A stretch of DNA of 64,000 nucleotides from Planctomycetota bacterium (lineage in GTDB: Bacteria > Planctomycetota > UBA1135 > GCA-002686595). Under the pieces are notes generated by a model, which did no database searches, was not told the DNA's origin, and saw nothing but the letters and a program-made list of their open reading frames with translations. Both the position numbers and the translations under genes were made by a program. Positions 1 through 64,000 of this stretch are shown in pieces. Numbering within the stretch: the first letter of the stretch is position 1; each line of letters begins with the position of its first letter. Where the stretch lies: positions 1 to 64,000 of the forward strand of contig JABACD010000007.1 of NCBI GenBank assembly GCA_014237855.1. Direction: 5' to 3'.

Positions 1-3000
1 TGATTATTCGAGAGCACCAGGACGTCCAGCTCAGCCAGTCGCGGAAGGATCTCGTCGGGGTCCTCGGTGTACGCGACCTCTCCAGCCTTGATGCCCGCCG
101 AATCCTCAATGGTTCCTCGAAGGTCTCCCTCGAAGTAGGCCTCCCAATCGTGGCTTGAACCGCCGGCCATGATGAGAACTCGCGGTTGGGACATGGCAGC
201 TTCCGCGGGCACCGCTGCTGGAGCTGCACCCCGAAGCTGGGCGGTCAGCCCCAGGAAAGTGGGGGCCGTACGATTATCGAAGCTCTCGAGCCTGATGGAT
301 TCCACGACAGCCTCCGGCCGGGAGGGATCGATAGCGAAGGTGCGCACCTGCCCAGCACTACCCTCCGCAACCAGGCCTTCCACGAAGGTGGATCCAGGTA
401 CATCATGACGCCGGATCCAGTCGGCGAACTCCTGACCATCATGGAGCACAACCGTCTCGCTGGTCTTGTCGGCATAGTTGAAGGTCCAGCTCACGGCTGG
501 ATCACCGTCCCCAAAGAACGGGTCACCCCAGGCCGAGATGCCACCCAGCACGTGCATCCGCTGAAAGGCGAAGCCCACGGGAATCTCCACGGCCTGCGGC
601 ATGTCCACCTTCGACTGCCAGCCGTCGCGGGCGCCGCCCTTGAGCACGATCGCATTGTTGGCATCCAGGCAGCTGGCAGGATCGAGCACCTCCATCGGGG
701 TACCGAGCACATCCACCACCCCGAACGCCTCAAACCTCAAGGGGTTGGCATCGTGACTCCGGTCGTACAGTCCGAGGGCGGTGCTGGCCGTGCACCACGG
801 CTCGATGTCGACGATGCGATAGTCCTCGTACTCCTGACAGAGAAATCCAAGGATGTCCCGAAGACCCTCTGCGCCAAGCTCCTCAAAGCCCGTTGGCATG
901 GGGGACCTTCCAGTCGACCGCAATGATTCGATGTCCTCGCGACGGACCTGATGCTCACCTCCCGAGTAGCTGAGCGTGATGGCGTCAGGCCCATCATAGG
1001 TCAGGACACCGGCGAGCAGCTCCCCATCCACCGTCTCAGCCACGTACTCGAGATAGGCAGCCTCGACCGAACGATTGGGGTCGACGATGAACGGAAGCAG
1101 ATGCTCGGCACCGTGGGCCCCCATGCCTGTGAGGGCAGGTCCCACATCGGCTCCGACCCCGTCGGGTAGACCTTCGTACCGGTGACAGACTGCGCAGTTC
1201 TGAACAAACAGCTCCCTGCCGTTGGAGAGGTCGGGAGGTTGCGCGATGACCGGGAGCAGGCTTGCGATGAGCTCCTCCGTCTCCGGGCCAGGAGTCAATC
1301 CCATGGAGGCCAGGACCCCGCGACTTCGCCTGGCAGTCTCCACATCAGCGTGCTCTCGTAGCTGGAATGATCTGCGGGGACCAAGTTCGGAGACCTGCGT
1401 CTCGCCTGATTCGATCGCGTCAAGCAGCTTCTCCGTCCACGCCGGCCTGGCGATCAGCTTGCGGAAGATCAGCTCTCGTGAGTCAAGGCTGACCTGAGGG
1501 AAGGCGCGCACCAGCACTCCAGCCGAGGCGATCTCACCAGTCTCGGCGAGAGCCTCCACGACACGGTTGACGGTCGCCGGTGGAAAGTAGGGATGCAGGA
1601 AGCGCTCGGAAGCAGCGATACCCGGCAGCCGCTGTGAGGGAAGCTCCAGCAGGGTCTCCAGGGCCGCCAGACGGTTGTCCAGCTCAGCCTCGGGGTTCTC
1701 CACGACGGCAAAGAGCCCAGCAGCAAGCTCCACAAGGGCCGATCGCAGGGCCGTATCATCCTGGATGCGAGCAGCCAGCGGCAAGAGCGCGCTGGTCACG
1801 TCGACATTCTCGGCATGGTTGGCAAAGAGTGCAGCCAGGGCCTCGGCTGCACCCTGGTCCTGCTCACCGAAGGAGAAGTCCTCCTTCAAGGAATTCTGAA
1901 GGTCCCGAAGGATTGGCCCGAGTCCGGCGGCCATGGCCTGCTCGGTCGAAGCCATCTGCTCCAGGACAACCGTGATGGCCTGGGAGTCGGCAGCTCGAGC
2001 GAGGACCACCAGCAAGCGCGCGATCAGGTCATTGTACGCTGCGACCTCGGCCTTATTAGTCGCCTCAGCTCTCATGGCGATGACGACCTCGAGGAAGGCT
2101 GCCGCTTGGTTCTGGGCCATCCGGATGAAAGCAGAGCGAGCCAGGTCTGAGTCGAGGAGCACGTAGCCTGGAACCAAGGTGTGCAGGTCACTCTCGCCGA
2201 GTGTGAAGTGGCGTAAGGCCCCGAGAGCCGCCAGCTGAACTCGTGAATCCCTGTCGTTGACTCTCAGGATCACGGGGAAGACCAATCCGGGTGTCTCGGA
2301 GCGCGCTTGGAGCTCGCCTGCCATGAGCGCGGCATTGCGGCGAACACCAGGATGCTGGTCACCTAGCCCCATTCTCGCCAGCTGGTGGTCAGCCTGACCT
2401 GCGTGGAAAGCCTGCCAGAGCGCGCGGATCCTCTCAGCGGGAGAAGCAGAGGTGATGTCATTGGGCGTGGAGTCTGGGCGGCTTCCATCGAGCGCACCAC
2501 GCAGCGCCGCCATCTCGCTCCAGAAGTTAGCGCCAGCGGGGACCTCCTCGGGGGCACTGCTGTGCTGAACCCTCCAGATGCGTCCGTGATGACGATCGCG
2601 GTCAGGTCGCAGAGCAGCATTCGTCGGGCCGTGCTTGGGACCGCGTGTGTCATTGTGGACAGCAGCCTGGTTGTAGAAGTCCAGGACATAGAGGGCCCCA
2701 TCGGGTCCGATGCGTGTCTGGATGGGGCGGAACCAGGGGTCGGTCGAGGCCAGGAACTCCTCCTTGCGAGGCTTGGTGGCCTTGAACCCCTCACCCTCGC
2801 GGGTCACCAGGTCCCTGTGCACGAGATTGACCGTGGGCTCGCAGACGAAGTGGTTCCCCTCGAACTCTTCTGGCCAGACGCCGCCCGAGTAGATCGTTGA
2901 TCCGGCTGCAGCCGTGAAGCCCCCCACGAAGTCGATCTGAACATAGGGCGCACGATCGGCCTTGGAGATGCGCTCGACCTTGCGGTGATCGATGATCTCC

Positions 3001-4556
3001 CGCCAGGTCCTGGTTCCCTGCAGGCGATTCGCGCCCAGCTCGTCTTCCGAGAGAAGGACGTGGCGCAGGTGGGAGCCGTTGGCCATGGTGAAGAACAGCT
3101 CTCCGTCGGGTGAGAAGTCCAGCCCCCAGGTGTTCGATCCATAGACGGAGTAGGGTTCGATCGCGGAGCCATCGGGCAGGAACCTGAAGATCCCATTGGG
3201 GATGTGACCGAAGTCCGTCTTGCCCTCATCGAAGTAGGGAGAGCGGATCTGGCGCGAGGCACCGCCGCTGTAGCCCTGGGTTCCGTAGATCCACCCATCC
3301 AGCCCCCAGCGCAGGTTGCTGGTCACCGCGTGGGTGTCCCCGTAACCGAATCCGGTGAACAGGGTGATGCGTTCATCGGCCACGTCATCTCCATCGCGAT
3401 CCCGCAGCCAGAGGATATCCGGTGCCTGGGTGACGATGACTCCATCACCGTGAAACACGAAGCTCGTGATCAGGTCGAGACCATCGGCAAAGGTCTTGGA
3501 GGAATCCAGGCGACCATCTCCATCGGTGTCCTCCAAGATGGTGATCTCGTCGTGGGCAGGGACATTGCTGAATTCCTCCTTGTACGGATAGCCGGGGGTC
3601 TGAGCCACCCAGGTACGACCCTTCCAATCCCAGTCGATCGTTATCGGGTTGACGACGAGTGGCTCGCAAGCAACCAGCTCGATCTCGAAGTCCTCATGGA
3701 GCGCGAAGGGTTCAGCGGCACGATCCGGATGAAGCGGTCCGCCCGGAGGGTACCGCAGGGCACTCAGCTCCTCGGGAGCGCAGAATGAGTCCACGTCTCT
3801 GTTCCCGGCCCAGGCGATACCGCGGAGGAGCAGCGTACGGAACGCGGGGTGGCTGAATGAACTGTGCTGGTGGCCCTGGAGGGTCACGAAGGCGCGATGG
3901 GGGCCCTCGTCGATGACCCACATCTGAGGGGTGATCGAGAACACATCGTGGAAGCCACTCGCCAGGACCCTGGCGCGAGGATCCATCTGCAGGTCGTAGT
4001 AGATCTCATCATCGAGGTCGAAGTGCGGGACCCCCCGGGTGATCGGGTGGGGGTCGCTGAAATAGAGGCCCACCTTTCCCTCCAGCCACTTGGAGTGCCC
4101 GTGCTCCCAGGCTCCTCCGGATCGGGTCTTGAACCATTCAGGATCACCACCGCAGGCGGCGTCATGGACGACGACCAGTCCTCCACCACGCTGCAGGAAG
4201 CGCTCGAAGTCCGCACGTTGCTCACCCTCGATGGTGGCTGCCTCAGCCGCGTACATCACGAGTACGTCGGTCTTGGCCAGCTCCTCGGAACCCGGAAAAC
4301 TCAAGCTCCCCGTTGCCCTCGCGCCACGGGCGTTGAGCAGCTCTGTCCACTCCGTCAGGAATCGCGGGTGGTCATGCTGTCCGGGCCCGTGGGTCTTCTT
4401 TCCAGCACGGATGTAGATCCGGAGGGGTTCTTCCCCGGCTTGCTCGACTGCTGGCTTCAGCTCACCTCCACCTGTGAGCCCTGGACTGGCGAGCCCGAGG
4501 ACAAGAGCTGCGGAAAGAACTAGACGAGATACGGCCACGCTCTGGATCTGAATCAT
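1..4556 (-). CDS. Giant exported ThuA / PVC-type propeller dehydrogenase / HEAT / cytochrome c protein (3' end outside window)
   Basis: The frame is open from an ATG at 4556 to the left edge, giving at least 1518 residues with no stop. Residues 1-35 look like a signal peptide. Residues about 45-270 are a ThuA (class I amidotransferase-like) domain with LVVVHDAACGG. Residues about 290-700 are the beta-propeller of PVC membrane-bound dehydrogenases, with DTDGDG-type repeats. Residues about 720-1080 are helical HEAT-like repeats. A heme c site, CAVCH, lies at 1121-1125 and is followed by the usual short beta segment. After residue about 1430 a second ThuA-like start appears (RVLIMAGGSSHDW) and is cut by the window edge. 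By family it would be a periplasmic sugar or polyol oxidase passing electrons to c-type cytochromes; the substrate is unknown. It is divergent from the DUF389 gene, with 62 bases between the starts. Confidence 0.88.
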   Translation of the reverse strand, partial: MIQIQSVAVSRLVLSAALVLGLASPGLTGGGELKPAVEQAGEEPLRIYIRAGKKTHGPGQHDHPRFLTEWTELLNARGARATGSLSFPGSEELAKTDVLVMYAAEAATIEGEQRADFERFLQRGGGLVVVHDAACGGDPEWFKTRSGGAWEHGHSKWLEGKVGLYFSDPHPITRGVPHFDLDDEIYYDLQMDPRARVLASGFHDVFSITPQMWVIDEGPHRAFVTLQGHQHSSFSHPAFRTLLLRGIAWAGNRDVDSFCAPEELSALRYPPGGPLHPDRAAEPFALHEDFEIELVACEPLVVNPITIDWDWKGRTWVAQTPGYPYKEEFSNVPAHDEITILEDTDGDGRLDSSKTFADGLDLITSFVFHGDGVIVTQAPDILWLRDRDGDDVADERITLFTGFGYGDTHAVTSNLRWGLDGWIYGTQGYSGGASRQIRSPYFDEGKTDFGHIPNGIFRFLPDGSAIEPYSVYGSNTWGLDFSPDGELFFTMANGSHLRHVLLSEDELGANRLQGTRTWREIIDHRKVERISKADRAPYVQIDFVGGFTAAAGSTIYSGGVWPEEFEGNHFVCEPTVNLVHRDLVTREGEGFKATKPRKEEFLASTDPWFRPIQTRIGPDGALYVLDFYNQAAVHNDTRGPKHGPTNAALRPDRDRHHGRIWRVQHSSAPEEVPAGANFWSEMAALRGALDGSRPDSTPNDITSASPAERIRALWQAFHAGQADHQLARMGLGDQHPGVRRNAALMAGELQARSETPGLVFPVILRVNDRDSRVQLAALGALRHFTLGESDLHTLVPGYVLLDSDLARSAFIRMAQNQAAAFLEVVIAMRAEATNKAEVAAYNDLIARLLVVLARAADSQAITVVLEQMASTEQAMAAGLGPILRDLQNSLKEDFSFGEQDQGAAEALAALFANHAENVDVTSALLPLAARIQDDTALRSALVELAAGLFAVVENPEAELDNRLAALETLLELPSQRLPGIAASERFLHPYFPPATVNRVVEALAETGEIASAGVLVRAFPQVSLDSRELIFRKLIARPAWTEKLLDAIESGETQVSELGPRRSFQLREHADVETARRSRGVLASMGLTPGPETEELIASLLPVIAQPPDLSNGRELFVQNCAVCHRYEGLPDGVGADVGPALTGMGAHGAEHLLPFIVDPNRSVEAAYLEYVAETVDGELLAGVLTYDGPDAITLSYSGGEHQVRREDIESLRSTGRSPMPTGFEELGAEGLRDILGFLCQEYEDYRIVDIEPWCTASTALGLYDRSHDANPLRFEAFGVVDVLGTPMEVLDPASCLDANNAIVLKGGARDGWQSKVDMPQAVEIPVGFAFQRMHVLGGISAWGDPFFGDGDPAVSWTFNYADKTSETVVLHDGQEFADWIRRHDVPGSTFVEGLVAEGSAGQVRTFAIDPSRPEAVVESIRLESFDNRTAPTFLGLTAQLRGAAPAAVPAEAAMSQPRVLIMAGGSSHDWEAYFEGDLRGTIEDSAGIKAGEVAYTEDPDEILPRLAELDVLVLSNN

Positions 4557-4618
4557 GCCCAGATCATAATTGATAAGCCGTTCGTGACGAGACTTACCTT
4601 CACAGCGGGACCCGAACC

Positions 4619-6529
4619 ATGGTTGTCACGCTCTACATCGATTCCGACTCGCATCTTCCCCAGCTCCTGCACCAAGGACTTCGGCTGGCCATCCTCCGGG
4701 GGCCATGGATTCGCGTGGTGATTCCCGCTGGGCGTAAGGACGAGGACGGGTGTGCCCCCATGAATCCTCAAGCTCCCCTGGCGCAGCAGATCCGGAGCTG
4801 CCTCGATGAAGAGCTCGGCTCGGATGGCTGGATTGAAACTTCCTCGGGTTCAGTCGAGGATTCGGGGTCGGCCGAGCAACGCGAGGGCACAGAGGTCATC
4901 AGAATCGGGCTGTTCAGTACCACTCAGAGGACCAAGGTCGCCGTCTGGTTGAATCCCCCTGACGAGGAGTCGTCGGACCTCCTGGTTGCCGTCCTGCCGG
5001 GAAACGAACGCGAGGCTGGGGAGAACGGCGAGCGTCGAGAGAGGATCTACGAGGACGCACTCTGCGAGCTGCTCCTCCTGCGACCAGGCAGCCATGACCA
5101 CGAGGCCAACAAGGGGGTGCTTCTGACCCTTGCACGGGGCCCGCATGCCCGCGCAGCGACGCACTGGGCAGAGCTTCTCGAGGGGGCTGGGCTGGGGCCT
5201 GTACGGGCACTCGTCGTTCAGCCTGAGATCGGTGCTGATTCGCGTGGCGTTGGTCGCCGAACCGTCAACCATCTACTCGAGACCTATGGAGGTGAGCACG
5301 CCCGGAACTTCAAGCGGGTCGTGGTGGTGAGTAGCCAGCGCAATCAGGCGATTGCGGAGGCCTGCAAGGATGGCGAAGGTGAGCTGCTGCTGGTGGGGGC
5401 CAGCAAGCTCGGAGGACTCAGCCAACGACTGCGTGGTACGGTGGCTGAGAAGGTCCTTCGATCGGCACCTCAGGCGAGCGTGGCCGTCATCCGTGCGGCG
5501 GTCCCCCTGCATGGCCGCACGCAAAGGGCCCTGGCGTCCTGGATTCAGCGCCGTGTTCCTCAGCTCGAGAGAGAGGACCGCCTGGCCCTGGTCGAACGCG
5601 TGCAGTCCAACTCGCACTGGGACTTCGACTTCGTGACCCTGATGAGCCTCTCGACCTTGATCGCTGCTTCAGGTCTGATCGTGAATTCAGCAGCGGTGAT
5701 CATTGGTGCGATGCTGGTTGCGCCCTTGATGACTCCCATCATGGGGGTAGGCATGGCGCTCGTGCAGGGAAACCCGCAACTGCTGCGGCTTGCCATGCGG
5801 TCGGTGGGGCTGGGGTTCCTGACTGCACTCCTGATCAGTGTGCTCCTGGGAGCGGTTGCCGCCACTCCAGGTGACCCGACCCACGAACTGCTGGCCCGTG
5901 ATTGGCCGGGCCTGCTCGATCTCTTTGTCGCCTTCGTTGCGGGGCTGGCCGGGGTCTACTCGTCTTGCCGCTCCAACCTCCTCGCCGCTCTGCCGGGCGT
6001 TGCGATTGCGGCGGCGCTTGTGCCACCCATCGCCACCGCCGGTGTGGCACTCTCCATCGGAGAATTCGACCTGGCCCTGGGAGCCAGCCTGCTCTTTCTG
6101 GCCAACTTCGTTGCCATCGTCCTGGCCTCTGCCTTTGGCCTCTGGGCAGTGGGTATGCGCGAGGGACAGTCTGGCTCGCGGCTGACCCGCATCAGCGGGA
6201 CGATCATCTGCATCCTCGCTCTCTGCCTGGGGATTGGTCTCAGTCAGCATCCCGATCTGCGTGAAGGTGGCATGCGCGTGCCCGAGGGGCTCCTTGAAGC
6301 ACTTGAGGGCAGCCTCGGAGACCAGCACCGCATCCTTGCGCTCCAGCTTGAATCCAACGGCTCGAATCTTCGTGCCACCCTGGAGCTTGGTGGCTCAGAG
6401 CCACCCACCGAAGAACTCGTCTCCGAACTCCGAGAGGTCGCCCAGTCGCTCCTCGCTGCGCCCGTCTCCCTTCGGGTTCACTCCCAATGGGAGATGGAGT
6501 CGAGGGCCCCCTTGGAAGGTCTTCCCTGA
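4619..6529 (+). CDS. USP-domain / DUF389 fusion membrane protein
   Basis: 636 residues. The N-terminal half reads as one or two universal-stress-protein folds; the nucleotide-loop signature is LLVGASKLGGLSQRLRG around residues 258-275, followed by a short ASVAVIR strand. From about residue 334 to 520 there is a run of hydrophobic helices with the DUF389 hallmark NSAAVIIGAMLVAPLMTPIMG, then a soluble tail of about 110 residues. DUF389 proteins are integral membrane proteins of unknown function; the USP part would face the cytoplasm and may bind ATP. The ATG at 4619 has only a weak GGGA upstream, so the start is moderately sure. The gene stands alone; a small nested inverted repeat follows the stop at 6531-6569. 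Confidence 0.85.
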   Translation: MVVTLYIDSDSHLPQLLHQGLRLAILRGPWIRVVIPAGRKDEDGCAPMNPQAPLAQQIRSCLDEELGSDGWIETSSGSVEDSGSAEQREGTEVIRIGLFSTTQRTKVAVWLNPPDEESSDLLVAVLPGNEREAGENGERRERIYEDALCELLLLRPGSHDHEANKGVLLTLARGPHARAATHWAELLEGAGLGPVRALVVQPEIGADSRGVGRRTVNHLLETYGGEHARNFKRVVVVSSQRNQAIAEACKDGEGELLLVGASKLGGLSQRLRGTVAEKVLRSAPQASVAVIRAAVPLHGRTQRALASWIQRRVPQLEREDRLALVERVQSNSHWDFDFVTLMSLSTLIAASGLIVNSAAVIIGAMLVAPLMTPIMGVGMALVQGNPQLLRLAMRSVGLGFLTALLISVLLGAVAATPGDPTHELLARDWPGLLDLFVAFVAGLAGVYSSCRSNLLAALPGVAIAAALVPPIATAGVALSIGEFDLALGASLLFLANFVAIVLASAFGLWAVGMREGQSGSRLTRISGTIICILALCLGIGLSQHPDLREGGMRVPEGLLEALEGSLGDQHRILALQLESNGSNLRATLELGGSEPPTEELVSELREVAQSLLAAPVSLRVHSQWEMESRAPLEGLP

Positions 6530-6617
6530 CTGATCCCTGGCGCTGCTGGAGAACCTCCAGTCAGGATCGGCGTGGCGGGTTGGGGAAGCTGGGATGCCTG
6601 TTACAATTGATGGCCTC

Positions 6618-9575
6618 ATGTCGATCCTCCACCTAGCTCTGCTCGCTCTTCTGCCCTCCATCAGTCCCCAGGAAGAGGCCGAGCCGGAGTGGCTCTGGGC
6701 CACCGCAGAGCCTGGAGCCACCGAGGATTGCTGGTTCTACCGTGAGTTCGAGGCCAGGGAGGGAGTCGAGTCCGCACTTCTGTGGACCAGCTGTGACAAC
6801 GAGCTCGAGCTCGTCATGAATGGGGTCGCCACGGCCGAGAACGACGAGTGGTCCCGAGCCGTGCATCGGGACATCACCGAGTACCTGCGCCAGGGCCAGG
6901 AGAACCGGATCGTCGCGAAGGGCCACAACCAGTCCGGGCCGGCTGGCTTCTGGTTTGAACTCCAGATCACGTACGACGACGGGACGCAGCAGCGAATCGT
7001 CAGCAACCCGGACTGGTCGGTCACACGTCAGGAGCCCAAGGGCTGGCGCAAGGAGGGCTTCGAAGTAGAGGGCTGGGACAGGCCTCACAGCTTCGGCATC
7101 CTCGGAGTCGCGCCCTGGAACGCGCCCACGTCCTTCGTCGACGGAAAACCGCCCCGGGCACTCCCGGCAGAAGAGATCATTCTTGCTGAGGGCTTTGCAG
7201 CGGATCTTGTCTACACGGTGCCGCGCAAGCTGCAGGGCTCCTGGGTCTCAATCGCACCTGGGCCCAAGGGAACGCTGTTCACCTCCGATCAGTACGGAGG
7301 AATCTACAGCGTGACCCCCTCTGCGGTGGGCGCGGGGGAGCAGGACACCCGAGTGCGCCGGCTCCCGCTTGATGTTGGGCAGGCACAGGGTCTGCTGTGG
7401 GCCTTCGGCTCGCTCTACTTCGTCGGGAGTACGGGCGACCCGGTGAGCGGGCTCTACCGGGCAGTGGATTCCGATGCTGACGGCGAGCTGGATCGCGTCG
7501 AGCTCCTGCAAGAACTCCACGGTTATGGCGAGCACGGACCTCACGCCATCCGACTCTCGCCCGATGGACAGGCCCTCTACATCATTGCTGGAAACCACAC
7601 GCAGCTGCCGCCCGTTTCATCGAGTCGCGTCCCCATGATCTGGGGCGAGGATCAGCTGCTCCCGCGTAGCCCCGATCCACGTGGGCATGCGGTGGGGGTC
7701 GAGGCTCCGGGTGGCTGGCTTTGTCGAGTGGACCCCGAGGGAAAGAACTGGGAACTGGTTTCCTGCGGCATGCGTAATGCCTACGACTTCGCCCTCAACA
7801 ACGAAGGCGAGATGTTCACCTTCGATTCGGACATGGAGTGGGATGTGGGGCTGAGCTGGTACCGCCCGACCAGGGTCTTGCACCTTGTCAGTGGCTCGGA
7901 CTTCGGGTGGCGGCATGGTTCAGGGAAATGGCCCGCCAGCTACCCTGACTCCTGGCCAGCCGTGGTGGACATTGGCCTGGCCTCCCCAACAGGCGTGGAG
8001 TTCGCACCGGCCTCATTTCCAGCGCCCTGGAACGAGAGGCTGCTGATCGCCGATTGGACCCACGGGACACTCCACGGGGTCGACATTCACCCCCGTGGAT
8101 CGAGTTACAGCGGAGAGTTCGAGCCCCTGGCCACGGGCAAGCCCCTGCAGTTCACCGACCTCTGTGCGGCTGAGGACGGAAATGTCTACTTCACCACAGG
8201 TGGCAGGCGTACCCAGTCCGCACTCTATCGATTGCGAGCCTCGGGAAAGACGAGCCCCGTTGGTCTCCAGGAGGCGAGCGCCCCGCGCATGGCCTCCGAG
8301 CGCCACCGTCGACAGCAGCTCGAGAGCCTGCACCTCTCCTTCACTCCAGAGGAGTTCGAGGAGGTTTGGATCAAGCAGGGTCAGCTCGAAGAGGTCTGGA
8401 GTTCCCTCGATGACCGTGACACCTTCCTGCGGCGAGCAGCTCGGGTGGCCCTCGAGCATCAACCCGTGCAACTGTGGCAGCAGAGGGCGCTCCAGGAAGA
8501 CAAGCCCGAGCTGAGGCTGCCCGCCATGATCGCGCTGGCACGCTGCGCGGATGAAGACCTCCGACAGGAGCTGCTTGCTGGCCTGCTGGCTCTACCCCTG
8601 GAGGAGCTTGACAATCGAAGGCTGATCGATGCGTTGAGACTGCATGCGCTGATCGTCATACGCCAGGGACCCTTGCAGGAAGCAGAGCGAGACGCTCTTC
8701 GTACGCGCTTCGAGGGTCTCTATCCCAGAGGCCAGTTCGAGGTGGACTCGGAGCTCTGTCGGGCGCTGGTCGAATTGGACTCGCCTGCCATCATCGAACG
8801 TAGCCTGGCTCTTCATGACGCCGCTGGCTCGCAGGAACAGAAGGTGCACTACCTCTTTACCCTCAAGGACCTCACGTCCGGATGGACGGCCGCACTACGC
8901 GAGCGCTATCTGGAAGCCTTCGCAGAGGCCATTGCCACCTTCGAGGGAGGTGCCAGTCTGCAGGCCTACCTGGACAGGGCACGAGCTGTGTTCCTGGATC
9001 GTCTCGATGCCGTCGAGCGTGAACGCCTCGCCCCGCTGCTCGAGGTGGCGCCGGAGCCCACCGAGGCGGTTGCCATTCCGGCGTCCTTCGTGAGGGCCTG
9101 GACCCTGGACGAGTTCGCCAGGGATCTCCAGCAGGACTGGGCGGCTCGAGACCGCGTACGTGGAAAGCTCCTGTACGAGCGAGCGACCTGCACCACCTGC
9201 CACAGGTTCGATGGTGGTGGCGGAAACACCGGCCCCGATCTGACTGCCGCCGGTTCGCGGTTCAGTCCTCGCGACCTCCTCGAGACCATCATCGATCCCA
9301 ATCTCGAGGTCTCCGATCAATACCAGGATATCGAGATCGTGACCCGCGACGAGGAGCTATTCATCGGACGTGTCGAGCTGGACAAGGATGGAGTGGTCGT
9401 GCTGCTGACCCTGCCGCCACTCGAAGAGCGTATCGAATTCGATGCGGATGAGATCGTACTCCGTCGCCCTCACGCACTCTCCAGGATGCCCGCCGGCTTG
9501 CTGGACAGCATGAAGCGCGATGAGGTTCTCGATCTGGTTGCCTACCTGATCACTGGAACCGATGGAGAGCTATGA
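6618..9575 (+). CDS. PVC-type membrane-bound dehydrogenase with C-terminal cytochrome c domain
   Basis: 985 residues from the ATG at 6618. An in-frame ATG at 6594 would add eight residues ahead of the hydrophobic signal, so 6618 is preferred because the signal peptide MSILHLALLALLPSIS begins there. Residues about 20-170 form a jelly-roll, galactose-binding-like module. Residues about 190-560 are a glucose/sorbosone-dehydrogenase-like beta-propeller (GPHAIRLSPDGQALY, RNAYDFALNNEGEMF). A helical HEAT-like stretch follows. A single heme c site, CTTCH, is at 858-862 with the PVC-specific C-terminal segment (NTGPDLTAAG). It is expected in the periplasm, oxidising an unknown organic substrate and passing electrons through heme c. 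Its last 14 bases overlap the next gene, which suggests coupled translation. Confidence 0.86.
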   Translation: MSILHLALLALLPSISPQEEAEPEWLWATAEPGATEDCWFYREFEAREGVESALLWTSCDNELELVMNGVATAENDEWSRAVHRDITEYLRQGQENRIVAKGHNQSGPAGFWFELQITYDDGTQQRIVSNPDWSVTRQEPKGWRKEGFEVEGWDRPHSFGILGVAPWNAPTSFVDGKPPRALPAEEIILAEGFAADLVYTVPRKLQGSWVSIAPGPKGTLFTSDQYGGIYSVTPSAVGAGEQDTRVRRLPLDVGQAQGLLWAFGSLYFVGSTGDPVSGLYRAVDSDADGELDRVELLQELHGYGEHGPHAIRLSPDGQALYIIAGNHTQLPPVSSSRVPMIWGEDQLLPRSPDPRGHAVGVEAPGGWLCRVDPEGKNWELVSCGMRNAYDFALNNEGEMFTFDSDMEWDVGLSWYRPTRVLHLVSGSDFGWRHGSGKWPASYPDSWPAVVDIGLASPTGVEFAPASFPAPWNERLLIADWTHGTLHGVDIHPRGSSYSGEFEPLATGKPLQFTDLCAAEDGNVYFTTGGRRTQSALYRLRASGKTSPVGLQEASAPRMASERHRRQQLESLHLSFTPEEFEEVWIKQGQLEEVWSSLDDRDTFLRRAARVALEHQPVQLWQQRALQEDKPELRLPAMIALARCADEDLRQELLAGLLALPLEELDNRRLIDALRLHALIVIRQGPLQEAERDALRTRFEGLYPRGQFEVDSELCRALVELDSPAIIERSLALHDAAGSQEQKVHYLFTLKDLTSGWTAALRERYLEAFAEAIATFEGGASLQAYLDRARAVFLDRLDAVERERLAPLLEVAPEPTEAVAIPASFVRAWTLDEFARDLQQDWAARDRVRGKLLYERATCTTCHRFDGGGGNTGPDLTAAGSRFSPRDLLETIIDPNLEVSDQYQDIEIVTRDEELFIGRVELDKDGVVVLLTLPPLEERIEFDADEIVLRRPHALSRMPAGLLDSMKRDEVLDLVAYLITGTDGEL

Positions 9576-10704
9576 CGCCATCGTGATCGGTGTTGGGGCC
9601 GTCGGGAGCGCGACTCTCAATGAGCTTGCGCGACGGGGCGCCAAGGTCCTGGGTTTGGAACGTCATGAGCCTGGACATGATCGCGGCAGCTCTCACGGAC
9701 AGACCAGGGCGATTCGCCTGGCCTATTCCGAACACCCGGACTACGTACCGCTGTTGCGGCGCACATTCGAGCTCTGGCGAGAGCTAGATGGGCGGCACAA
9801 GGCAGCTCTCTACTCCGAGTGCGGAGTTCTCGAGGCTGGGCCCGCAGGAGGGGAGCTGGTCTCTGGTGTGCTGCTCTCTGCAGAAGAGCATGGGCTGGAG
9901 GTGGAACGGATGAGCGCCAGCGCCCTGCGTGAAAGGCTCCCCGGAGTCCACCTTCCCAGGGAGATGGAGGCTCTGATCGAGCCGGTTGCCGGCTACTTGA
10001 GGGTCGAGGAGGCCATTCGGGCCATGGCACAGGAGGCTTGCGGGAGGGGCGCCAACCTGCGAACGCAGACCTGCGTGGACTCGTGGGAGGATCGGGGAGG
10101 CTCGTTTGTCGTGCACTCAGGCGCACAGAGCTGGCAGACCAGCCGCCTGCTTCTCGCTCAGGGTGCCTGGTCCTCGGCCTCCCTCTTGGAGCTGGGTATT
10201 CAGCTTGAGGTCGTCCGCAAACCCCAGCTCTGGTTTCGCACCGCGAGCAGTGACTACCTGCCGGAGGCGGGCTTCATGCCCTTCATCGTGGAGACCCTTG
10301 CTGGTGAGATTCACTATGGCTTTCCGCAGCTCGACGAACGTGGAGTCAAGGTAGCCGAGCACTCGCGAGGTGCTCCCGTGACGGACCCCTCAAGTCTCGA
10401 TCGCGAACTTCACCCACAGGACCTGACAGCGGTGACCGCCTTCCTAAGCGAGCACCTGCCCGGAATCAGCTCTGATTGTGTGGCTCATCAGGTCTGCATG
10501 TACACCAGGAGTCCGGACGAGCACTTCATTGTCGAGCGCCATCCATTGCACGAAGGACTCGTCCACGCTGCGGGCCTCTCAGGTCACGGCTTCAAGTTCG
10601 CGCCGGTGCTGGGGGAGATCCTGGCCGACCTGGCCCTCGAGCAGGGAACAGCCCATCCCATCGATTTCTTCTCCAGCGCGCGCTTCGATTCTGCGAGCTC
10701 CTGA
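9562..10704 (+). CDS. Monomeric sarcosine oxidase / N-methyl-tryptophan oxidase family flavoenzyme
   Basis: 380 residues. The FAD-binding motif GVGAVGS starts right after the initiator ATG, which supports this start. The GSSHGQTRAIRLAY segment at about 44-57 is characteristic of the MSOX/SolA group of the DAO family. Near the C-terminus QVCMYTRSPDEHF carries Cys312, at the position where MSOX attaches FAD covalently, followed by GLSGHGFKFAP. The expected reaction is oxidative demethylation of an N-methyl amino acid, giving formaldehyde and hydrogen peroxide; the actual substrate cannot be read from sequence. There is no signal peptide, so it is cytoplasmic. It overlaps the end of the exported cytochrome dehydrogenase by 14 bases, so the two are probably co-transcribed. 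It is convergent with the candidate selenoprotein gene: the two stop codons are adjacent. Confidence 0.84.
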   Translation: MESYDAIVIGVGAVGSATLNELARRGAKVLGLERHEPGHDRGSSHGQTRAIRLAYSEHPDYVPLLRRTFELWRELDGRHKAALYSECGVLEAGPAGGELVSGVLLSAEEHGLEVERMSASALRERLPGVHLPREMEALIEPVAGYLRVEEAIRAMAQEACGRGANLRTQTCVDSWEDRGGSFVVHSGAQSWQTSRLLLAQGAWSSASLLELGIQLEVVRKPQLWFRTASSDYLPEAGFMPFIVETLAGEIHYGFPQLDERGVKVAEHSRGAPVTDPSSLDRELHPQDLTAVTAFLSEHLPGISSDCVAHQVCMYTRSPDEHFIVERHPLHEGLVHAAGLSGHGFKFAPVLGEILADLALEQGTAHPIDFFSSARFDSASS

Positions 10705-11214
10705 TCAGCTACCCTCAAAGCTCGCCAGACCAAGAGCTAGCTGTTCGAGCACAGCCTCTGCGGGGATCTCGCCGGCGACTGGATTTCCATCCAGCCGGCC
10801 TGCCAGGTCCCTCGAGCTGTGATCATGCACACGCAGTACCGGGTAGCTTCCATGGGACTCACCGAAACGCCGGTAGGGCTCAGGGCGTGCCAGGGTGTCC
10901 ACGAATATCGGCACGAAGCTGCCGCTCACCAGGATGACCTGAGGGTCGCTGAGCGGACCGCTCGCGAAGGACTGGCAACCCCTTCAACCAGGGTTCTCAC
11001 CGAAGTGGACCCAGAGTGGTTTCCCAACGGCACGGGCCTGAGCAAGGGCCACCTCGTAATCAACATACCAGTCGACCCCGCCAATTCGTACCTGCATCTC
11101 ACTGGCCGCCAGGGCTCCAGAGCCGCCCATGCTCTCACTCTGGCAGCCCCCGAGGAGCGCCCCGAAGAACAGGGCTGCGCCAAGTGAGAGCGCCTGCAGT
11201 CCGGAGCTGGTCAC
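10705..11214 (-). CDS. Thioredoxin-fold lipoprotein with in-frame UGA: candidate selenoprotein with U-x-x-C motif
   Basis: 169 residues when the UGA at 10986-10984 is read as Sec. The GTG start at 11214 shares its first G with the TAG stop of the upstream oxidoreductase, with AGG about 8-10 bases ahead. Residues 1-24 are a lipoprotein signal ending LLGGC (Cys24). The sequence before the UGA, KPLWVHFGENPG, is the strand leading into a thioredoxin active site. The UGA is codon 77 and is followed by R-G-C80, giving U77-R-G-C80. After it, in the same frame, come PLSDPQV, FVPIFVDTL and the cis-Pro loop SYPVLRV (Pro125), all as expected for a Trx fold. Downstream bases form a SECIS-like hairpin. 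An ordinary gene caller would split this into two short ORFs. Alternatives are a nonsense-mutated gene or a sequencing error. Probable role: a membrane-anchored thiol or peroxide redox protein. Confidence 0.78.
10943..10986 (-). promoter_or_regulatory. Candidate bacterial SECIS element after UGA codon 77
   Basis: Counting the U of UGA as 1, bases 6-12 (GGGUUGC) pair with 38-44 (GCGACCC), with one G-U. An upper stem, 24-28 (GAGCG), pairs with 32-36 (CGCUC) and leaves loop GUC at 29-31; opening the last pair gives the pentaloop GGUCC. The apical G and U sit 25-26 bases after the UGA. This fits the bacterial SECIS model as I know it: a hairpin inside the coding region with a G near the start of the apical loop, read by SelB. 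The internal loop on the 5' side is large (11 bases), so the lower stem may not matter. Pairing was judged by eye only. Confidence 0.6.
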
Positions 11215-12524
11215 TAGAACACCTGAGTAGCGCCGGGCATGGGAATGGGGTAGCGGCCCTCTGCATCGGGCAGGCTCGGCGGGATGCCATCCCATTCATA
11301 AGCCGAGGGTACCAGCGCGAGCTCTGAGCCCATGGCCTGCTCCCAGCTGATCTCACGACCCGAGTAGGTGGCCATACGTCCGAGGATCGCCGTCAGTGTG
11401 CTCTTGGCCCCGTTCTCACTCTCGTTGTGGGGGATGTCATTGCGGATGGCATGAAACAGGCGATCGTGTTCAACCTGGTAGGCGTTGGGGACCTCGTCGC
11501 GATAGCGCCAGTCCCAACCACCAGTGCCCTCGATCCTGCCCGCGCCAACGTTGGCGCTGCCAGCCGTTCCATGCGCATGCTCCGAGACGCTGCTCCAGGC
11601 ATTCGGAATGTGCCGACACTGACTCAACAGCTTGGTGCCGTTCTCGTAGGTGTACTCGACCACGTGATGATCAAAGATCTCGCCGTACTCAGGACCTGTC
11701 CGCACCTGCCGACCGCCCTGGCCTTGGGCGCGCACGGGATAGTCACCCATGATCCAGTTGCAGACGTCGAGATTATGAATGTGCTGTTCGACGATGTGGT
11801 CACCGCAGAGCCAGTTGAAGTAGTACCAGTTGCGCATCTGATACTCCATTTCCGACTGCTCAGCTTCGCGCTGACGAACCCAGACACCGGCGCTGTCCCA
11901 GTAGGCACGCAACAAGACGATGTCACCGATCGCTCCCTCCTGGATCCTCCGAATGGTCTCCTGGTAACGAGCATCGTGATGTCGCTGGAGGCCCACACCT
12001 ACTTTCAGGCCCTTCTCGGAGGCAGCGCGCCCTGCGCGTAGAACCCGCCGAATGCCGGGCCCATCTACCGCCACGGGCTTCTCCATGAACACGTGTCGGC
12101 CCTTGTCCACTGCGTACTCGAAGTGGATCGGGCGGAATCCTGGCGGGGTGGTCAGGATGACCACATCCAGGTCGAGGTCGATCAGCTCTCGGTAGGCATC
12201 GAAGCCGACGAAGCGCCTGTCCTCAGGAACGTCCACCCTGTCGGGTTGGCTCGTCTGAAGGTTCGCCAGGCTGCCTTCGAGTCGATCACTAAAGGCATCG
12301 GCCATGGCCACCAGGCGGACATTACCCTCGGTGGAGAGCGCCTGATTTGCAGCTCCTGTTCCCCGGCCACCACAACCAATCAGACCAACTCTCAGCTCAT
12401 CATCGCCTCGCGCTACCGTCCCACTCGCTCGCAGGGGACCGGTCAGCAGGCTGGAGCCCGCCAGGGCCACCGATGAATTCCTGAGGAACTGACGACGGGA
12501 ATAACTCGATTTGGACGGAGCCAT
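11214..12524 (-). CDS. Tat-exported Gfo/Idh/MocA family oxidoreductase
   Basis: 436 residues from the ATG at 12524, preceded by GAGGA at a good distance. Longer in-frame starts exist but add sequence before the export signal. The twin-arginine signal SRRQFLR is followed by a hydrophobic stretch ending near GPLRASG. The Rossmann motif is GLIGCGGRGTGAA, and the cofactor-loop motif MEKPVAVD belongs to the family's usual EKP. HIHNLDVCNWIMGDYP and the C-terminal beta sheet are typical of the planctomycete-rich branch with Tat signals. It would be an NAD(P)-dependent sugar or cyclitol dehydrogenase working in the periplasm with a preloaded cofactor. The stop codon shares one base with the GTG of the candidate selenoprotein, so the two genes are almost surely translated together. 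Confidence 0.88.
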   Translation of the reverse strand: MAPSKSSYSRRQFLRNSSVALAGSSLLTGPLRASGTVARGDDELRVGLIGCGGRGTGAANQALSTEGNVRLVAMADAFSDRLEGSLANLQTSQPDRVDVPEDRRFVGFDAYRELIDLDLDVVILTTPPGFRPIHFEYAVDKGRHVFMEKPVAVDGPGIRRVLRAGRAASEKGLKVGVGLQRHHDARYQETIRRIQEGAIGDIVLLRAYWDSAGVWVRQREAEQSEMEYQMRNWYYFNWLCGDHIVEQHIHNLDVCNWIMGDYPVRAQGQGGRQVRTGPEYGEIFDHHVVEYTYENGTKLLSQCRHIPNAWSSVSEHAHGTAGSANVGAGRIEGTGGWDWRYRDEVPNAYQVEHDRLFHAIRNDIPHNESENGAKSTLTAILGRMATYSGREISWEQAMGSELALVPSAYEWDGIPPSLPDAEGRYPIPMPGATQVF

Positions 12525-12695
12525 GATGTCCTCGCTGGGGGGCTGGCGTTCTGGGGAGAGCTGGAAGAGCGAACTTCCTCGGTCAGCTACTCTGGCGGTC
12601 CCAGGCCTTCTTGACCAGGGGCAATTAGGTCCGTCAGCCGCCGAAATACCGTCCGGGGGGGCGACACCGGAGCGGCCATTGCTGAAAATGAAGTC

Positions 12696-13892
12696 ATGCA
12701 TCAGCTCCTTCGCGCCCTCCTGCTGCTCCTCTTGACTGCCTGTGCTTCCCCCGAAGGCAGTATCCGGCTGATCGAAACAAGGCCCCTAGAGACATCCCTG
12801 GGCAGTGAAGATCTCCCTGACTATCACGCCGTCTGGCTGGAGATGATCGATGGCTCCCAGAAGAGCCTCGACCTGGCCTACTTCTACGCCAGCAACGAGG
12901 CCGGGAGTCGGCTCGAATCCGTGATCCTGGCCATCGAGGCTGCCGCCTCCAGGGGAGTGCAGGTCCGGTTCCTGGCGGACGTCCGCTTTCACGGAACCTA
13001 TCCGGACACTCTCGATCGGCTCTCGGCCATGAACGGCTGTGAGGTTCGCCTGCTCGATCTCACGGAGCGTACCGGTGGTGTCTTGCACGCGAAGCTCCTC
13101 CTAGCCGATGGCGAGCGAACCTGCCTGGGAAGTGCCAACTTCGACTGGCGCTCCCTCGAGCACATCCAGGAGTTGGGTGTTGACGTCAGGAGCAAGGCAA
13201 TCACTGAGGCCCTGGGGAGTGTGTTTGAGCTGGACTGGGCCCTGGCCGCGGGCCAGTCGAACCAGGAGACCCTTTCCACGGAGCGACCTTTTCCTGTCGC
13301 CCTGCACGCCGCCGATCACACGGAGGTGCTCGTCACCCCTGTTGTCAGCCCTCAAGACCTCCTGAGCGACATGGTCGAGTGGGACCTTCCCCATCTCCTC
13401 AGCTGGATCGATGGTGCTGAGGATGAAGTCCTCCTTCAGGTTCTGACCTTTCGCATGCAAGGGCGTGACGGAGAGCGCTTTGAGGCCATGGAGTCCGCAC
13501 TCCTGCGAGCCGCCGCCCGTGGCGTGAAGGTCAGGCTGCTGGTCTCGGATTGGTGCAAGCGCTCTGGGACCATCGAGGATCTCCAGGCTCTCGCCAGGAT
13601 CCCCAATGTGCACATCCGCATGATGACCATTCCGCCAGCGGAGCGCGGGCACATCCCCTTCGCCAGGGTCATCCACGCCAAGTACCTGGTTGTCGATCGC
13701 TCTCGTGGCTGGATCGGTAGCAGCAACTGGGAACGATCCTATTTCCACGAGAGCCGTAACGTTGGCCTGCTCCTCGAGGGCGGGTCATTCGCCGAGAGGA
13801 TGGCGCGCTACTTCGAGGAGGGTTGGACCAGTCGATATGCGTACAAGCTTGATCCAGAGGCTACCTATCTGGCTCCACGGGTTGGGGAATAG
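12696..13892 (+). CDS. Phospholipase D / cardiolipin synthase-like lipoprotein
   Basis: 398 residues with two complete HKD motifs: His131-A-Lys...Asp in HAKLLLADGERTCLGSANFD, and His327-A-Lys...Asp in HAKYLVVDRSRGWIGSSNWE. This bilobed arrangement is that of PLD-superfamily phosphatidyltransferases and phospholipases such as cardiolipin synthase. The N-terminus is a short hydrophobic stretch ending LLLTAC (Cys16), a good lipobox, so the enzyme is probably anchored outside the cytoplasm. Most cardiolipin synthases instead have two N-terminal transmembrane helices, so this looks like an exported PLD of ClsC/YmdC-like or nuclease type; the substrate is open. It is divergent from the Gfo/Idh/MocA gene, with 171 bases between the starts, a space that must hold both promoters. 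Confidence 0.84.
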   Translation: MHQLLRALLLLLLTACASPEGSIRLIETRPLETSLGSEDLPDYHAVWLEMIDGSQKSLDLAYFYASNEAGSRLESVILAIEAAASRGVQVRFLADVRFHGTYPDTLDRLSAMNGCEVRLLDLTERTGGVLHAKLLLADGERTCLGSANFDWRSLEHIQELGVDVRSKAITEALGSVFELDWALAAGQSNQETLSTERPFPVALHAADHTEVLVTPVVSPQDLLSDMVEWDLPHLLSWIDGAEDEVLLQVLTFRMQGRDGERFEAMESALLRAAARGVKVRLLVSDWCKRSGTIEDLQALARIPNVHIRMMTIPPAERGHIPFARVIHAKYLVVDRSRGWIGSSNWERSYFHESRNVGLLLEGGSFAERMARYFEEGWTSRYAYKLDPEATYLAPRVGE

Positions 13893-13998
13893 GCCCTCGC
13901 CGGTAAGCTTTCCGGGTTGTGGTATCCTGGCGTAGCGCGCATGCGCCTCACCGATCCCCAGGGAGCTGTATCCCCTGCCACGACCCTGCCGAGCCACG

Positions 13999-14862
13999 AT
14001 GAGACTATCCCTGCTCACCCTCACACTTCTTGCAATCGCACTCCCGGCAGCCGCCCAGGAGACCTGTGGACTGCCCCTCGTGACGGTCACGGTCACGCCC
14101 GACCCAGCCCCCATAGGCACTCCCGTCCTGGTGACCCTGACGAACAACTCGAGCAGCACCATTCAGCTTCCCACGAGCTGTACCTATCAATCCGTACATG
14201 AGGCTGAGAGCTGCAGCAACTCCGTGGTGCTGGCACCCTTCTGTGCCCAGGTCTTCACCCCGATTGCTCCCGGTCAATCCAGCTTCATGACCTGGAATCA
14301 GGACGACGGCTCCGGCATCCAGGTTGCAGCAGGCCCCTACGCCATCTCCATCAGCTACTGGGATGAGACCTTCAGTACCCAGTACTCTTGCTGCCCGTCG
14401 GTACTGCTTGGCCCCGGATCAGGGACGGGCTATTGCCATGGGGGGTCATCGGGGTTCCCGTGCCCTTGTGGAAACAACGGCACCGGCGACGAGGGCTGCG
14501 CCAATAGCACAGGGAGCGGTGCAGCCCTGAGCGGGTCAGGAGCTGCAGACACGACCGCGGATACCCTGGTGCTGTCTGCCGAGCAATGCCCGAGCCATGT
14601 TCCAGGACTTTTCTTCAGTGGCCCCGGTCAGCTGGCAGGTCTGCCCTTCGGAGATGGACTGCGCTGCGTGGCGGGCCCCATCAGGCGACTCGGTGTGGTT
14701 TCCACCAGTGCAGCTGGAATCGCTCAGACTCCCTGGACCCTGTCGGTTCTCGAGGGCCTGAACCCTGGGGATGTGCGTAACTACCAGTACTGGTATCGAG
14801 ATGTACCGGGACCCTGTAATTCGGGCTTCAACACCACGAACGGGCAGAACGTTCAGTGGTGA
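13999..14862 (+). CDS. Secreted protein with recurrent Cys-containing C-terminal domain
   Basis: 287 residues. Residues 1-20 are a clean Sec signal peptide ending AAAQ. Residues about 22-140 resemble an extracellular immunoglobulin-like fold (TVTVTPDPAPIGTPVLVTL), rich in Cys. Residues about 146-287 form a domain also found at the C-termini of the proteins at 49498-51564 and 56463-58826: CPCGN, then GC-N, GxGA-L, the core FGDGLRCV and the end YQYWYRD...C...GFN..NG..V.W. The enzyme role, if any, is unknown; this is the smallest of the three carriers. The 10-base palindrome GCGCATGCGC at 13937-13946 lies in its leader. Confidence 0.75.
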   Translation: MRLSLLTLTLLAIALPAAAQETCGLPLVTVTVTPDPAPIGTPVLVTLTNNSSSTIQLPTSCTYQSVHEAESCSNSVVLAPFCAQVFTPIAPGQSSFMTWNQDDGSGIQVAAGPYAISISYWDETFSTQYSCCPSVLLGPGSGTGYCHGGSSGFPCPCGNNGTGDEGCANSTGSGAALSGSGAADTTADTLVLSAEQCPSHVPGLFFSGPGQLAGLPFGDGLRCVAGPIRRLGVVSTSAAGIAQTPWTLSVLEGLNPGDVRNYQYWYRDVPGPCNSGFNTTNGQNVQW

Positions 14863-14920
14863 TCGGCCACTGGTGCGCTGGAGGCTGCCGGTAAGCGCCC
14901 ACGCTCTGTAGGCTGTGGCA

Positions 14921-16435
14921 ATGAAACCCAGCCACAGCCTGCTCTCCAGTCTCCATTTCGGGCTCTTCTCCTTGGCCTGCTTGCTCCCCGGCCTTGACGA
15001 GGAGGGTGGAGCCACCACCCGTCCCGCTGCTGAAGCGGCGCCCAACATTGTCTATATCCTGGCCGATGACCTGGGCTATGGCGAGGTAGGAGCCTACGGC
15101 CAGACCAGAATTCGGACTCCCCATCTCGATCGTCTCGCGGGCGAGGGAATGATCTTCAGCCAGCACTACTCGGGCAGTCCAGTCTGCGCGCCTTCTCGCT
15201 GCGTGCTGCTCACGGGGCTTCACACCGGCCACGCGGTGGTGCGCAACAACTGGGAGAACGGTGGCTGGGAACAAGGTGCCCCCGAGGGGCAGTTCCCGCT
15301 TCCCGAAGAGGCCATCACGATTGCCGAGCTCCTGAGAGAAGGGGACTACAAGACCGGCGCCTTCGGCAAGTGGGGCAACGGTGGTCCGCAGACCAGCGGA
15401 CACCCCCTGGCTCAGGGCTTTGACAGCTTCCTGGGGTACCTCTGCCAGAGGCAGGCGCACAACTATTATCCCACCCACCTGTGGAAGGACAACGAGCGCC
15501 TCGATCTCGAGGGCAATGACTGGTTCGCCTCCCATCAGAAGCTCACGGAGCCCCTTGAGAGCGATGATGACTACTACGAGCGCTACTCTCGTCAGTCCTT
15601 CGCCACTGACGCCATGATCGAGGGGGCCCTGGAATTCATCGACGAGAACAAGGAGCGGCCCTTCTTCTTGTACTACGCCAGCCCCGTTCCGCACGCAGCG
15701 CTCCAGGTTCCACGTGAGGAGGTCGAGAAGTACGCGGGAGCCTTCGAGGAGACCGCCTACCTCGGCGAGAAGGGTTACCTCCCGCATCCAACGCCTCGAG
15801 CAGCCTACGCCGCCATGGTCTCCCGGATGGACTCGAACATCGGGCGGATTCTCGAGCGCCTCGAGCGATACGATCTGGCAGAGAGGACGGTGGTCATGTT
15901 CTCCAGCGACAATGGGCCGACCTTCAACGGGGGCACCGACTCGACCTTCTTCAACAGCGCTGCGGGGATGCGTGGTCTCAAGTGCAGCGTCTATGAAGGA
16001 GGGCTCCGCGTACCCTTTATTGTTCGCTGGCCAGGGCAGGTGGAAGCCGGGGTTCAATCCGCACACCTGAGCGCCTTCCAGGACATCCTGCCAACCGTGG
16101 TCGAGCTAGCAGGCATGGAAGTCGAGGTGCCGACTGATGGCAAGAGCCTCCTCCCGACCTTGTTGGGCCTGGAAGGGCAACAGGAACACGAGTTCCTCTA
16201 CTGGGAGTATGCGGGCCAGCAGGCCATCCGCCGTGGCCCCTGGAAGGGGGTTCGTTCTGCGCTGCGCAAGGGTGATCTCTCCCTGCAGCTCTACAACCTC
16301 GAGGACGACCCCACAGAATCACGTGATGTGGCGGCTGATCATCCGGAGCTCTGCACCGAACTCGAGCAACTACTCGCTCGCGAGCACGTGCCCTCCACGG
16401 ACTTTCCCCTCCCTGGAGTGGATACCAAGCAATGA
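14921..16435 (+). CDS. Secreted arylsulfatase (formylglycine type)
   Basis: 504 residues. The N-terminus has a signal peptide with SLACLLPG. The sulfatase start NIVYILADDLGYGEVGAYG gives the metal-binding Asp pair at 49-50. The modification motif is C89-A-P-S-R93 followed by LLTG, so the Cys would be converted to formylglycine. KTGAFGKWGNGG and SSDNGPT at the second metal site are also present. It should hydrolyse sulfate esters of polysaccharides or small molecules outside the cytoplasm. The ATG at 14921 is preferred over the in-frame GTG at 14915; GTAGG lies just upstream. Its stop overlaps the ATG of the DUF1080 gene (ATGA), so the pair is translationally coupled. Confidence 0.9.
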   Translation: MKPSHSLLSSLHFGLFSLACLLPGLDEEGGATTRPAAEAAPNIVYILADDLGYGEVGAYGQTRIRTPHLDRLAGEGMIFSQHYSGSPVCAPSRCVLLTGLHTGHAVVRNNWENGGWEQGAPEGQFPLPEEAITIAELLREGDYKTGAFGKWGNGGPQTSGHPLAQGFDSFLGYLCQRQAHNYYPTHLWKDNERLDLEGNDWFASHQKLTEPLESDDDYYERYSRQSFATDAMIEGALEFIDENKERPFFLYYASPVPHAALQVPREEVEKYAGAFEETAYLGEKGYLPHPTPRAAYAAMVSRMDSNIGRILERLERYDLAERTVVMFSSDNGPTFNGGTDSTFFNSAAGMRGLKCSVYEGGLRVPFIVRWPGQVEAGVQSAHLSAFQDILPTVVELAGMEVEVPTDGKSLLPTLLGLEGQQEHEFLYWEYAGQQAIRRGPWKGVRSALRKGDLSLQLYNLEDDPTESRDVAADHPELCTELEQLLAREHVPSTDFPLPGVDTKQ

Positions 16436-17655
16436 GAAGAGCTTCGAGTCGTGGCCTGGCAACGGGAGCGCAGTGCATCGTCTTGACGACCATGGGCCTG
16501 GCTGCCCTCATGACCGAGAGCACCCTGGCAGTGGGGCTCAGGTCTGATGAGGTCACCACCCACCCTCAAGAGCACGAGGGGTGGATTGATCTTCTGGGAG
16601 GCGACCTCGACAGCAACTGGCGGGTCTCCAACTGCGCAGCCTCGACCTTCACGCTCGTACCAGACCCTGCTGATGCGGACAGCCGGATGTTGCTGTGCAC
16701 TGGCCTGCCTACAGGGGTGATGCGCACCTCCAAGATGTACGAGAACTTCCTGGTTGAGTTCGAGTGGAGGCACATGACCACTGGCTGGGGAGCCAATGCT
16801 GGCTTCTTCCTCTGGTCCGATCCACTTCCCGCCCTCGGGGTCCCCTTCACTCGAAGCGTTGAGGTCCAGGTGGCCAACTTCGATCACAATTCAGATTGGT
16901 ATACCCGTCATGGGGATGTCTTTCCTATCCACGGCGCGGTCATGTCTCCTGATCCAAGATTCGGCCGCTGGCCTCGGGGATCGAGATCCCTCCCGCTGGA
17001 GTTTCGCGCCAAGGGCACCGGCCAATGGAATCACTATCGCATCACCTGCATCGATGGCACGGTCCAGGTGGAGCTAAATGGGCGACTGGTCAGCGCCGGT
17101 TACCATGCAGCTCCTCGCAAGGGCTACCTCTGTATCGAGTCCGAGGGCGGAGAGGTCCACTTCCGTGGTATGCGGCTGCTCCCCTTGCCCGCTGCAGGGC
17201 GTGAACTGGCTGCTGCGGAGATAGCGAACTCGCTACCGGACTCTGCCCGAGTTCTGCCACTCTACGATGGCCTGGACCTCAGCCCCTGGGAGACGGACCA
17301 GCAGCAGGCCTGGGTGCTGAAGGATTGGATTCTCGCGGGAGTCTCGCCAGGAGTCCTGACCAGGGACCTCCCGGCCGGAGACCTGGAGGTGCGCCTGGAC
17401 TGGCGTTTCAAGAAAGATGCAGCCGGCGCCATTCCCACGAACCTGCCCCTGGAGTTAGGTGGGTTGAGGGTTCCCGGCATGATGCGCCCAGCCGGAGAGT
17501 GGAACCGACTGGTGGCCAGCCATACGGCTGGTAGCTGGACGCTCCTCTTGAATGGAACAGAGCTGCCCGGGCCTTCCATCAAGGAGAGGCAGCTCTCGTT
17601 GGTGGTTGACTCCCGGCCCGTGGATTTCGCCAGCGTCCTGCTGATCACACCCTGA
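16432..17655 (+). CDS. Exported DUF1080 (3-keto-disaccharide hydrolase-like) protein
   Basis: 407 residues beginning in an ATGA overlap with the sulfatase. The first 35 residues are a long signal sequence. Residues about 45-255 form a concanavalin-like DUF1080 domain: GWIDLLGGDLDSNWRV at its start, then FEWRHMTTGWGANAGFFL, SVEVQVANFDHNSDWYTRHG and the closing GYLCIESEGGEVHFRGMRL. A second, shorter and more divergent copy appears to occupy about 265-407 (LYDGLDLSPWETD ... WNRLVASHTAGSWTLLLNG). DUF1080 proteins are common beside sulfatases and glycosidases in planctomycetes, and some act on 3-keto sugars. Coupling to the sulfatase suggests both act on one sulfated glycan, which is inference. 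Confidence 0.8.
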   Translation: MRRASSRGLATGAQCIVLTTMGLAALMTESTLAVGLRSDEVTTHPQEHEGWIDLLGGDLDSNWRVSNCAASTFTLVPDPADADSRMLLCTGLPTGVMRTSKMYENFLVEFEWRHMTTGWGANAGFFLWSDPLPALGVPFTRSVEVQVANFDHNSDWYTRHGDVFPIHGAVMSPDPRFGRWPRGSRSLPLEFRAKGTGQWNHYRITCIDGTVQVELNGRLVSAGYHAAPRKGYLCIESEGGEVHFRGMRLLPLPAAGRELAAAEIANSLPDSARVLPLYDGLDLSPWETDQQQAWVLKDWILAGVSPGVLTRDLPAGDLEVRLDWRFKKDAAGAIPTNLPLELGGLRVPGMMRPAGEWNRLVASHTAGSWTLLLNGTELPGPSIKERQLSLVVDSRPVDFASVLLITP

Positions 17656-17921
17656 CGCTCTACCCGTCGCCGCCCCATCTCTCTCCCGGCAAGTCCAGCA
17701 GCACACCGATGGCTGTCAAGACCAGCAGCGACAGCCCATTGAAAGCACGCTCAACCCCGTAGCCACGTGGCCCCAGGCTGCGGCCCCGTTGACGCTGGGC
17801 CCCTGAAGGGGAAGCGGAACCCTGGGCAAGGGGCACACCCAGGCCCCAATCAGCAGCTGTGGTTCCTGGAATTCCCGCAGGAGTAGCCACCGATGAGAGC
17901 TCGCAGCTTATCGTGGACGCC

Positions 17922-19454
17922 GTGCAGTCAGGCAATCCCACTCGCCGGGTCACGCTCCACGCTCTTGCCCTGATCCTCCTTGGACTTCCTGGCCTCGCTC
18001 AACTCCAGTTCGTTGAGGTGGCCACAGCCAGAGGATTGACCGCCTGGCACCCGGCCCCTGGACTGACGGTCGGCCTGGCAGCTGCGGACTACGACAACGA
18101 CGGGGACGTCGACCTGTTCCTGCCCAACCGTGAGGGAGCGCCCAATCAGCTCTATCGCAACGACGGCGCTGGTCAGTACACGGAAATCGCGGGGCAGGTA
18201 GGCCTGGCTGCAACGACCAATGATCGAGCAGCCCTGTGGTTCGACTATGACGGTGACCGAGACCTCGACCTCGTTGTTGTCAACGATTGCTTTGAGACGA
18301 TCACCTGCACAGAGCTGCATACGATTCATCTATATCGTCAGACCAGCAGCGGGAGCTTTGAAGATGTGACCGTAGGTGCAGGGCTTGGAGGAACTCGCCT
18401 GCCGAACCCGGACACACACGTCGGTGGTCTGTGCGCAGGCGACGTCAATGGAGATGGCTGGCTTGACCTCTATGTCTGTTTCTGGGAGGGCTCGGGGTGG
18501 CTCTTCATGAACGACGGGCAGGGAGCTTTCAATGATCAGAGCCTGAGCAGCGGCCTGGGGCTCTCAAGGCCCTTCTGGCAGCCGCTGATGCATGACTTCA
18601 ATGGCGATGGCGCACTCGACATCTACCAGGCCGTTGATTTTGGTCCCAACCTGCTATGGATGAACAATGGCACCGGGACCTTCCTTGATGCAGGTCAGGC
18701 CAGTGGCACGGATAACGCCATGAACGACATGGGGGTCGCCTGTGGCGATTGGAACAATGACGGAGATCAGGATCTCTACGTCACCAACCAGTGGGGACCG
18801 GGTGAGTACAACATCTTCCTCGTACGGCGCGGAAGCGGTCAGCCACGGCCAACCGATCCAATCCTGTTTGATGAGGGCGCAAGACGTCTTGATGTCGAGC
18901 AGGGGTACATCGGTTGGGGCACCACATTCCTCGATGCAAACCTCGATGGATGGTTGGACCTCTCGGAGACCTCCAGCTCTCCGAACGCCATCCAGTTCTT
19001 TCTGAATCGCGGTGGTCACCAGGGTTTCGATACTGTCGGTGCCAGCATCGGCCTGGGGGAGATCTCACGGGGCGGGGGACTGGTCTCCCTTGATTTTGAC
19101 CAGGACGGCGATCCCGATCTCCTGGAAGCGGCCTTCAATCCCGGTCCACCTCGCCTGTTTTCTAATGACCGCTCCCAGGTCAGCGATGGTCGAACCGGGT
19201 TGATGATCAGACCCAGGGCCACCGGAAGAAATCATCGCGCCATTGGGGCGGTCGTCACATGCCGAACTGGGGAGCGAATTCAGACCAGGGTGATCACAGC
19301 GGGTACCAGCATGTTGAGTCAGGAGCCAGCAGAGGCACTCTTCGGCTTGCCGCGCGGAGCGGTCGTTGATGTTGAGATTCGCTGGCCCGGTGGTCGCGTC
19401 AGTCAGCATCCGGGCATCCCCGCAGGCATAACGGCGACAGTCTGGAAACCGTAG
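17922..19454 (+). CDS. Secreted FG-GAP/VCBS repeat protein with UnbV/ASPIC C-terminus
   Basis: About 510 residues. Calcium-binding-like repeats of the form DYDNDGDVDLF, DYDGDRDLDL, DVNGDGWLDLY, DFNGDGALDIY and DWNNDGDQDLY recur through residues 40-400 and make a seven-bladed propeller of integrin type. The last 75 residues match the UnbV/ASPIC domain (IGAVVTCRTGERIQTRVI ... WPGGRVSQHPGIPAG). A hydrophobic segment HALALILLGLPGLA follows the first dozen residues. The start is unsure: GTG codons at 17859, 17913 and 17922 are all in frame and none has a strong ribosome site; 17922 gives the most normal signal peptide. No enzyme motif is visible. It is probably a surface or secreted binding protein. 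Confidence 0.82.
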   Translation: MQSGNPTRRVTLHALALILLGLPGLAQLQFVEVATARGLTAWHPAPGLTVGLAAADYDNDGDVDLFLPNREGAPNQLYRNDGAGQYTEIAGQVGLAATTNDRAALWFDYDGDRDLDLVVVNDCFETITCTELHTIHLYRQTSSGSFEDVTVGAGLGGTRLPNPDTHVGGLCAGDVNGDGWLDLYVCFWEGSGWLFMNDGQGAFNDQSLSSGLGLSRPFWQPLMHDFNGDGALDIYQAVDFGPNLLWMNNGTGTFLDAGQASGTDNAMNDMGVACGDWNNDGDQDLYVTNQWGPGEYNIFLVRRGSGQPRPTDPILFDEGARRLDVEQGYIGWGTTFLDANLDGWLDLSETSSSPNAIQFFLNRGGHQGFDTVGASIGLGEISRGGGLVSLDFDQDGDPDLLEAAFNPGPPRLFSNDRSQVSDGRTGLMIRPRATGRNHRAIGAVVTCRTGERIQTRVITAGTSMLSQEPAEALFGLPRGAVVDVEIRWPGGRVSQHPGIPAGITATVWKP

Positions 19455-19635
19455 CCTCGCCGTGGCTCCTGATGGGCACACGCGCACCTGCCAGAACCGG
19501 CAAAACTACCGACATGGGGTTGCAGCAGAGACCCTCACGCCGACTGGCCAGCACAACATGGTGAGTGCACAGCGATTGTGCTGGGTAACGGCCGGGTCGC
19601 CCCTTCTAATAGCGTGATTCTGCACAGAGTTCACA

Positions 19636-19658
19636 CCCTCCTTGAAGCTCCAGGAGGG
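19636..19658 (+). promoter_or_regulatory. Hairpin in the leader of the HTH-EIIA gene
   Basis: CCCTCCT and AGGAGGG form a perfect 7-base stem around a 9-base loop, 50 bases upstream of the ATG at 19708 and about 180 bases after the stop of the FG-GAP gene. No T run follows, so it is a poor intrinsic terminator. The AGGAGGG arm looks like a strong ribosome-binding sequence held in a stem, but no start codon stands at the right distance. Function is not known. Confidence 0.35.
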
Positions 19659-19707
19659 CAGGCAGGGAACTCATGTTCCACACGGCCAGCCCCCATCAGG
19701 CCCCAAG

Positions 19708-20361
19708 ATGAATATCGACGAAGCTTCCAGGTTCCTTCGGGTGACCACTCGCGCGCTTGAACGTTGGAGACGCCAGGGCTTACTGAGTGACGAGTGCATC
19801 AGTGATGATCACTTCAATCCTGAGGCACTCGAGCGGTGGGCCAGGGAGCGTGGCATCGTTCGAGCGGATGGTCCGGGCTCGGTGCATACCCCTGTTGGTG
19901 ACCTGTTCTCCAAGGCCGTCCTCAATGGGGCCGTGACCTCGGTTGATGGGCATCAAACTGCGCTCTCCTCAATCGAGCTCGCAGTCAGCCAGATAGACAG
20001 CCTCTCCGATGAGCAGAAATCACGCTTCATAGCTCAAACCCTGGTTCGCGAGAGATTGATGAGCACCGCTCTGGGAAGAGGTGTTGCTGCGCCCCATCCC
20101 CGGCAAGCCCTTGGTGATCAGCTCGAGGATCAGGTGATGAGTGTTCTCTACCTCGAGTCCCCGGTGGATTGGGCAGCTCCCGACGGTATCGACGTGCATA
20201 CCGTCCTCCTCTTGCTCTCTCCCAGCATGGAGTTGCAACTTCAGCTGCTATCGCGAGTTGGAACAGCCCTACGCACTCCGACCTTCCCGGAATTCCTGGG
20301 CACCAGGCCCGATAAGACAGCTCTTCTCGAGGAATTGGCCAGGATTCATGGAGACTCCTAG
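19708..20361 (+). CDS. HTH (excisionase/MerR-like) domain fused to PTS EIIA domain
   Basis: 217 residues. Residues 1-50 are a small DNA-binding-like helix-turn-helix, MNIDEASRFLRVTTRALERW then RRQGLL, like the first domain of MerR or excisionase proteins. Residues about 65-215 are a PTS IIA domain of the fructose/nitrogen (PtsN) class; the phosphorylatable histidine is His130 in GRGVAAPHPR, with LYLESPVDW and VHTVLLLLSP as core strands. No EIIB or EIIC domain is present or near. The protein likely senses the phosphorylation state of a PTS relay rather than carrying a sugar. ATG at 19708 is chosen because the HTH begins there; upstream in-frame sequence is low-complexity. The downstream spacer contains two direct copies of GTCGCCTGG. 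Confidence 0.8.
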   Translation: MNIDEASRFLRVTTRALERWRRQGLLSDECISDDHFNPEALERWARERGIVRADGPGSVHTPVGDLFSKAVLNGAVTSVDGHQTALSSIELAVSQIDSLSDEQKSRFIAQTLVRERLMSTALGRGVAAPHPRQALGDQLEDQVMSVLYLESPVDWAAPDGIDVHTVLLLLSPSMELQLQLLSRVGTALRTPTFPEFLGTRPDKTALLEELARIHGDS

Positions 20362-20474
20362 GCCGTCGCCTGGGTCGCCTGGGTCGATCTCGACGGAGCT
20401 CCCCCAAAGATCCTGGTACATCCAGACCGTCGGGAGGTTGATGGGATGATGGGACCTACCTATCTTCGTGTTTC

Positions 20475-22772
20475 ATGGACTCACGCCTGCTAGGGGCCGC
20501 CTCCCTCCTGCTGACTGCCACTCTTTGCGCCTGCACACCAAGGGCGCCGTGGGAGAAAGCCGACTACTCATCACTGGGTCTGCGCCAGCTTGAGCTCAAG
20601 CCGATTGAGCTCAGCACTGGCGATGGGGGACTGCACGTTCTACGGACCATTGCAATCCCTCCCGACCGGGGAGGGTGGGAAGTCAGTGGCAAGAGCACCT
20701 TGATTGAAGGCTTGCCAGGTCAATCCCCGGACAGCCACCGTGTCGCCATTGCACTGCTCGGTCCTGGTGAAAAGGCCGTAAAGGTCATGGGGCCGTTCGA
20801 GCCCGACCAGTTCAATCAAGTCAACCTCCTGGCCATGGTTCGTGGCGAAGGAACAATCACCCTAGAGGCCATGGGTGAATCTCGTCCGGTGGGGGTGCCG
20901 GTTTCGGTTAGGGCCTCTGCCTGGAGCTCGCCTCAGTACATTGTGTTTGAGCTGCCTGAGAGCTTTGCACCACGCGGGGAAACAGTCAGGGCCCTGCGGT
21001 TCCTGGTGGATGGCGAGCTGGGCCCCATGGGTATTGGCGAACTGGAGCTTCACCAGGTCGAGAGAAACCCAGTCTCTGTGCCACCTTCGAGCATGCCCGC
21101 CAATACCCACGGAGCGGTTACCATCGAAGGGTCTACCAGAAGAGCCTGGTCACTCTCCACGGACCATTCCCTGGCCGGCGAGTTCATCCCGATGAGTGGT
21201 GAATTCCTCAAATTCTCCGCTCGCCTCGATCCGTCATCACTGCCAGCCACGGTCGCTCAGGAGGTCGCGCTCTTCCTCCGAATACAATCCAGCGGGTACT
21301 TACGCATCATCGAGCGCGCACTGCCTCTGACCGATACCTGGCAGCGATACGAGGTCTCGCTGGATGATTACGTCGGCCGACAATGCAAGGTCAGCTTCTC
21401 AGTTCAGATCGACGGAAGTGGGCATGCCTTTGCACTCCTCGAGAGCCCCGGGATCCTGCAACCCAAGATCGAGCAGCCAACCGTCTTGTTGATCACCTCG
21501 AGCGCCCATCGGGGAGACCACCTCCCCTTCGTTGCGGGGGCACGGGAGGTTCATTCACCGGCCCTTGAGGACCTCATGGCCAGGGGGGTGACATTCGAAA
21601 ACGCGTACTCAAGTAGCGACGCCACCCTCCCTGCGCACAACGCGCTGTTCACCGGCCTTCACCCTCGCGATACCGGGGTCATCAGCAATGATCATGTCAT
21701 GGGGGGCAGTGTGGTCACCCTTGCGCAGGAATTTCAGAAGATGGGGTGGAGAACAGTTGCGAGCACCAGCTCTGCGGCTCTCAGTGAGAGCGGTGGGGCA
21801 GCCCGTGGCTTCGACCGTTTCAACGCACCGGTCGAGGGTGAGCGCTCGGGTGATCTCACCATCGACAGCCTCAGGGATGACCTCAAGGACTTCATCCACG
21901 AGCCACTCTTCGTCTGGCTGCATCTCAATGAGGCCCAACGGCCCTATGAACCGCCTCGCAGATATGTGAAGGATGCCGCTGGGAAACGGCCATTGGCCAC
22001 AGATTACGAGCCAGGCTCCATGGAGCTGCTACGCCTGCTCTATCGCGGGGAGGTCAACCACGTCGATGCGCTGCTCAAGCCGTTCCTCTCGGCTGGGCGG
22101 ATGAACACAGCCATCATCGCCTTCACCTCTGATCGTGGGGAGGACCTTGACGAGCCCGGGCTCGGAGGCAATCGATCATCCCTTGGCCATGCGATGCTGC
22201 ATGTGCCACTGATCATCACCTGGCCCGATGCAGCCCCAGAACTACAGGGGCTTCTCATTTCTGCGCGCGCGGGGACCATTGATCTTGGCAAGACCCTGCT
22301 TCTGCTTGCCGGGAGTGAGGCTTCGACATTTCCCGGTGATGACCTGTTGAGGGGTTCCGCAGGTCTGATCGAGCAGGATCCAGTGGAACGCACGACCTAC
22401 GCCATCGCGCATGATGGCCAGGCGGCCTCGATTACCCGAGGCAACCTGCATCTGATCCTTCACCTTCCACAGGCCTCCGGTCACGAGCTCAATGCCAGCC
22501 CAGGTCCACACAGGGTGGAGCTCCATGATCTCCAGGCCAGGCCGGGGTCTGAACAGGACCTCCAAGCTGAAGAGCTGCAGCTCACTCGCCAGCTCCGCAA
22601 TGAACTGATCGCCTGGTTGCGCACAGCCCCAAGAGTCAGCGCTGACCCCGAGAGCATCATGCCTCCCGGCCAGGGCAAGGGGCTTGAACACGCTCAAGAG
22701 TCTCTCCCCCCCGTCGCTCAACCACCAGAGGACAGCTGCGACTGCAGCTGGTGCACTCAAATGAAGGACTGA
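20475..22772 (+). CDS. Large sulfatase-fold lipoprotein lacking the formylglycine cysteine
   Basis: 765 residues. The signal ends TLCAC, giving a likely lipid-modified Cys20. Residues about 30-340 show no recognisable enzyme motif and look beta-rich, possibly one or two carbohydrate-binding-like sandwiches. Residues about 335-660 have the alkaline-phosphatase/sulfatase fold: TVLLITSSAHRGDHLP at its start and SDATLPAHNALFTGLHPRDTG at the place where sulfatases carry C-x-P-S-R. Here the nucleophile position is Thr (T-L-P-A-H), as in many sulfatase-like proteins that cannot form formylglycine. The segment TSDRGEDLDEPG may be the second metal site. The tail ends in the unusual Cys cluster CDCSWC. 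The stop is two bases before the cupin start, so the two are one operon. Confidence 0.78.
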   Translation: MDSRLLGAASLLLTATLCACTPRAPWEKADYSSLGLRQLELKPIELSTGDGGLHVLRTIAIPPDRGGWEVSGKSTLIEGLPGQSPDSHRVAIALLGPGEKAVKVMGPFEPDQFNQVNLLAMVRGEGTITLEAMGESRPVGVPVSVRASAWSSPQYIVFELPESFAPRGETVRALRFLVDGELGPMGIGELELHQVERNPVSVPPSSMPANTHGAVTIEGSTRRAWSLSTDHSLAGEFIPMSGEFLKFSARLDPSSLPATVAQEVALFLRIQSSGYLRIIERALPLTDTWQRYEVSLDDYVGRQCKVSFSVQIDGSGHAFALLESPGILQPKIEQPTVLLITSSAHRGDHLPFVAGAREVHSPALEDLMARGVTFENAYSSSDATLPAHNALFTGLHPRDTGVISNDHVMGGSVVTLAQEFQKMGWRTVASTSSAALSESGGAARGFDRFNAPVEGERSGDLTIDSLRDDLKDFIHEPLFVWLHLNEAQRPYEPPRRYVKDAAGKRPLATDYEPGSMELLRLLYRGEVNHVDALLKPFLSAGRMNTAIIAFTSDRGEDLDEPGLGGNRSSLGHAMLHVPLIITWPDAAPELQGLLISARAGTIDLGKTLLLLAGSEASTFPGDDLLRGSAGLIEQDPVERTTYAIAHDGQAASITRGNLHLILHLPQASGHELNASPGPHRVELHDLQARPGSEQDLQAEELQLTRQLRNELIAWLRTAPRVSADPESIMPPGQGKGLEHAQESLPPVAQPPEDSCDCSWCTQMKD

Positions 22773-22774
22773 CC

Positions 22775-23146
22775 ATGACCAAGAAAGTGAACCTCGAAGG
22801 GTGCTTTTCGCTCTTCAGTGAGACCTTTACACCCAAGATCGTCGCGCAGCTGAATGGCCAGCATGTGAAGCTGGTCCACCTGGAAGGGGACATGGTGCCC
22901 TTCCACATCCACGAGAATGAAGATGAGCTCTTCTTCGTCGTGGACGGGATACTCGATGTGATCGAGGAGGGCGCAACGATCACCCTTGGCGCTGGGGAGT
23001 TCTATGTCGTTGCTAGAGGTCGTGAGCACCGGGTCGTTCCAAGGGGACATGTCAAGCTGATGCTCTTCGAACCCGCCGAAATTGCCCACACGGGAGAGGT
23101 TCGGGCAGAGATCACCAGAGACGAGGCAGAGTGGCTGAAGTTCTAG
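22775..23146 (+). CDS. Small cupin-domain protein
   Basis: 123 residues, a single cupin_2 barrel. Metal ligands are visible as His44-I-His46 and Glu51 in PFHIHENEDELFFVVDG, then the later His85 in RGREHRV; the conserved turn is LGAGEFYVV. There is no signal peptide, so it is cytoplasmic. AAGGA sits 6 bases before the ATG at 22775, and only two bases separate it from the upstream sulfatase-like gene. Single cupins of this kind serve as small isomerases, dioxygenases or ligand sensors; nothing here decides which. The methylarginine hydrolase gene follows after 23 bases. Confidence 0.83.
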   Translation: MTKKVNLEGCFSLFSETFTPKIVAQLNGQHVKLVHLEGDMVPFHIHENEDELFFVVDGILDVIEEGATITLGAGEFYVVARGREHRVVPRGHVKLMLFEPAEIAHTGEVRAEITRDEAEWLKF

Positions 23147-23169
23147 CTGCACGCTGATGTCCTGTTGAG

Positions 23170-23952
23170 ATGAAGTACAACCTGGCAATCACGCGCTCTC
23201 CCAGCGCCACGATGGCTAACTGCGAGCTGACCCACCTGGACCGGGTTCAAATCGACATGGGGCTCCTCTCTCGACAGCACGCGCGTTACGTGGAGATCCT
23301 GGAGGAGCTCGAGCTCGAGGTGCTCGAGTTGCCAGCGGAGCCAACGCTGCCCGATGCGGTTTTTGTAGAGGATGCAGCTGTGGTGCTCGATGAGCTGGCA
23401 GTGATCACCCGCCCCGGAGCCGAGTCACGCCGCGCCGAGACAGCAAGCATTGCCCGCGCATTGTCCACACATCGGAGAGTGCTTCACATCGAGGCACCCG
23501 GCACTCTCGATGGGGGAGACGTCCTCGTCCTCGGGAGACAGCTCTATGTAGGGCGCTCGACCAGATCCAACCAGGAAGGTATCGAGCAGCTGGCGCGAAT
23601 TCTCTCCCCCTTCAACTACTCAGTAGCTGGAGTGGAGGTACGGGGTTGCTTGCACCTGAAGTCTGCAGCCTGTGCCATCGGCGACGATGCCTTGCTGATT
23701 CAGGAAGACTGGCTCGACCCCAAGCAGTTCCAAGGTGCCAGGCTCCTGCACACACAGCCTGGAGAGGATGGGGCCGCCAACGTGGTGCGATTGGATAGGG
23801 ATGTGATCTTCCCCCTGGCCTTTCCGCGGACGGCAGAGCGGCTTGAGGGATACGGCCTTCGCGTTCACCAGCTCGATTACAGTGAGCTGGCAAAAGCTGA
23901 GGGAGGCGTAACTTGCTGTAGCTTGCTACTCCGTGGTTCTACAATCGGGTGA
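23170..23952 (+). CDS. Dimethylarginine dimethylaminohydrolase (DDAH)
   Basis: 260 residues, close to the length of bacterial DDAH. It carries the family signatures FVEDAAVVLDE (residues 65-75), GTLDGGDVLVLG (111-122), LYVGRSTRSN, GCLHLKSA with His162, and the C-terminal GGVTCCSL with nucleophile Cys249. His162 and Cys249 fall at the same numbers I recall for the Pseudomonas aeruginosa enzyme; the acidic triad residue appears as Asp114. The reaction is hydrolysis of N-omega-methylated arginines, or possibly arginine, to citrulline plus amine. It is cytoplasmic. The stop TGA overlaps the ATG of the metallopeptidase gene by one base. A related amidinotransferase-superfamily hydrolase is the main alternative. 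Confidence 0.88.
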   Translation: MKYNLAITRSPSATMANCELTHLDRVQIDMGLLSRQHARYVEILEELELEVLELPAEPTLPDAVFVEDAAVVLDELAVITRPGAESRRAETASIARALSTHRRVLHIEAPGTLDGGDVLVLGRQLYVGRSTRSNQEGIEQLARILSPFNYSVAGVEVRGCLHLKSAACAIGDDALLIQEDWLDPKQFQGARLLHTQPGEDGAANVVRLDRDVIFPLAFPRTAERLEGYGLRVHQLDYSELAKAEGGVTCCSLLLRGSTIG

Positions 23953-24872
23953 TGGAAATCAGTGCCACCAGGAAAACCGAGTACCTCAGGAAGGTCGCCA
24001 TCTTCAGCCTTGGATTCATCTCGCTGGCCTGTGCGAGCTCGCCACAGAACCAGGTTCAGCCTCCACCAGCCGAGATGGAACTGGACCCGTTCTACACCAA
24101 GTACGTCAGCGCTGACGGCTATCCCATTGTCGCCTCTGCCGAGGTCAATGACTATGCACTCCTGGAGGCAGCCCATCTCGTCAACATGATGCTCGCCAAT
24201 CGGCCGGACGTACGACAGTCAATGATCGAGAATGGCTCCCGCATGATCGTGATGGGGTACACCGAGTTCACCACCGACATTCCCGAGTACACCCACATGG
24301 AGCCAGCCGACTTCTGGGATCGCCGTGCACGCGGCCTGGGAGGCTCCGAGACAGACCCGGTCTGCAGCTGTGCCGAGGAGAATGTGCTCGCCTTTCCCGG
24401 TGACCCCTATCACTCGGAGAACATCCTGATCCATGAGTTTGCCCACAACATCCACCTGGTGGGCATGATCAATCTCGACTCAAGCTTTGATGGCAGGGTG
24501 GAGCAGGCCTATGACCTCGCCATGGCTGAAGGACTGTGGTCGGGGAAGTACGCTTCAACCAATCACCACGAGTACTTCGCTGAAGGGGTCCAATCCTGGT
24601 TCGACGACAACCGAGAAGAAGACCACGATCACAACCACGTCAATACGCGTGTGGAACTCATCTCCTATGACCCTCGTCTGGCTTCGCTATGCCAGGAGGT
24701 CTTTGGAGACACGATCTTGGTCTACACCAAGCCAACCACCCGCCTGGAAGGCCACATGGAGGGCTACCAGCCGGCACTGGCTCCCACCTTTAGCTGGCCA
24801 GCGCAGCTCGACGAGGTGGGGCGCCAGATCCGCGAGGATGCAGAGCAACGCAACGCCGACGATCCTGAGTGA
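23952..24872 (+). CDS. Gluzincin-type metallopeptidase lipoprotein
   Basis: 306 residues. The signal ends LGFISLAC, giving a lipobox Cys27. The zinc motif HEFAH is at 161-165 and is followed by an acidic third-ligand region, HHEYFAEGVQSWFDDN, about 40 residues later, as in gluzincins. A short His/Asp/Glu-rich segment (REEDHDHNHVN) comes after it. CSC at 138-140 is unusual. The mature enzyme should sit on the outer face of a membrane; substrates are unknown. The ATG at 23952 overlaps the DDAH stop, so the two are coupled. A second gluzincin lipoprotein with the same logic but little sequence likeness lies at 45187-46236. Confidence 0.8.
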   Translation: MEISATRKTEYLRKVAIFSLGFISLACASSPQNQVQPPPAEMELDPFYTKYVSADGYPIVASAEVNDYALLEAAHLVNMMLANRPDVRQSMIENGSRMIVMGYTEFTTDIPEYTHMEPADFWDRRARGLGGSETDPVCSCAEENVLAFPGDPYHSENILIHEFAHNIHLVGMINLDSSFDGRVEQAYDLAMAEGLWSGKYASTNHHEYFAEGVQSWFDDNREEDHDHNHVNTRVELISYDPRLASLCQEVFGDTILVYTKPTTRLEGHMEGYQPALAPTFSWPAQLDEVGRQIREDAEQRNADDPE

Positions 24873-24877
24873 GGAGG
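24872..24877 (+). promoter_or_regulatory. Strong Shine-Dalgarno (AGGAGG) for a small ORF
   Basis: AGGAGG begins on the last base of the metallopeptidase stop codon and lies 8 bases before a GTG at 24886. Most genes in this window have weak ribosome sites, so a full consensus here is a real hint that the short reading frame after it is translated. Confidence 0.6.
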
Positions 24878-24885
24878 AGTTCGAC

Positions 24886-25089
24886 GTGGTCAGCCAGGAC
24901 GATCTGGGAAGACCAGCTCGGCTGCCCCTAGACGCAAGATTCAGCACACTCCTTCGAGAAGCCATCGACTCAACTGTGGCCAGCAACCGCTACCGGCTAT
25001 TCGGTCGGAAGGCCCCCTGCAGCCTGCCCACAACAGAGCTGTCCATGCACTTCCTTGACCGCGGGGAATCTTCTCCTGGCTCTGATTGA
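24886..25089 (+). CDS. Small hypothetical protein (67 aa)
   Basis: 67 residues from GTG at 24886, chosen because of the consensus AGGAGG 8 bases upstream. The product is hydrophilic, with no signal peptide or membrane helix and one cysteine; LDARFSTLLREAIDSTVASN could be an amphipathic helix. No family was recognised. It directly follows the cupin, DDAH and metallopeptidase genes and would be the last gene of that operon. It is convergent with the large repeat protein at 25139-28495. A longer overlapping frame exists upstream but lies inside the metallopeptidase gene and is rejected. Confidence 0.5.
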   Translation: MVSQDDLGRPARLPLDARFSTLLREAIDSTVASNRYRLFGRKAPCSLPTTELSMHFLDRGESSPGSD

Positions 25090-25138
25090 TCCACCCAGAC
25101 CATCCCGAGAGCTGCTCCAGGGAGCTCCCGCTGCTGGC

Positions 25139-28100
25139 TCAGTCCTCTAGCTTGAGGCGCACCTTCTTCTCACTGACCCGACCTCGTATGGAAACGCGCT
25201 TGTCAGTCGTCCTGCCATCGGACATGGTCGCCTTTACCGTGTACTTGCCTGGCGGCAAGGGGCCCATGCGTCGCTCCTTGTTCGATCCGCCCTGGTTGAA
25301 GAGTGATCGCATCTGCTCGGCTGTCATCAGGCTGCCCACCTCACTGCCATTCGAGTCGAAGACCTCATAACGAGCCCTCATCTCCACAGGCTCTCCCTTC
25401 TCTTCGAGAGTGACTACCAGGTAAGTGGCTGCCTCGAGGCTCACGCGAGTCTCTGTCGTCTCCTCTGATACGACTCGCACGGTGGTGGCATCACTCGAGG
25501 CGTAGCCGCTGGCCCGTGCAGAGAGCCGGAATTCACCTGGACTCAATCCAGCTTGCTTGAATTCTCCGGCCGCATTGGTCGTGGTTCCGGAGATGCTTGA
25601 GACCATCCTTCCCGAGGCATCTCGGAAGAAGAGAGAGGCGTTCTCGATGGGGCTACCACCGGGTCCGACCACAACGCCACTCACCGACCCCGATCGTTGA
25701 AGCAGGAAATCGATCCCGGTGAGAACTTGATCCTCGTAGAGGGTCAGGCCTCCCTCAATCGCAGTTCCCCACTCCGCGTCCGAGCGGCCCCCCCAACTGG
25801 AGGTGTTCGCCCTGATCGTGTAGCTGCCAGGCTCAAGGGCCTCCATGGAATAGGCACCACGCTCGTCCGTGGTTGCCTGGTCGCCGCCCCAGCGCATCTG
25901 ACCCAATCCGTCATCCCGTGCGATGGTGACTCGAATTCCGGCCGCTGGCTTGCCGCCTGCTTTCTTCACGGTGCCCTCGATGCGTCCCATCGGAATGCTC
26001 AGATTCACCCGCACCTCGTCCTGAGAGGGGATCCGCGTCGACAGGGCGACACCCAGGCGTCCCTGCTGCGCACTGATGGTGTGTGCTCCTGGGCGATCAA
26101 CGACCAGCTCGTAGCTACCGTCGTCTTGGGTCTGTGCGCTCTTCATGCCCTCGAAGACCGCTGAGCCCTCCGAGACCGCCACCACGTTGGCTCCCACCAC
26201 TGGTTCACCGGCCAGCGTCACTGTCCCGAAGACGCGGACCGGTCTGCGCGGTTCGCCCCCCAAGGCAACGGTCACCAGCTTGCCATCTTCCACCTGAACA
26301 GTCTCGGTGATCAGCTTGCCCATGATCTCGGTGAAGGCCGACGCGCCCCGAGAGCCACGCATTCCACGGCCCATCTCCTCCATGGACGGTGCTGCACTGA
26401 CTGCCCACTCTCCCGGCGTCACCGCTTCAAAAGAAAAGCTACCAGCCGCATCAGTTCGAGTCTCTCCTCGAGCACCGAACCCCATGGCATTCGAGCCCCA
26501 GGTGACTCGCTGGCCGGGGACTGGATCACCTTCGGGGCTGAAGACGTTACCGTCGATTCGTCCACCGATCCTCAGAAGGAGCTCGATGTCATCGAGCTGT
26601 GTCCCCGGCTCTACGGTGTAGCTGAGGCCCTCACTGTCAGCCCAGGCCTCAGCTGAGGCGACCAGCTCGATCGTGCCCGGTGCCAGCTCTCCGAACTCGA
26701 ACCGACCCTCTTGATCGGACTCCGTGTAGGCACCCGCCGGGCCGGACCAGGGATTTGAGTCCCCCCTACCATCATCGGCACGAACCGAGGCGCCCGCAAC
26801 GATCGCGCCTCTGCTGTCCACAACGCGTCCGGTCAGTCGGGCTGTTCTCATCATGGTCAGCTCCAGCGTCGCGGTTGTGTCACTGAGGAGCCAGGTCAGA
26901 GGCTCTGCTTGAACATGGCCGCTGGCGGTGACCTCGATGGTCCACTCACCAGCCCCAACACGCGCGAAGACAAAAGAGCCATCCTCGCTCTCAAATGACT
27001 GACGCTCTCGCGCTCCACCAGCCTCCGTTGACCGGACGCTGAGCTGAAACTCGGTGACAGGCTGCCCGAGGTCATCGATCACACGTCCAGCAAAGCTCAG
27101 GGGCCCCTGCAGCTCCAGACGAAGATCCGTGGCACCAGCCTCAACGCCATCGAGACCAGCACGCCAAAGGGGAGCATCCTCATTGTCGTCCGCCCCTTGA
27201 GTCGAGGTTGTTCGCAGGTTGTAGGTGGCCACGTCCAGACCTGAGATCTTGAAACTGCCGTCCTCAGCTGTCCGCGCAGAGCCTGCGGTCGTGACGCGGG
27301 AACCGCCCCAGTTTCCCCATCCGGAAGGCTGCATTGAGCCCGCTGTGACCAGAGCCCCTGCAGCGCCACGACCATCCGGCCACAGGACCACACCACTGAT
27401 TGACTCTCCACGGCTCAAGATCAGCCGCATGCCCTGAACCAACTCGCCTTCCGCGAGGGCGAACTCATCGCTGCTCGATTCCTGCCAGCCATCGAGTTCA
27501 GCGCTCAGCTGAGTCTCTCCAGGCTCGATACCGCGCAACTCGAACCTGCCTTCGGAGTCGGTGGTGGTCTCCCGTGAGGCCCCAATCCCCATCCAGGACA
27601 TGCCCCCGGCCGCGGTGGCTACCTCCACACCCCCAAGGGGCTCTCCAGCCTCGTCGTGAACCTCACCGCTCACGGTCCCGCCTGCAGTGGGTCGTATCTC
27701 GATCACTCGATCCTCGCCGGGCTCAAGCTCCAGAGCCGGTAAGGACTCTGCATGGTGCTCAGAGAAGTTCGGCAGCACTGACCAGGCGACCTCCGTGTCC
27801 AGGGCACGAAACTCCAGCACAGCCATGTCCTCAACCGACTGTTCGCGTCTCTGCCACCTGGCCCCCTGTGCTCTGCGACCAAAGGAACCACCGGAGAGAG
27901 CAATCGTTCCAGAGAGCTCTTCGGTCCCCTGCTCGACCTGGAGGACCACTCTTGCTCCGAGGCGTGGTTCGAGCTCAATCGCGGCCTCTTCTGGTGTTGG
28001 CCGCGCGGGCTCCCTGAGAAAGAGATGCTCACCATCCAGCAGCAAGACCACCGCCTCGTCCTTTGGAAGCGTCAGGGTGAGGCTTCGCCCCTGTTCAACC

Positions 28101-28495
28101 GTGGCTGTGGCCAGAACCAGCTCGGGCTTCTCGGCGATCTCGCGCAAGGTCCGCTCCTGACTCTCAGGAACCTCATCGTCCGCGATGGCGATCACTCGCA
28201 GCGCGGAGTCGGGGGGCGTACCCGCCGGAAACAGCACTGCCACCTCGAGGTCGCGCTGTCCCGGGCCAGCCTCCAGGCGTTCTTCACTGACCCTCTGAAT
28301 GGCAGCCTGTTCTGGAGAGGGGGCGACTCCCGACAGGGAGGGCGGGCCGGAGCTGGGCTCCAGGGCCGCCGCAGCACGACCGGGTAGAAGGACATCCTCG
28401 CCCTGGTGCGACTGATCGGCACCAAGCAGGAAGAACCCTCCTGCGGCCAGGGCAACGAGTGCCAGAAGCACGACAAGGAGACGACTGGGATTCAT
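25139..28495 (-). CDS. Large exported protein of carboxypeptidase-regulatory-like repeats
   Basis: 1118 residues. A single hydrophobic segment at about 5-25 (LVVLLALVALAAGGFFLL) acts as an uncleaved anchor or signal. The rest is a chain of about eight to nine beta-sandwich repeats of the CarboxypepD_reg type, each with a pattern such as GxVxDxxGxPxxGAxV ... DxxGxFxxxxLxPGxYxLxA; clear copies begin near residues 272, 365, 465, 560, 655, 790, 870 and 960. No protease or other catalytic domain is seen. Such proteins are thought to be structural or adhesive parts of the envelope. A smaller relative with the same kind of N-terminal anchor is at 47905-49398. Confidence 0.82.
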   Translation of the reverse strand: MNPSRLLVVLLALVALAAGGFFLLGADQSHQGEDVLLPGRAAAALEPSSGPPSLSGVAPSPEQAAIQRVSEERLEAGPGQRDLEVAVLFPAGTPPDSALRVIAIADDEVPESQERTLREIAEKPELVLATATVEQGRSLTLTLPKDEAVVLLLDGEHLFLREPARPTPEEAAIELEPRLGARVVLQVEQGTEELSGTIALSGGSFGRRAQGARWQRREQSVEDMAVLEFRALDTEVAWSVLPNFSEHHAESLPALELEPGEDRVIEIRPTAGGTVSGEVHDEAGEPLGGVEVATAAGGMSWMGIGASRETTTDSEGRFELRGIEPGETQLSAELDGWQESSSDEFALAEGELVQGMRLILSRGESISGVVLWPDGRGAAGALVTAGSMQPSGWGNWGGSRVTTAGSARTAEDGSFKISGLDVATYNLRTTSTQGADDNEDAPLWRAGLDGVEAGATDLRLELQGPLSFAGRVIDDLGQPVTEFQLSVRSTEAGGARERQSFESEDGSFVFARVGAGEWTIEVTASGHVQAEPLTWLLSDTTATLELTMMRTARLTGRVVDSRGAIVAGASVRADDGRGDSNPWSGPAGAYTESDQEGRFEFGELAPGTIELVASAEAWADSEGLSYTVEPGTQLDDIELLLRIGGRIDGNVFSPEGDPVPGQRVTWGSNAMGFGARGETRTDAAGSFSFEAVTPGEWAVSAAPSMEEMGRGMRGSRGASAFTEIMGKLITETVQVEDGKLVTVALGGEPRRPVRVFGTVTLAGEPVVGANVVAVSEGSAVFEGMKSAQTQDDGSYELVVDRPGAHTISAQQGRLGVALSTRIPSQDEVRVNLSIPMGRIEGTVKKAGGKPAAGIRVTIARDDGLGQMRWGGDQATTDERGAYSMEALEPGSYTIRANTSSWGGRSDAEWGTAIEGGLTLYEDQVLTGIDFLLQRSGSVSGVVVGPGGSPIENASLFFRDASGRMVSSISGTTTNAAGEFKQAGLSPGEFRLSARASGYASSDATTVRVVSEETTETRVSLEAATYLVVTLEEKGEPVEMRARYEVFDSNGSEVGSLMTAEQMRSLFNQGGSNKERRMGPLPPGKYTVKATMSDGRTTDKRVSIRGRVSEKKVRLKLED

Positions 28496-28514
28496 GGGGA
28501 GTAAGTGCTGAGTT

Positions 28515-28534
28515 GGGTCGGAGGCATCCGACCC
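28515..28534 (-). terminator. Hairpin after the DsbA-like gene
   Basis: GGGTCGG and CCGACCC make a perfect 7-base stem with a 6-base loop, 65 bases past the stop of the DsbA-family gene and just before the start of the next minus-strand gene. There is no T run, so termination efficiency is uncertain; it could equally be a leader hairpin of the repeat-protein gene. Confidence 0.35.
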
Positions 28535-28598
28535 TTCGATCCGGACACCGTCACGGATGCGTCAGAGTAGCGGGTCTTGGCCCATACTGGTCCAGTTC

Positions 28599-29252
28599 TC
28601 ACCCAGAGGACCCGCCCATGGTGCCCGGAGAGGGCTGATCGGGGCGGAGCAATCCAGCACGGTCCAGCATCGAGCGTAGGCTGGCCGGGTCGGTCCAGCC
28701 GCAGCTGATCAGCTCCGCGGAACCATCACGCTCGAGAGCTAGGCTGGGGTAAGAGCGTGCACCCAGGTGATCACGACGCTGGAAGTGGCTCGAGAGCTCG
28801 GCCTGGATGTCTGCAGAGTCCAGTCGCCGAGCAAAAGCCTCCCCATCCAGGCCCAGCTCGGCCCCCAGATCCACCAGCACTGCGGGATCCGAGGGGTCAC
28901 GCGCCTCGCGGTAGTAGGCTCGCTGGATCGCCTTGAACATGGCCTCCCCGTGCTCACCAGCTGCGAGGACCGCGCGACAGGCGGGCCAGGTGGAGCGCCG
29001 GGGCTCACACTTTTCCCAGAAGGACCACTCGAATCTGACCCCGGTTCGACTCTCAACGGCCCTCCAGGCCTCTTGCACATAGCGTCGGGTCTCCAGCGTC
29101 ATGGGGGAGTCGTCGTCGGGAGCCAGTCCACCCAGGACCAGCTCGAACCTGACGAAAGGCTCCAGATCATGACGCAGTTCTTCCAGTACCGGTGCAAAGC
29201 CGAAGCACCATGAACACATCGGATCAGCTACATAGAGCAGCCTGGCTTCCAT
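28599..29252 (-). CDS. Cytoplasmic DsbA-family (FrnE-like) thiol oxidoreductase
   Basis: 217 residues. The active site C13-S-W-C16 stands very early, in YVADPMCSWCFGFAP, as in cytoplasmic DsbA-like proteins such as the FrnE group rather than periplasmic DsbA. The helical insert (residues about 50-140) and the cis-Pro region ARSYPSLAL near residue 180 complete the fold. No signal peptide is present. It starts one base after the stop of the esterase gene upstream, so the two are surely co-translated, and a thioredoxin-reductase-like gene heads the same group. This suggests a local thiol-disulfide module, which is inference. The final residues PSPGTMGGSSG look unstructured. Confidence 0.85.
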   Translation of the reverse strand: MEARLLYVADPMCSWCFGFAPVLEELRHDLEPFVRFELVLGGLAPDDDSPMTLETRRYVQEAWRAVESRTGVRFEWSFWEKCEPRRSTWPACRAVLAAGEHGEAMFKAIQRAYYREARDPSDPAVLVDLGAELGLDGEAFARRLDSADIQAELSSHFQRRDHLGARSYPSLALERDGSAELISCGWTDPASLRSMLDRAGLLRPDQPSPGTMGGSSG

Positions 29253-29253
29253 C

Positions 29254-31002
29254 CTAGTAGCGCCAGCTCGTCAGGTCAGCGTCCTTCGGTGCAGAGGACT
29301 CGATCCTTTGGAGGATCTTCGGGATGTACATCGTGTTGTAACGCAGCCGTGAAATGGCGTTGGGGTTCTCCTGGTCACCATTCCAACAGTGCTCCGCTCG
29401 ATCCCCATACTCGACTTCCCCGTCGTAGAAGGGCTCCTCGGTCCTCTTCAAGAAGGCCTCTGTCAGGTAGACGGCGTTGTTGAGGTAGTAGTTGTCCATG
29501 TCACCGCAGTACAGGTGCAGCTTGCCCCTGAGCTTCGGGCCCAGGGTCTTCCAGTCGCGCTGCATGATGTGGCGCAGGTCGTAGTTCTCCCGCCAGTAGT
29601 CAGCCACCTCGGAATCGATCACGCCCGTCCGCTTGTCCCAGATGGGCCGCGGATAGCCATCATCCCCGACCGGAGAGTAGACCGCCTGCCAGATGTCGAA
29701 CTGGTCACCAGAGCGTCCCTTAGAGCCCAAGGCCAGCTCCATGTAGTTCATGTCACGCAGGGTGGAGTCCACCTGGCCCAACCAGTTCCTGTGCCCCGGC
29801 CTCAACAATCGAGCGAAGGGGCCCTCTTCCCAGTAGGCGTTCTTGTCCTCGTAGAGGTTCACGAGGCAGTAGGCACGGAAGTCGATCGGGTCCGGGCAAG
29901 CAGCGAAACAGCCATTGTACTCGTCTGGATAGAAGACCTGCGCTGCAAGCGCCTCCCACCCCCCTGTGGAGCCGCCGTACAGGAAGCGAGCCCAGCCCTC
30001 ACCGATCCCACGAAACTGCTCTTCGATGGCAGGAATCAACTCATGGGTGATCGCATCCCCATAGGGTCCCAGGTTTGCAGAGTTGACCGCATAAGAGTCG
30101 TCATAGAAGGGGTTGGGGTGCTGGATCTCGACGATCAGGAACCGCGGAAGATCGTCAGACACCCAGCGCTGATAGAAGTCATGTGCTTCCTGTTGCTGGA
30201 TTCGATTGTAGCCCTCCAGCTGGAAGCGCTCGCTGTACTCAGGCTCGAGGTCTGGATCCGGGGGCTCTGGTCGAAACCCTCCGAAGTCAGCCGGGAAGTG
30301 CCCATGGAACACACAGAGCGGATACCGCGCCTCTGGATGCTCATCAAACCCACGAGGAAGCAGAACATGGGCGCCCAGGAACATCGGTCGGCCCCAGAAG
30401 TCACTGAGCAGCTTTGACTGGATCTTGATGTGCTTGACGTACTCCGTGTCCTCGGGCTCCTCGATAGGCGGGATCACCTGGTCCATGAGGAGTTCAACGG
30501 TCAGCGCACCTGCTCCAATCGTGTAGCGACGTGGAAGGCTGTAGAGGTTTCCTGGAGCACGATTCCAACGCTGACCTTCCCCGCGATCCATGGGGAGCTT
30601 CAATGTATGCCCATGGGCAACATCAAAGGTCTCGTAGCGGTGCAACACCGCCTGGACGTGGTAATCGCCCGGAGGGATCTCTGCCGGTGTCTGCAGAGGA
30701 AAGCCAAAGAACCCCTCTCTTGTCGGCAAGCCATCTGGCGGTGTCTTGAGCACCTCCTTCACCTCGGGCGCCATGCCGGTCACATCAAATCCAAAGACCT
30801 GGGCTGAACGAACGTTCCCACTGACCTGGAAGCGGGGTTCAGTCTCTCCGTTCTTCGTGAGCAAGACGAGCAGACGACCATCAATGGCCTCATCACAGAC
30901 CTCACGGGTAAAGCGGATCCTGATGTCATTCATCACGGGTGCGGGGGCCGGAGAGGCTCCACTGCAGAGGGGCAGGAGCGTCAAGAGCGTCTGGAGAGTC
31001 AT
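29254..31002 (-). CDS. Secreted alpha/beta-hydrolase-fold esterase
   Basis: 582 residues with a signal sequence at the N-terminus (LLTLLPLCSGASPAP). An N-terminal beta-rich region of about 170 residues precedes the hydrolase fold. The fold shows YPLCVFHGHFPADFGGF as the oxyanion region and GGSTGGWEA as the nucleophile elbow (Ser in G-S-T-G-G). The late GDRAEHCWNGD probably carries the catalytic His. This is the putative esterase class related to feruloyl and enterobactin esterases, though the length and the large inserts are unusual. Substrate unknown. It lies 18 bases after the thioredoxin-reductase-like gene and one base before the DsbA-like gene. Confidence 0.78.
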   Translation of the reverse strand: MTLQTLLTLLPLCSGASPAPAPVMNDIRIRFTREVCDEAIDGRLLVLLTKNGETEPRFQVSGNVRSAQVFGFDVTGMAPEVKEVLKTPPDGLPTREGFFGFPLQTPAEIPPGDYHVQAVLHRYETFDVAHGHTLKLPMDRGEGQRWNRAPGNLYSLPRRYTIGAGALTVELLMDQVIPPIEEPEDTEYVKHIKIQSKLLSDFWGRPMFLGAHVLLPRGFDEHPEARYPLCVFHGHFPADFGGFRPEPPDPDLEPEYSERFQLEGYNRIQQQEAHDFYQRWVSDDLPRFLIVEIQHPNPFYDDSYAVNSANLGPYGDAITHELIPAIEEQFRGIGEGWARFLYGGSTGGWEALAAQVFYPDEYNGCFAACPDPIDFRAYCLVNLYEDKNAYWEEGPFARLLRPGHRNWLGQVDSTLRDMNYMELALGSKGRSGDQFDIWQAVYSPVGDDGYPRPIWDKRTGVIDSEVADYWRENYDLRHIMQRDWKTLGPKLRGKLHLYCGDMDNYYLNNAVYLTEAFLKRTEEPFYDGEVEYGDRAEHCWNGDQENPNAISRLRYNTMYIPKILQRIESSAPKDADLTSWRY

Positions 31003-31020
31003 GATGTGTACGGGGGTGAT

Positions 31021-32025
31021 TCAGGAGCTCCTGGAGGTTCGACGGATCTTGCGCTTGCGGGCTCTGACCCGGCGGTCGACTTCGTCCGCTGCATCAACTG
31101 CCTCGTCCCAGGCCGTGTAGATCTGCATCTTACTGCCAGCGACCAGGTCGCCAACAACGAAGAAGCCCTCGACGTTCGATTCGAAGCTGTCACTCACCAC
31201 TGCCTTTCCAACAGCGTCCACCTCTCCACCCAAGGAGGTCAGCAGTTCGTTGTAGGCGATGATTCCCAGGGCAATTACAGATCGGCTGCTACCTACCTTT
31301 CTTCCATCCTCCAGCAAGAAGCCGGCAAGACCGCCATCATCACTCTCGAGGATTTCGACGATGGGGGACTCGAGCAACTCCATGCCATAGAGTTCGGCGG
31401 TCTCCCTGGCCTTCGGCGAGAAGTCCGCACCAGTGCCATTGGTCAGGACGGGGACATCTTCATGACCGTAACGATCCATCATCATGCTGCCGATGTGGAT
31501 GGCACTGTCACTCCTACCCACCACGCTTAGACTGTGGCCTCGCGTGCGATGACCGTCGCATCGGACGCAGTAAATGGCCTCACCACGGTTGGCGAACGGA
31601 AAGATGGGCTCGATGCTCCCACCGATCGAGGGCTGGACATCCATGACGCCCGTGGCGAGAACCACGTTCCGGGCACGCAGGCTGGCCGACGCCTTCCGAG
31701 AGGTGTACTCGAGCACAAAACAATCATCCTCCTTGCTGACCCGGTCCACCTTGGCCTTCAAGGTCTCCCCGAGTTCAGAGAGTCCTTCCTGACCCTTGAG
31801 CCACTTGAGCGTCGAAGCCGAGGTCCTTGTGATGGGCCGATCAAGGCCGTGCATTCCGGGGATGTTGTCCACATCCATGACCCAGGTAGCTCTTCCCTTT
31901 CTCTTGGAGTCCGCATCCCCGGTGAAGAGCACAACCCGGTTGCCGTTCAGAACACCGCGCAGATACGCCATGGTGCCGGCACCACCGGCACCAATCACCG
32001 CCATGTCGTAGAGAGTCTCTTCCAT
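31021..32025 (-). CDS. Thioredoxin-reductase-like FAD oxidoreductase
   Basis: 334 residues from ATG at 32025; AAGGA lies 8 bases upstream, and the alternative ATG at 32034 overlaps it. The FAD motif is VIGAGGAGTMA (10-20). C153-V-R-C156-D-G-H stands where thioredoxin reductase has C-A-T-C-D-G. The C-terminal FAD motif is VEGFFVVGDLVAGSKMQIYTAWDEAVDAA. The second nucleotide site, SLSVVGRSDSAIHIG, is a poor match to the NADPH motif GxGxxA, and the basic residues that read NADPH are not evident. The protein may therefore take electrons from ferredoxin or NADH, or be a TrxR-like disulfide oxidase. It heads a tight three-gene group with an esterase and a DsbA-family protein. Confidence 0.8.
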   Translation of the reverse strand: MEETLYDMAVIGAGGAGTMAYLRGVLNGNRVVLFTGDADSKRKGRATWVMDVDNIPGMHGLDRPITRTSASTLKWLKGQEGLSELGETLKAKVDRVSKEDDCFVLEYTSRKASASLRARNVVLATGVMDVQPSIGGSIEPIFPFANRGEAIYCVRCDGHRTRGHSLSVVGRSDSAIHIGSMMMDRYGHEDVPVLTNGTGADFSPKARETAELYGMELLESPIVEILESDDGGLAGFLLEDGRKVGSSRSVIALGIIAYNELLTSLGGEVDAVGKAVVSDSFESNVEGFFVVGDLVAGSKMQIYTAWDEAVDAADEVDRRVRARKRKIRRTSRSS

Positions 32026-32261
32026 TACCTGCATCCTTGGGAGCTGTCACCGATTTTCGAATGGGGGAGGAGGAACCAGGAACCCTAGCTCCCCTTGGGC
32101 AAAGCGTCCAGCCACGAACGCACCTCGCGGCGGCCACGAGCCCCCGCCTCTGCCTGCCAGGGCCCCCCGGCTTTCACCAGGTGAACGGACTGGAACTGGC
32201 TCAAATCGCTCAGCTTCGGTACCTTCTCTCTCCGTGCCCGGCGGGGCCCGCTGACGATCGA

Positions 32262-35200
32262 ATGCTTCCCGAGGATCCCAAGGACGACTCCACCTCTCTC
32301 GAGGAAGCAGAGCAGATCTTTGAGCAGCACCTGAGTCACCTCGAGGAGGGCCGAGAGGTGGATGTCGAAAAACTCTGCCAGCAATACCCCGAGCACAGGC
32401 TGGCCTTTCTCAGCCTGCAGGGCGCTGTTCGCATGATCGGGGCGGCTCGCCAGCAGGAGACGGTCTCCATGAGTGGCCTGATTCGAGCGCGCTATGGTGA
32501 CGACGCTGACCCAGGTGTGATCCTCGATGCAGAGGAGGACCGAGGAGCGCTCCAACGGGGATCAGATGTCTTTCCGCAGCAGGATGCAAACTCCCCCCTT
32601 CTAGGACGCTACCGGATCAAGCACGAGGTCGCACGTGGAGGTCAGGGGGTGGTTCTGCGTGTCTGGGATGAGGACCTCCGACGCCACCTTGCCATGAAGG
32701 TCATGCTCCCGACCTCAGCAATCATCGGGCGAAAGGGCAGTGCGAAACTCGACAGCAAGAACCTGTCGCGATTCCTGGAGGAGGCGCAGGTCACGGGCCA
32801 ATTGGACCATCCGGGCTTTGTCCCCGTTCACGAGATCGGCGTCAGCCCGGACGGACGCGTGTTCTTCACGATGAAGCTCGTGCGTGGCCAAAGCCTCAAG
32901 TCTGTGTTTCAGCTGGTCCACGAGGATCATCCCGAATGGAACCTCACTCGAGTTGTGGGCATCATCCTCCGAGTCTGTGAGGCCATGGCCTACGCTCACG
33001 AGAAGAGCGTGGTTCACCGGGACCTCAAGCCCGGAAACGTGATGGTCGGCAAGCATGGTGCTGTGTACGTCATGGACTGGGGCCTGGCCCGGGTGCTCGG
33101 AAGGAAGGAGACCAAGGACATCCGGCTCCGACAGGAGACCGAGGTCAGCCACGTCGTCAGCCAGCGCAATGATGATTCTGATGGCGACCCCGAATCTCCA
33201 CTGGTAACGATGGATGGAGACGTCGTTGGGACACCCGCTTACATGTGCCCAGAGCAGGCTCGAGGAGAGGTGGAGCTCGTTGACAGGCGGGCCGACGTCT
33301 ACTCGGTCGGAGCGATCCTCTATCACCTCCTGGCGGGCTCGCCTCCCTACGTCCCAGCTGGAGCAAGGATCTCCAATCGCACCATTCTCCACAATGTGCT
33401 GCAGGGCGCTCCGCTGTCGCTGGCACAGGCAGCGCCCAGCGCACCGGCCGAGCTGGTAGCCATCACCGAGAAGGCCATGGCTCGCAATCGAATGCAACGC
33501 TACGCCGACATGGGTGAGCTCGCTGCCGATGTGAGGGCCTTCCTCGAGAACCGGGTGGTCAAGGCCTTTGAGCAGGGCCCCATAGCCGAGCTAAAGAAGC
33601 TGCTGTTGAGGAACAAGCTGACCGCCTCCATCGTGATCGTTTCGACTCTTGCCATCCTGGGAGCCACCACCGGCAGTTCGGTGGTTCTCGCGGGCAAGAA
33701 CAAGGACCTCGAAGAGGCCCGGGACGAGGCTCGCTTTCAAACCCAGGAAATCCTCTCCCTGTCGGCGCTGCAAGAACTGGAGACCCTGGTACAGCGAGCG
33801 GACCGCTTATGGCCCGTTGTCCCGGAGCGGATTGCTGACTACCAGTCCTGGCTGAAGGATGCAGACGAGCTGACCAGCGAGCTTGATCGTTACCAGGCCT
33901 CCCTTCAATCAATCCGCCAGCTGGCTCTTCCTGCAACCTTCATCGATATCAACATCGATTCAGACCCGACGGCAGTCAGCGCACGAGCCGCCAAGGACGA
34001 GCTCCAGGCCAGGGAGGCTGATCTGATCGCCCTACGCACGAAGGCTCAGGCAGGTGACCCGCAAGCCGCGGATGGACTTGTCACGCTTGTCTCAGCCGTC
34101 AACAAGGCTCGCCAGCACCTGGAGACCCGACTTCAAATTGCCTCCCAGGTACGCGAGTGGCGCTTCTCTGAGCTGGATGACCAGTGGCGCCACGACCGCT
34201 TGGAATTTCTTGTAGCCAGCCTTGAGACCCTCCTGGATCCCGAGATCGGCATGATTCACGGGCTCTCGGCCAAGCATGGAATTGGTATTGCCCGGCGTCT
34301 CGAGCTGGCGTCCAGCCTTGAGGAACGAACGCTTCTGGCTCCCGAGAGTCAAGCGAGCTGGGCTGAGGCCTGTGCAAGCATCGCAGACCCGGCCGACTGC
34401 CCAGCCTATGGGGGCCTCTCGATCCAACCCCAGCTTGGCCTGCTCCCCCTTGGGCGCGACCGCAGCAGCGGACTGTGGGAGTTTGCCGATATCCGCACGG
34501 GCGTGCTGCCATCTCGGAACAGCCAGGGTGAGCTGACCATGTCTCCCGAGAATGCCATCGTCCTGGTGCTGCTGCCTGGTGGAGAGTTCGAGATGGGGGC
34601 TGTGCCCGAGGACCCAGATGCGCCTCGAAGCGCAGGCACACCCCAGAGGGACGAGGCCCCCATCCGCAAGGTTCGTCTGAGCCCCTTCTTCTTCTCAAAG
34701 TATGAGCTCACTCAGGCACAGTGGGAGCGAGCAGCAGGCACCAACCCCAGCTCGTTTGCGGCGGGCTCTGCGTTACCGGCCGGTGCTCAGGGAGCAACGA
34801 TCCTTGGATCGCACCCTGTCGAGTCCATCAGCTGGCTCGACTGCCAGCTGACCCTCTCATGGCTTGGCATGCGTCTCCCCACGGAGGCGCAATGGGAGTA
34901 CGGGGTACGTGGAGGCACCAGCACCGTGTGGAGTACCGGGGACCGCATGGACACCCTCACCGAAGCGGCCAACATCCAAGACCCAGTAGGTGCAGGTGCA
35001 GGCCAGACATGGCAAGAGCAACCTGAGCCCGAGATCTCGCCAGATGGGCATGCCATCCATGCTCCCGTGGGTAGCTTCGCAGCCAATGACTTCGGTCTGC
35101 ATGACATGCACGGAAATGTCTGGGAGTGGTGTCGCGATGCCTATGGGAAGAACTACGACCCCCGAAACACGATCGGTGATCACGAGGCATACGGAGCGGT

Positions 35201-35336
35201 GGGAGGCGACCGCAGCATTCGTGGGGGGGCTTACTACTTCCCTTCCTACTACGCTCGCAGTGCCCGTCGGTATCACAACCTGCCGGGCTTCAAGGTGGCC
35301 TTTCTCGGTGTACGCCCGATGCGCGAGCTTGAATGA
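32262..35336 (+). CDS. Transmembrane Ser/Thr protein kinase with C-terminal SUMF1 (FGE-like) domain
   Basis: 1024 residues from ATG at 32262. Residues 117-430 are a protein kinase: glycine loop ARGGQGVV, Lys146 in AMKVM, catalytic H252-R-D-L-K-P-G-N, D272-W-G in place of DFG, and the activation-segment motif GTPAYMCPEQARGE. A transmembrane helix is at about 450-472 (IVIVSTLAILGATTGSSVVLAG). A largely helical region of about 290 residues follows. From about 763 the formylglycine-generating-enzyme fold begins: LLPGGEFEMG, LRLPTEAQWEYG-like and DMHGNVWEWCRDAYG. The C-terminal segment SIRGGAYYFPSYYARSARR lacks the paired Cys of true FGE, so this domain is likely a sensor. Kinase inside, SUMF1 outside is inferred. 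An upstream in-frame extension is not protein-like. Confidence 0.88.
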   Translation: MLPEDPKDDSTSLEEAEQIFEQHLSHLEEGREVDVEKLCQQYPEHRLAFLSLQGAVRMIGAARQQETVSMSGLIRARYGDDADPGVILDAEEDRGALQRGSDVFPQQDANSPLLGRYRIKHEVARGGQGVVLRVWDEDLRRHLAMKVMLPTSAIIGRKGSAKLDSKNLSRFLEEAQVTGQLDHPGFVPVHEIGVSPDGRVFFTMKLVRGQSLKSVFQLVHEDHPEWNLTRVVGIILRVCEAMAYAHEKSVVHRDLKPGNVMVGKHGAVYVMDWGLARVLGRKETKDIRLRQETEVSHVVSQRNDDSDGDPESPLVTMDGDVVGTPAYMCPEQARGEVELVDRRADVYSVGAILYHLLAGSPPYVPAGARISNRTILHNVLQGAPLSLAQAAPSAPAELVAITEKAMARNRMQRYADMGELAADVRAFLENRVVKAFEQGPIAELKKLLLRNKLTASIVIVSTLAILGATTGSSVVLAGKNKDLEEARDEARFQTQEILSLSALQELETLVQRADRLWPVVPERIADYQSWLKDADELTSELDRYQASLQSIRQLALPATFIDINIDSDPTAVSARAAKDELQAREADLIALRTKAQAGDPQAADGLVTLVSAVNKARQHLETRLQIASQVREWRFSELDDQWRHDRLEFLVASLETLLDPEIGMIHGLSAKHGIGIARRLELASSLEERTLLAPESQASWAEACASIADPADCPAYGGLSIQPQLGLLPLGRDRSSGLWEFADIRTGVLPSRNSQGELTMSPENAIVLVLLPGGEFEMGAVPEDPDAPRSAGTPQRDEAPIRKVRLSPFFFSKYELTQAQWERAAGTNPSSFAAGSALPAGAQGATILGSHPVESISWLDCQLTLSWLGMRLPTEAQWEYGVRGGTSTVWSTGDRMDTLTEAANIQDPVGAGAGQTWQEQPEPEISPDGHAIHAPVGSFAANDFGLHDMHGNVWEWCRDAYGKNYDPRNTIGDHEAYGAVGGDRSIRGGAYYFPSYYARSARRYHNLPGFKVAFLGVRPMRELE

Positions 35337-35349
35337 GCCGGGCTACGTG

Positions 35350-36399
35350 CTACTGAGCTCCCACATCCCAGGCCCCTTCCCGGTAGACCGAACCACCATC
35401 CAGCTGGACGTCCTCGGTGATCACGAAGACATCCACGTGATGACGGGCTGAGCGCTTGCGGATGTTTGGCTTGTTGTAGCTGGCATGCTTGGCTCCCAGG
35501 GAGAGGTGCACTCCACACATTCGTTCGTAGGTCCCGATGTCACTGACGATGCGTTCACGTGAGAATGCACGATTCATTCCAAACCCCAGCTCTCGCAGCC
35601 AGACCTCGCCCTCCGCCTCCCTGATATCCGCCAGGACTTGATCAAACTCGGGTGTCGAACCCAGCACATCCGCTACTCGGCCACACTCGATGACGAGCGT
35701 GATCGGGCGCTCAGGGCGATTGACGGAGTACTGGGTATCGCCGAAGGCATGGATCCGCACCCTTCCATGGACCGCTTCCAGATCCGTTGACTCCGTGAAG
35801 ACCTCGCCAATGGGATACTGCCCACCGATGTTCTGCATCGATCGATAGTCACCCACATTCAACTTGGCGGGCTCAAGACCGGCCTCATAGACCAGGAGCT
35901 CGCCTCCACTATCGACAGTGCACCTGTCCGCCCCGTCAATCCTCTCCTTGAGTGCAGGGCCAACCACACGGTAGTAGTCAGGATCGTAGGCAAGCGCGGC
36001 CAGGTAGATCAGTCCCTCGTCCCCTGGCATGCGGGCCAGGTGGGGGTGCTCGATCACCTTGAGTGAACGCCTGAAGAGCTCCACTCGAATCCTGAAGGCG
36101 TCCAAGCGAAAGCTTGTTGACTGAATCAGAACGACCAGGTCGCCTGGGCTGAGCCCGTCAAATGCCTCGTGGATCCTGTCGGGGGACACAGCGTCAAAAT
36201 CAATGAAGCTCGCGTCGGGCAGGCTCCCCCGGTAGGCCGCCTGCAAGGCAATCGCCAGGTCACAGCGAGAGTCCGAGACCACCAGCGCAGCTTGAGTCTC
36301 ATCATGCTCGAAGGCAATTCTCAATACATCCGCCAGGTGCTCTTGGGCACCTTCGATGGCGGAGTCGGGCAGGCTGGGGCAGATGGAGTGTCGAGACAT
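35350..36399 (-). CDS. M29 aminopeptidase / NicX-like metallohydrolase (tentative)
   Basis: 349 residues, no signal peptide. The second half has motifs seen in the thermophilic-aminopeptidase (M29) and NicX-type dioxygenase fold: GGQYPIGEVFTES, with a possible Glu metal ligand, then ELGFGMNRAF, then GVHLSLGAKHASYNKPN and RHHVDVFVITEDVQLDGG, whose His-His-Asp could bind metal. The first half (ALVVSDSRCDLAIALQAAY, GDLVVLIQSTSFRLD) has the alternating alpha/beta pattern of these proteins. Exact substrate and metal are unknown. It is convergent with the kinase gene, with only 13 bases between stops, and lies 27 bases after the long candidate selenoprotein gene, so it may be the last gene of that operon. 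Confidence 0.5.
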   Translation of the reverse strand: MSRHSICPSLPDSAIEGAQEHLADVLRIAFEHDETQAALVVSDSRCDLAIALQAAYRGSLPDASFIDFDAVSPDRIHEAFDGLSPGDLVVLIQSTSFRLDAFRIRVELFRRSLKVIEHPHLARMPGDEGLIYLAALAYDPDYYRVVGPALKERIDGADRCTVDSGGELLVYEAGLEPAKLNVGDYRSMQNIGGQYPIGEVFTESTDLEAVHGRVRIHAFGDTQYSVNRPERPITLVIECGRVADVLGSTPEFDQVLADIREAEGEVWLRELGFGMNRAFSRERIVSDIGTYERMCGVHLSLGAKHASYNKPNIRKRSARHHVDVFVITEDVQLDGGSVYREGAWDVGAQ

Positions 36400-36426
36400 T
36401 ACCTGGGGAGCAGCTAGTCTGACAGG

Positions 36427-39400
36427 CTAGTCCGGGAGAGCGGTCCGGATCTTCTTGAGAAGATCGTCCGCCCGCGGAGGATCGCTCTCCCGTAATCGCT
36501 CCACCTGCAAGAGAGCAGCCGACCTGTTCCTGGCGTCCATGTGAGCCAGCCCAAGGAGCTGAACAGCCACGGTCAGCCCAGGCTTCAACTCCAGCGCCTT
36601 CTCCAGGGTAGAGATCGCCTCGTCCGTGCGTCCGAGGTTGCGATAACTTCGACCCAGATAGAGCCAGGTTGTACTGGAGCGATCATCGAGCGCTGCTGCT
36701 GCTTGCAGGTAGGGGAGAGCAGCCTGAAATTCTCGTTGCTGCGCCAACAGCACCCCCAGGTTCCGGTTGGCTGTCAGGTGCTGCGGTTGAAGGGCCACGG
36801 CCCTGTCAAAGGCTCTGTGTGCCAGGCGCCCCTTGCCCAGCTCGACCAGAACCTGTCCCAGTTCGTCTTGCAGGTCGGCACTTGCTGCGTCCAACTTCAC
36901 CGCCGCTCGATACCCCTCGAGGGCCTCCTCAAACCGCCCCAGGCTGCGGAGCAGCCCCGCCAGCTCAGCATGCACAGCCACGGATTCTGGGTTCTGATTC
37001 GCGAGTCCCTGGAGATCCTCAAGCGCCTTCAACACCTCTCCGTCGCGCGCCCTTCTTCTCACCAGGGTCAGCTCTCTCTCGAGAAGCTCTCCCGCAGCAC
37101 CGGGTGCATCACCATCGGTCCCGATGACCTTGAGGTAGTCGCGGGCGACCTCGTAGTGGCCATGCTCCTCCAGTTCGGTGACGAGCCCCTGCCAGAGAGC
37201 ATCCGAGGCTGGCGCCAGCCAGGTACCCGGGAAGGGAACTGCTGCAGCGCGAGTCGATCTGTCAGGCAAGGACAGAGCCGCAAGATCCTGGAGGATGGTG
37301 GAGGCTGGCGTGCGCCCCTTGTAGATGAAGGCAACCTTGCCGCTTGCATCCACCAGGAAACTGGTCGGCAAGGACAGCTCCGTGTGACTGTCCAAGACCG
37401 CTCGCTGCACCAGTTCAAGCACCTCGAGGGTGTCTCCATCGGCGAGCCCCCAGGGATAGGGCCACCCAAGCCGCTGGATCATCGCACGGGCCTCCGCCAC
37501 GTCCTCTTGCTGGTCAACGCTCAGCGCCAGGAGGTCGAGGCCAGCATCCTCGAAGTCATCCTTGTGCCTGGTCCATTCGCTCATCTCGGTTGCACAGGCC
37601 GGACACCAGCTGGCCCAAACATTCAAGAGCAGGGGACGCTCGGACGTGACCACGTCCAGCACCCGGGAGGCTCCTGAGTCATCGGCGTACCGCAGCGGCG
37701 TCATCGCAATTCGCGCGGCGAGCACGACCCGCTCACCCTTCGAAGGTGCCACATTCTCCGGAGTGCTGTGCTCCAGGGTCACCTGCTCCGACGGCGGCTC
37801 CCACTCGCGATAGCTGCTAGTGGCCTCCTCGATGATGTGATGCTTGTCGGGCAGCAGGCCGTCGTGGCGCTCTCGTGATCCATCAGGCCATCGAATCTCC
37901 ACGGCCTGCGGGCCACCATCAGGACCAAGTCCAAAGTGTAGCCAACGCGAGGATTGGCCGAGGAAACCCTCCCCGGCTCGGACACTTCGAATCTGCCCTT
38001 GTGATCCACCTTCGTCGGAGATCAGCTTCACTCGAGCACCGACTGCGGTGGGGTTGGGCATCCTGCCGTCCAGGCGAAGTGTCAGGAAGTGATTCCCGGT
38101 CTCCATTCGATTGACAAGCAAGCGCAGTCGAGGCCCCGTACGATTGGACACCCAGAAATCAGGAGCCCCGTCAAAATCCCAATCACAGCGCACAAGGGCT
38201 CTACCGTCATCCGCGTAGTCCAAGCCGCTGATCGACGAGATATCAGCAAAGCCCTCTCCAGCGAGGTTCAGGAAGCAGCAGTTGCGCTCGTTTCCGCTGA
38301 AGGAGTTGCCGCTGCGGGCCAGCTCGTAGACAGCTCGCCAGCCCTGGAGGTACTGGGGGTCCGTGGTGTCATCGATGGGTGACTGCGACACGACCTGCCG
38401 CCAGAAGAAGCTTCACAAGTCCGTGCTGATCTCATTCGTCAGAAAGCCATTGGCCACATAGAGGTCCTCGAATCCATCGCTATTGAGATCAGCGAAGAGT
38501 GAGCCCCAGGCCCAACGCCCCATGGTGACGGCTCGCGCCTGGCTCACATCCTGAAAGGAGCCGTCGCCCGAGTTCTCGAACAGGGAATTGCCACGTGCAT
38601 GGCGCTGAAAGTCAACACGTGCTGACTCGTCCACTCCCTCCTGGAAGTTCCGCTGAAAGGTCACCCTGTTTCCGGCGGAGGAGAACATGTTGCTGACATA
38701 GACGTCCATCGCCCCGTTCCGGTCATAGTCAGCCCAGGTCACTCCCATGCCGGCCGAGATGTCCTGGACTCCCACCTCGGCGGCCACATCCACAAAGCTG
38801 CCACCGTCATTTCGATAGAGGTTGTTGCGCCCATAGTCGTTGGCCACGTACAGGTCCTGGTCACCATCATTGTCGTAGTCCTCCCAGCTTGCTGCATAGC
38901 TGAACCGACGATTCCCTGTGTCCATTCCCTGCTTGACGGTGACATCTGTGAACCGCAGCCGACCATCATTGCGCAGCAGCACATTGGCTGGACCGTTATT
39001 CGCGTCGTGATAGGGTTGCGGAGAGCCTGTCTCGGGAGACGTGTAACGACAGGCGTAGAGATCAAGGTCCCCATCCCCGTCAAAGTCTGCCGCGCACAGG
39101 GACATTGCGTTCGAAATGGCGGGGTAGCGGCCGGCCACTCGGAACCTCATGTCTCCCTCGTTGGCAAACACGGTCAGGGAATTGCCGGCAAGCACGAGGT
39201 CCTGGTCGCCATCGGCATCGAAGTCCAGGATCAGCGCGCTGCGGGAGAGATCGAGGACATCCAGGCCCGCCTCCTTGCTCGCCTCCCTGCAGCGCCCATC
39301 ACTCAGGCGAAGATAGAGGCGATTGGGAAGCCCCCCTCCCCGGCAAACATAGAGGTCTTCGAGCTGGTCACCATCAAGGTCGCCCAAGGCCAGGCCTTGA

Positions 39401-40212
39401 TGGCCGTCGATGGTCACTCCCAGTGTCCTGTCAAGGAGACCACGCCAGTGATTGAGCCCCGGTAGCACCTCACCCTCATACGAAGGGGTCTCACCGAGCA
39501 CAGCCTGAGTGGCGTCGTGGAACAGACGACGCTTTTGAGCGGGCCTCGAGGTCTCCGAGTAGCTATTGGTCTCAATCGAGAGCAGCTTCGGAAGAGCATC
39601 GCCCCTTGCCGGGCTCCACAGGCAGGACCAGTTGGCAAATTGGTGCACTGCACCTGGACCGTAGGTCTGGTAATACAGGTCTGTATGCACGGTCTCACCA
39701 TCTGGTTCAACCCGGTAGAGCTTCCACTTGATGTGCACATCTTCCGAGCCGCGAATCGGCTCTCCAAGCTCCTCGAGCGCTCGGACCAACCCGGCACGCC
39801 CTCGCCATGACTTGCCATCCACCACGGGGGATGCGTGGTGAACGCTCAGGTTCTCGGACTCATGATCCAGAAGAAGTTCGCTGGGGCGCAGTGGAGCGCA
39901 CGAGAAGCGTTCATCCACCAGAGCCAGGAGGGTCTCCTGGTCGATTGACTCTGGCTGCAGGATCAGGTGCTCGATGACCTCTAATTGCTCAGCCGCTTGC
40001 GTGCTGAAGATCTCGCTCTCCCACTCGTCATCGGCCGGGTTCAGCTTTTTCAGTCTTTGGGCCAATCGCTGTGATGCCGAGCTGCTCACGCCTGAAGGTT
40101 CTTCATGGGGGAGAGCGAGTTCCTCAGGATCCCTGTCCCCTCCACAGGAGACGAGGACCACCAGGGTCACTCCAAGGCTGCAGCGAAAGATCGGCGTCAG
40201 GAACCTGGTCAT
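36427..40212 (-). CDS. FG-GAP / UnbV / redoxin / TPR lipoprotein with in-frame UGA: candidate selenoprotein (1261 aa)
   Basis: One reading frame runs from ATG 40212 to TAG 36427 with a single interruption, UGA at 38415-38413 (codon 600). The N-terminus is a lipoprotein signal (LVVLVSC). Residues about 230-595 are FG-GAP repeats (DLDGDQLEDLY, DFDADGDQDLV, DFDGDGDLDLY, DYDNDGDQDLY). The sequence then reads VANGFLTNEISTDL, UGA, SFFWRQVVSQSPID, and goes on through DYADDGRAL, a UnbV/ASPIC domain (about 724-792), a TlpA-like redoxin with WCPAC (Cys870 and Cys873) and TPR repeats (about 1050-1255). The halves join as one known architecture. A gene caller would give two genes, the second from an internal GTG. 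A SECIS-like hairpin follows the UGA. Alternatives are a nonsense mutation or two separate proteins. Confidence 0.75.
38383..38415 (-). promoter_or_regulatory. Candidate bacterial SECIS element after UGA codon 600
   Basis: With the U of UGA as base 1, CUG at 12-14 pairs with CAG at 31-33. G15 is bulged. CGGCA at 16-20 pairs with UGUCG at 26-30, with one G-U. The apical loop is GGUCG at 21-25. The single-base bulge, the stem length and the GCAGGUC run entering the loop closely resemble the E. coli fdhF SECIS as I recall it, where the key loop G and U are bases 23 and 24; here they are 22 and 23. Structure was drawn by eye. Confidence 0.65.
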
Positions 40213-40377
40213 GCTCTCATGCCGCTGGCCGCCGCATGGCTCGATGCGGAGCGTTCGAAGGCTTCCAATAGCCGCTTCCAGATGGTCATCGGTTAGCATG
40301 GATAACTTCTGGATTCTAGCACAGTCAGGCCATACCCGGCCGCACCCCGGACGCAGGGTGCTCCACGACAGGTGCGC

Positions 40378-42834
40378 TCACTGATAATGACGTGGCGGTC
40401 GTGGTACCACCCCGAGCGCCTCGTAGTTGAAACCACTCTCCAGCGGCGCATAGTCACCCACCAGCTCCACCGATGATCCTGGCCTGATGCTGTCTTCAAG
40501 CTCCAGGCACCAGTAAGCAGCATTCACAAGCAAGCGACGCAACCCCTCGCTCTCGAAGTCCCGTGCACTGCCCATGGTGGAGTGAAAGACCCGCGCCGGA
40601 ACCTCGTTCGCCCCTTGCCAGGTCTTGGTCCAGGCAACAGGTAGGGGAATGAGCTCCTCATTCGGAGGATCGTCCGACGAGCGACCGGTAAGCGGCTGCC
40701 CCAGGAGCAAGGGGAGGCAATCCCTGGGCAGGCCCACCTCCGCATCAAAGGTCCGATAGACGTCAGAGGGCCCCCAAACATCAGAGACTCCCGAAAGGAT
40801 CGGATGAAGTCGATTCTCCTCAACCACGACTCCTCGGGTCGAGTCCTGGTGCCAGCGCCCATGGTGACTCCTGAACGCCCCTCCGAGTACATCCTCACCA
40901 AAGCGAGCCTCTACCCCCCTGGGCTTGTACCCGAAGTCCAGGAAGCCATGGTTGGCTGTACGAAGTCCGATGATCGGCTTTCCACTGTCCAGGTACTCAT
41001 GCAGGTGAGCAAGCTGCTCCTCGGGCAGCGAGAGCAGGCGGGTGAAGACGATCAGCAGGTCGGCCCGCTGGATGTGCTCCAGACCTGGAATGTCGTGGAC
41101 CACCGACTCATCTTCCCAGCGAATTGGCAGGGTGGGATCCACCTCTCCAGCCTCGTTCTGACCGAAGATCACGGTGCAGTCGAAGCCATGATGCTCGGAG
41201 AGCACCCTGGCCAGCATGGGCATCGCCTGCTCGCTGCGGTACTCCTGTTCGGCAGCAATCAGCACCACATGCTTCCCATTTCCAGGCCCTTCAGCTCCCG
41301 GGTAGGTCAACCACCGCGGACTCGGGGGAACCGGATGACTGCTGGCTTGGTTCCTCTCCTGGGGCACCTCATTCACCGTGTAGTAGGCATTGCGATGGAG
41401 CAGCCCATCACCCGCTGCCGAGGACAGAGGCGCCAGGTCAAACTCGTAGACATGTCCACGAATCAGGCGATCAAGCACCAGCCTGGCCTCAAGTCCATCC
41501 TCTGAGAGCGTCACGGACTCAACCTGCGGCACGCTCTGGTCAACCTCAGGGCCGCCATAGCCGGCGTGGTAGATGTGGGTGAAGGTGCCCAGGCCATATG
41601 AACTGGGATCGCTGCCGCTCTCGCGGTCCACGGGCAGCGTGAAGCGCACATCGAAGCCCTCTGGACTGATACTGATTCGCTCGATCTCGAAGGGAGTGAC
41701 ACCACTCCAGTCCAGTCGCTCGAGGGCAAACGGCCGGAGTCCGCGCACTGGCCAGCCTCGATTCGTGCCACCACAGAGCAGGCTGCCCGCGGGAGTGAAC
41801 TCCACGTCGAGCAGTCCCGTGGAGAGTCCCTCCCGAAAGGGATAGCAGGCCCCCTGCCAGACGCCGTTGATCTCTTCGGTCGTCGCGCGCATGACGATCG
41901 AGAGCGTGTAGTCCCCGACGAAGATCTGGTTCTTGAAGGGCCCGAAGCTACCGCCCGTACGATCCACCGTGAAGCCGGTGATCGAGCGCCCCATGCGGAT
42001 GTAGGGGAAGATCACTGCGTAGGGGACCAGCTCTGGCACACGCTCGAGCTCATCGATCACCCGAGATCCTGACTCGGGCTCGACAGGAGCAGCTCCCAGG
42101 TTGGGCGCAAACGGATACCAGTTGAAGCTGATCGGGTGGCCCATGAACTTGCCGGGCTCGATGGCCTTGAGGCTACACGAGGAATTCCAGGGGCCCTGGC
42201 TCTCCACGTAGAAGAGCGCATCGTGTTCATTGGGTCCGATTCCGCCTGGACTACGGAGTCCACTGGCAATGGGAATGGACTCGCCCTCGGGAGTCACCTG
42301 AATCACCCAACCACGAAAGAGGGCGCGGGAGTGATAGGACATCGAGAGCCCAAGAGCGACGAAGAGGTTGCCATCGGCGTCGAAGTCCGTTCCAAACGCA
42401 TACTCATGGTAGTTCTCGTATCCCCACGCATCGGAGACAGTCTCGAACTCGTCTGCTCGTCCGTCCCCGTCGGTGTCCGTGAGCCGGCTCAGCTCGCAAC
42501 TCTGAGTGACATAGATGGAGCCATCGCGATAGGCCAGCCCGAAGATCTCGTCGAGGCCTGTGGCAAAGAGCTCGAACTTCGGCTCTGGCTTGGGCCCGTC
42601 GATACCGCTGACGATGTAGAGGTCTCCGTGCCTTGTTCCAACGGCCAACCGATCATCCGGCAGGACCAGGAAGGCACCCGCCTCGATCACCGCTCCGGGC
42701 GGCAGGGGAAGCTCGACGACGGGGTAGAATTCCCGCTCGCGCTCGGCGGTCCCCCAGAGGCTTCCAACGTCCTCGGCAGAACCAAGGGGCGCGGAGAGGG
42801 TGATGGCGAGGAGGAGCTCAGGGCAGAAGTTCAT
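40378..42834 (-). CDS. Secreted beta-propeller dehydrogenase-like protein with C-terminal ThuA domain
   Basis: 818 residues with a signal peptide (LLLAITLSAPLGSAED). Residues about 40-390 form a PVC-type glucose/sorbosone-dehydrogenase-like propeller (DDRLAVGTRHGDLYIV, LTDTDGDGRADEFETV, GLRSPGGIGPNEHDALF). Residues about 390-510 are a beta linker. From about 525 a ThuA domain begins (HVVLIAAEQEYRSEQAMPML), with LLIVFTRLL, IIGLRTANHGFLDFG and RVFHSTMGSARDF. No CxxCH heme site is present, unlike its relatives at 1-4556 and 6618-9575. Its ATG lies within the last 17 bases of the upstream five-heme cytochrome gene, so electrons may pass to that partner; this is inference. Confidence 0.83.
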   Translation of the reverse strand: MNFCPELLLAITLSAPLGSAEDVGSLWGTAEREREFYPVVELPLPPGAVIEAGAFLVLPDDRLAVGTRHGDLYIVSGIDGPKPEPKFELFATGLDEIFGLAYRDGSIYVTQSCELSRLTDTDGDGRADEFETVSDAWGYENYHEYAFGTDFDADGNLFVALGLSMSYHSRALFRGWVIQVTPEGESIPIASGLRSPGGIGPNEHDALFYVESQGPWNSSCSLKAIEPGKFMGHPISFNWYPFAPNLGAAPVEPESGSRVIDELERVPELVPYAVIFPYIRMGRSITGFTVDRTGGSFGPFKNQIFVGDYTLSIVMRATTEEINGVWQGACYPFREGLSTGLLDVEFTPAGSLLCGGTNRGWPVRGLRPFALERLDWSGVTPFEIERISISPEGFDVRFTLPVDRESGSDPSSYGLGTFTHIYHAGYGGPEVDQSVPQVESVTLSEDGLEARLVLDRLIRGHVYEFDLAPLSSAAGDGLLHRNAYYTVNEVPQERNQASSHPVPPSPRWLTYPGAEGPGNGKHVVLIAAEQEYRSEQAMPMLARVLSEHHGFDCTVIFGQNEAGEVDPTLPIRWEDESVVHDIPGLEHIQRADLLIVFTRLLSLPEEQLAHLHEYLDSGKPIIGLRTANHGFLDFGYKPRGVEARFGEDVLGGAFRSHHGRWHQDSTRGVVVEENRLHPILSGVSDVWGPSDVYRTFDAEVGLPRDCLPLLLGQPLTGRSSDDPPNEELIPLPVAWTKTWQGANEVPARVFHSTMGSARDFESEGLRRLLVNAAYWCLELEDSIRPGSSVELVGDYAPLESGFNYEALGVVPRPPRHYQ

Positions 42835-45097
42835 AATCGATGGTGAGTGTCGAGAGACCCTCTGGTAAGTCCAACCTGACGATCAGCTCGGCATCTCTCT
42901 CGAGCACGGTGCCGGCGTCAACCCTCAACATCAGTCGAGGCGTTCTGTATTCTCGCTCGCCCTGAACCTCATACGATTCGGCCAGTGCACGAAAGTAGAG
43001 GGTCTGGGCTGCCGGAGCCCTCAGCTGGATTGTTCGCTGCAAGCCGGGGCTGTTCGTACCCTGGACCGGCACCGTACGGTCCTCGATCTCCACCTCACCA
43101 CAGCCATAGCGAAGGGTCGGAACCTCATCAGGACCGAGAGAGTATCCCAGAAACCTGTAACCAAGCTGACGGGGATAGAGCGGGTCGGGGTTGATCGGGT
43201 TCTCGTCGCTGACCACCGGACGCAAGGGCCAGGGCGACTCCTGCTCCTCCAGAAGAACAAACGAGACATCACGGGGCAGCTCGATCGGGCGCGCCGCCGG
43301 CTGAAAGCCTCCCGCCCCCTGCCCGTCCCAGCGAACAGAGACGAAGCCTCCACGCCAGATTCCTGAGAGGCTCCCGTTGTTGGCATCGAAGGCATAATTC
43401 AGGCCGTCGGGAAAGCCAACCGCGATGCCGCGGAAGCCCGCAATCCCGCTGCGGCCTCGGTAGGTGCGGGGCCCATCGCTGACCTCCAGCACCGAGCGTG
43501 GAACATCGATTCCGTCAGGCACCCGCGCTGACGTACCCAGCGACAGGTAGTACCAGATGGCCTGGATCTGAGCACTGGTCTCACCGTCGAGGATGCCCTG
43601 GTGCACGGCAACACCATCAGGCCATGAGTCAGGCATGACGATGCCCGGGCTGAATCGCTGAGGTGCGACCAGAAAGGCTGCGAACCAGTCCGGTTGCAAT
43701 CGCTCGCTGGCAAGGATCAGATCGATGCCGGCGAAGTTGGCCGACGGCCGGCCTTGAAACTCATGGCAAGAGACACAGGCCAGGCCCCCAGTGCCAAGTA
43801 GTTCACGTCCGGCCTCTCGCGCCGCCCGCCTTGCGTCCTCATCAGCGGGGCCTGGCATCTCCTGGGCAGCGACCTGCGAGATGTCTGCAACCTCCAGGAG
43901 CTGCGGCAGGCTGGCCAGATTGGCCGCCCCAAAACGTGGCATGCGTGTATGCATGTACGGGCGCACCGAGCGTCCATCGAAGATCACCTTGCGTAGCCAT
44001 TGTGGACTCAGCTTGGCACCCACAAGGGTCAGTGATGGGGGAATCCTGGCCTGCTCACCCAGGTCCGGCTCGTCCGTACCAAAGTAGGAGAGCAAGGCAG
44101 GTGCAACCCCCCCGTACCCGTCACGCTCATGGCAGGCAATGCAGTTGAAGCTGGTCAGGATGTGCGCAACGCCAGTCTCGGCTCGTTCGTCAGCACCCGG
44201 TGATCGGAGCCAGGCCTGGAGCGCCCTCCGCTGACTGCTATCGAGCCAGAAAGCAGGGGCTGCCCGGGGGTTGTCGGAGAGACAGCCGGCACTCAGGTCT
44301 TGCAGCGCAATCGGGGGCAGCGGGCTGGCCTCGGGGAGGCTTGACTGGTGACAGGCGATACACCCCAGAGCCTCGAAGTGCTCGCGCCCTTCCTCCACCA
44401 GCCCGGCGTCAACCACCAGAGGAGCGCTGGCCGGCAGCTCTTGAGAGCGCAGCAGGTAGCTGGCAATGGCCCTGGACTCATCACGACTGAGCCCCATGTC
44501 AGGCATGCGGCCCGATGGCCTCAGGCGCAGTGGATTGAGCAGGAACTCGCTCAGTCCAGCGACCCCGAACTTGGCGGGGACGTGCTCCAACCCTCGAGCC
44601 GTCTCGCCCTGGGGCTGGTTCTCCAGCGGTGCATGGCAGGCGACACAGCCCACGGAATGGAAGAGATCCCGACCCTGGTCGATCAGGCCCTCATCAACTG
44701 CAGCGCGCTTGAAATCAGCCTCCGAACTGGAGGAGAGGAAGTGCGCCAGGGCCACCGCGATCTCCCTGCGAGACTCCTCACTCTTCGCCTGCAGCAAGCT
44801 CGGCATGCGTGTTCCTGGATGCACGGAGCGGGGCTCGGAGAGGTACGACTGCAGGTACTCTGGATCGATGCGAGCCCCGGTCTCGGTCAGGTCAGGGCCC
44901 ATCGCGACGGGGTTGATCGGCTCCCCACCTCCATCATGACAGGCCGCACAATGCAGCTCCTCGAACAGGACCCTCCCGACCGCATGTTCATTGAGGGGCT
45001 GCTTGCTCAACAGGCCGGGAACGACCGGGGCCCAGTCCTGGCTGGGCATGGCGATCGACGTGGAGAGGAACAATAGCGGGGCAATTGAACAGATCAC
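42818..45097 (-). CDS. Exported five-heme c-type cytochrome
   Basis: About 759 residues. Five CxxCH sites are spread along the chain as CAACH, CVACH, CIACH, CIACH and CVSCH, each in a small cytochrome c module with distal Met-rich motifs such as RMPSL, RMPDMG and TRMPRF. The C-terminal 230 residues have no heme and are beta-rich (FRGIAVGFPDGLNYAFDANN), possibly a binding domain. Proteins with repeated PVC cytochrome modules carry electrons between periplasmic dehydrogenases and terminal acceptors. The GTG at 45097 is chosen because a signal peptide follows directly (ICSIAPLLFLSTSIAMPS); a TTG at 45154 is in frame but adds charged sequence. It overlaps the ThuA-propeller gene by 17 bases and follows a gluzincin gene. 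Confidence 0.84.
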   Translation of the reverse strand: MICSIAPLLFLSTSIAMPSQDWAPVVPGLLSKQPLNEHAVGRVLFEELHCAACHDGGGEPINPVAMGPDLTETGARIDPEYLQSYLSEPRSVHPGTRMPSLLQAKSEESRREIAVALAHFLSSSSEADFKRAAVDEGLIDQGRDLFHSVGCVACHAPLENQPQGETARGLEHVPAKFGVAGLSEFLLNPLRLRPSGRMPDMGLSRDESRAIASYLLRSQELPASAPLVVDAGLVEEGREHFEALGCIACHQSSLPEASPLPPIALQDLSAGCLSDNPRAAPAFWLDSSQRRALQAWLRSPGADERAETGVAHILTSFNCIACHERDGYGGVAPALLSYFGTDEPDLGEQARIPPSLTLVGAKLSPQWLRKVIFDGRSVRPYMHTRMPRFGAANLASLPQLLEVADISQVAAQEMPGPADEDARRAAREAGRELLGTGGLACVSCHEFQGRPSANFAGIDLILASERLQPDWFAAFLVAPQRFSPGIVMPDSWPDGVAVHQGILDGETSAQIQAIWYYLSLGTSARVPDGIDVPRSVLEVSDGPRTYRGRSGIAGFRGIAVGFPDGLNYAFDANNGSLSGIWRGGFVSVRWDGQGAGGFQPAARPIELPRDVSFVLLEEQESPWPLRPVVSDENPINPDPLYPRQLGYRFLGYSLGPDEVPTLRYGCGEVEIEDRTVPVQGTNSPGLQRTIQLRAPAAQTLYFRALAESYEVQGEREYRTPRLMLRVDAGTVLERDAELIVRLDLPEGLSTLTIDYELLP

Positions 45098-45186
45098 CCG
45101 CTCAGCGTAAGGCCGCGTACCTGCCCTTGCCCAGGATCTAGACTCCAAATTCAAGGGACGACTCCAGCCTCAAGACTGACCCGATC

Positions 45187-46236
45187 TCAGCTCTGCTCCA
45201 GAGATGACAGCACGGCCAGCTGATCCTCTTCGGACAGCTCCATGAAGCTCGCGAAAGCAGCATAGAATTCCTGCTTGGACGAGACTCGGGCGAAACTGCA
45301 GAGAGCAGCCTCCCAGCCAGCACTCTTGGCCGCTGGATAGAATACTTCGCGGAGTCCACAGACCCGTCGCTCTGCTGAGCGATGAACCATGAAGACCATG
45401 GCCCAGGCGCCACCGTCATAGGCCAGACCACGGTAGTGCTCTTCAACTTCGGCAGGGGCACTCTCGATCTCCTCCATGTCCCAGATCCCCAGTCCCGCGT
45501 CGGTAGCGGCACGGGCGCTATCCAGTGACCACAGCATGACCTCGCCCCAGTCGCGCAAGCCCTCACGATAGGGGATCCAGACCTCCGTGAACATCGCTCC
45601 ACCCTCCATGATCCAGGTCGGCAGTGGGCCCAGCGAGCTCTGGAAGACGTGGGTGTATTCATGGATCCCACGCACAGTGGCGTCCGAGATCACAGCATCG
45701 CTCTCATGCCAGAGGTGATTGTTGATGAAGACCAGCTCGGCCTGGGGTGGATCGAGGGCTGAGAGGTAGGAGAGGAAGGCCTCCGACTCTCCGCGCTCCA
45801 GTACGTCCAGCAGGCGCGCTCCATCGCGCTGCATGCAATCCTCGAAATGAGCATCTCCTAGCCCCCTGCGGGTACTGCAGTAATCACGAAGGAACACCTC
45901 CCTTGCAGCAGCAGATAGCTCTGTCCCGTCCTCTTTCCCGAGGACGTGGACATGCACTGGACCAAAGCTCCCGTAATAGTCGCGCGCTAGCTCCACTCCC
46001 TCGCGCACTCTGTACATCCACACCGGGTCATAGCCCTCGATCAGGTGATACTCAGGGCCTTCCAACATCGGCCGCAGCGGCTGGAAGTCACGCCAGCGCT
46101 CGGAGGTTGCGAGTGCACCCGAGGCATCAGCGGCCTGTTCCTGGCTGTGGCAGGCGACAGGTGTGAGGGCCAGGAGAGCTCCGATCAAGAGAGCCAGAGT
46201 GGCTGACGAGGCAAGCTTTCTCAGGTTCCAGTTCAT
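45187..46236 (-). CDS. Exported gluzincin-like metallopeptidase
   Basis: 349 residues. The N-terminal hydrophobic stretch ends ALTPVAC, an imperfect lipobox, so it may be a lipoprotein. The zinc motif HEYTH is at 192-196, and Glu211 in TWIMEGGAMFTEVW is a fitting third ligand, as in gluzincins of the M1/thermolysin type. Residues 55-160 contain a region with FGPVHVHVLG typical of this peptidase-like fold. Substrates are unknown. It lies upstream of the five-heme cytochrome and ThuA-propeller genes on the same strand and is divergent from the porin gene, leaving about 90 bases for two promoters. Confidence 0.75.
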   Translation of the reverse strand: MNWNLRKLASSATLALLIGALLALTPVACHSQEQAADASGALATSERWRDFQPLRPMLEGPEYHLIEGYDPVWMYRVREGVELARDYYGSFGPVHVHVLGKEDGTELSAAAREVFLRDYCSTRRGLGDAHFEDCMQRDGARLLDVLERGESEAFLSYLSALDPPQAELVFINNHLWHESDAVISDATVRGIHEYTHVFQSSLGPLPTWIMEGGAMFTEVWIPYREGLRDWGEVMLWSLDSARAATDAGLGIWDMEEIESAPAEVEEHYRGLAYDGGAWAMVFMVHRSAERRVCGLREVFYPAAKSAGWEAALCSFARVSSKQEFYAAFASFMELSEEDQLAVLSSLEQS

Positions 46237-46326
46237 GGATGCACGCAGGTCTGCTGAGGCCGGAGAACTGAGGACTGGGGGATAATGCGATGGCAGAACA
46301 GGGCCCAGACATCATATCCTCAACAG

Positions 46327-47772
46327 ATGAACAGCCGGTTCCAGCAAGACGAAGAGCGCCTTCCAAGGTCTGCACCTGGGAGCAGCGCCATCCCGCGCCG
46401 CGCTCTGGCCTTTCTCTTGCTGCTGCAATTCGTTCCTTGCGCGCAGCCTCTGGCCGGCAACACCGAACAGGACTCGAAGACCCAACAGCCGGATCATTCC
46501 ATCCAGGAGGTTGCCTCCTCTGCCAGCGGGACGCCCACGGACGATTCCGGATCCGCTGGCAGCTCGGAAGAACTTGAGGATCTGTCCCAGGCCAGGCCCT
46601 TCCGCTGGACCAGACGCGCAGTCATGGCCCTGATCACGGGACGTCAGACCTTCACTCTCCTTGATGAGAAGGCCAGGTTCAGGTTTGGTGTCGGCCTGCG
46701 CCTGGACGGCACCACTGGATCAGAGTCCAAACAGGTTGAAGATCAGTTCGGCAGAATCGACTCATCCCTCAAGGTGCGCAGCCTGCGATTGAAGTCACAT
46801 GGAAGCATCTACGACATGATCTATGCTGTCTCAATCGAGCTGGGAACCGAGCTCTCCCTTCGCGATGCCTGGGTCGATAGCGAAGAGGGCGGGCTCTCGA
46901 TCTGGGGGCAGAGCCTGGGCCGCTTTCGAGTCGGACACCAGAAGGAGCCCTTCAGCTTCGAACGTCAGACAAGCACGGACTACATCAGCTTCCTGGAACG
47001 CTCACTTCCAGTCGCCACCTTCGCCCCCGACCATAGCCTCGGTGCCGCGCTCCACGGCGTGACCGAGGATCGCAGACAGCAGTGGTCTCTGGGTTTCTTC
47101 TCCTTCGGTAGCAGCGGACAGGATCAGGACTCCAAGTCCGCCTTCTCGGTGACCGGGCGCTGGACAGGTCTTCCCATCTACGAGGATGACGGCAAGACCC
47201 TGCTTCATATCGGAGCCTCCATCAGCGGCCGAAGTCCATCCGGCCGAACTCGCTACTTCGCCCGCCCAGAAGCCCGCTACGTGGCCCCGTATGCCGAGAC
47301 CAACAACATCGACGCCAGTGGTATCCAGCTCTACGGGGCCGAGCTCGCCATGGTCAAGGACGCGCTCTGGGCACAGGCTGAGTGGATCATCTCGAAGCTG
47401 GAGGCAGCAGAGGTTGGAAACCCAACATTCAATGGACAGTACATCCAGGTGGGATGGTTTCTCACGGGTCAGTCAAGGCCTTACCGCAGGGCAGGCGGTG
47501 TCTTCGATAGCTTTCGCCCGGAGTTCGCCTACGCGGGGCGAGGCCAGGGCGCACGGCTTCTCGGCGGCGCCTATGAGCTGGTCGGACGCTACTCGAGGGT
47601 CGACCTCAATGACGCCGGCCTGCAAGGCGGTGAACTCCATGACCTCACCGTTGGCTTCAACTGGTACCTCCGTGCGGATACGAAGATCAGCCTCAACTAC
47701 ATCTATGCCGACCCTGAAGATCGAGGGCACGCGCAGATCGCGTTGATTCGACTCCAATACGCCCCCTGGTAA
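46327..47772 (+). CDS. Outer-membrane porin of the OprO/OprP family
   Basis: About 481 residues. The signal peptide (RALAFLLLLQFVPCAQPLAG) is followed by a Ser/Thr/Glu-rich linker of about 60 residues and then an amphipathic beta-barrel. Diagnostic stretches are KARFRFGVGLRLDG near the start, SLGRFRVGHQKEPFSFERQTS in the middle, and DLTVGFNWYLRADTKISLNY with the terminal IRLQYAPW, ending in an aromatic residue as outer-membrane barrels do. This is the phosphate/pyrophosphate-selective porin family; the ion carried here is not known. The presence of a classic porin supports a diderm envelope. ATG 46327 was chosen over 46285 to give a shorter n-region; no strong ribosome site is seen for either. 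Confidence 0.84.
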   Translation: MNSRFQQDEERLPRSAPGSSAIPRRALAFLLLLQFVPCAQPLAGNTEQDSKTQQPDHSIQEVASSASGTPTDDSGSAGSSEELEDLSQARPFRWTRRAVMALITGRQTFTLLDEKARFRFGVGLRLDGTTGSESKQVEDQFGRIDSSLKVRSLRLKSHGSIYDMIYAVSIELGTELSLRDAWVDSEEGGLSIWGQSLGRFRVGHQKEPFSFERQTSTDYISFLERSLPVATFAPDHSLGAALHGVTEDRRQQWSLGFFSFGSSGQDQDSKSAFSVTGRWTGLPIYEDDGKTLLHIGASISGRSPSGRTRYFARPEARYVAPYAETNNIDASGIQLYGAELAMVKDALWAQAEWIISKLEAAEVGNPTFNGQYIQVGWFLTGQSRPYRRAGGVFDSFRPEFAYAGRGQGARLLGGAYELVGRYSRVDLNDAGLQGGELHDLTVGFNWYLRADTKISLNYIYADPEDRGHAQIALIRLQYAPW

Positions 47773-47904
47773 ACAATCCCGCTCGTTCAACCGCTGGGCA
47801 GGCTGGATCGGCAATAATTCCCTGTCAGGTTCCGTCCCAGGATCTCGAGCAATCCCGTCGCCAGACGAAGGCCTCCAAGACCCCCTCAGTTCAAGCAGGC
47901 ATCC

Positions 47905-49398
47905 ATGAAGCTCAAGGCCCGACCGCTGCTGGCCATTGCAGGCATCCTGGTCACAGGAGGCTTGCTGGTTCAATTGTTCTCCTCGGACGCAGCCTCGCCA
48001 GAGCCGCCCATCACTCGGTCGACAGGGCCACTGGCGGCCCCCGAGGGTCTGGACAGTTCCCCAGCTCCGATCACAACCGAGGCCTTCAACTCCTCAAGTC
48101 GGGCGGCTCAGGAAACGGCATCACAAGCTGGTCCTGCACTGGAGGGGGGGGCTTCGGGGTACTTCATTCATGGCCTCGTTCTCGATGAGCAAGGAGAACC
48201 TGTGACCCTTGCCGAGATCCTGATGTACCCACTATCGGAGACACCGCAGGTCTTCGAGTTCAAGGACAAGAGCGCAAGGGAAACAGACTCGGACCTCCAG
48301 GGTGAGTTCACCATCCGCCTCCAGTCACCCGGCCACCTTGTGGTCAGGGCCAAGACCTCGACAGGCGAGGTCAGTCCCCACCGATACCTCGAGGTCAGCT
48401 CCAGCTCCCCGGTCCACGAGATCACCCTCGTTGTCTCCAGGCCTGCTTCAATCAGGGGTAAAGTGGTGGAACTCGACAATCAGCCAAGCGAACGCGTGGA
48501 GGTGGTCTGCCTTGTTCAGGAGGTCGCCAGTGAGATGGACAGGCCCTCAAGGCTGTCCAATCCGGATCTTCATGGCTGCTTGTGGGCGATAACGGATCAA
48601 GATGGGCACTTCGAGTTCAACCCGGCCCTGCACGACGCCACGTATGTCATCCGAGCAACTTCCGTGCGGAGGACAAGGCCACAGGGAGACAGCTCCGACC
48701 AGCTCTCCAGGTCACGAGCCTGGGAACTTTGGAGCGCTGAGGTTCGCGGCGTACAGGAGGGCGACTCCGAGGTCTGGCTTGTCCTGGAGCCACCCTCCAC
48801 AGAAGCTTCACGCCTGGTTCTGGAGTGTCAGAGTGACAACGGGGGGCGCCTCCCCATGAAGTTGCACTATCGGCTCTGGGAGATCACAGCCAACGGTGGC
48901 TTTGTCAACGAACACATCAAGACGGTGCCCATGAAGAGCGATGGGCTGATCACGATTCCACACTTGATCCCCGGCGCTCGTTACAGCCTCAGCCTGGCGG
49001 AAGCGAGCTTCCAAACACGCCAGCATCTACCGCCCTTCGTTGCCAGAGAAGGAGAGATGCGCCTACCAGTACAGGTTCCTGGGCAATTCCATGCGCAGAT
49101 CAATCTGGTTGATCCAAACGATCGTCTCTCCGAAGGAGCCTGCCTCTCCTTCATGAGAGAAGGCCAAGGTGGCTCCAACAGCGGACTGGGGGCAATCAAC
49201 ATCAGCAAGTTCCGGCCCCAGCTTCGATTCAGCCTGTCGCCGGGGCCCTTCACCATCGTCATCGAACCAAGGGTCAAGAATAGCGCCTCCGCCACAGGAG
49301 ACAGCTCACAGCACAAGCTTACCTGGAGGGAGGCCACCACAACCCAGGTCTACATGATGCCGTTCCACGACGAGGTCTTCACAATCACCATCCCCTGA
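47905..49398 (+). CDS. Membrane-anchored carboxypeptidase-regulatory-like protein
   Basis: 497 residues. One hydrophobic segment at about 8-24 (LLAIAGILVTGGLLVQLF) anchors the protein, followed by a Ser/Pro/Ala-rich linker of about 60 residues. Residues about 88-260 hold two regulatory-like beta-sandwich repeats (GLVLDEQGEPVTLAEILMYP; SIRGKVVELDNQPSERVEVV). The remainder is beta-rich without a known motif. It has the same overall plan as the larger protein at 25139-28495, although direct sequence likeness is limited to the repeats. The gene sits between the porin and an exported esterase, with gaps of more than 90 bases, so it may be a single-gene unit. Confidence 0.7.
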   Translation: MKLKARPLLAIAGILVTGGLLVQLFSSDAASPEPPITRSTGPLAAPEGLDSSPAPITTEAFNSSSRAAQETASQAGPALEGGASGYFIHGLVLDEQGEPVTLAEILMYPLSETPQVFEFKDKSARETDSDLQGEFTIRLQSPGHLVVRAKTSTGEVSPHRYLEVSSSSPVHEITLVVSRPASIRGKVVELDNQPSERVEVVCLVQEVASEMDRPSRLSNPDLHGCLWAITDQDGHFEFNPALHDATYVIRATSVRRTRPQGDSSDQLSRSRAWELWSAEVRGVQEGDSEVWLVLEPPSTEASRLVLECQSDNGGRLPMKLHYRLWEITANGGFVNEHIKTVPMKSDGLITIPHLIPGARYSLSLAEASFQTRQHLPPFVAREGEMRLPVQVPGQFHAQINLVDPNDRLSEGACLSFMREGQGGSNSGLGAINISKFRPQLRFSLSPGPFTIVIEPRVKNSASATGDSSQHKLTWREATTTQVYMMPFHDEVFTITIP

Positions 49399-49408
49399 AG
49401 CCGCCAGT

Positions 49409-49427
49409 CGATCGCCACCAGCGATCG
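49409..49427 (+). terminator. Short hairpin after the regulatory-like gene
   Basis: CGATCGC and GCGATCG form a perfect 7-base stem with loop CACCA, starting 10 bases past the stop at 49398. No T run follows, so this is only a possible terminator. Confidence 0.4.
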
Positions 49428-49497
49428 GTGGACTCCTTACGGAATTTCCAGCAGTGCGCTAACATGGGAGAGCCAGCTGGCCCACCCTGCACTCCCC

Positions 49498-51564
49498 ATG
49501 CCCAAACTGCTCCCTCTCTTGCTTGTCGCCATGGGTGCCCAGCTGCATGCGCAGGGAACCATCCTGACAGATATCGTCTACAAGACTGTCAACCAGGCTC
49601 CCCTGCGGCTCGACCTGTACCAGCCTGACAGCTCCGGGCCACACCCTCTCGTGCTTTGGATTCATGGTGGGGGGTGGTCCTCGGGGACCAAGGCAGTCTC
49701 GATGACGCGCATTTCCGGTCTGCTCGATGCGGGAATTGCGGTCGCCAGCCTCGACTACAGGCTGACCAGTCAGGCGAGCATCTTCGGCGCTGATGAGGTG
49801 CTCTTCCCAGCCCAGCTCGAGGATGTTCAGGACGCCCTCTTGTTCCTTCGCCAGAATGCCACGCGGTATCAACTGGATCCCAGTCGGTTTGGTGCCTGGG
49901 GAACTTCGGCTGGGGGCCACCTGGCCGCCTTGGCCGGGACTCGGGGAAGCGCGGACGATCCCCAGGGTGACACCAGTCTGCAGGCTGTGGGGGATGGCTA
50001 CGGTCCGACTGACTTCTTCACCATGGATGCCGACGCCCAGCTCGCGGGTTGTGCCAACCCGGTCGTGCACGATGAGCCAGGCTCACCGGAGTCCCGACTC
50101 GTGGGTTTCGACGGCCCCGGAGAGGGCATCGGGGTCCTGCGGAACCATCCGGAGCTGCCCGAGTACGGGCTGGTCTTGGACGCCAGCCCCCTTGGCTTCA
50201 TCGACCCCACTGATCCCCCTCTGCTGATCGTCCACGGCCAGGCGGATTGCGTGGTGGCGAGCCCCCAGTCCCCACGGTTGGTCGCTGGCTACCAGGCACT
50301 TGGTCTTCAGGTTGAACTGATCACCCATGCTGGAGCCCACCAGCTTCCCGTTGATCTGGTGGACGACTTCTGGGTCTTCTTCATCGAAGAGCTGGGGGGA
50401 GATCGACCACCAACGCGCATCACGGTCGCAAACGAACACTTCAGCACGGGCCTTGCCCGGCCCCTGGATGATCAGGCAGTACCCCAGGACCTCGACAACG
50501 AGACCGTGGTCCAGGCCAGCTACCTCTGGGGAGGCTTCAATGCCAGCAGCACAACCGGAGCCTTGCCACACGCGGTGGGCCTTGATCTCCATCCAGCAGT
50601 CTCCTCCAACGGGGGGGCCTTGCTCTTCAACGCCGGCGCCCTTGAGGAGGGCTCGCGGGCCTACACTCACCTGGGGGCGATCGCTGACATCTCCGAGGAC
50701 CCGCTGCTTGAACTCGACATCAGCAAGGCGAACATGCCAGGTGGCGCCAGGGTGCGCGTCCTCTTGCGCGATGCTCAGTCCTGGTGGAGCTCCTCCCTGG
50801 TGTCGACTCCCGAAGTACCTGGAGCCAGCCCCTCCCAGCTCCTGCAGGTTCAACTGGAGGACCTCAACTGGAGAATCGTTGCGACGAACACCGGCGCGGG
50901 TGCCGACATGAACGAGCTGGACGACGGCGGAGAGGCTGGCCCAACGGTTCTTGGCGGCACGGGAACCCCCATGCTCACAGGCGTCGATGGCATCGGCCTC
51001 GAGATGGGTCCAGGCAATGATCTCTCAGGAATGCTGGCGGTAGATGAGCTCGTCTTGAGCACCGAAGCTCCCGGCGTCGCTTTCTGCTCGGCAGCCGACA
51101 AGATCGCTGCAGCCTGCCCTTGTGGAAATCTCGGTGGAAGCGGACAGGGCTGCTCCAATTCGAGTGGTGTCGGCGCCCAGCTCTTCGCTTCGGGCTCCCG
51201 CTCCATCACCTCCGCCAACCTCGCACTGCACGTTGTCGGCGCGCTGCCGAACAAGCCGGCGCTCTTCTTCCAGGGCACCATTCCCGTGGCGGAGGGGGCT
51301 GGCATTGCCTTCGGCGACGGTCTGCGCTGCGTGGGCGGCGCCATCCTTCGCCTGCGGGTGGGCATCTGCGACGGCCAGGGGCAGCTGGCCAGTGACGGGT
51401 CGGCCGGGGTGCTCCCCAGCGGAGCATTCGACGTCGCTCAAGAGGGATTGGCAACAGCTGGAGAGCTGCTGCACTACCAGCTCTGGTACCGGGATACGCC
51501 AACTGCGTCTTGCGGCTCCGGCTTCAACCTGTCCAACGGATATCGTGTCCACTGGCGACCCTGA
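49498..51564 (+). CDS. Secreted alpha/beta-hydrolase esterase with recurrent C-terminal domain
   Basis: 688 residues. A Sec signal (LLPLLLVAMGAQLHAQG) is followed by an esterase of the BD-FAE/carboxylesterase type: oxyanion motif WIHGGGWSSG, YRLTSQ, nucleophile elbow GTSAGGHLAAL, acid region LLIVHGQADCVV and His in AGAHQLPVDL. Residues about 300-520 form a beta-rich, laminin-G-like middle domain that includes VGLDLHPAVSSNGG. Residues about 523-688 are the domain shared with the proteins at 13999 and 56463: CPCGNLGGSGQGCSN, FGDGLRCVGG, YQLWYRD and GFNLSNGYRVHW. The middle domain may bind carbohydrate; the C-terminal domain may be a sorting or surface tag. Acyl substrates are not known. Confidence 0.85.
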   Translation: MPKLLPLLLVAMGAQLHAQGTILTDIVYKTVNQAPLRLDLYQPDSSGPHPLVLWIHGGGWSSGTKAVSMTRISGLLDAGIAVASLDYRLTSQASIFGADEVLFPAQLEDVQDALLFLRQNATRYQLDPSRFGAWGTSAGGHLAALAGTRGSADDPQGDTSLQAVGDGYGPTDFFTMDADAQLAGCANPVVHDEPGSPESRLVGFDGPGEGIGVLRNHPELPEYGLVLDASPLGFIDPTDPPLLIVHGQADCVVASPQSPRLVAGYQALGLQVELITHAGAHQLPVDLVDDFWVFFIEELGGDRPPTRITVANEHFSTGLARPLDDQAVPQDLDNETVVQASYLWGGFNASSTTGALPHAVGLDLHPAVSSNGGALLFNAGALEEGSRAYTHLGAIADISEDPLLELDISKANMPGGARVRVLLRDAQSWWSSSLVSTPEVPGASPSQLLQVQLEDLNWRIVATNTGAGADMNELDDGGEAGPTVLGGTGTPMLTGVDGIGLEMGPGNDLSGMLAVDELVLSTEAPGVAFCSAADKIAAACPCGNLGGSGQGCSNSSGVGAQLFASGSRSITSANLALHVVGALPNKPALFFQGTIPVAEGAGIAFGDGLRCVGGAILRLRVGICDGQGQLASDGSAGVLPSGAFDVAQEGLATAGELLHYQLWYRDTPTASCGSGFNLSNGYRVHWRP

Positions 51565-51637
51565 CGAGCGACAGACTGCTGCCGTTTGACCAGCCACCAT
51601 TTCCTACTGCGCTTTACTCCCTCCAAAGAGAGACCCC

Positions 51638-52606
51638 ATGTATCTCAACTCCTCGATCCGACTCGCGGGCTCCCGCCTCCTTGCAGGGCCAGCACTACTG
51701 GTTGGCCTGGCCCTCACCGCCAGCGGCCAGCCTGCTGTTCAATCCACCAATGGCTTCCAACAAGCCTCAACCCTTCCCGACCTCAGCGGCCTCGCCTTCG
51801 TGGGCAATGGACGCTTCCTTGCTGTCCACGACGCCAAGAACCCCGACGAGCTGAGCCGGCCTCGAGTCAGTCTCCTCCAGGCTCCCTCAGACCTTGCCGG
51901 CATTCTCTGGAAGCCCCTGGACATCAACTGGAACGGCATGGAGAGCAGCGACCTCGAGAGCGTCGCTCGCATCCCCGGGACCAATCGATATCTCCTGGCG
52001 GAGAGCGGAGACAATGGGGACCAGGAGTTCCGGCGGATCTTTCGTGGACGGCTGGCTGGGACTCAGCTGCACATCGAGCGAGTGGTCTTCTGGCCAGTTC
52101 CCGTCTACAACGTGGAGGCCACCGCCGTTGCTCGGCTGCACAACGCCTTCTACTTCATCTACGCGGAGCGCGCGGACAACGCACCTTCCACCGATTTGAA
52201 GTGGGCAGCCCTCGACCCGATCAAGATGGAGTTCGGCTCCTTCCAGTCCGTCAAGCTGGCCAACCCCGACCCGACCAACACGGTCCGTGCCGTGGTGGGG
52301 CTCGACGTGGACCGCCTCGGGAGGCTCTACACGATCTCTTCCTTCGATCCAGAGACGGCAGGCCTCCCCGGCGATCCGGACCTCGGCCCCTTCCGCAGCT
52401 CGGTCTGGCGGGTTGGAAGGATTCGTCGCCTTCAGGGACAGGCGACCATTCAGCTGGCGCCAGAACCCACCCAGATTGCGAAGATCGATGGCTTCAAGGC
52501 CGAGTCAGTCGCCATTGCCTTCCAGGGTCACCAGCAGACCATCTACGTGGGCTTCGATGACGAGGACTACGGCGGGACCATGCGCCCCATGCCCCCGACG
52601 AACTGA
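51638..52606 (+). CDS. Secreted esterase-like/phytase-like propeller protein
   Basis: 322 residues with a signal peptide (LLVGLALTASGQPAV). The pattern DLSGLAFVGNGRFLAVHD, MESSDLESVARIPGTNRYLLAESGD and ESVAIAFQGHQQTIYVGFDDE is that of the esterase-like or phytase-like beta-propeller family, which reads as repeated blades around a metal-dependent centre. No enzyme role can be proved. The gene follows the esterase after 73 bases on the same strand and ends before a strong hairpin shared with the convergent BNR gene. It lacks the recurrent C-terminal domain found in its neighbour. Confidence 0.68.
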   Translation: MYLNSSIRLAGSRLLAGPALLVGLALTASGQPAVQSTNGFQQASTLPDLSGLAFVGNGRFLAVHDAKNPDELSRPRVSLLQAPSDLAGILWKPLDINWNGMESSDLESVARIPGTNRYLLAESGDNGDQEFRRIFRGRLAGTQLHIERVVFWPVPVYNVEATAVARLHNAFYFIYAERADNAPSTDLKWAALDPIKMEFGSFQSVKLANPDPTNTVRAVVGLDVDRLGRLYTISSFDPETAGLPGDPDLGPFRSSVWRVGRIRRLQGQATIQLAPEPTQIAKIDGFKAESVAIAFQGHQQTIYVGFDDEDYGGTMRPMPPTN

Positions 52607-52677
52607 CAAGTTCATTCCTGATCAACGGGCCGACCGACATCGAACCGTTAGCACTAGCTGACGGACTAGCTGGGGAC

Positions 52678-52712
52678 ACCAGGTGGGGGAGACTCGCCCC
52701 CCCCCACCTGGT
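52678..52712. terminator. Bidirectional terminator hairpin between convergent genes
   Basis: ACCAGGTGGGGG and CCCCCACCTGGT form a perfect 12-base stem around an 11-base loop. It lies between the stops of two convergent genes (52606 on plus, 52795 on minus), where a two-way terminator is expected. T runs on either side are poor. Confidence 0.65.
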
Positions 52713-52794
52713 CTGGCCCTTCTGGCCTCGCCCCCTTCTTCGCTGGAGCCGATTCCATTCCCTTGATGGTGCTCCGGATCCCGCTGATCACCCT

Positions 52795-54255
52795 CTACTC
52801 ATCAAGCCAGAGATCTCGATTGGCATCCGGGTAGCCAACGCTCTCGAACCTCTGGCCAGAGGGAGTCTGGGTGATGGCAATGATCGGTGCTCCACCGCCT
52901 ACTTGAGTTGGGTGATCATTGATCGCAGTCTTGCTGGACTCTGAGGGAGCAACCATCTCACTCCTGAACTGAAGGATCGCTGTGCCCGGCTGCCCCGGCA
53001 CTGGATCAACGATGCAGTGAGCAGTGAAGTGCATGACGCCGCCTCGCAGCGCGAGGTCCGCCATGGAGAGTGCCTTGTCGTGGAATCCTCGCTCTCGCCA
53101 GAAGAAGTCACTCACCTCGCTGAAGGCATCCTGCCAGGGCTGATAGAACCAACCTCCCCAGAAGGCCGTCATCCCATAAGAACCATGGGGCCCAGGCTTT
53201 CCCGTCAGACAGGTGAAGACGATCAGGTTGTCCGCACTCGCCACCACGGGGTGATGCTGTTCCTTGCGCTTGATGCTGCTGGCATTGCTGATCAAGCCGT
53301 TGTAACAACCAACCAGCTCTGCACTACCCGTCAGGTGTCGCACTGGATCGACCGTTCCGACCACAATACTACGGCCCTTGCTGCCGAAGTCACCGTCGTA
53401 AGCGATGACGAGGACCTCGTTGTTCAGATCCCAGGCCAGGCTCGGATGCCTGTAGCCCTCGCAGTCCGGCTGAATGGGAAAGTAGGTCGACGCGAACGAG
53501 GTCAGAGCACCGATGTCACCGTCGCAAGGATCTTCCCCTGCTACCAGTCTTGAGGTACCCGTGAAGCTCCGCCCAAGGTCCGCCGTGTAACTGAGTACGA
53601 CATTGCGATAGGGAACCGACGCGGTATAGGCTTGCGTGGATGCCATGGCCACCAGATAGGGCGCAGACATCGAGTGAGGGAGAACAGCCACACTCGTGCT
53701 GAGCCCCTGCACGCTATCACTGGGATCGCTCGAGGAGTTGAGCAAGCCCCAGGGCACCTCCCCGTACCACTGCCTGGTAGGAACGAGTACCGCCGACGTC
53801 CAGGGTAACTCGTAGGAGCCACTGACGAGGCCAGACCTGTAGACCTCTACTGGTTGGCCTTGAGGAAATTGCTGAGTCGACACTCCAATACCCGCGACAC
53901 CGATGTAGACCCGGTGGTTTGCCTTGGGCTCGGAGAAGCCCGACGCCACGTCGATAGAGAGGTGCTTGATGAAGTCGATGTTCTGTACCTGCCCCTCGTA
54001 GATTGGGTTCCAGGTCTGTCCATGGTCAGGTGATGTCTTCACCACGAGCCAGCTGGAGTTGCTCTGAAATGACCAGATCGTAGAGACGTGGATCAAGGTT
54101 CCGTCAACGTCATAGGCCTGATCAAACACGTCGCCGTGACCTGCATATTGATCGAAGTCATCCTGGGCAAGGCCCAGATCACTGAGACCAACCAGGGACC
54201 AGGAGAGGAAGAGGCCGATCGCCAGGGCGCGGCAGTGATTGAGATACTGATACAT
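52795..54255 (-). CDS. Secreted BNR/sialidase-fold-like protein
   Basis: 486 residues with a signal peptide (AIGLFLSWSLVGLSDLGLAQ). Asp-box-like motifs SPDHGQTWNP and TADLGRSFTG occur in a protein that otherwise reads as repeated beta blades (HPSLAWDLNNEVLVIAYDGD). The usual catalytic Arg triad and Tyr/Glu pair of sialidases are not evident, so it may be a non-catalytic propeller. No recurrent C-terminal domain is attached. It is convergent with the propeller gene at 51638 and divergent from the sulfatase at 54658 across a 402-base spacer. Confidence 0.65.
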   Translation of the reverse strand: MYQYLNHCRALAIGLFLSWSLVGLSDLGLAQDDFDQYAGHGDVFDQAYDVDGTLIHVSTIWSFQSNSSWLVVKTSPDHGQTWNPIYEGQVQNIDFIKHLSIDVASGFSEPKANHRVYIGVAGIGVSTQQFPQGQPVEVYRSGLVSGSYELPWTSAVLVPTRQWYGEVPWGLLNSSSDPSDSVQGLSTSVAVLPHSMSAPYLVAMASTQAYTASVPYRNVVLSYTADLGRSFTGTSRLVAGEDPCDGDIGALTSFASTYFPIQPDCEGYRHPSLAWDLNNEVLVIAYDGDFGSKGRSIVVGTVDPVRHLTGSAELVGCYNGLISNASSIKRKEQHHPVVASADNLIVFTCLTGKPGPHGSYGMTAFWGGWFYQPWQDAFSEVSDFFWRERGFHDKALSMADLALRGGVMHFTAHCIVDPVPGQPGTAILQFRSEMVAPSESSKTAINDHPTQVGGGAPIIAITQTPSGQRFESVGYPDANRDLWLDE

Positions 54256-54657
54256 GGGATAGGTGATTGCGTGTGGGAAGTCGGAGGATCAGTTGATTCA
54301 CCCGCCCAGACGGCCTCACCAAGCAAGTGCAACTCAGTATCCAGGGAGAATCTCACTCCTTCTCCAGGCACCCCCTCCTGACCCCAAGGGGCCCCTGGAT
54401 CCACCCTGGAGCTCTGCGCTTGCTGCTGTCCACGGCGGCACGGGCCAAGCTGACATGGGGTGAGTGAATTCCGGAGTCAACCGGCTGCACAGCGGACTTG
54501 AGGCTCCATTGGAGCGTCAGCACGCCGAGGAGATGGCCACAGAAGGAGGCCTCCAGGGCGTAGCTTGTTCCACTCGCTGACAAGCACCTACACTGCAGCA
54601 AGCTACACCACCAATCCTCTACCACCACCAAGCCGTGGACCACCGTGTGAGTGCAAT
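54256..54657. other. 402-base intergenic spacer with divergent promoters expected
   Basis: No protein-like frame is seen here in either direction. It must hold the promoters for the BNR gene (minus) and the sulfatase (plus), but no convincing -10/-35 pair stands out. An 8-base inverted repeat, GTAGCTTG at 54560 and CAAGCTAC at 54599, separated by 31 bases, lies about 50 bases upstream of the sulfatase ATG and could form a leader stem. Confidence 0.5.
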
Positions 54658-56277
54658 ATGACCGGCAGACCCTTCATCCAAACACCTGCGGCATGGCTCG
54701 CCGCCCTGACTCTGATCTCCGCTTCCGATGTGGAAGCCTTGCAACCAGACTCGGGGAAGGACCCCTTCGACAAGACCATCCGGGTGGCCGATCATCTGGA
54801 ACCGGCGATCCCCAGGCCGGCCCAACAGAAGGCCGCTAACGCGAAGCTGGCAGCCCTCAAGGAGAAGACCGGGCAGTCACCCAACATCTTGATCTTTCTG
54901 GTCGACGACATGGGCTGGGGAGATGTCGGCGTCTACGGGGGCGGCGTCGCGGTGGGCGCACCGACACCGAACATCGATGGCCTGGCCCGCGAGGGGCTTC
55001 GTCTGACCTCGTTCTACGCGCAATCGCTCTGCACACCTTCTCGTGCGGCCCTGATGACCGGTCGACTGCCGGCCCGCAGCGGGTTGACAAGGCCGCTGCT
55101 CACGGGCGAGAACCCGACTGTCAATCCATGGGCGGCAGAAGAAACGACCGCCAAGCTCCTGGGTGACGCGGGCTACCACACAGCACTGGTCGGCAAGTGG
55201 CACCTGGGCGAGATGGATGGCACGCATCCCCACCAGGTGGGCTATGACGAGTACCTGGGGATCCTGTCGGTGGCCTCGGAGATGACCCAGGCAGTCGATG
55301 TACGTCTCTATCCCGATCTCCTCAACAAGCCCGAACGAGTCGAAGCACTTCGCAAGCTGGTACTCCCGGAGGTCACCGCCGGGAAGAAAGGTCAGCCTCT
55401 CGAGGTCGTCAAGGAGATCAAGTCGACCGAGGACATGGCCAGGCTCGACCAGAGCTTTGCAGACTACTCGGATGACTTCATCCGACGAACCGTGAAGCGC
55501 AAGCAACCGTTCTACTTGATTCACTCCTTCTCGCGACTGCACAACGACAACTACCCCGCTCCTGGATACGCAGGTAAGAGTCCAGCTGCCTTTCCGTACA
55601 AGGATGGGGTGGTCGAGGTCGATGACATCGTCGGACGGCTCATGGACACGGTCAGGGAGACCGGTCAGCTGGAGAACACCTTCGTGTTCTTTGCCTCCGA
55701 CAACGGCGCCAACGAGGACTCCTGGCCTGACTCGGGCCACCAACCCTGGCGAGGGGGCAAGGGAACGACCTGGGAGGGTGGCGTCCGCGTACCGGGCATC
55801 GCGTACTGGCCTGGCATGATCCCAGCGGGGCGTGACAGCGACGGCCTCTTCGACATCATGGACCTGTTCTGCACTTCACTCGCCATCGCGGGAGAGACGG
55901 ACAGGATTTCCAGCAAGCGGTACATCGACGGCATCGATCAATCAGGTTTTCTCCTGGCCAATGATGGTCAGTCCGCACGCCAGACGGTCTTCTTCTACTC
56001 GGAGACCACCCTCACAGCAGTCCGCTGGCTGGAGTACAAGATCCACCTGAGGATCTTCCAGACAGCAGGGCGGCGAAACATCGACGAGTCCACTCTCCTG
56101 ACCACGGGGACCGCGCCCTGGGTCTACAACCTCTACATGGATCCCAAGGAGCGACAGAGCACGGGGCATCGCTACTTCGAATGGGGTCTTCCCCGGGTCG
56201 TCGGCTTCGTCAAGTCCCACGAAGCGACCTTCGTGGAGTTCCCCATGAAGGACCTGGGTCTGAAGGTTCCGCGCTAA
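54658..56277 (+). CDS. Secreted arylsulfatase (formylglycine type)
   Basis: 539 residues. The N-terminus is hydrophobic (AAWLAALTLISASDVEAL), followed by an Ala/Lys-rich helix before the catalytic fold. NILIFLVDDMGWGDVGVYGG gives the metal Asp pair at 83-84; C125-T-P-S-R129-A-A-L-M-T-G is the formylglycine motif; TALVGKWHLGE and FVFFASDNGANED are the further active-site strands. It is clearly distinct from the sulfatase at 14921, which suggests different substrates. ATG 54658 is preferred: upstream in-frame ATGs would put a Pro/Ser-rich stretch before the signal. It is followed on the same strand by the Asp-box propeller gene after 185 bases. Confidence 0.89.
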   Translation: MTGRPFIQTPAAWLAALTLISASDVEALQPDSGKDPFDKTIRVADHLEPAIPRPAQQKAANAKLAALKEKTGQSPNILIFLVDDMGWGDVGVYGGGVAVGAPTPNIDGLAREGLRLTSFYAQSLCTPSRAALMTGRLPARSGLTRPLLTGENPTVNPWAAEETTAKLLGDAGYHTALVGKWHLGEMDGTHPHQVGYDEYLGILSVASEMTQAVDVRLYPDLLNKPERVEALRKLVLPEVTAGKKGQPLEVVKEIKSTEDMARLDQSFADYSDDFIRRTVKRKQPFYLIHSFSRLHNDNYPAPGYAGKSPAAFPYKDGVVEVDDIVGRLMDTVRETGQLENTFVFFASDNGANEDSWPDSGHQPWRGGKGTTWEGGVRVPGIAYWPGMIPAGRDSDGLFDIMDLFCTSLAIAGETDRISSKRYIDGIDQSGFLLANDGQSARQTVFFYSETTLTAVRWLEYKIHLRIFQTAGRRNIDESTLLTTGTAPWVYNLYMDPKERQSTGHRYFEWGLPRVVGFVKSHEATFVEFPMKDLGLKVPR

Positions 56278-56462
56278 CCCAGCGATGGGCCGTGGCTCCT
56301 GAGAATCCGCCCCGCCTGGTCGACCACGGCCAGGCCAGGCGGAATCTCCAGGATCCCTGCCACACCCGCTGGGAAGAAACGCTGTTCTGGGTGCAGACCC
56401 CCCGGAGCCCGCCATCCCCAGGCAGCCCGTCCACTACGCTCACCACGCCGGAGGACACCTTC

Positions 56463-58826
56463 ATGTTGCTTTCCCTCGTATCGACCCTTTTCTGCATACC
56501 CGGAGGGGGCTCGATCGAGCTTCCCATGGTCTGGTGCACCCCCAGACCCCAGGGCCGCAGGATCCTCGCGCTGGATTTTCTGGACGACCTCAACGGCGTC
56601 GCCGTGGGGAATCTCGGCACCCTGCTGGTCACCTCCGATGGCGGCAGCAACTGGAGTGAGCCAGGTGGATATGCGGGGCTGGATCAGAACCTGCATGACG
56701 TTCTGATGCTCGACCACGACTCCATCCTGGTGGTTGGCGAGAGCCCGGGCCTCTTTCGTTCAGACGATGCCGGCAAGACCTGGACGGCCCTGGCCAACCC
56801 TTCTGACGACACGCTCTTCAGCCTTGAATGGGCCGCCACCTCCTTCCTCTCCGCTGCCGGAGAGGGCGGACAGTTCCTACGCTCGTTCGACGGCGGATGG
56901 ACCTGGAGCGCGGCTGGCAGCGCGGGGCCTGGATCGGTCCTTGAGCACACCTGGCTCGACTCCAGCACCGGTTTTGCCGCCGGAACATTCGTCGCCAAGC
57001 GCACCAATGACGGGGGCCTGACCTGGACCGCAATCGCAGGGATGCCCGCGCAGACTTTCTATACCGTCGTTGGCTTCCTCGACGATGGCTTGCACGGTGT
57101 CCTGACCGCAGATCTTGGCAAGAAGTTCCAGACTTCCGATGGCGGGCTGACCTGGACACTGGACCCCTCAACAGGCCCCGATTATCCCGGAGAACTCGTC
57201 CAGCTCAGTCCCTCCGATCGCCTGCTCGCGTTGGACGGCGAGGGAGCGCAGGTCTGGCGCACGACCGACAACGGCATGAGCTGGACGGAGCTCTTGCAGC
57301 TGCCACACACCCTGGGCTTCGCTGCCTTCGAGCACCTCCCTGGCGGACGCATGATCGTCGGTAGCACCTACGGCGACCTCTTCTACTCCGACGACCTCGG
57401 TGCGACCTGGACCAACGCCATCGACAATCCTGACCAGGGCAGCGCCGTGCCCATCAGCGCCATCAGCTTCACTCCCCAGGGGCATGGCTACGCCGGCTCC
57501 TCTCCTTCGGTCGCGAGCAACACGCCCATCTGGCTGGAGACCAACGACGGGGGCGAGAGCTGGACACTCGCGAGCCCTTCGCCCGAGGTCAACAAGGCTA
57601 ACGCGATCGATTTTCGAGGCGAAGCCTGGGGCCTGGCCGTCGGCACTCATCCAAGCCGGATCGCGCAGACCCACGACGGGGGTGCCACCTGGATCAGCCA
57701 GACGCTACCCGTCCCCAGCGGAGCTTCCCTGCAGATGCGCTCCCTCGTGCTGGCCTCCGACGACGTGGCCTTCGCCTCCGGGTGGAGCACCTCTGTGAGT
57801 CACGTCTTTCGGACACAAGATCGTGGGGCGACCTGGCAGACCGCCGACGCGGGCCTGCCAGCCTCCGCCTTCCTGACTGACATCGCCTTCCCGACCATGG
57901 CGCGCGGCTATGCGACAGTGGCCGGGGTGGCTGGCTCTGCACAGCTCTACCTGACCCTGGACGCAGGAGACAGCTGGAACCCCTTCGGCGGCCCCCTGCC
58001 CTCATTCCCCTATGACCTGGTCTTCCTCGACGAGCTGACCGGCCTGTTCGCCTCCTGGAATCCGACCCCGGGAATCTGGCGAACCGACGACGGCGGGGCG
58101 AGCTGGCAACAGGTCCACGATCAGGAGATGAACCTCATCACCTTCTCCGACTCCCTGCGAGGCCTGGCCGTACCCAGGTGGTCCAACAGCGTGGTGGAAG
58201 CCGCCTTCACCATGGACGGGGGCCTTAGCTGGGAGACAGTCCCGGTGCCCATGGATGCCACGGCCAAGGCCCTGGCCGCCGGCCCGGGTGGCTTCTACCT
58301 TGGAGGTGGGGGAACCAAGATCGTCCGCGTCGGTGAGCCCGGGTTGGGGTTCTGTTTCGGTTCTCCCGGCTCCGGAACGGCATGCCCTTGCGCCAATGAC
58401 AATGATGGTAGCGTGCCGGGTTCGGGCTGCGCCAACGGCACCTTCCCCTCCGGAGCACGCCTGGCCGGGATCGGCAATGCCCGGGTTTCCGATGATTCCC
58501 TGGTGCTGGCTGCCAGCGGGATGACTCCGGGTAGTACGGGCCTCTACTTCCAGGGCAACACGGCCCTGATGGGGGGCGATGGTCTCACCTTTGGCGACGG
58601 GCTGCGCTGTGTGGGAACCGCGGTCGTCCGCTTGCAAGTACGCCTCTCCGACGCCTCCGGTGCCTCGAGCACGACCCTCTCCATTGCAGCCAAGGGCAGC
58701 GCCGCAGCCGGCCAAACCAGGCGCTACCAGTGCTGGTATCGAGACAACTCCGGCAACCAGCCCTGCGGAGCTGGGGTGAACAACTTCAACCTGTCCAATG
58801 GCTATGAGGTCACGTGGCTGCCGTGA
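56463..58826 (+). CDS. Secreted Asp-box (Ycf48-like) propeller with recurrent C-terminal domain
   Basis: 787 residues from ATG 56463; GGAGG stands 7 bases upstream, and the signal MLLSLVSTLFCIPGGGS begins here. About twelve Asp-box motifs run through residues 55-610 (TSDGGSNW, RSDDAGKTW, TNDGGLTW, TSDGGLTW, TTDNGMSW, SDDLGATW, TNDGGESW, THDGGATW, TQDRGATW, LDAGDSW, TDDGGASW, MDGGLSW), giving one or two Ycf48/BNR propellers. The last roughly 165 residues are the domain shared with the proteins at 13999 and 49498: CPCAN, FGDGLRCVG, YQCWYRD, FNLSNGYEVTW. No catalytic residues are evident; adhesion or glycan binding is possible. The gene is followed by a very strong hairpin. Confidence 0.84.
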   Translation: MLLSLVSTLFCIPGGGSIELPMVWCTPRPQGRRILALDFLDDLNGVAVGNLGTLLVTSDGGSNWSEPGGYAGLDQNLHDVLMLDHDSILVVGESPGLFRSDDAGKTWTALANPSDDTLFSLEWAATSFLSAAGEGGQFLRSFDGGWTWSAAGSAGPGSVLEHTWLDSSTGFAAGTFVAKRTNDGGLTWTAIAGMPAQTFYTVVGFLDDGLHGVLTADLGKKFQTSDGGLTWTLDPSTGPDYPGELVQLSPSDRLLALDGEGAQVWRTTDNGMSWTELLQLPHTLGFAAFEHLPGGRMIVGSTYGDLFYSDDLGATWTNAIDNPDQGSAVPISAISFTPQGHGYAGSSPSVASNTPIWLETNDGGESWTLASPSPEVNKANAIDFRGEAWGLAVGTHPSRIAQTHDGGATWISQTLPVPSGASLQMRSLVLASDDVAFASGWSTSVSHVFRTQDRGATWQTADAGLPASAFLTDIAFPTMARGYATVAGVAGSAQLYLTLDAGDSWNPFGGPLPSFPYDLVFLDELTGLFASWNPTPGIWRTDDGGASWQQVHDQEMNLITFSDSLRGLAVPRWSNSVVEAAFTMDGGLSWETVPVPMDATAKALAAGPGGFYLGGGGTKIVRVGEPGLGFCFGSPGSGTACPCANDNDGSVPGSGCANGTFPSGARLAGIGNARVSDDSLVLAASGMTPGSTGLYFQGNTALMGGDGLTFGDGLRCVGTAVVRLQVRLSDASGASSTTLSIAAKGSAAAGQTRRYQCWYRDNSGNQPCGAGVNNFNLSNGYEVTWLP

Positions 58827-58916
58827 TTGGTGGCAGCTTGATCGAAGCTGATGATTCGAAGGAAGCTTGGATCGAAGGTATGATCCAGCGCACCTCCACT
58901 CCTCTTCAAGGAGCCT

Positions 58917-58957
58917 GTTTCTGAAGGTCTCCAAGCCCCGTGGAGACCCTCAGAAAC
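58917..58957. terminator. Strong bidirectional hairpin terminator
   Basis: Two 17-base arms, 58917-58933 and 58941-58957, pair with a single A-C mismatch around the loop AGCCCCG. The arms begin GTTTCTGA and end TCAGAAAC, so there are short T/A runs at the base in both directions. It sits between the stops of two convergent genes (58826 plus, 59058 minus). Confidence 0.75.
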
Positions 58958-59057
58958 GAAGGACGAGCCGGGGCGATAGCTCCGATCACGGTCCCTTCAA
59001 AGGCACCTGCATTCGGGGCAGTCGACGCCGGCTCGAGGTTGAACGGCAAGTGCCGGC

Positions 59058-61475
59058 CTAGAAGATACAGTCGTTGCGGCCCTGACCGATGAAGCGGTCA
59101 TAGGATGGGACAGCAGCTTGGAACTGCGAGATCACCGTGACCTTGACGGGGTTGATTCCACCAGGCGGGCAGTGCGGGTTGGATTTCGAGGCCGCTTCGT
59201 GGGCGAGGATGGAGGCCATCGGAATGGATAGGCGAACGTCCTGAGCGGTCGACCCTGCATAAGTGATCCCTGGAAGAATTCCGGAGTCGAAGCTTCCGGA
59301 GCCGAAGATGGTAATGAGATCGCCAATCACCACGTCGTTGATGTAGATGAAGGTGTTGGCTGGATCGATCGAGAAGAACGGATTCGGGCCCGACATATCG
59401 AAGGTGTCCAGGATTCGAATCTCGACCGGAGGGTTGCCGTAACGTCCCGTTCGCGGCTCGATTGAAATCAGTGGACGTGCGTAGAAGTCGCGCGTCAGGT
59501 TGCAGGGTGCGCCGGTGATCGCCACGAATGGAGCAAGATCAGGAAAAGGAGGAAAAGCACCAGGAACACCCACGCCACTCAACGAGGTTTCATCGTGGTC
59601 GACGGGGTCAAGAGCGATGACAGTTCCCGGAACCGTTCTCATTTGGGACTGAAGCCGCGAAAACCCAAGGTCTTCGGAGGCGATGCTGCGCAGTACGGCG
59701 GCGACGGGTGCGTAGGGGTCGAGCGGGTTACCGGTGTAGAAGCCAGGCTCGTTGAACCAATCGGCCTGGTTTGCCGCAAGAACTCCCAGGGAAGCCGAGT
59801 CCTCGAAGACCACTTCGTAGGCCACGGCTTCCTCCATTGAACCCGGCGGGAGCCCATCGAGAGAGAAGTCTCCGGTAGCCGTGAGCACGGGCTGAGGAGC
59901 GAGGGGAACGAGGGCAGGTAGCACCGTGGAGGCTCCGACAACCGAATTCCCGCTGAAGAGCTGGGTGGCCGGCCAGGGAGCTACTGCAGAGAGTAGACCA
60001 TCAACCGGGTAAGATGATGGTCGGTTGTACCGGCTGAAGAACGCTCCGTCCGTGTCGCTCAGGCGTGCCATTCCGGAGAGGACGCCCTGCTTGGGATACA
60101 CCTGCGCGTTGCCCGTCGTCCCTTCCTCGTGAACGTAGACATTCACCCCGAACTTTCCGGCGACTGCAGCGCCGCCCGGTGGGGAGAACACCGTGTTCCC
60201 ATTGCGCATGCGTCCGATGATACGAGCTGAGGTGTTGATGAGGGGCAGCTTCTGGCCGCCCTGGGCGGGGTCGCTTGGCATGCACACCGGGTAAATGCGC
60301 GAAAGGCATGTCGCGTCATCGAGATGCAATGGCGAGTTCACCATATTGAAATTGAGTCCAGCATGTGTGATCACGCCTACCATGCCGGGCACGATCAACT
60401 CACCAGTAGGAATGGAAGACGTCGCCGGACCAGTGAAGTCCGCGACCGAGGCTGCTGTTACAGTGCCCAAGCCTGGGTTGCTTGGGAGAGGGGTTGCTCC
60501 CGCAAGTCCAGGGTGGAGATTGCTGTGGTCAAGTCCATAGAAATGGCCTATCTCGTGCCGCAGGGCCGTCCACTCGCGAGGTGTCGTGACCGTCGTGACC
60601 CCAGCGTTACTTGTCACCAAGGTGAAGAGCAGGTCCACGCTGAAGAAGACATCCGCCTCGAGAATGACTCCCGTGGTTGGATCGACAATCATGCTTGTCA
60701 GACCACCACCCAAAAGCGTTGGTTGGTCGGTCAGGATGATCTCGTTGGTGTCGTTGCCGGTCGGTCCAGCCGTGGCTGAACTCGTGGGCCAGATAAAGGT
60801 CCCCAGACCGACCGCCATGCTGGCGGCGGCAAACCTCCAGTCCGCTGTGCTGGTCCCTGAATAGGTCGTGGAAATCTGAGCAGTAATGGTCTCATCGTAC
60901 GTCCTGAATGTACTGTTGACATCGTTGATCCAATCGTTCCAGGTGTAGACAGGGACCACGCCCACGGAGCTGAGCACGGTCCTTGTAGATGGAAAGGATT
61001 TTGCAACCTGGTCCGTACCGGTTACCCCGGGCGGAAGAACGATCGTGTAAGTAGGCGGCGCGCTCCAGTAGCGCGTGACGTTGCTATGGCTGGTGTAGGA
61101 ACTCGACGGTGGATTGTCGGCGTTCCAGTTCTGTGTGGGGGCAGGGTTCGTGTAGGGCTCGAAGCCTGTCGGCGGGGTACCGACGACGGGAAGCACGAGA
61201 GGCCCGTAGCCAGCAGCCGGAAGTGTGAACCAGGGGACGTCCGGGGCCACGCCGCCAAACGACATGGCGCGCCCTTTGACCTTGGCCTGGTAGTGGGTTT
61301 GAGAGCTACGGCATTCGCCAGGTGTAGCGATGCCCTCCGCTCCATAGGAGGTGTCGGCAGAGGTTTCCTGCCCCGCAGCCGTGGCGCCGGGAGAGGCCAC
61401 CGTCAGGGCAAGGACGGCAAGTGCCACGGGCCTCAGGGGGGGTGAGATGGGGAGGTAGCTGAGTGTGGGATTCAT
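59058..61475 (-). CDS. Secreted metzincin metalloprotease-like protein
   Basis: 805 residues from ATG 61475, with AGGA 8 bases upstream; a second ATG at 61496 is in frame but adds only NNQEQA. The signal peptide covers residues about 15-35. The zinc motif HEIGHFYGLDH at 307-317 is the full metzincin signature HExxHxxGxxH, as in matrixins. A Pro-rich, Tyr-rich stretch precedes it, and about 490 residues follow, beta-rich, with no Asp-box or recurrent C-terminal domain. A role as an extracellular protease is likely, but the length of the C-terminal part is unusual. The gene is divergent from the cytochrome gene at 61999 over a 523-base spacer. Confidence 0.78.
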   Translation of the reverse strand: MNPTLSYLPISPPLRPVALAVLALTVASPGATAAGQETSADTSYGAEGIATPGECRSSQTHYQAKVKGRAMSFGGVAPDVPWFTLPAAGYGPLVLPVVGTPPTGFEPYTNPAPTQNWNADNPPSSSYTSHSNVTRYWSAPPTYTIVLPPGVTGTDQVAKSFPSTRTVLSSVGVVPVYTWNDWINDVNSTFRTYDETITAQISTTYSGTSTADWRFAAASMAVGLGTFIWPTSSATAGPTGNDTNEIILTDQPTLLGGGLTSMIVDPTTGVILEADVFFSVDLLFTLVTSNAGVTTVTTPREWTALRHEIGHFYGLDHSNLHPGLAGATPLPSNPGLGTVTAASVADFTGPATSSIPTGELIVPGMVGVITHAGLNFNMVNSPLHLDDATCLSRIYPVCMPSDPAQGGQKLPLINTSARIIGRMRNGNTVFSPPGGAAVAGKFGVNVYVHEEGTTGNAQVYPKQGVLSGMARLSDTDGAFFSRYNRPSSYPVDGLLSAVAPWPATQLFSGNSVVGASTVLPALVPLAPQPVLTATGDFSLDGLPPGSMEEAVAYEVVFEDSASLGVLAANQADWFNEPGFYTGNPLDPYAPVAAVLRSIASEDLGFSRLQSQMRTVPGTVIALDPVDHDETSLSGVGVPGAFPPFPDLAPFVAITGAPCNLTRDFYARPLISIEPRTGRYGNPPVEIRILDTFDMSGPNPFFSIDPANTFIYINDVVIGDLITIFGSGSFDSGILPGITYAGSTAQDVRLSIPMASILAHEAASKSNPHCPPGGINPVKVTVISQFQAAVPSYDRFIGQGRNDCIF

Positions 61476-61998
61476 GGCTTGTTCCTGGTTGTTCATCGAA
61501 TTGGAAGCGGAGCTTGCGCGAAGGCGTTTGCTGGCCACCCCCTACGGCGTCACTGCAGGCCAATACCGGAGCTTGCAACTCGGGAATTTTCGATGTGGGC
61601 GTCCTCAACGCCCCTGGTGCAGCTCGCAGCGACGTTGGATCGCTGCAATCACAAGGAGATCAGAACTCGGTCGCATCCTCGATTCCCCTGGGGCTGAGGA
61701 GTGTCTCTCCGAGAATCGCCCCGCTGCGGCCAGCTCGGACTGGCCTGGTAGGGGCGTTGAGGTGCGGAGCGAGGGCGCCCCGGAGGGGAAGCTGACCGCC
61801 AGGCGGAGAGCGGGGCGTGACTGGAATTGCGGAACATGAGCGCGAGCGGTGGGTCCTCGAACGTCACAATCCAGCTCCCCCGACTTGGCCGCGAGCAGGG
61901 CCCGTTTCTCGGGTCAGGGGGTCCCTTGAGGCAGGGCAACGGCTACTATCTGCGCTCCCCACCTGGCACCCGAACCCGTATGGAACACTAGCCGACCC
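61476..61998. other. 523-base intergenic spacer with inverted repeats
   Basis: No convincing gene is seen. The spacer must carry promoters for the metzincin (minus) and the diheme cytochrome (plus). A 6-base hairpin GGGCGT-CCTCA-ACGCCC is at 61597-61613. No tRNA-like fold was recognised. Short frames through the region are Arg/Pro/Ser-rich and not protein-like. Confidence 0.5.
61603..61762. repeat. 12-base perfect inverted repeat, arms 136 bases apart
   Basis: CCTCAACGCCCC at 61603-61614 is the exact reverse complement of GGGGCGTTGAGG at 61751-61762. The left arm also overlaps a local hairpin at 61597-61613. Both arms lie in the divergent spacer, so the pair may be regulatory or the relic of a duplicated element. 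Confidence 0.4.
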
Positions 61999-62793
61999 GT
62001 GAGCCCCCCCTCCGACCGATTCAGCCTCACCCGTGGGCAGGTCATGTGCGTGCTTCTGGGCTGCTTCCTCAGCCTGAGCGTCGTGGCCTACAGCGACTAC
62101 CCACGCGAGGTAGGGCCGCAGATGGCTCCCCAGGCACGGCGTGGTCTGGAGGTCTGGAGGACCAACAACTGCCAGGCCTGCCACCAGATCCACGGATTCG
62201 GCGGCTTCCACGGCCCCGACCTGACCAATCGTCTGACGGACGACGTGCACGACGCGGAGCTGATCCAGGTGATCATGACCGGACGCGGTCGTATGCCGGC
62301 CTTCGAGCTCCCCGACGAGGACCTGGATGCCCTGATGGCCTGGTTGCGCTCGATCAACGCATCGGGGAGAGCGCAGCCCGAGCCCCTGCGAGCAGAGTCA
62401 GCTCCCGTCGCGTCCATGCACTTCAAGGAGCTGATCTCCCAGGCGGAAGGGCGCGCCCTCGTGACCATCCCTGGACCCGCCAGGGAAGGATTGGAGCTGT
62501 GGACGACGATGCAGTGCGGTACCTGCCACCTCCCTTTCCAGGCGGGACTCTTGCGTGAACCGGACCTGACCGCCAGAGCCACCGACCGCTCCTTCGAGAA
62601 CCTGAGTCAGATTCTCGCGGAGGGGCGCGGGAGGATGCCAGCCACGCCCCTCGACGACAGTCAGGTGCGCTCGCTCGAGGTCTTCCTGCAATGGGTGGCG
62701 GACCACCGCTCCACCCTCGCCGAGTTCAACCTCGAATTCACCCAGCACCAGCCCTTCCGCTGGTCCGACCTCCCCTGGTGGGAGTACAAATGA
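61999..62793 (+). CDS. Membrane-anchored diheme cytochrome c
   Basis: 264 residues from a GTG at 61999. One N-terminal helix (VMCVLLGCFLSLSVVAY, about 15-31) anchors the protein. Two cytochrome c domains follow, with C58-Q-A-C-H62 and C173-G-T-C-H177. Each has a distal GRMP motif (GRGRMPAFELP; GRGRMPATPL), whose Met is the likely second axial ligand. The gene overlaps the next one by ATGA, and that gene encodes a heme-copper-type subunit, so this protein should be its electron-feeding partner, comparable in place to NorC or to the cbb3 cytochrome subunits. Confidence 0.86.
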   Translation: MSPPSDRFSLTRGQVMCVLLGCFLSLSVVAYSDYPREVGPQMAPQARRGLEVWRTNNCQACHQIHGFGGFHGPDLTNRLTDDVHDAELIQVIMTGRGRMPAFELPDEDLDALMAWLRSINASGRAQPEPLRAESAPVASMHFKELISQAEGRALVTIPGPAREGLELWTTMQCGTCHLPFQAGLLREPDLTARATDRSFENLSQILAEGRGRMPATPLDDSQVRSLEVFLQWVADHRSTLAEFNLEFTQHQPFRWSDLPWWEYK

Positions 62794-64000
62794 GCAGCTC
62801 CACTCCCCGCCCCGCGGAAACCTGGGACACCGGCGCCTCGACTGGGGTCTCGCGCCCGCTTGCCGGCCTTGCGCTCCTGGCCCTGGGTGCCTGCAGCCTG
62901 ACCTTTCTGATCGGCCTTCCCGTTGCGCTGACCTACACCGACCAGTTCACGCTCCTGCGAGAATGGGGGATCACACTCCAGCACCTGCGTCCGATCCACG
63001 AATCCTGTGCGTTCGCCTGGGTGTTCATTGGCGGGGTGACCATCGTGCATCTGTGGCTGATACAAGCGTACGGCCCTCCCGACTCCGCCATGCGCAAGAG
63101 GATCATCGCCATGGTGGCTCTCTGGGCCACGGCGGGCGTGGGAATCCTGATCAGCCTGATGGGGGGGCACTTCACCGGTCGGGAGTACCTGGGCTATTCG
63201 CCGGTGTTCTCTGTATTGATCGTTCTGGGCTGGTTGCTCTTCGCCTGGACCTTCTACTCACGTGTGGGGTGGAGGCTGACGGGTCTTCCGGTCTACGTGA
63301 TCATGTGGTGGGTGGCCATACCACTGTTCCTCTTCACCTACGCTGAAGCCCACGCGTACCTGCTCGAGTACGTGTCGCTTCGACCGCTGCGCGACCTGGC
63401 CATCCAGTGGAAGGCCGCTGGAGCCCACGTCGGATCGTTCAACCTCTTGGCCTACGGCTCCTTGATGTTCGTGGCCAGCGCCCTGCAGAAGAACGAGGAC
63501 TACGCCTACTCTCGGACGGCCTTTGCCTTCTTCACCGTGGGCCTGTTGAACACCTTCTGCAACTACGGACACCACACCTACCACCTGCCTCAGTCGGCGT
63601 GGATCCACTGGGTCAGCTTCATCGTGAGCATGCTGGAGCTGTTGATCCTGGCCAAGGTCTTCCTCGATCTCGGCAAGCTGCTCAAGAAGCAAGCAGCGTC
63701 CACCTCCCATCCGGTCATCAACGGGTTCATGCGGTCAGCCTCCTTGTGGACGTTCCTGATGCTGACGCTCTCCATCGTGATTGCCGTCCCACCCTTGAAC
63801 GCCATGCTGCACGGAACGCACGCCATCTCTGCTCACGTGATGGGCAGCATGGTGGGCATCGACTCCATGATCCTGTGGGCCGCCATGGCTTATCTGGTCA
63901 GCCTGGCGGCAGGCGCGGATCATCGCAGCCTGCAGAAGCCCTCCATCTGCCTTGCAGTGCGCCTGATCAACGTCTTCCTGTTCTTCTTCATCCTGGTGTA
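62790..64000 (+). CDS. Nitric-oxide-reductase-like heme-copper oxidase large subunit (3' end outside window)
   Basis: The frame is open from ATG 62790 to the right edge (403 residues and continuing), overlapping the cytochrome stop. Many transmembrane helices are present. Conserved features are His70 in LRPIHES (low-spin heme side), His213 in AGAHVGSFN, and the His-His pair 261-262 in NYGHHTYHLP; the last is 48 residues after His213, as expected for helices VI and VII. Helix X has HGTHAISAHVMG (341-352). The segment HHTYHLPQSAWIHWVS resembles the NorB family more than A-type oxidases. The residue four after His213 is Phe217, where cNOR has Glu and A-type oxidases Tyr. It is membrane-bound and probably reduces NO or oxygen. 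Confidence 0.8.
   Translation, partial: MSSSTPRPAETWDTGASTGVSRPLAGLALLALGACSLTFLIGLPVALTYTDQFTLLREWGITLQHLRPIHESCAFAWVFIGGVTIVHLWLIQAYGPPDSAMRKRIIAMVALWATAGVGILISLMGGHFTGREYLGYSPVFSVLIVLGWLLFAWTFYSRVGWRLTGLPVYVIMWWVAIPLFLFTYAEAHAYLLEYVSLRPLRDLAIQWKAAGAHVGSFNLLAYGSLMFVASALQKNEDYAYSRTAFAFFTVGLLNTFCNYGHHTYHLPQSAWIHWVSFIVSMLELLILAKVFLDLGKLLKKQAASTSHPVINGFMRSASLWTFLMLTLSIVIAVPPLNAMLHGTHAISAHVMGSMVGIDSMILWAAMAYLVSLAAGADHRSLQKPSICLAVRLINVFLFFFILV

Follow-up and report, generated by a model that had tools for sequence, protein, structure and literature searches.

The 64,000-nucleotide stretch of Planctomycetota DNA analysed here, hereafter the window, carries a short selenoprotein gene of a thioredoxin-like family referred to as NPGUxGC. 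We consider it highly probable (roughly 0.9), on comparative sequence evidence, that this is a true selenoprotein gene, in which a bacterial SECIS element (bSECIS) would direct the insertion of selenocysteine (Sec) at codon 77, and that the predicted product is an exported, likely lipid-anchored Thioredoxin_7 redox protein. The family extends a known kind, the Sec-containing thioredoxin-fold proteins, by a new subfamily and does not represent a new principle. A preliminary description of this DNA had proposed a membrane-anchored selenoprotein redox enzyme; the selenoprotein redox interpretation is supported by the conservation of the UGA, the presence of the Sec machinery, a bSECIS with covariation, and synonymous constraint. 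Recoding of the UGA as Sec appears close to certain.

Translation with TGA as U yields 169 residues in a single frame, from the GTG at 11214 to the TGA at 10705, with only one internal TGA, at codon 77 (10986-10984), in the context HFGENPGU-RGC; the terminal codon is likewise TGA (Table 1). This confirms the frame as given in the preliminary description, which had also correctly placed the UGA at the first active-site position (U77-R-G-C80), a lipoprotein signal before it, with the lipobox LLGG-C24, and the thioredoxin cis-Pro (Y-P125) after it. In the standard-code ORF listing of the window the gene appears as fragments only, and ordinary gene callers would accordingly break it up. The start codon is uncertain, since the n-region of the signal peptide read from the GTG contains neither Lys nor Arg, and thus no positive charge, and an alternative in-frame ATG at 11295 would add 27 residues including Arg-Arg; Cys24 and all residues beyond it are identical from either start. 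The stop of the upstream Gfo/Idh-type gene and the GTG share one base. Downstream, a convergent FAD oxidoreductase gene (9562-10704, forward strand) follows with zero gap, the two genes ending back to back in one TGATCA palindrome (10702-10707) from which each takes its TGA stop.

Table 1. Coordinates of the selenoprotein gene, its elements and its upstream neighbour in the window.
Feature	Position	Strand	Basis or remark
NPGUxGC thioredoxin_7-fold selenoprotein gene, 169 aa with Sec77	10705..11214	-	GTG start, TGA stop
In-frame UGA, read as Sec (codon 77), residue 1 of the U-x-G-C redox motif	10984..10986	-	TGA in 13/13 distinct homologues
Codon of the partner (resolving) cysteine C80	10975..10977	-	Cys in 13/13 homologues
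Codon of the thioredoxin-fold cis-Pro (Pro125), invariant G-S-Y-P-V-L-R motif	10840..10842	-	Alignment of members
Bacterial SECIS hairpin UCGCGAGCGGUCCGCUCAGCGA	10946..10967	-	RNAalifold, covariation, synonymous constraint, PMC13188914 rules
Signal peptide and lipobox LLGG-C24, predicted lipoprotein; start codon uncertain	11143..11214	-	Sequence
Gfo/Idh-type oxidoreductase gene, upstream, context only	11214..12701	-	Not conserved in relatives

When GTDB genomes were first scanned with the read-through translation as query, eight relatives were recovered; identity in their best segments is 52-67%, and each has TGA at the corresponding codon. Further searches covered 61 relatives, 154 genomes of the order, 392 of the phylum and 149 from the phylum of another member, L015. 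With the window sequence counted, the final set comprised 13 distinct sequences, drawn from 13 genomes belonging to Planctomycetota and an Armatimonadota-like group and all apparently metagenome-assembled. The U-x-G-C motif is encoded with TGA in all 13 and followed by 90-100 open codons, and the 33 codons preceding the TGA are free of stops in the ten homologues scored. None of the homologues stops at the UGA or has an unrelated residue at codon 77, and the aligned position is taken by Sec or Cys in the sister VPG[U/C] family; no Cys form was found in the high-scoring group across the genomes searched. Identity to the window protein is 47-58% among the ten aligned full-length members. The third-position excess of changes is alike on both sides of the UGA, indicating that both are translated and selected as one protein. 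Two members (L062 and L063) carry the NPGU domain in frame with an unrelated N-terminal region, in open frames of more than 500 aa, and the simple short lipoprotein form is therefore not universal in the family. The neighbourhoods of 12 loci shared nothing beyond the gene itself and its shadow frames, with two exceptions (a sulfatase-like gene in two loci and one other ORF pair), and no partner can therefore be deduced from synteny. No plasmid records encoding an NPGUxGC protein were found.

The RNA signal emerged from the same comparison. The 13 sequences align without gaps over the 31 codons after the UGA, and RNAalifold predicts for them a single hairpin, UCGC-GAGCG-GUC-CGCUC-n-GCGA, of 9 bp, with one bulged A on the 3' side and a GUC loop (or GGUCC with the last pair assigned to the loop). 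The apical sequence is GGUC, and the loop begins 24-25 nt after the UGA. Codon choice is fixed from +8 to +10, as AGC (10/10 Ser), GGT (13/13) and CCG (13/13), whereas the Gly codon directly before the UGA varies (GGC, GGG, GGT, GGA); given the protein, codons +6 to +12 show a synonymous constraint of z = 8.2, which falls to about 0 from +13 on. Pairing is retained in 99.1% of cells across 12 sequences, L063 being left out of this count as it pairs only in a bulge-less register shifted by one base; L014 has one mismatch. Compensatory double changes occur at two pairs in five cells, G-C to C-G at pair 24-36 (three sequences) and G-C to A-U at pair 26-34 (two sequences), although some may represent one event, since L016 and L103 share codon changes. 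The covariation score was reached by none of 500 shuffles, and sliding the pairing partners, used as a control, destroyed the pairing. Published bSECIS rules call for a G in the first two loop positions, a spacing of 16-37 nt and a minimum free energy of at most -7.5 (PMC13188914), and the window hairpin, at -11.2 kcal/mol, agrees with all three. Single-sequence folding of the 71 nt after the UGA gave no signal (z = 0.2), so that the hairpin is revealed by comparative analysis only; the region has no Rfam match.

Sec decoding is also provided for in the source genome (G000; 5.3 Mb, 93.7% complete), which encodes tRNA-Sec (74.7 bits; anticodon TCA according to ARAGORN), SelA (476 bits), SelB (339 bits) and SelD (321 bits). 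The last is read with one internal TGA and is probably a Sec-SelD; some 1.7 kb separate its gene from that of tRNA-Sec on contig 15 (33969-36690; L122). As SelB scored above cut-off in 58 of 61 close relatives, its co-occurrence there is uninformative, and the phylum sample was used instead: SelB was present in 12/12 homologue-bearing genomes tested (G000 and 11 others, the count leaving out G650, the genome of L103) against 235/392 (60%) in the sample.

Regarding the fold, the window protein matches Pfam Thioredoxin_7 (PF13899) at 31.7 bits against a cut-off of 27. All ten aligned members match this family, and among them the UxGC motif and Pro125 are invariant. An AlphaFold model (pLDDT 82, pTM 0.72) matches a Bacteroides cytochrome-c-biogenesis-related thioredoxin domain, Methanosarcina 3ira, AGR2, the DsbD C-terminal domain and DsbH. 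The protein is most likely exported and lipid-anchored outside the cytoplasmic membrane, a prediction in line with the membrane anchoring proposed earlier: the Cys of the lipobox column is kept in 9/10 full-length aligned members, L015 being the exception, the n-region of the window protein is weak, and L062 and L063 differ N-terminally.

The NPGUxGC family is absent from NCBIfam 20.0, and its HFGENPGUxGC signature is likewise absent from the 2026 catalogue of 119 families, which includes VPGUxxT and Trx7/PDZ (PMC13188914). The nearest curated families are VPGUxxT types 1 and 2 (NF041382 and NF041383; OS_HP5 in the selenoprotein literature), also common in Planctomycetota, which share the Thioredoxin_7 fold, a PGU with Cys three residues on (in the relatives examined), export and a UGA-encoded Sec. 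The VPGUxxT members examined, however, typically read LLFQEVPGU, many are longer, with an MsrA-like C-terminal region, and several have Cys at the site, whereas in the window family a short single-domain protein combines HFGE(N/H)PGUxGC with a GSYPVLR motif, and no Cys form was found. Trx7/PDZ (NF041199) resembles it in having a Thioredoxin_7-like domain with an active-site Sec, but is catalogued as CxxU and carries a PDZ domain; its match to the window protein is partial (20 bits; cut-off 300). The C-terminal domain of DsbD and DsbH-type proteins (PDB 1vrs, 2fwe, 2ju5, 3f9u) share the fold and a probable role as exported thiol reductants, but have CxxC in place of UxxC and about 16-21% identity, DsbD being moreover a large membrane protein. 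Sec-thioredoxin (PF00085; PMC13188914) has the same UxxC chemistry in a thioredoxin fold, yet it is thioredoxin proper, while the window protein matches PF13899 and not PF00085 and has an export signal.

The closeness to VPGUxxT raises the question of whether the window protein is a divergent short member of that family, not worth a family of its own. Both have PGUxxC, and NF041383 matches all ten members over the thioredoxin part, with E-values down to 1e-20. The scores of the window protein nevertheless fall far below the whole-protein cut-offs (43 bits against 350 for NF041382, 65 against 275 for NF041383), the matches being confined to the thioredoxin part (model positions 24-134 of 349 and 2-106 of 287, respectively) and the C-terminal part missing. 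A wide gap also runs through the profile scores (at least 198 bits as against at most 80), and in a tree built without L062 the 12 NPGU rows group together with 100/100 support on a long stem, while VPGC and VPGU sequences are interspersed; the backbone between the NPGU and VPGU groups is without resolution. Simple membership in VPGUxxT seems rather unlikely. As a separate observation, another thioredoxin-like group in the same order (L039, L045, L047, L051) has an in-frame UGA in FTRSYAxUxPCxxLESGxLS and is probably a further selenoprotein family.

As to function, export and anchoring, the reductase direction, the re-reduction partner and the substrate are points that we infer, together with the roles of the two active-site residues. 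SelB and Sec-tRNA would recode the UGA under the guidance of the bSECIS, and the product, a Thioredoxin_7-fold protein, would reach the outer face of the cytoplasmic membrane, most likely lipid-anchored. There, Sec77 would attack the oxidised substrate as a selenolate, Cys80 would act as the resolving thiol for the mixed bond, and the resulting selenenylsulfide may be re-reduced via a DsbD-like or thioredoxin electron path. The protein is most likely a disulfide (or sulfoxide-linked) reductase anchored in the membrane. Both the DsbD/DsbH-like fold and the thioredoxin-MsrA fusion of the sister VPGUxxT family speak for a reducing role, which we hold to be reasonably probable. A selenoprotein of a non-redox or oxidising kind, for example a Cu/Hg-binding or selenium-handling lipoprotein whose U-x-G-C supplies two ligands, or else a disulfide oxidase or isomerase, would fit the capacity of UxxC pairs to bind soft metals and a synteny that points to no substrate. 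This reading is improbable in view of the thioredoxin fold with its cis-Pro, the position of Sec at the nucleophilic Cys, the DsbD C-terminal and DsbH-type reductants among the nearest solved matches, and the fusion of the sister domain to an MsrA-like reductase.

In VPGUxxT relatives the thioredoxin part is often followed by an MsrA-like domain (PF01625 in L083). Nine VPGU relatives (L068, L070, L071, L072, L074, L075, L078, L084, L085) have two in-frame UGAs, the first within the thioredoxin motif and the second at the catalytic position of the fused MsrA-like domain (GMTUFW, GMSUYW or AMFUFW), and are, from their sequences, apparent double selenoproteins; the 2026 catalogue gives the VPGUxxT family one Sec (PMC13188914). 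In the Armatimonadota-like group, each of the three NPGU genomes encodes an MsrA with a UGA at the catalytic site (TFALGUFWGPD), at L119 (G650), L120 (G511) and L121 (G512), and a donor-acceptor pair of this MsrA with the NPGU protein is a lead. We regard as speculative, and doubtful at present, the broader idea that this uncatalogued Sec-only family provides, in its membrane-anchored UxGC thioredoxin domain, a stand-alone electron donor for exported, sometimes selenium-containing methionine sulfoxide reductases, as the split counterpart of the VPGUxxT thioredoxin-MsrA fusion.

Decoding of the UGA as another amino acid, through a code 4-type reassignment or near-cognate Trp read-through, would account for a read-through product that is clearly under selection. 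It is nonetheless very improbable, as the selenoprotein gene and its downstream neighbour both terminate with TGA, the Sec pathway is complete and accompanied by a canonical bSECIS, and codon 77 falls on the catalytic Cys when VPGC relatives are aligned. A recent gene breakage or sequencing error, with a Cys codon (TGC or TGT, each one base from TGA) mutated to or read as TGA, was already refuted by the occurrence of the TGA in 13 distinct homologues from 13 assemblies across phyla, with downstream protein conservation intact and the same third-position excess on both sides, and its probability is negligible.

With Sec77 read as selenocysteine, the selenoprotein catalogue gains a well-supported, bSECIS-bearing family, and the use of Sec is shown in a thioredoxin-fold protein of Planctomycetota that is predicted to be exported. 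Since callers without UGA recoding split the NPGUxGC gene, genome annotations can overlook the family. With no Cys homologue found in the clade, it offers a clean case for asking why Sec alone is used here while Sec and Cys switch in the sister family.
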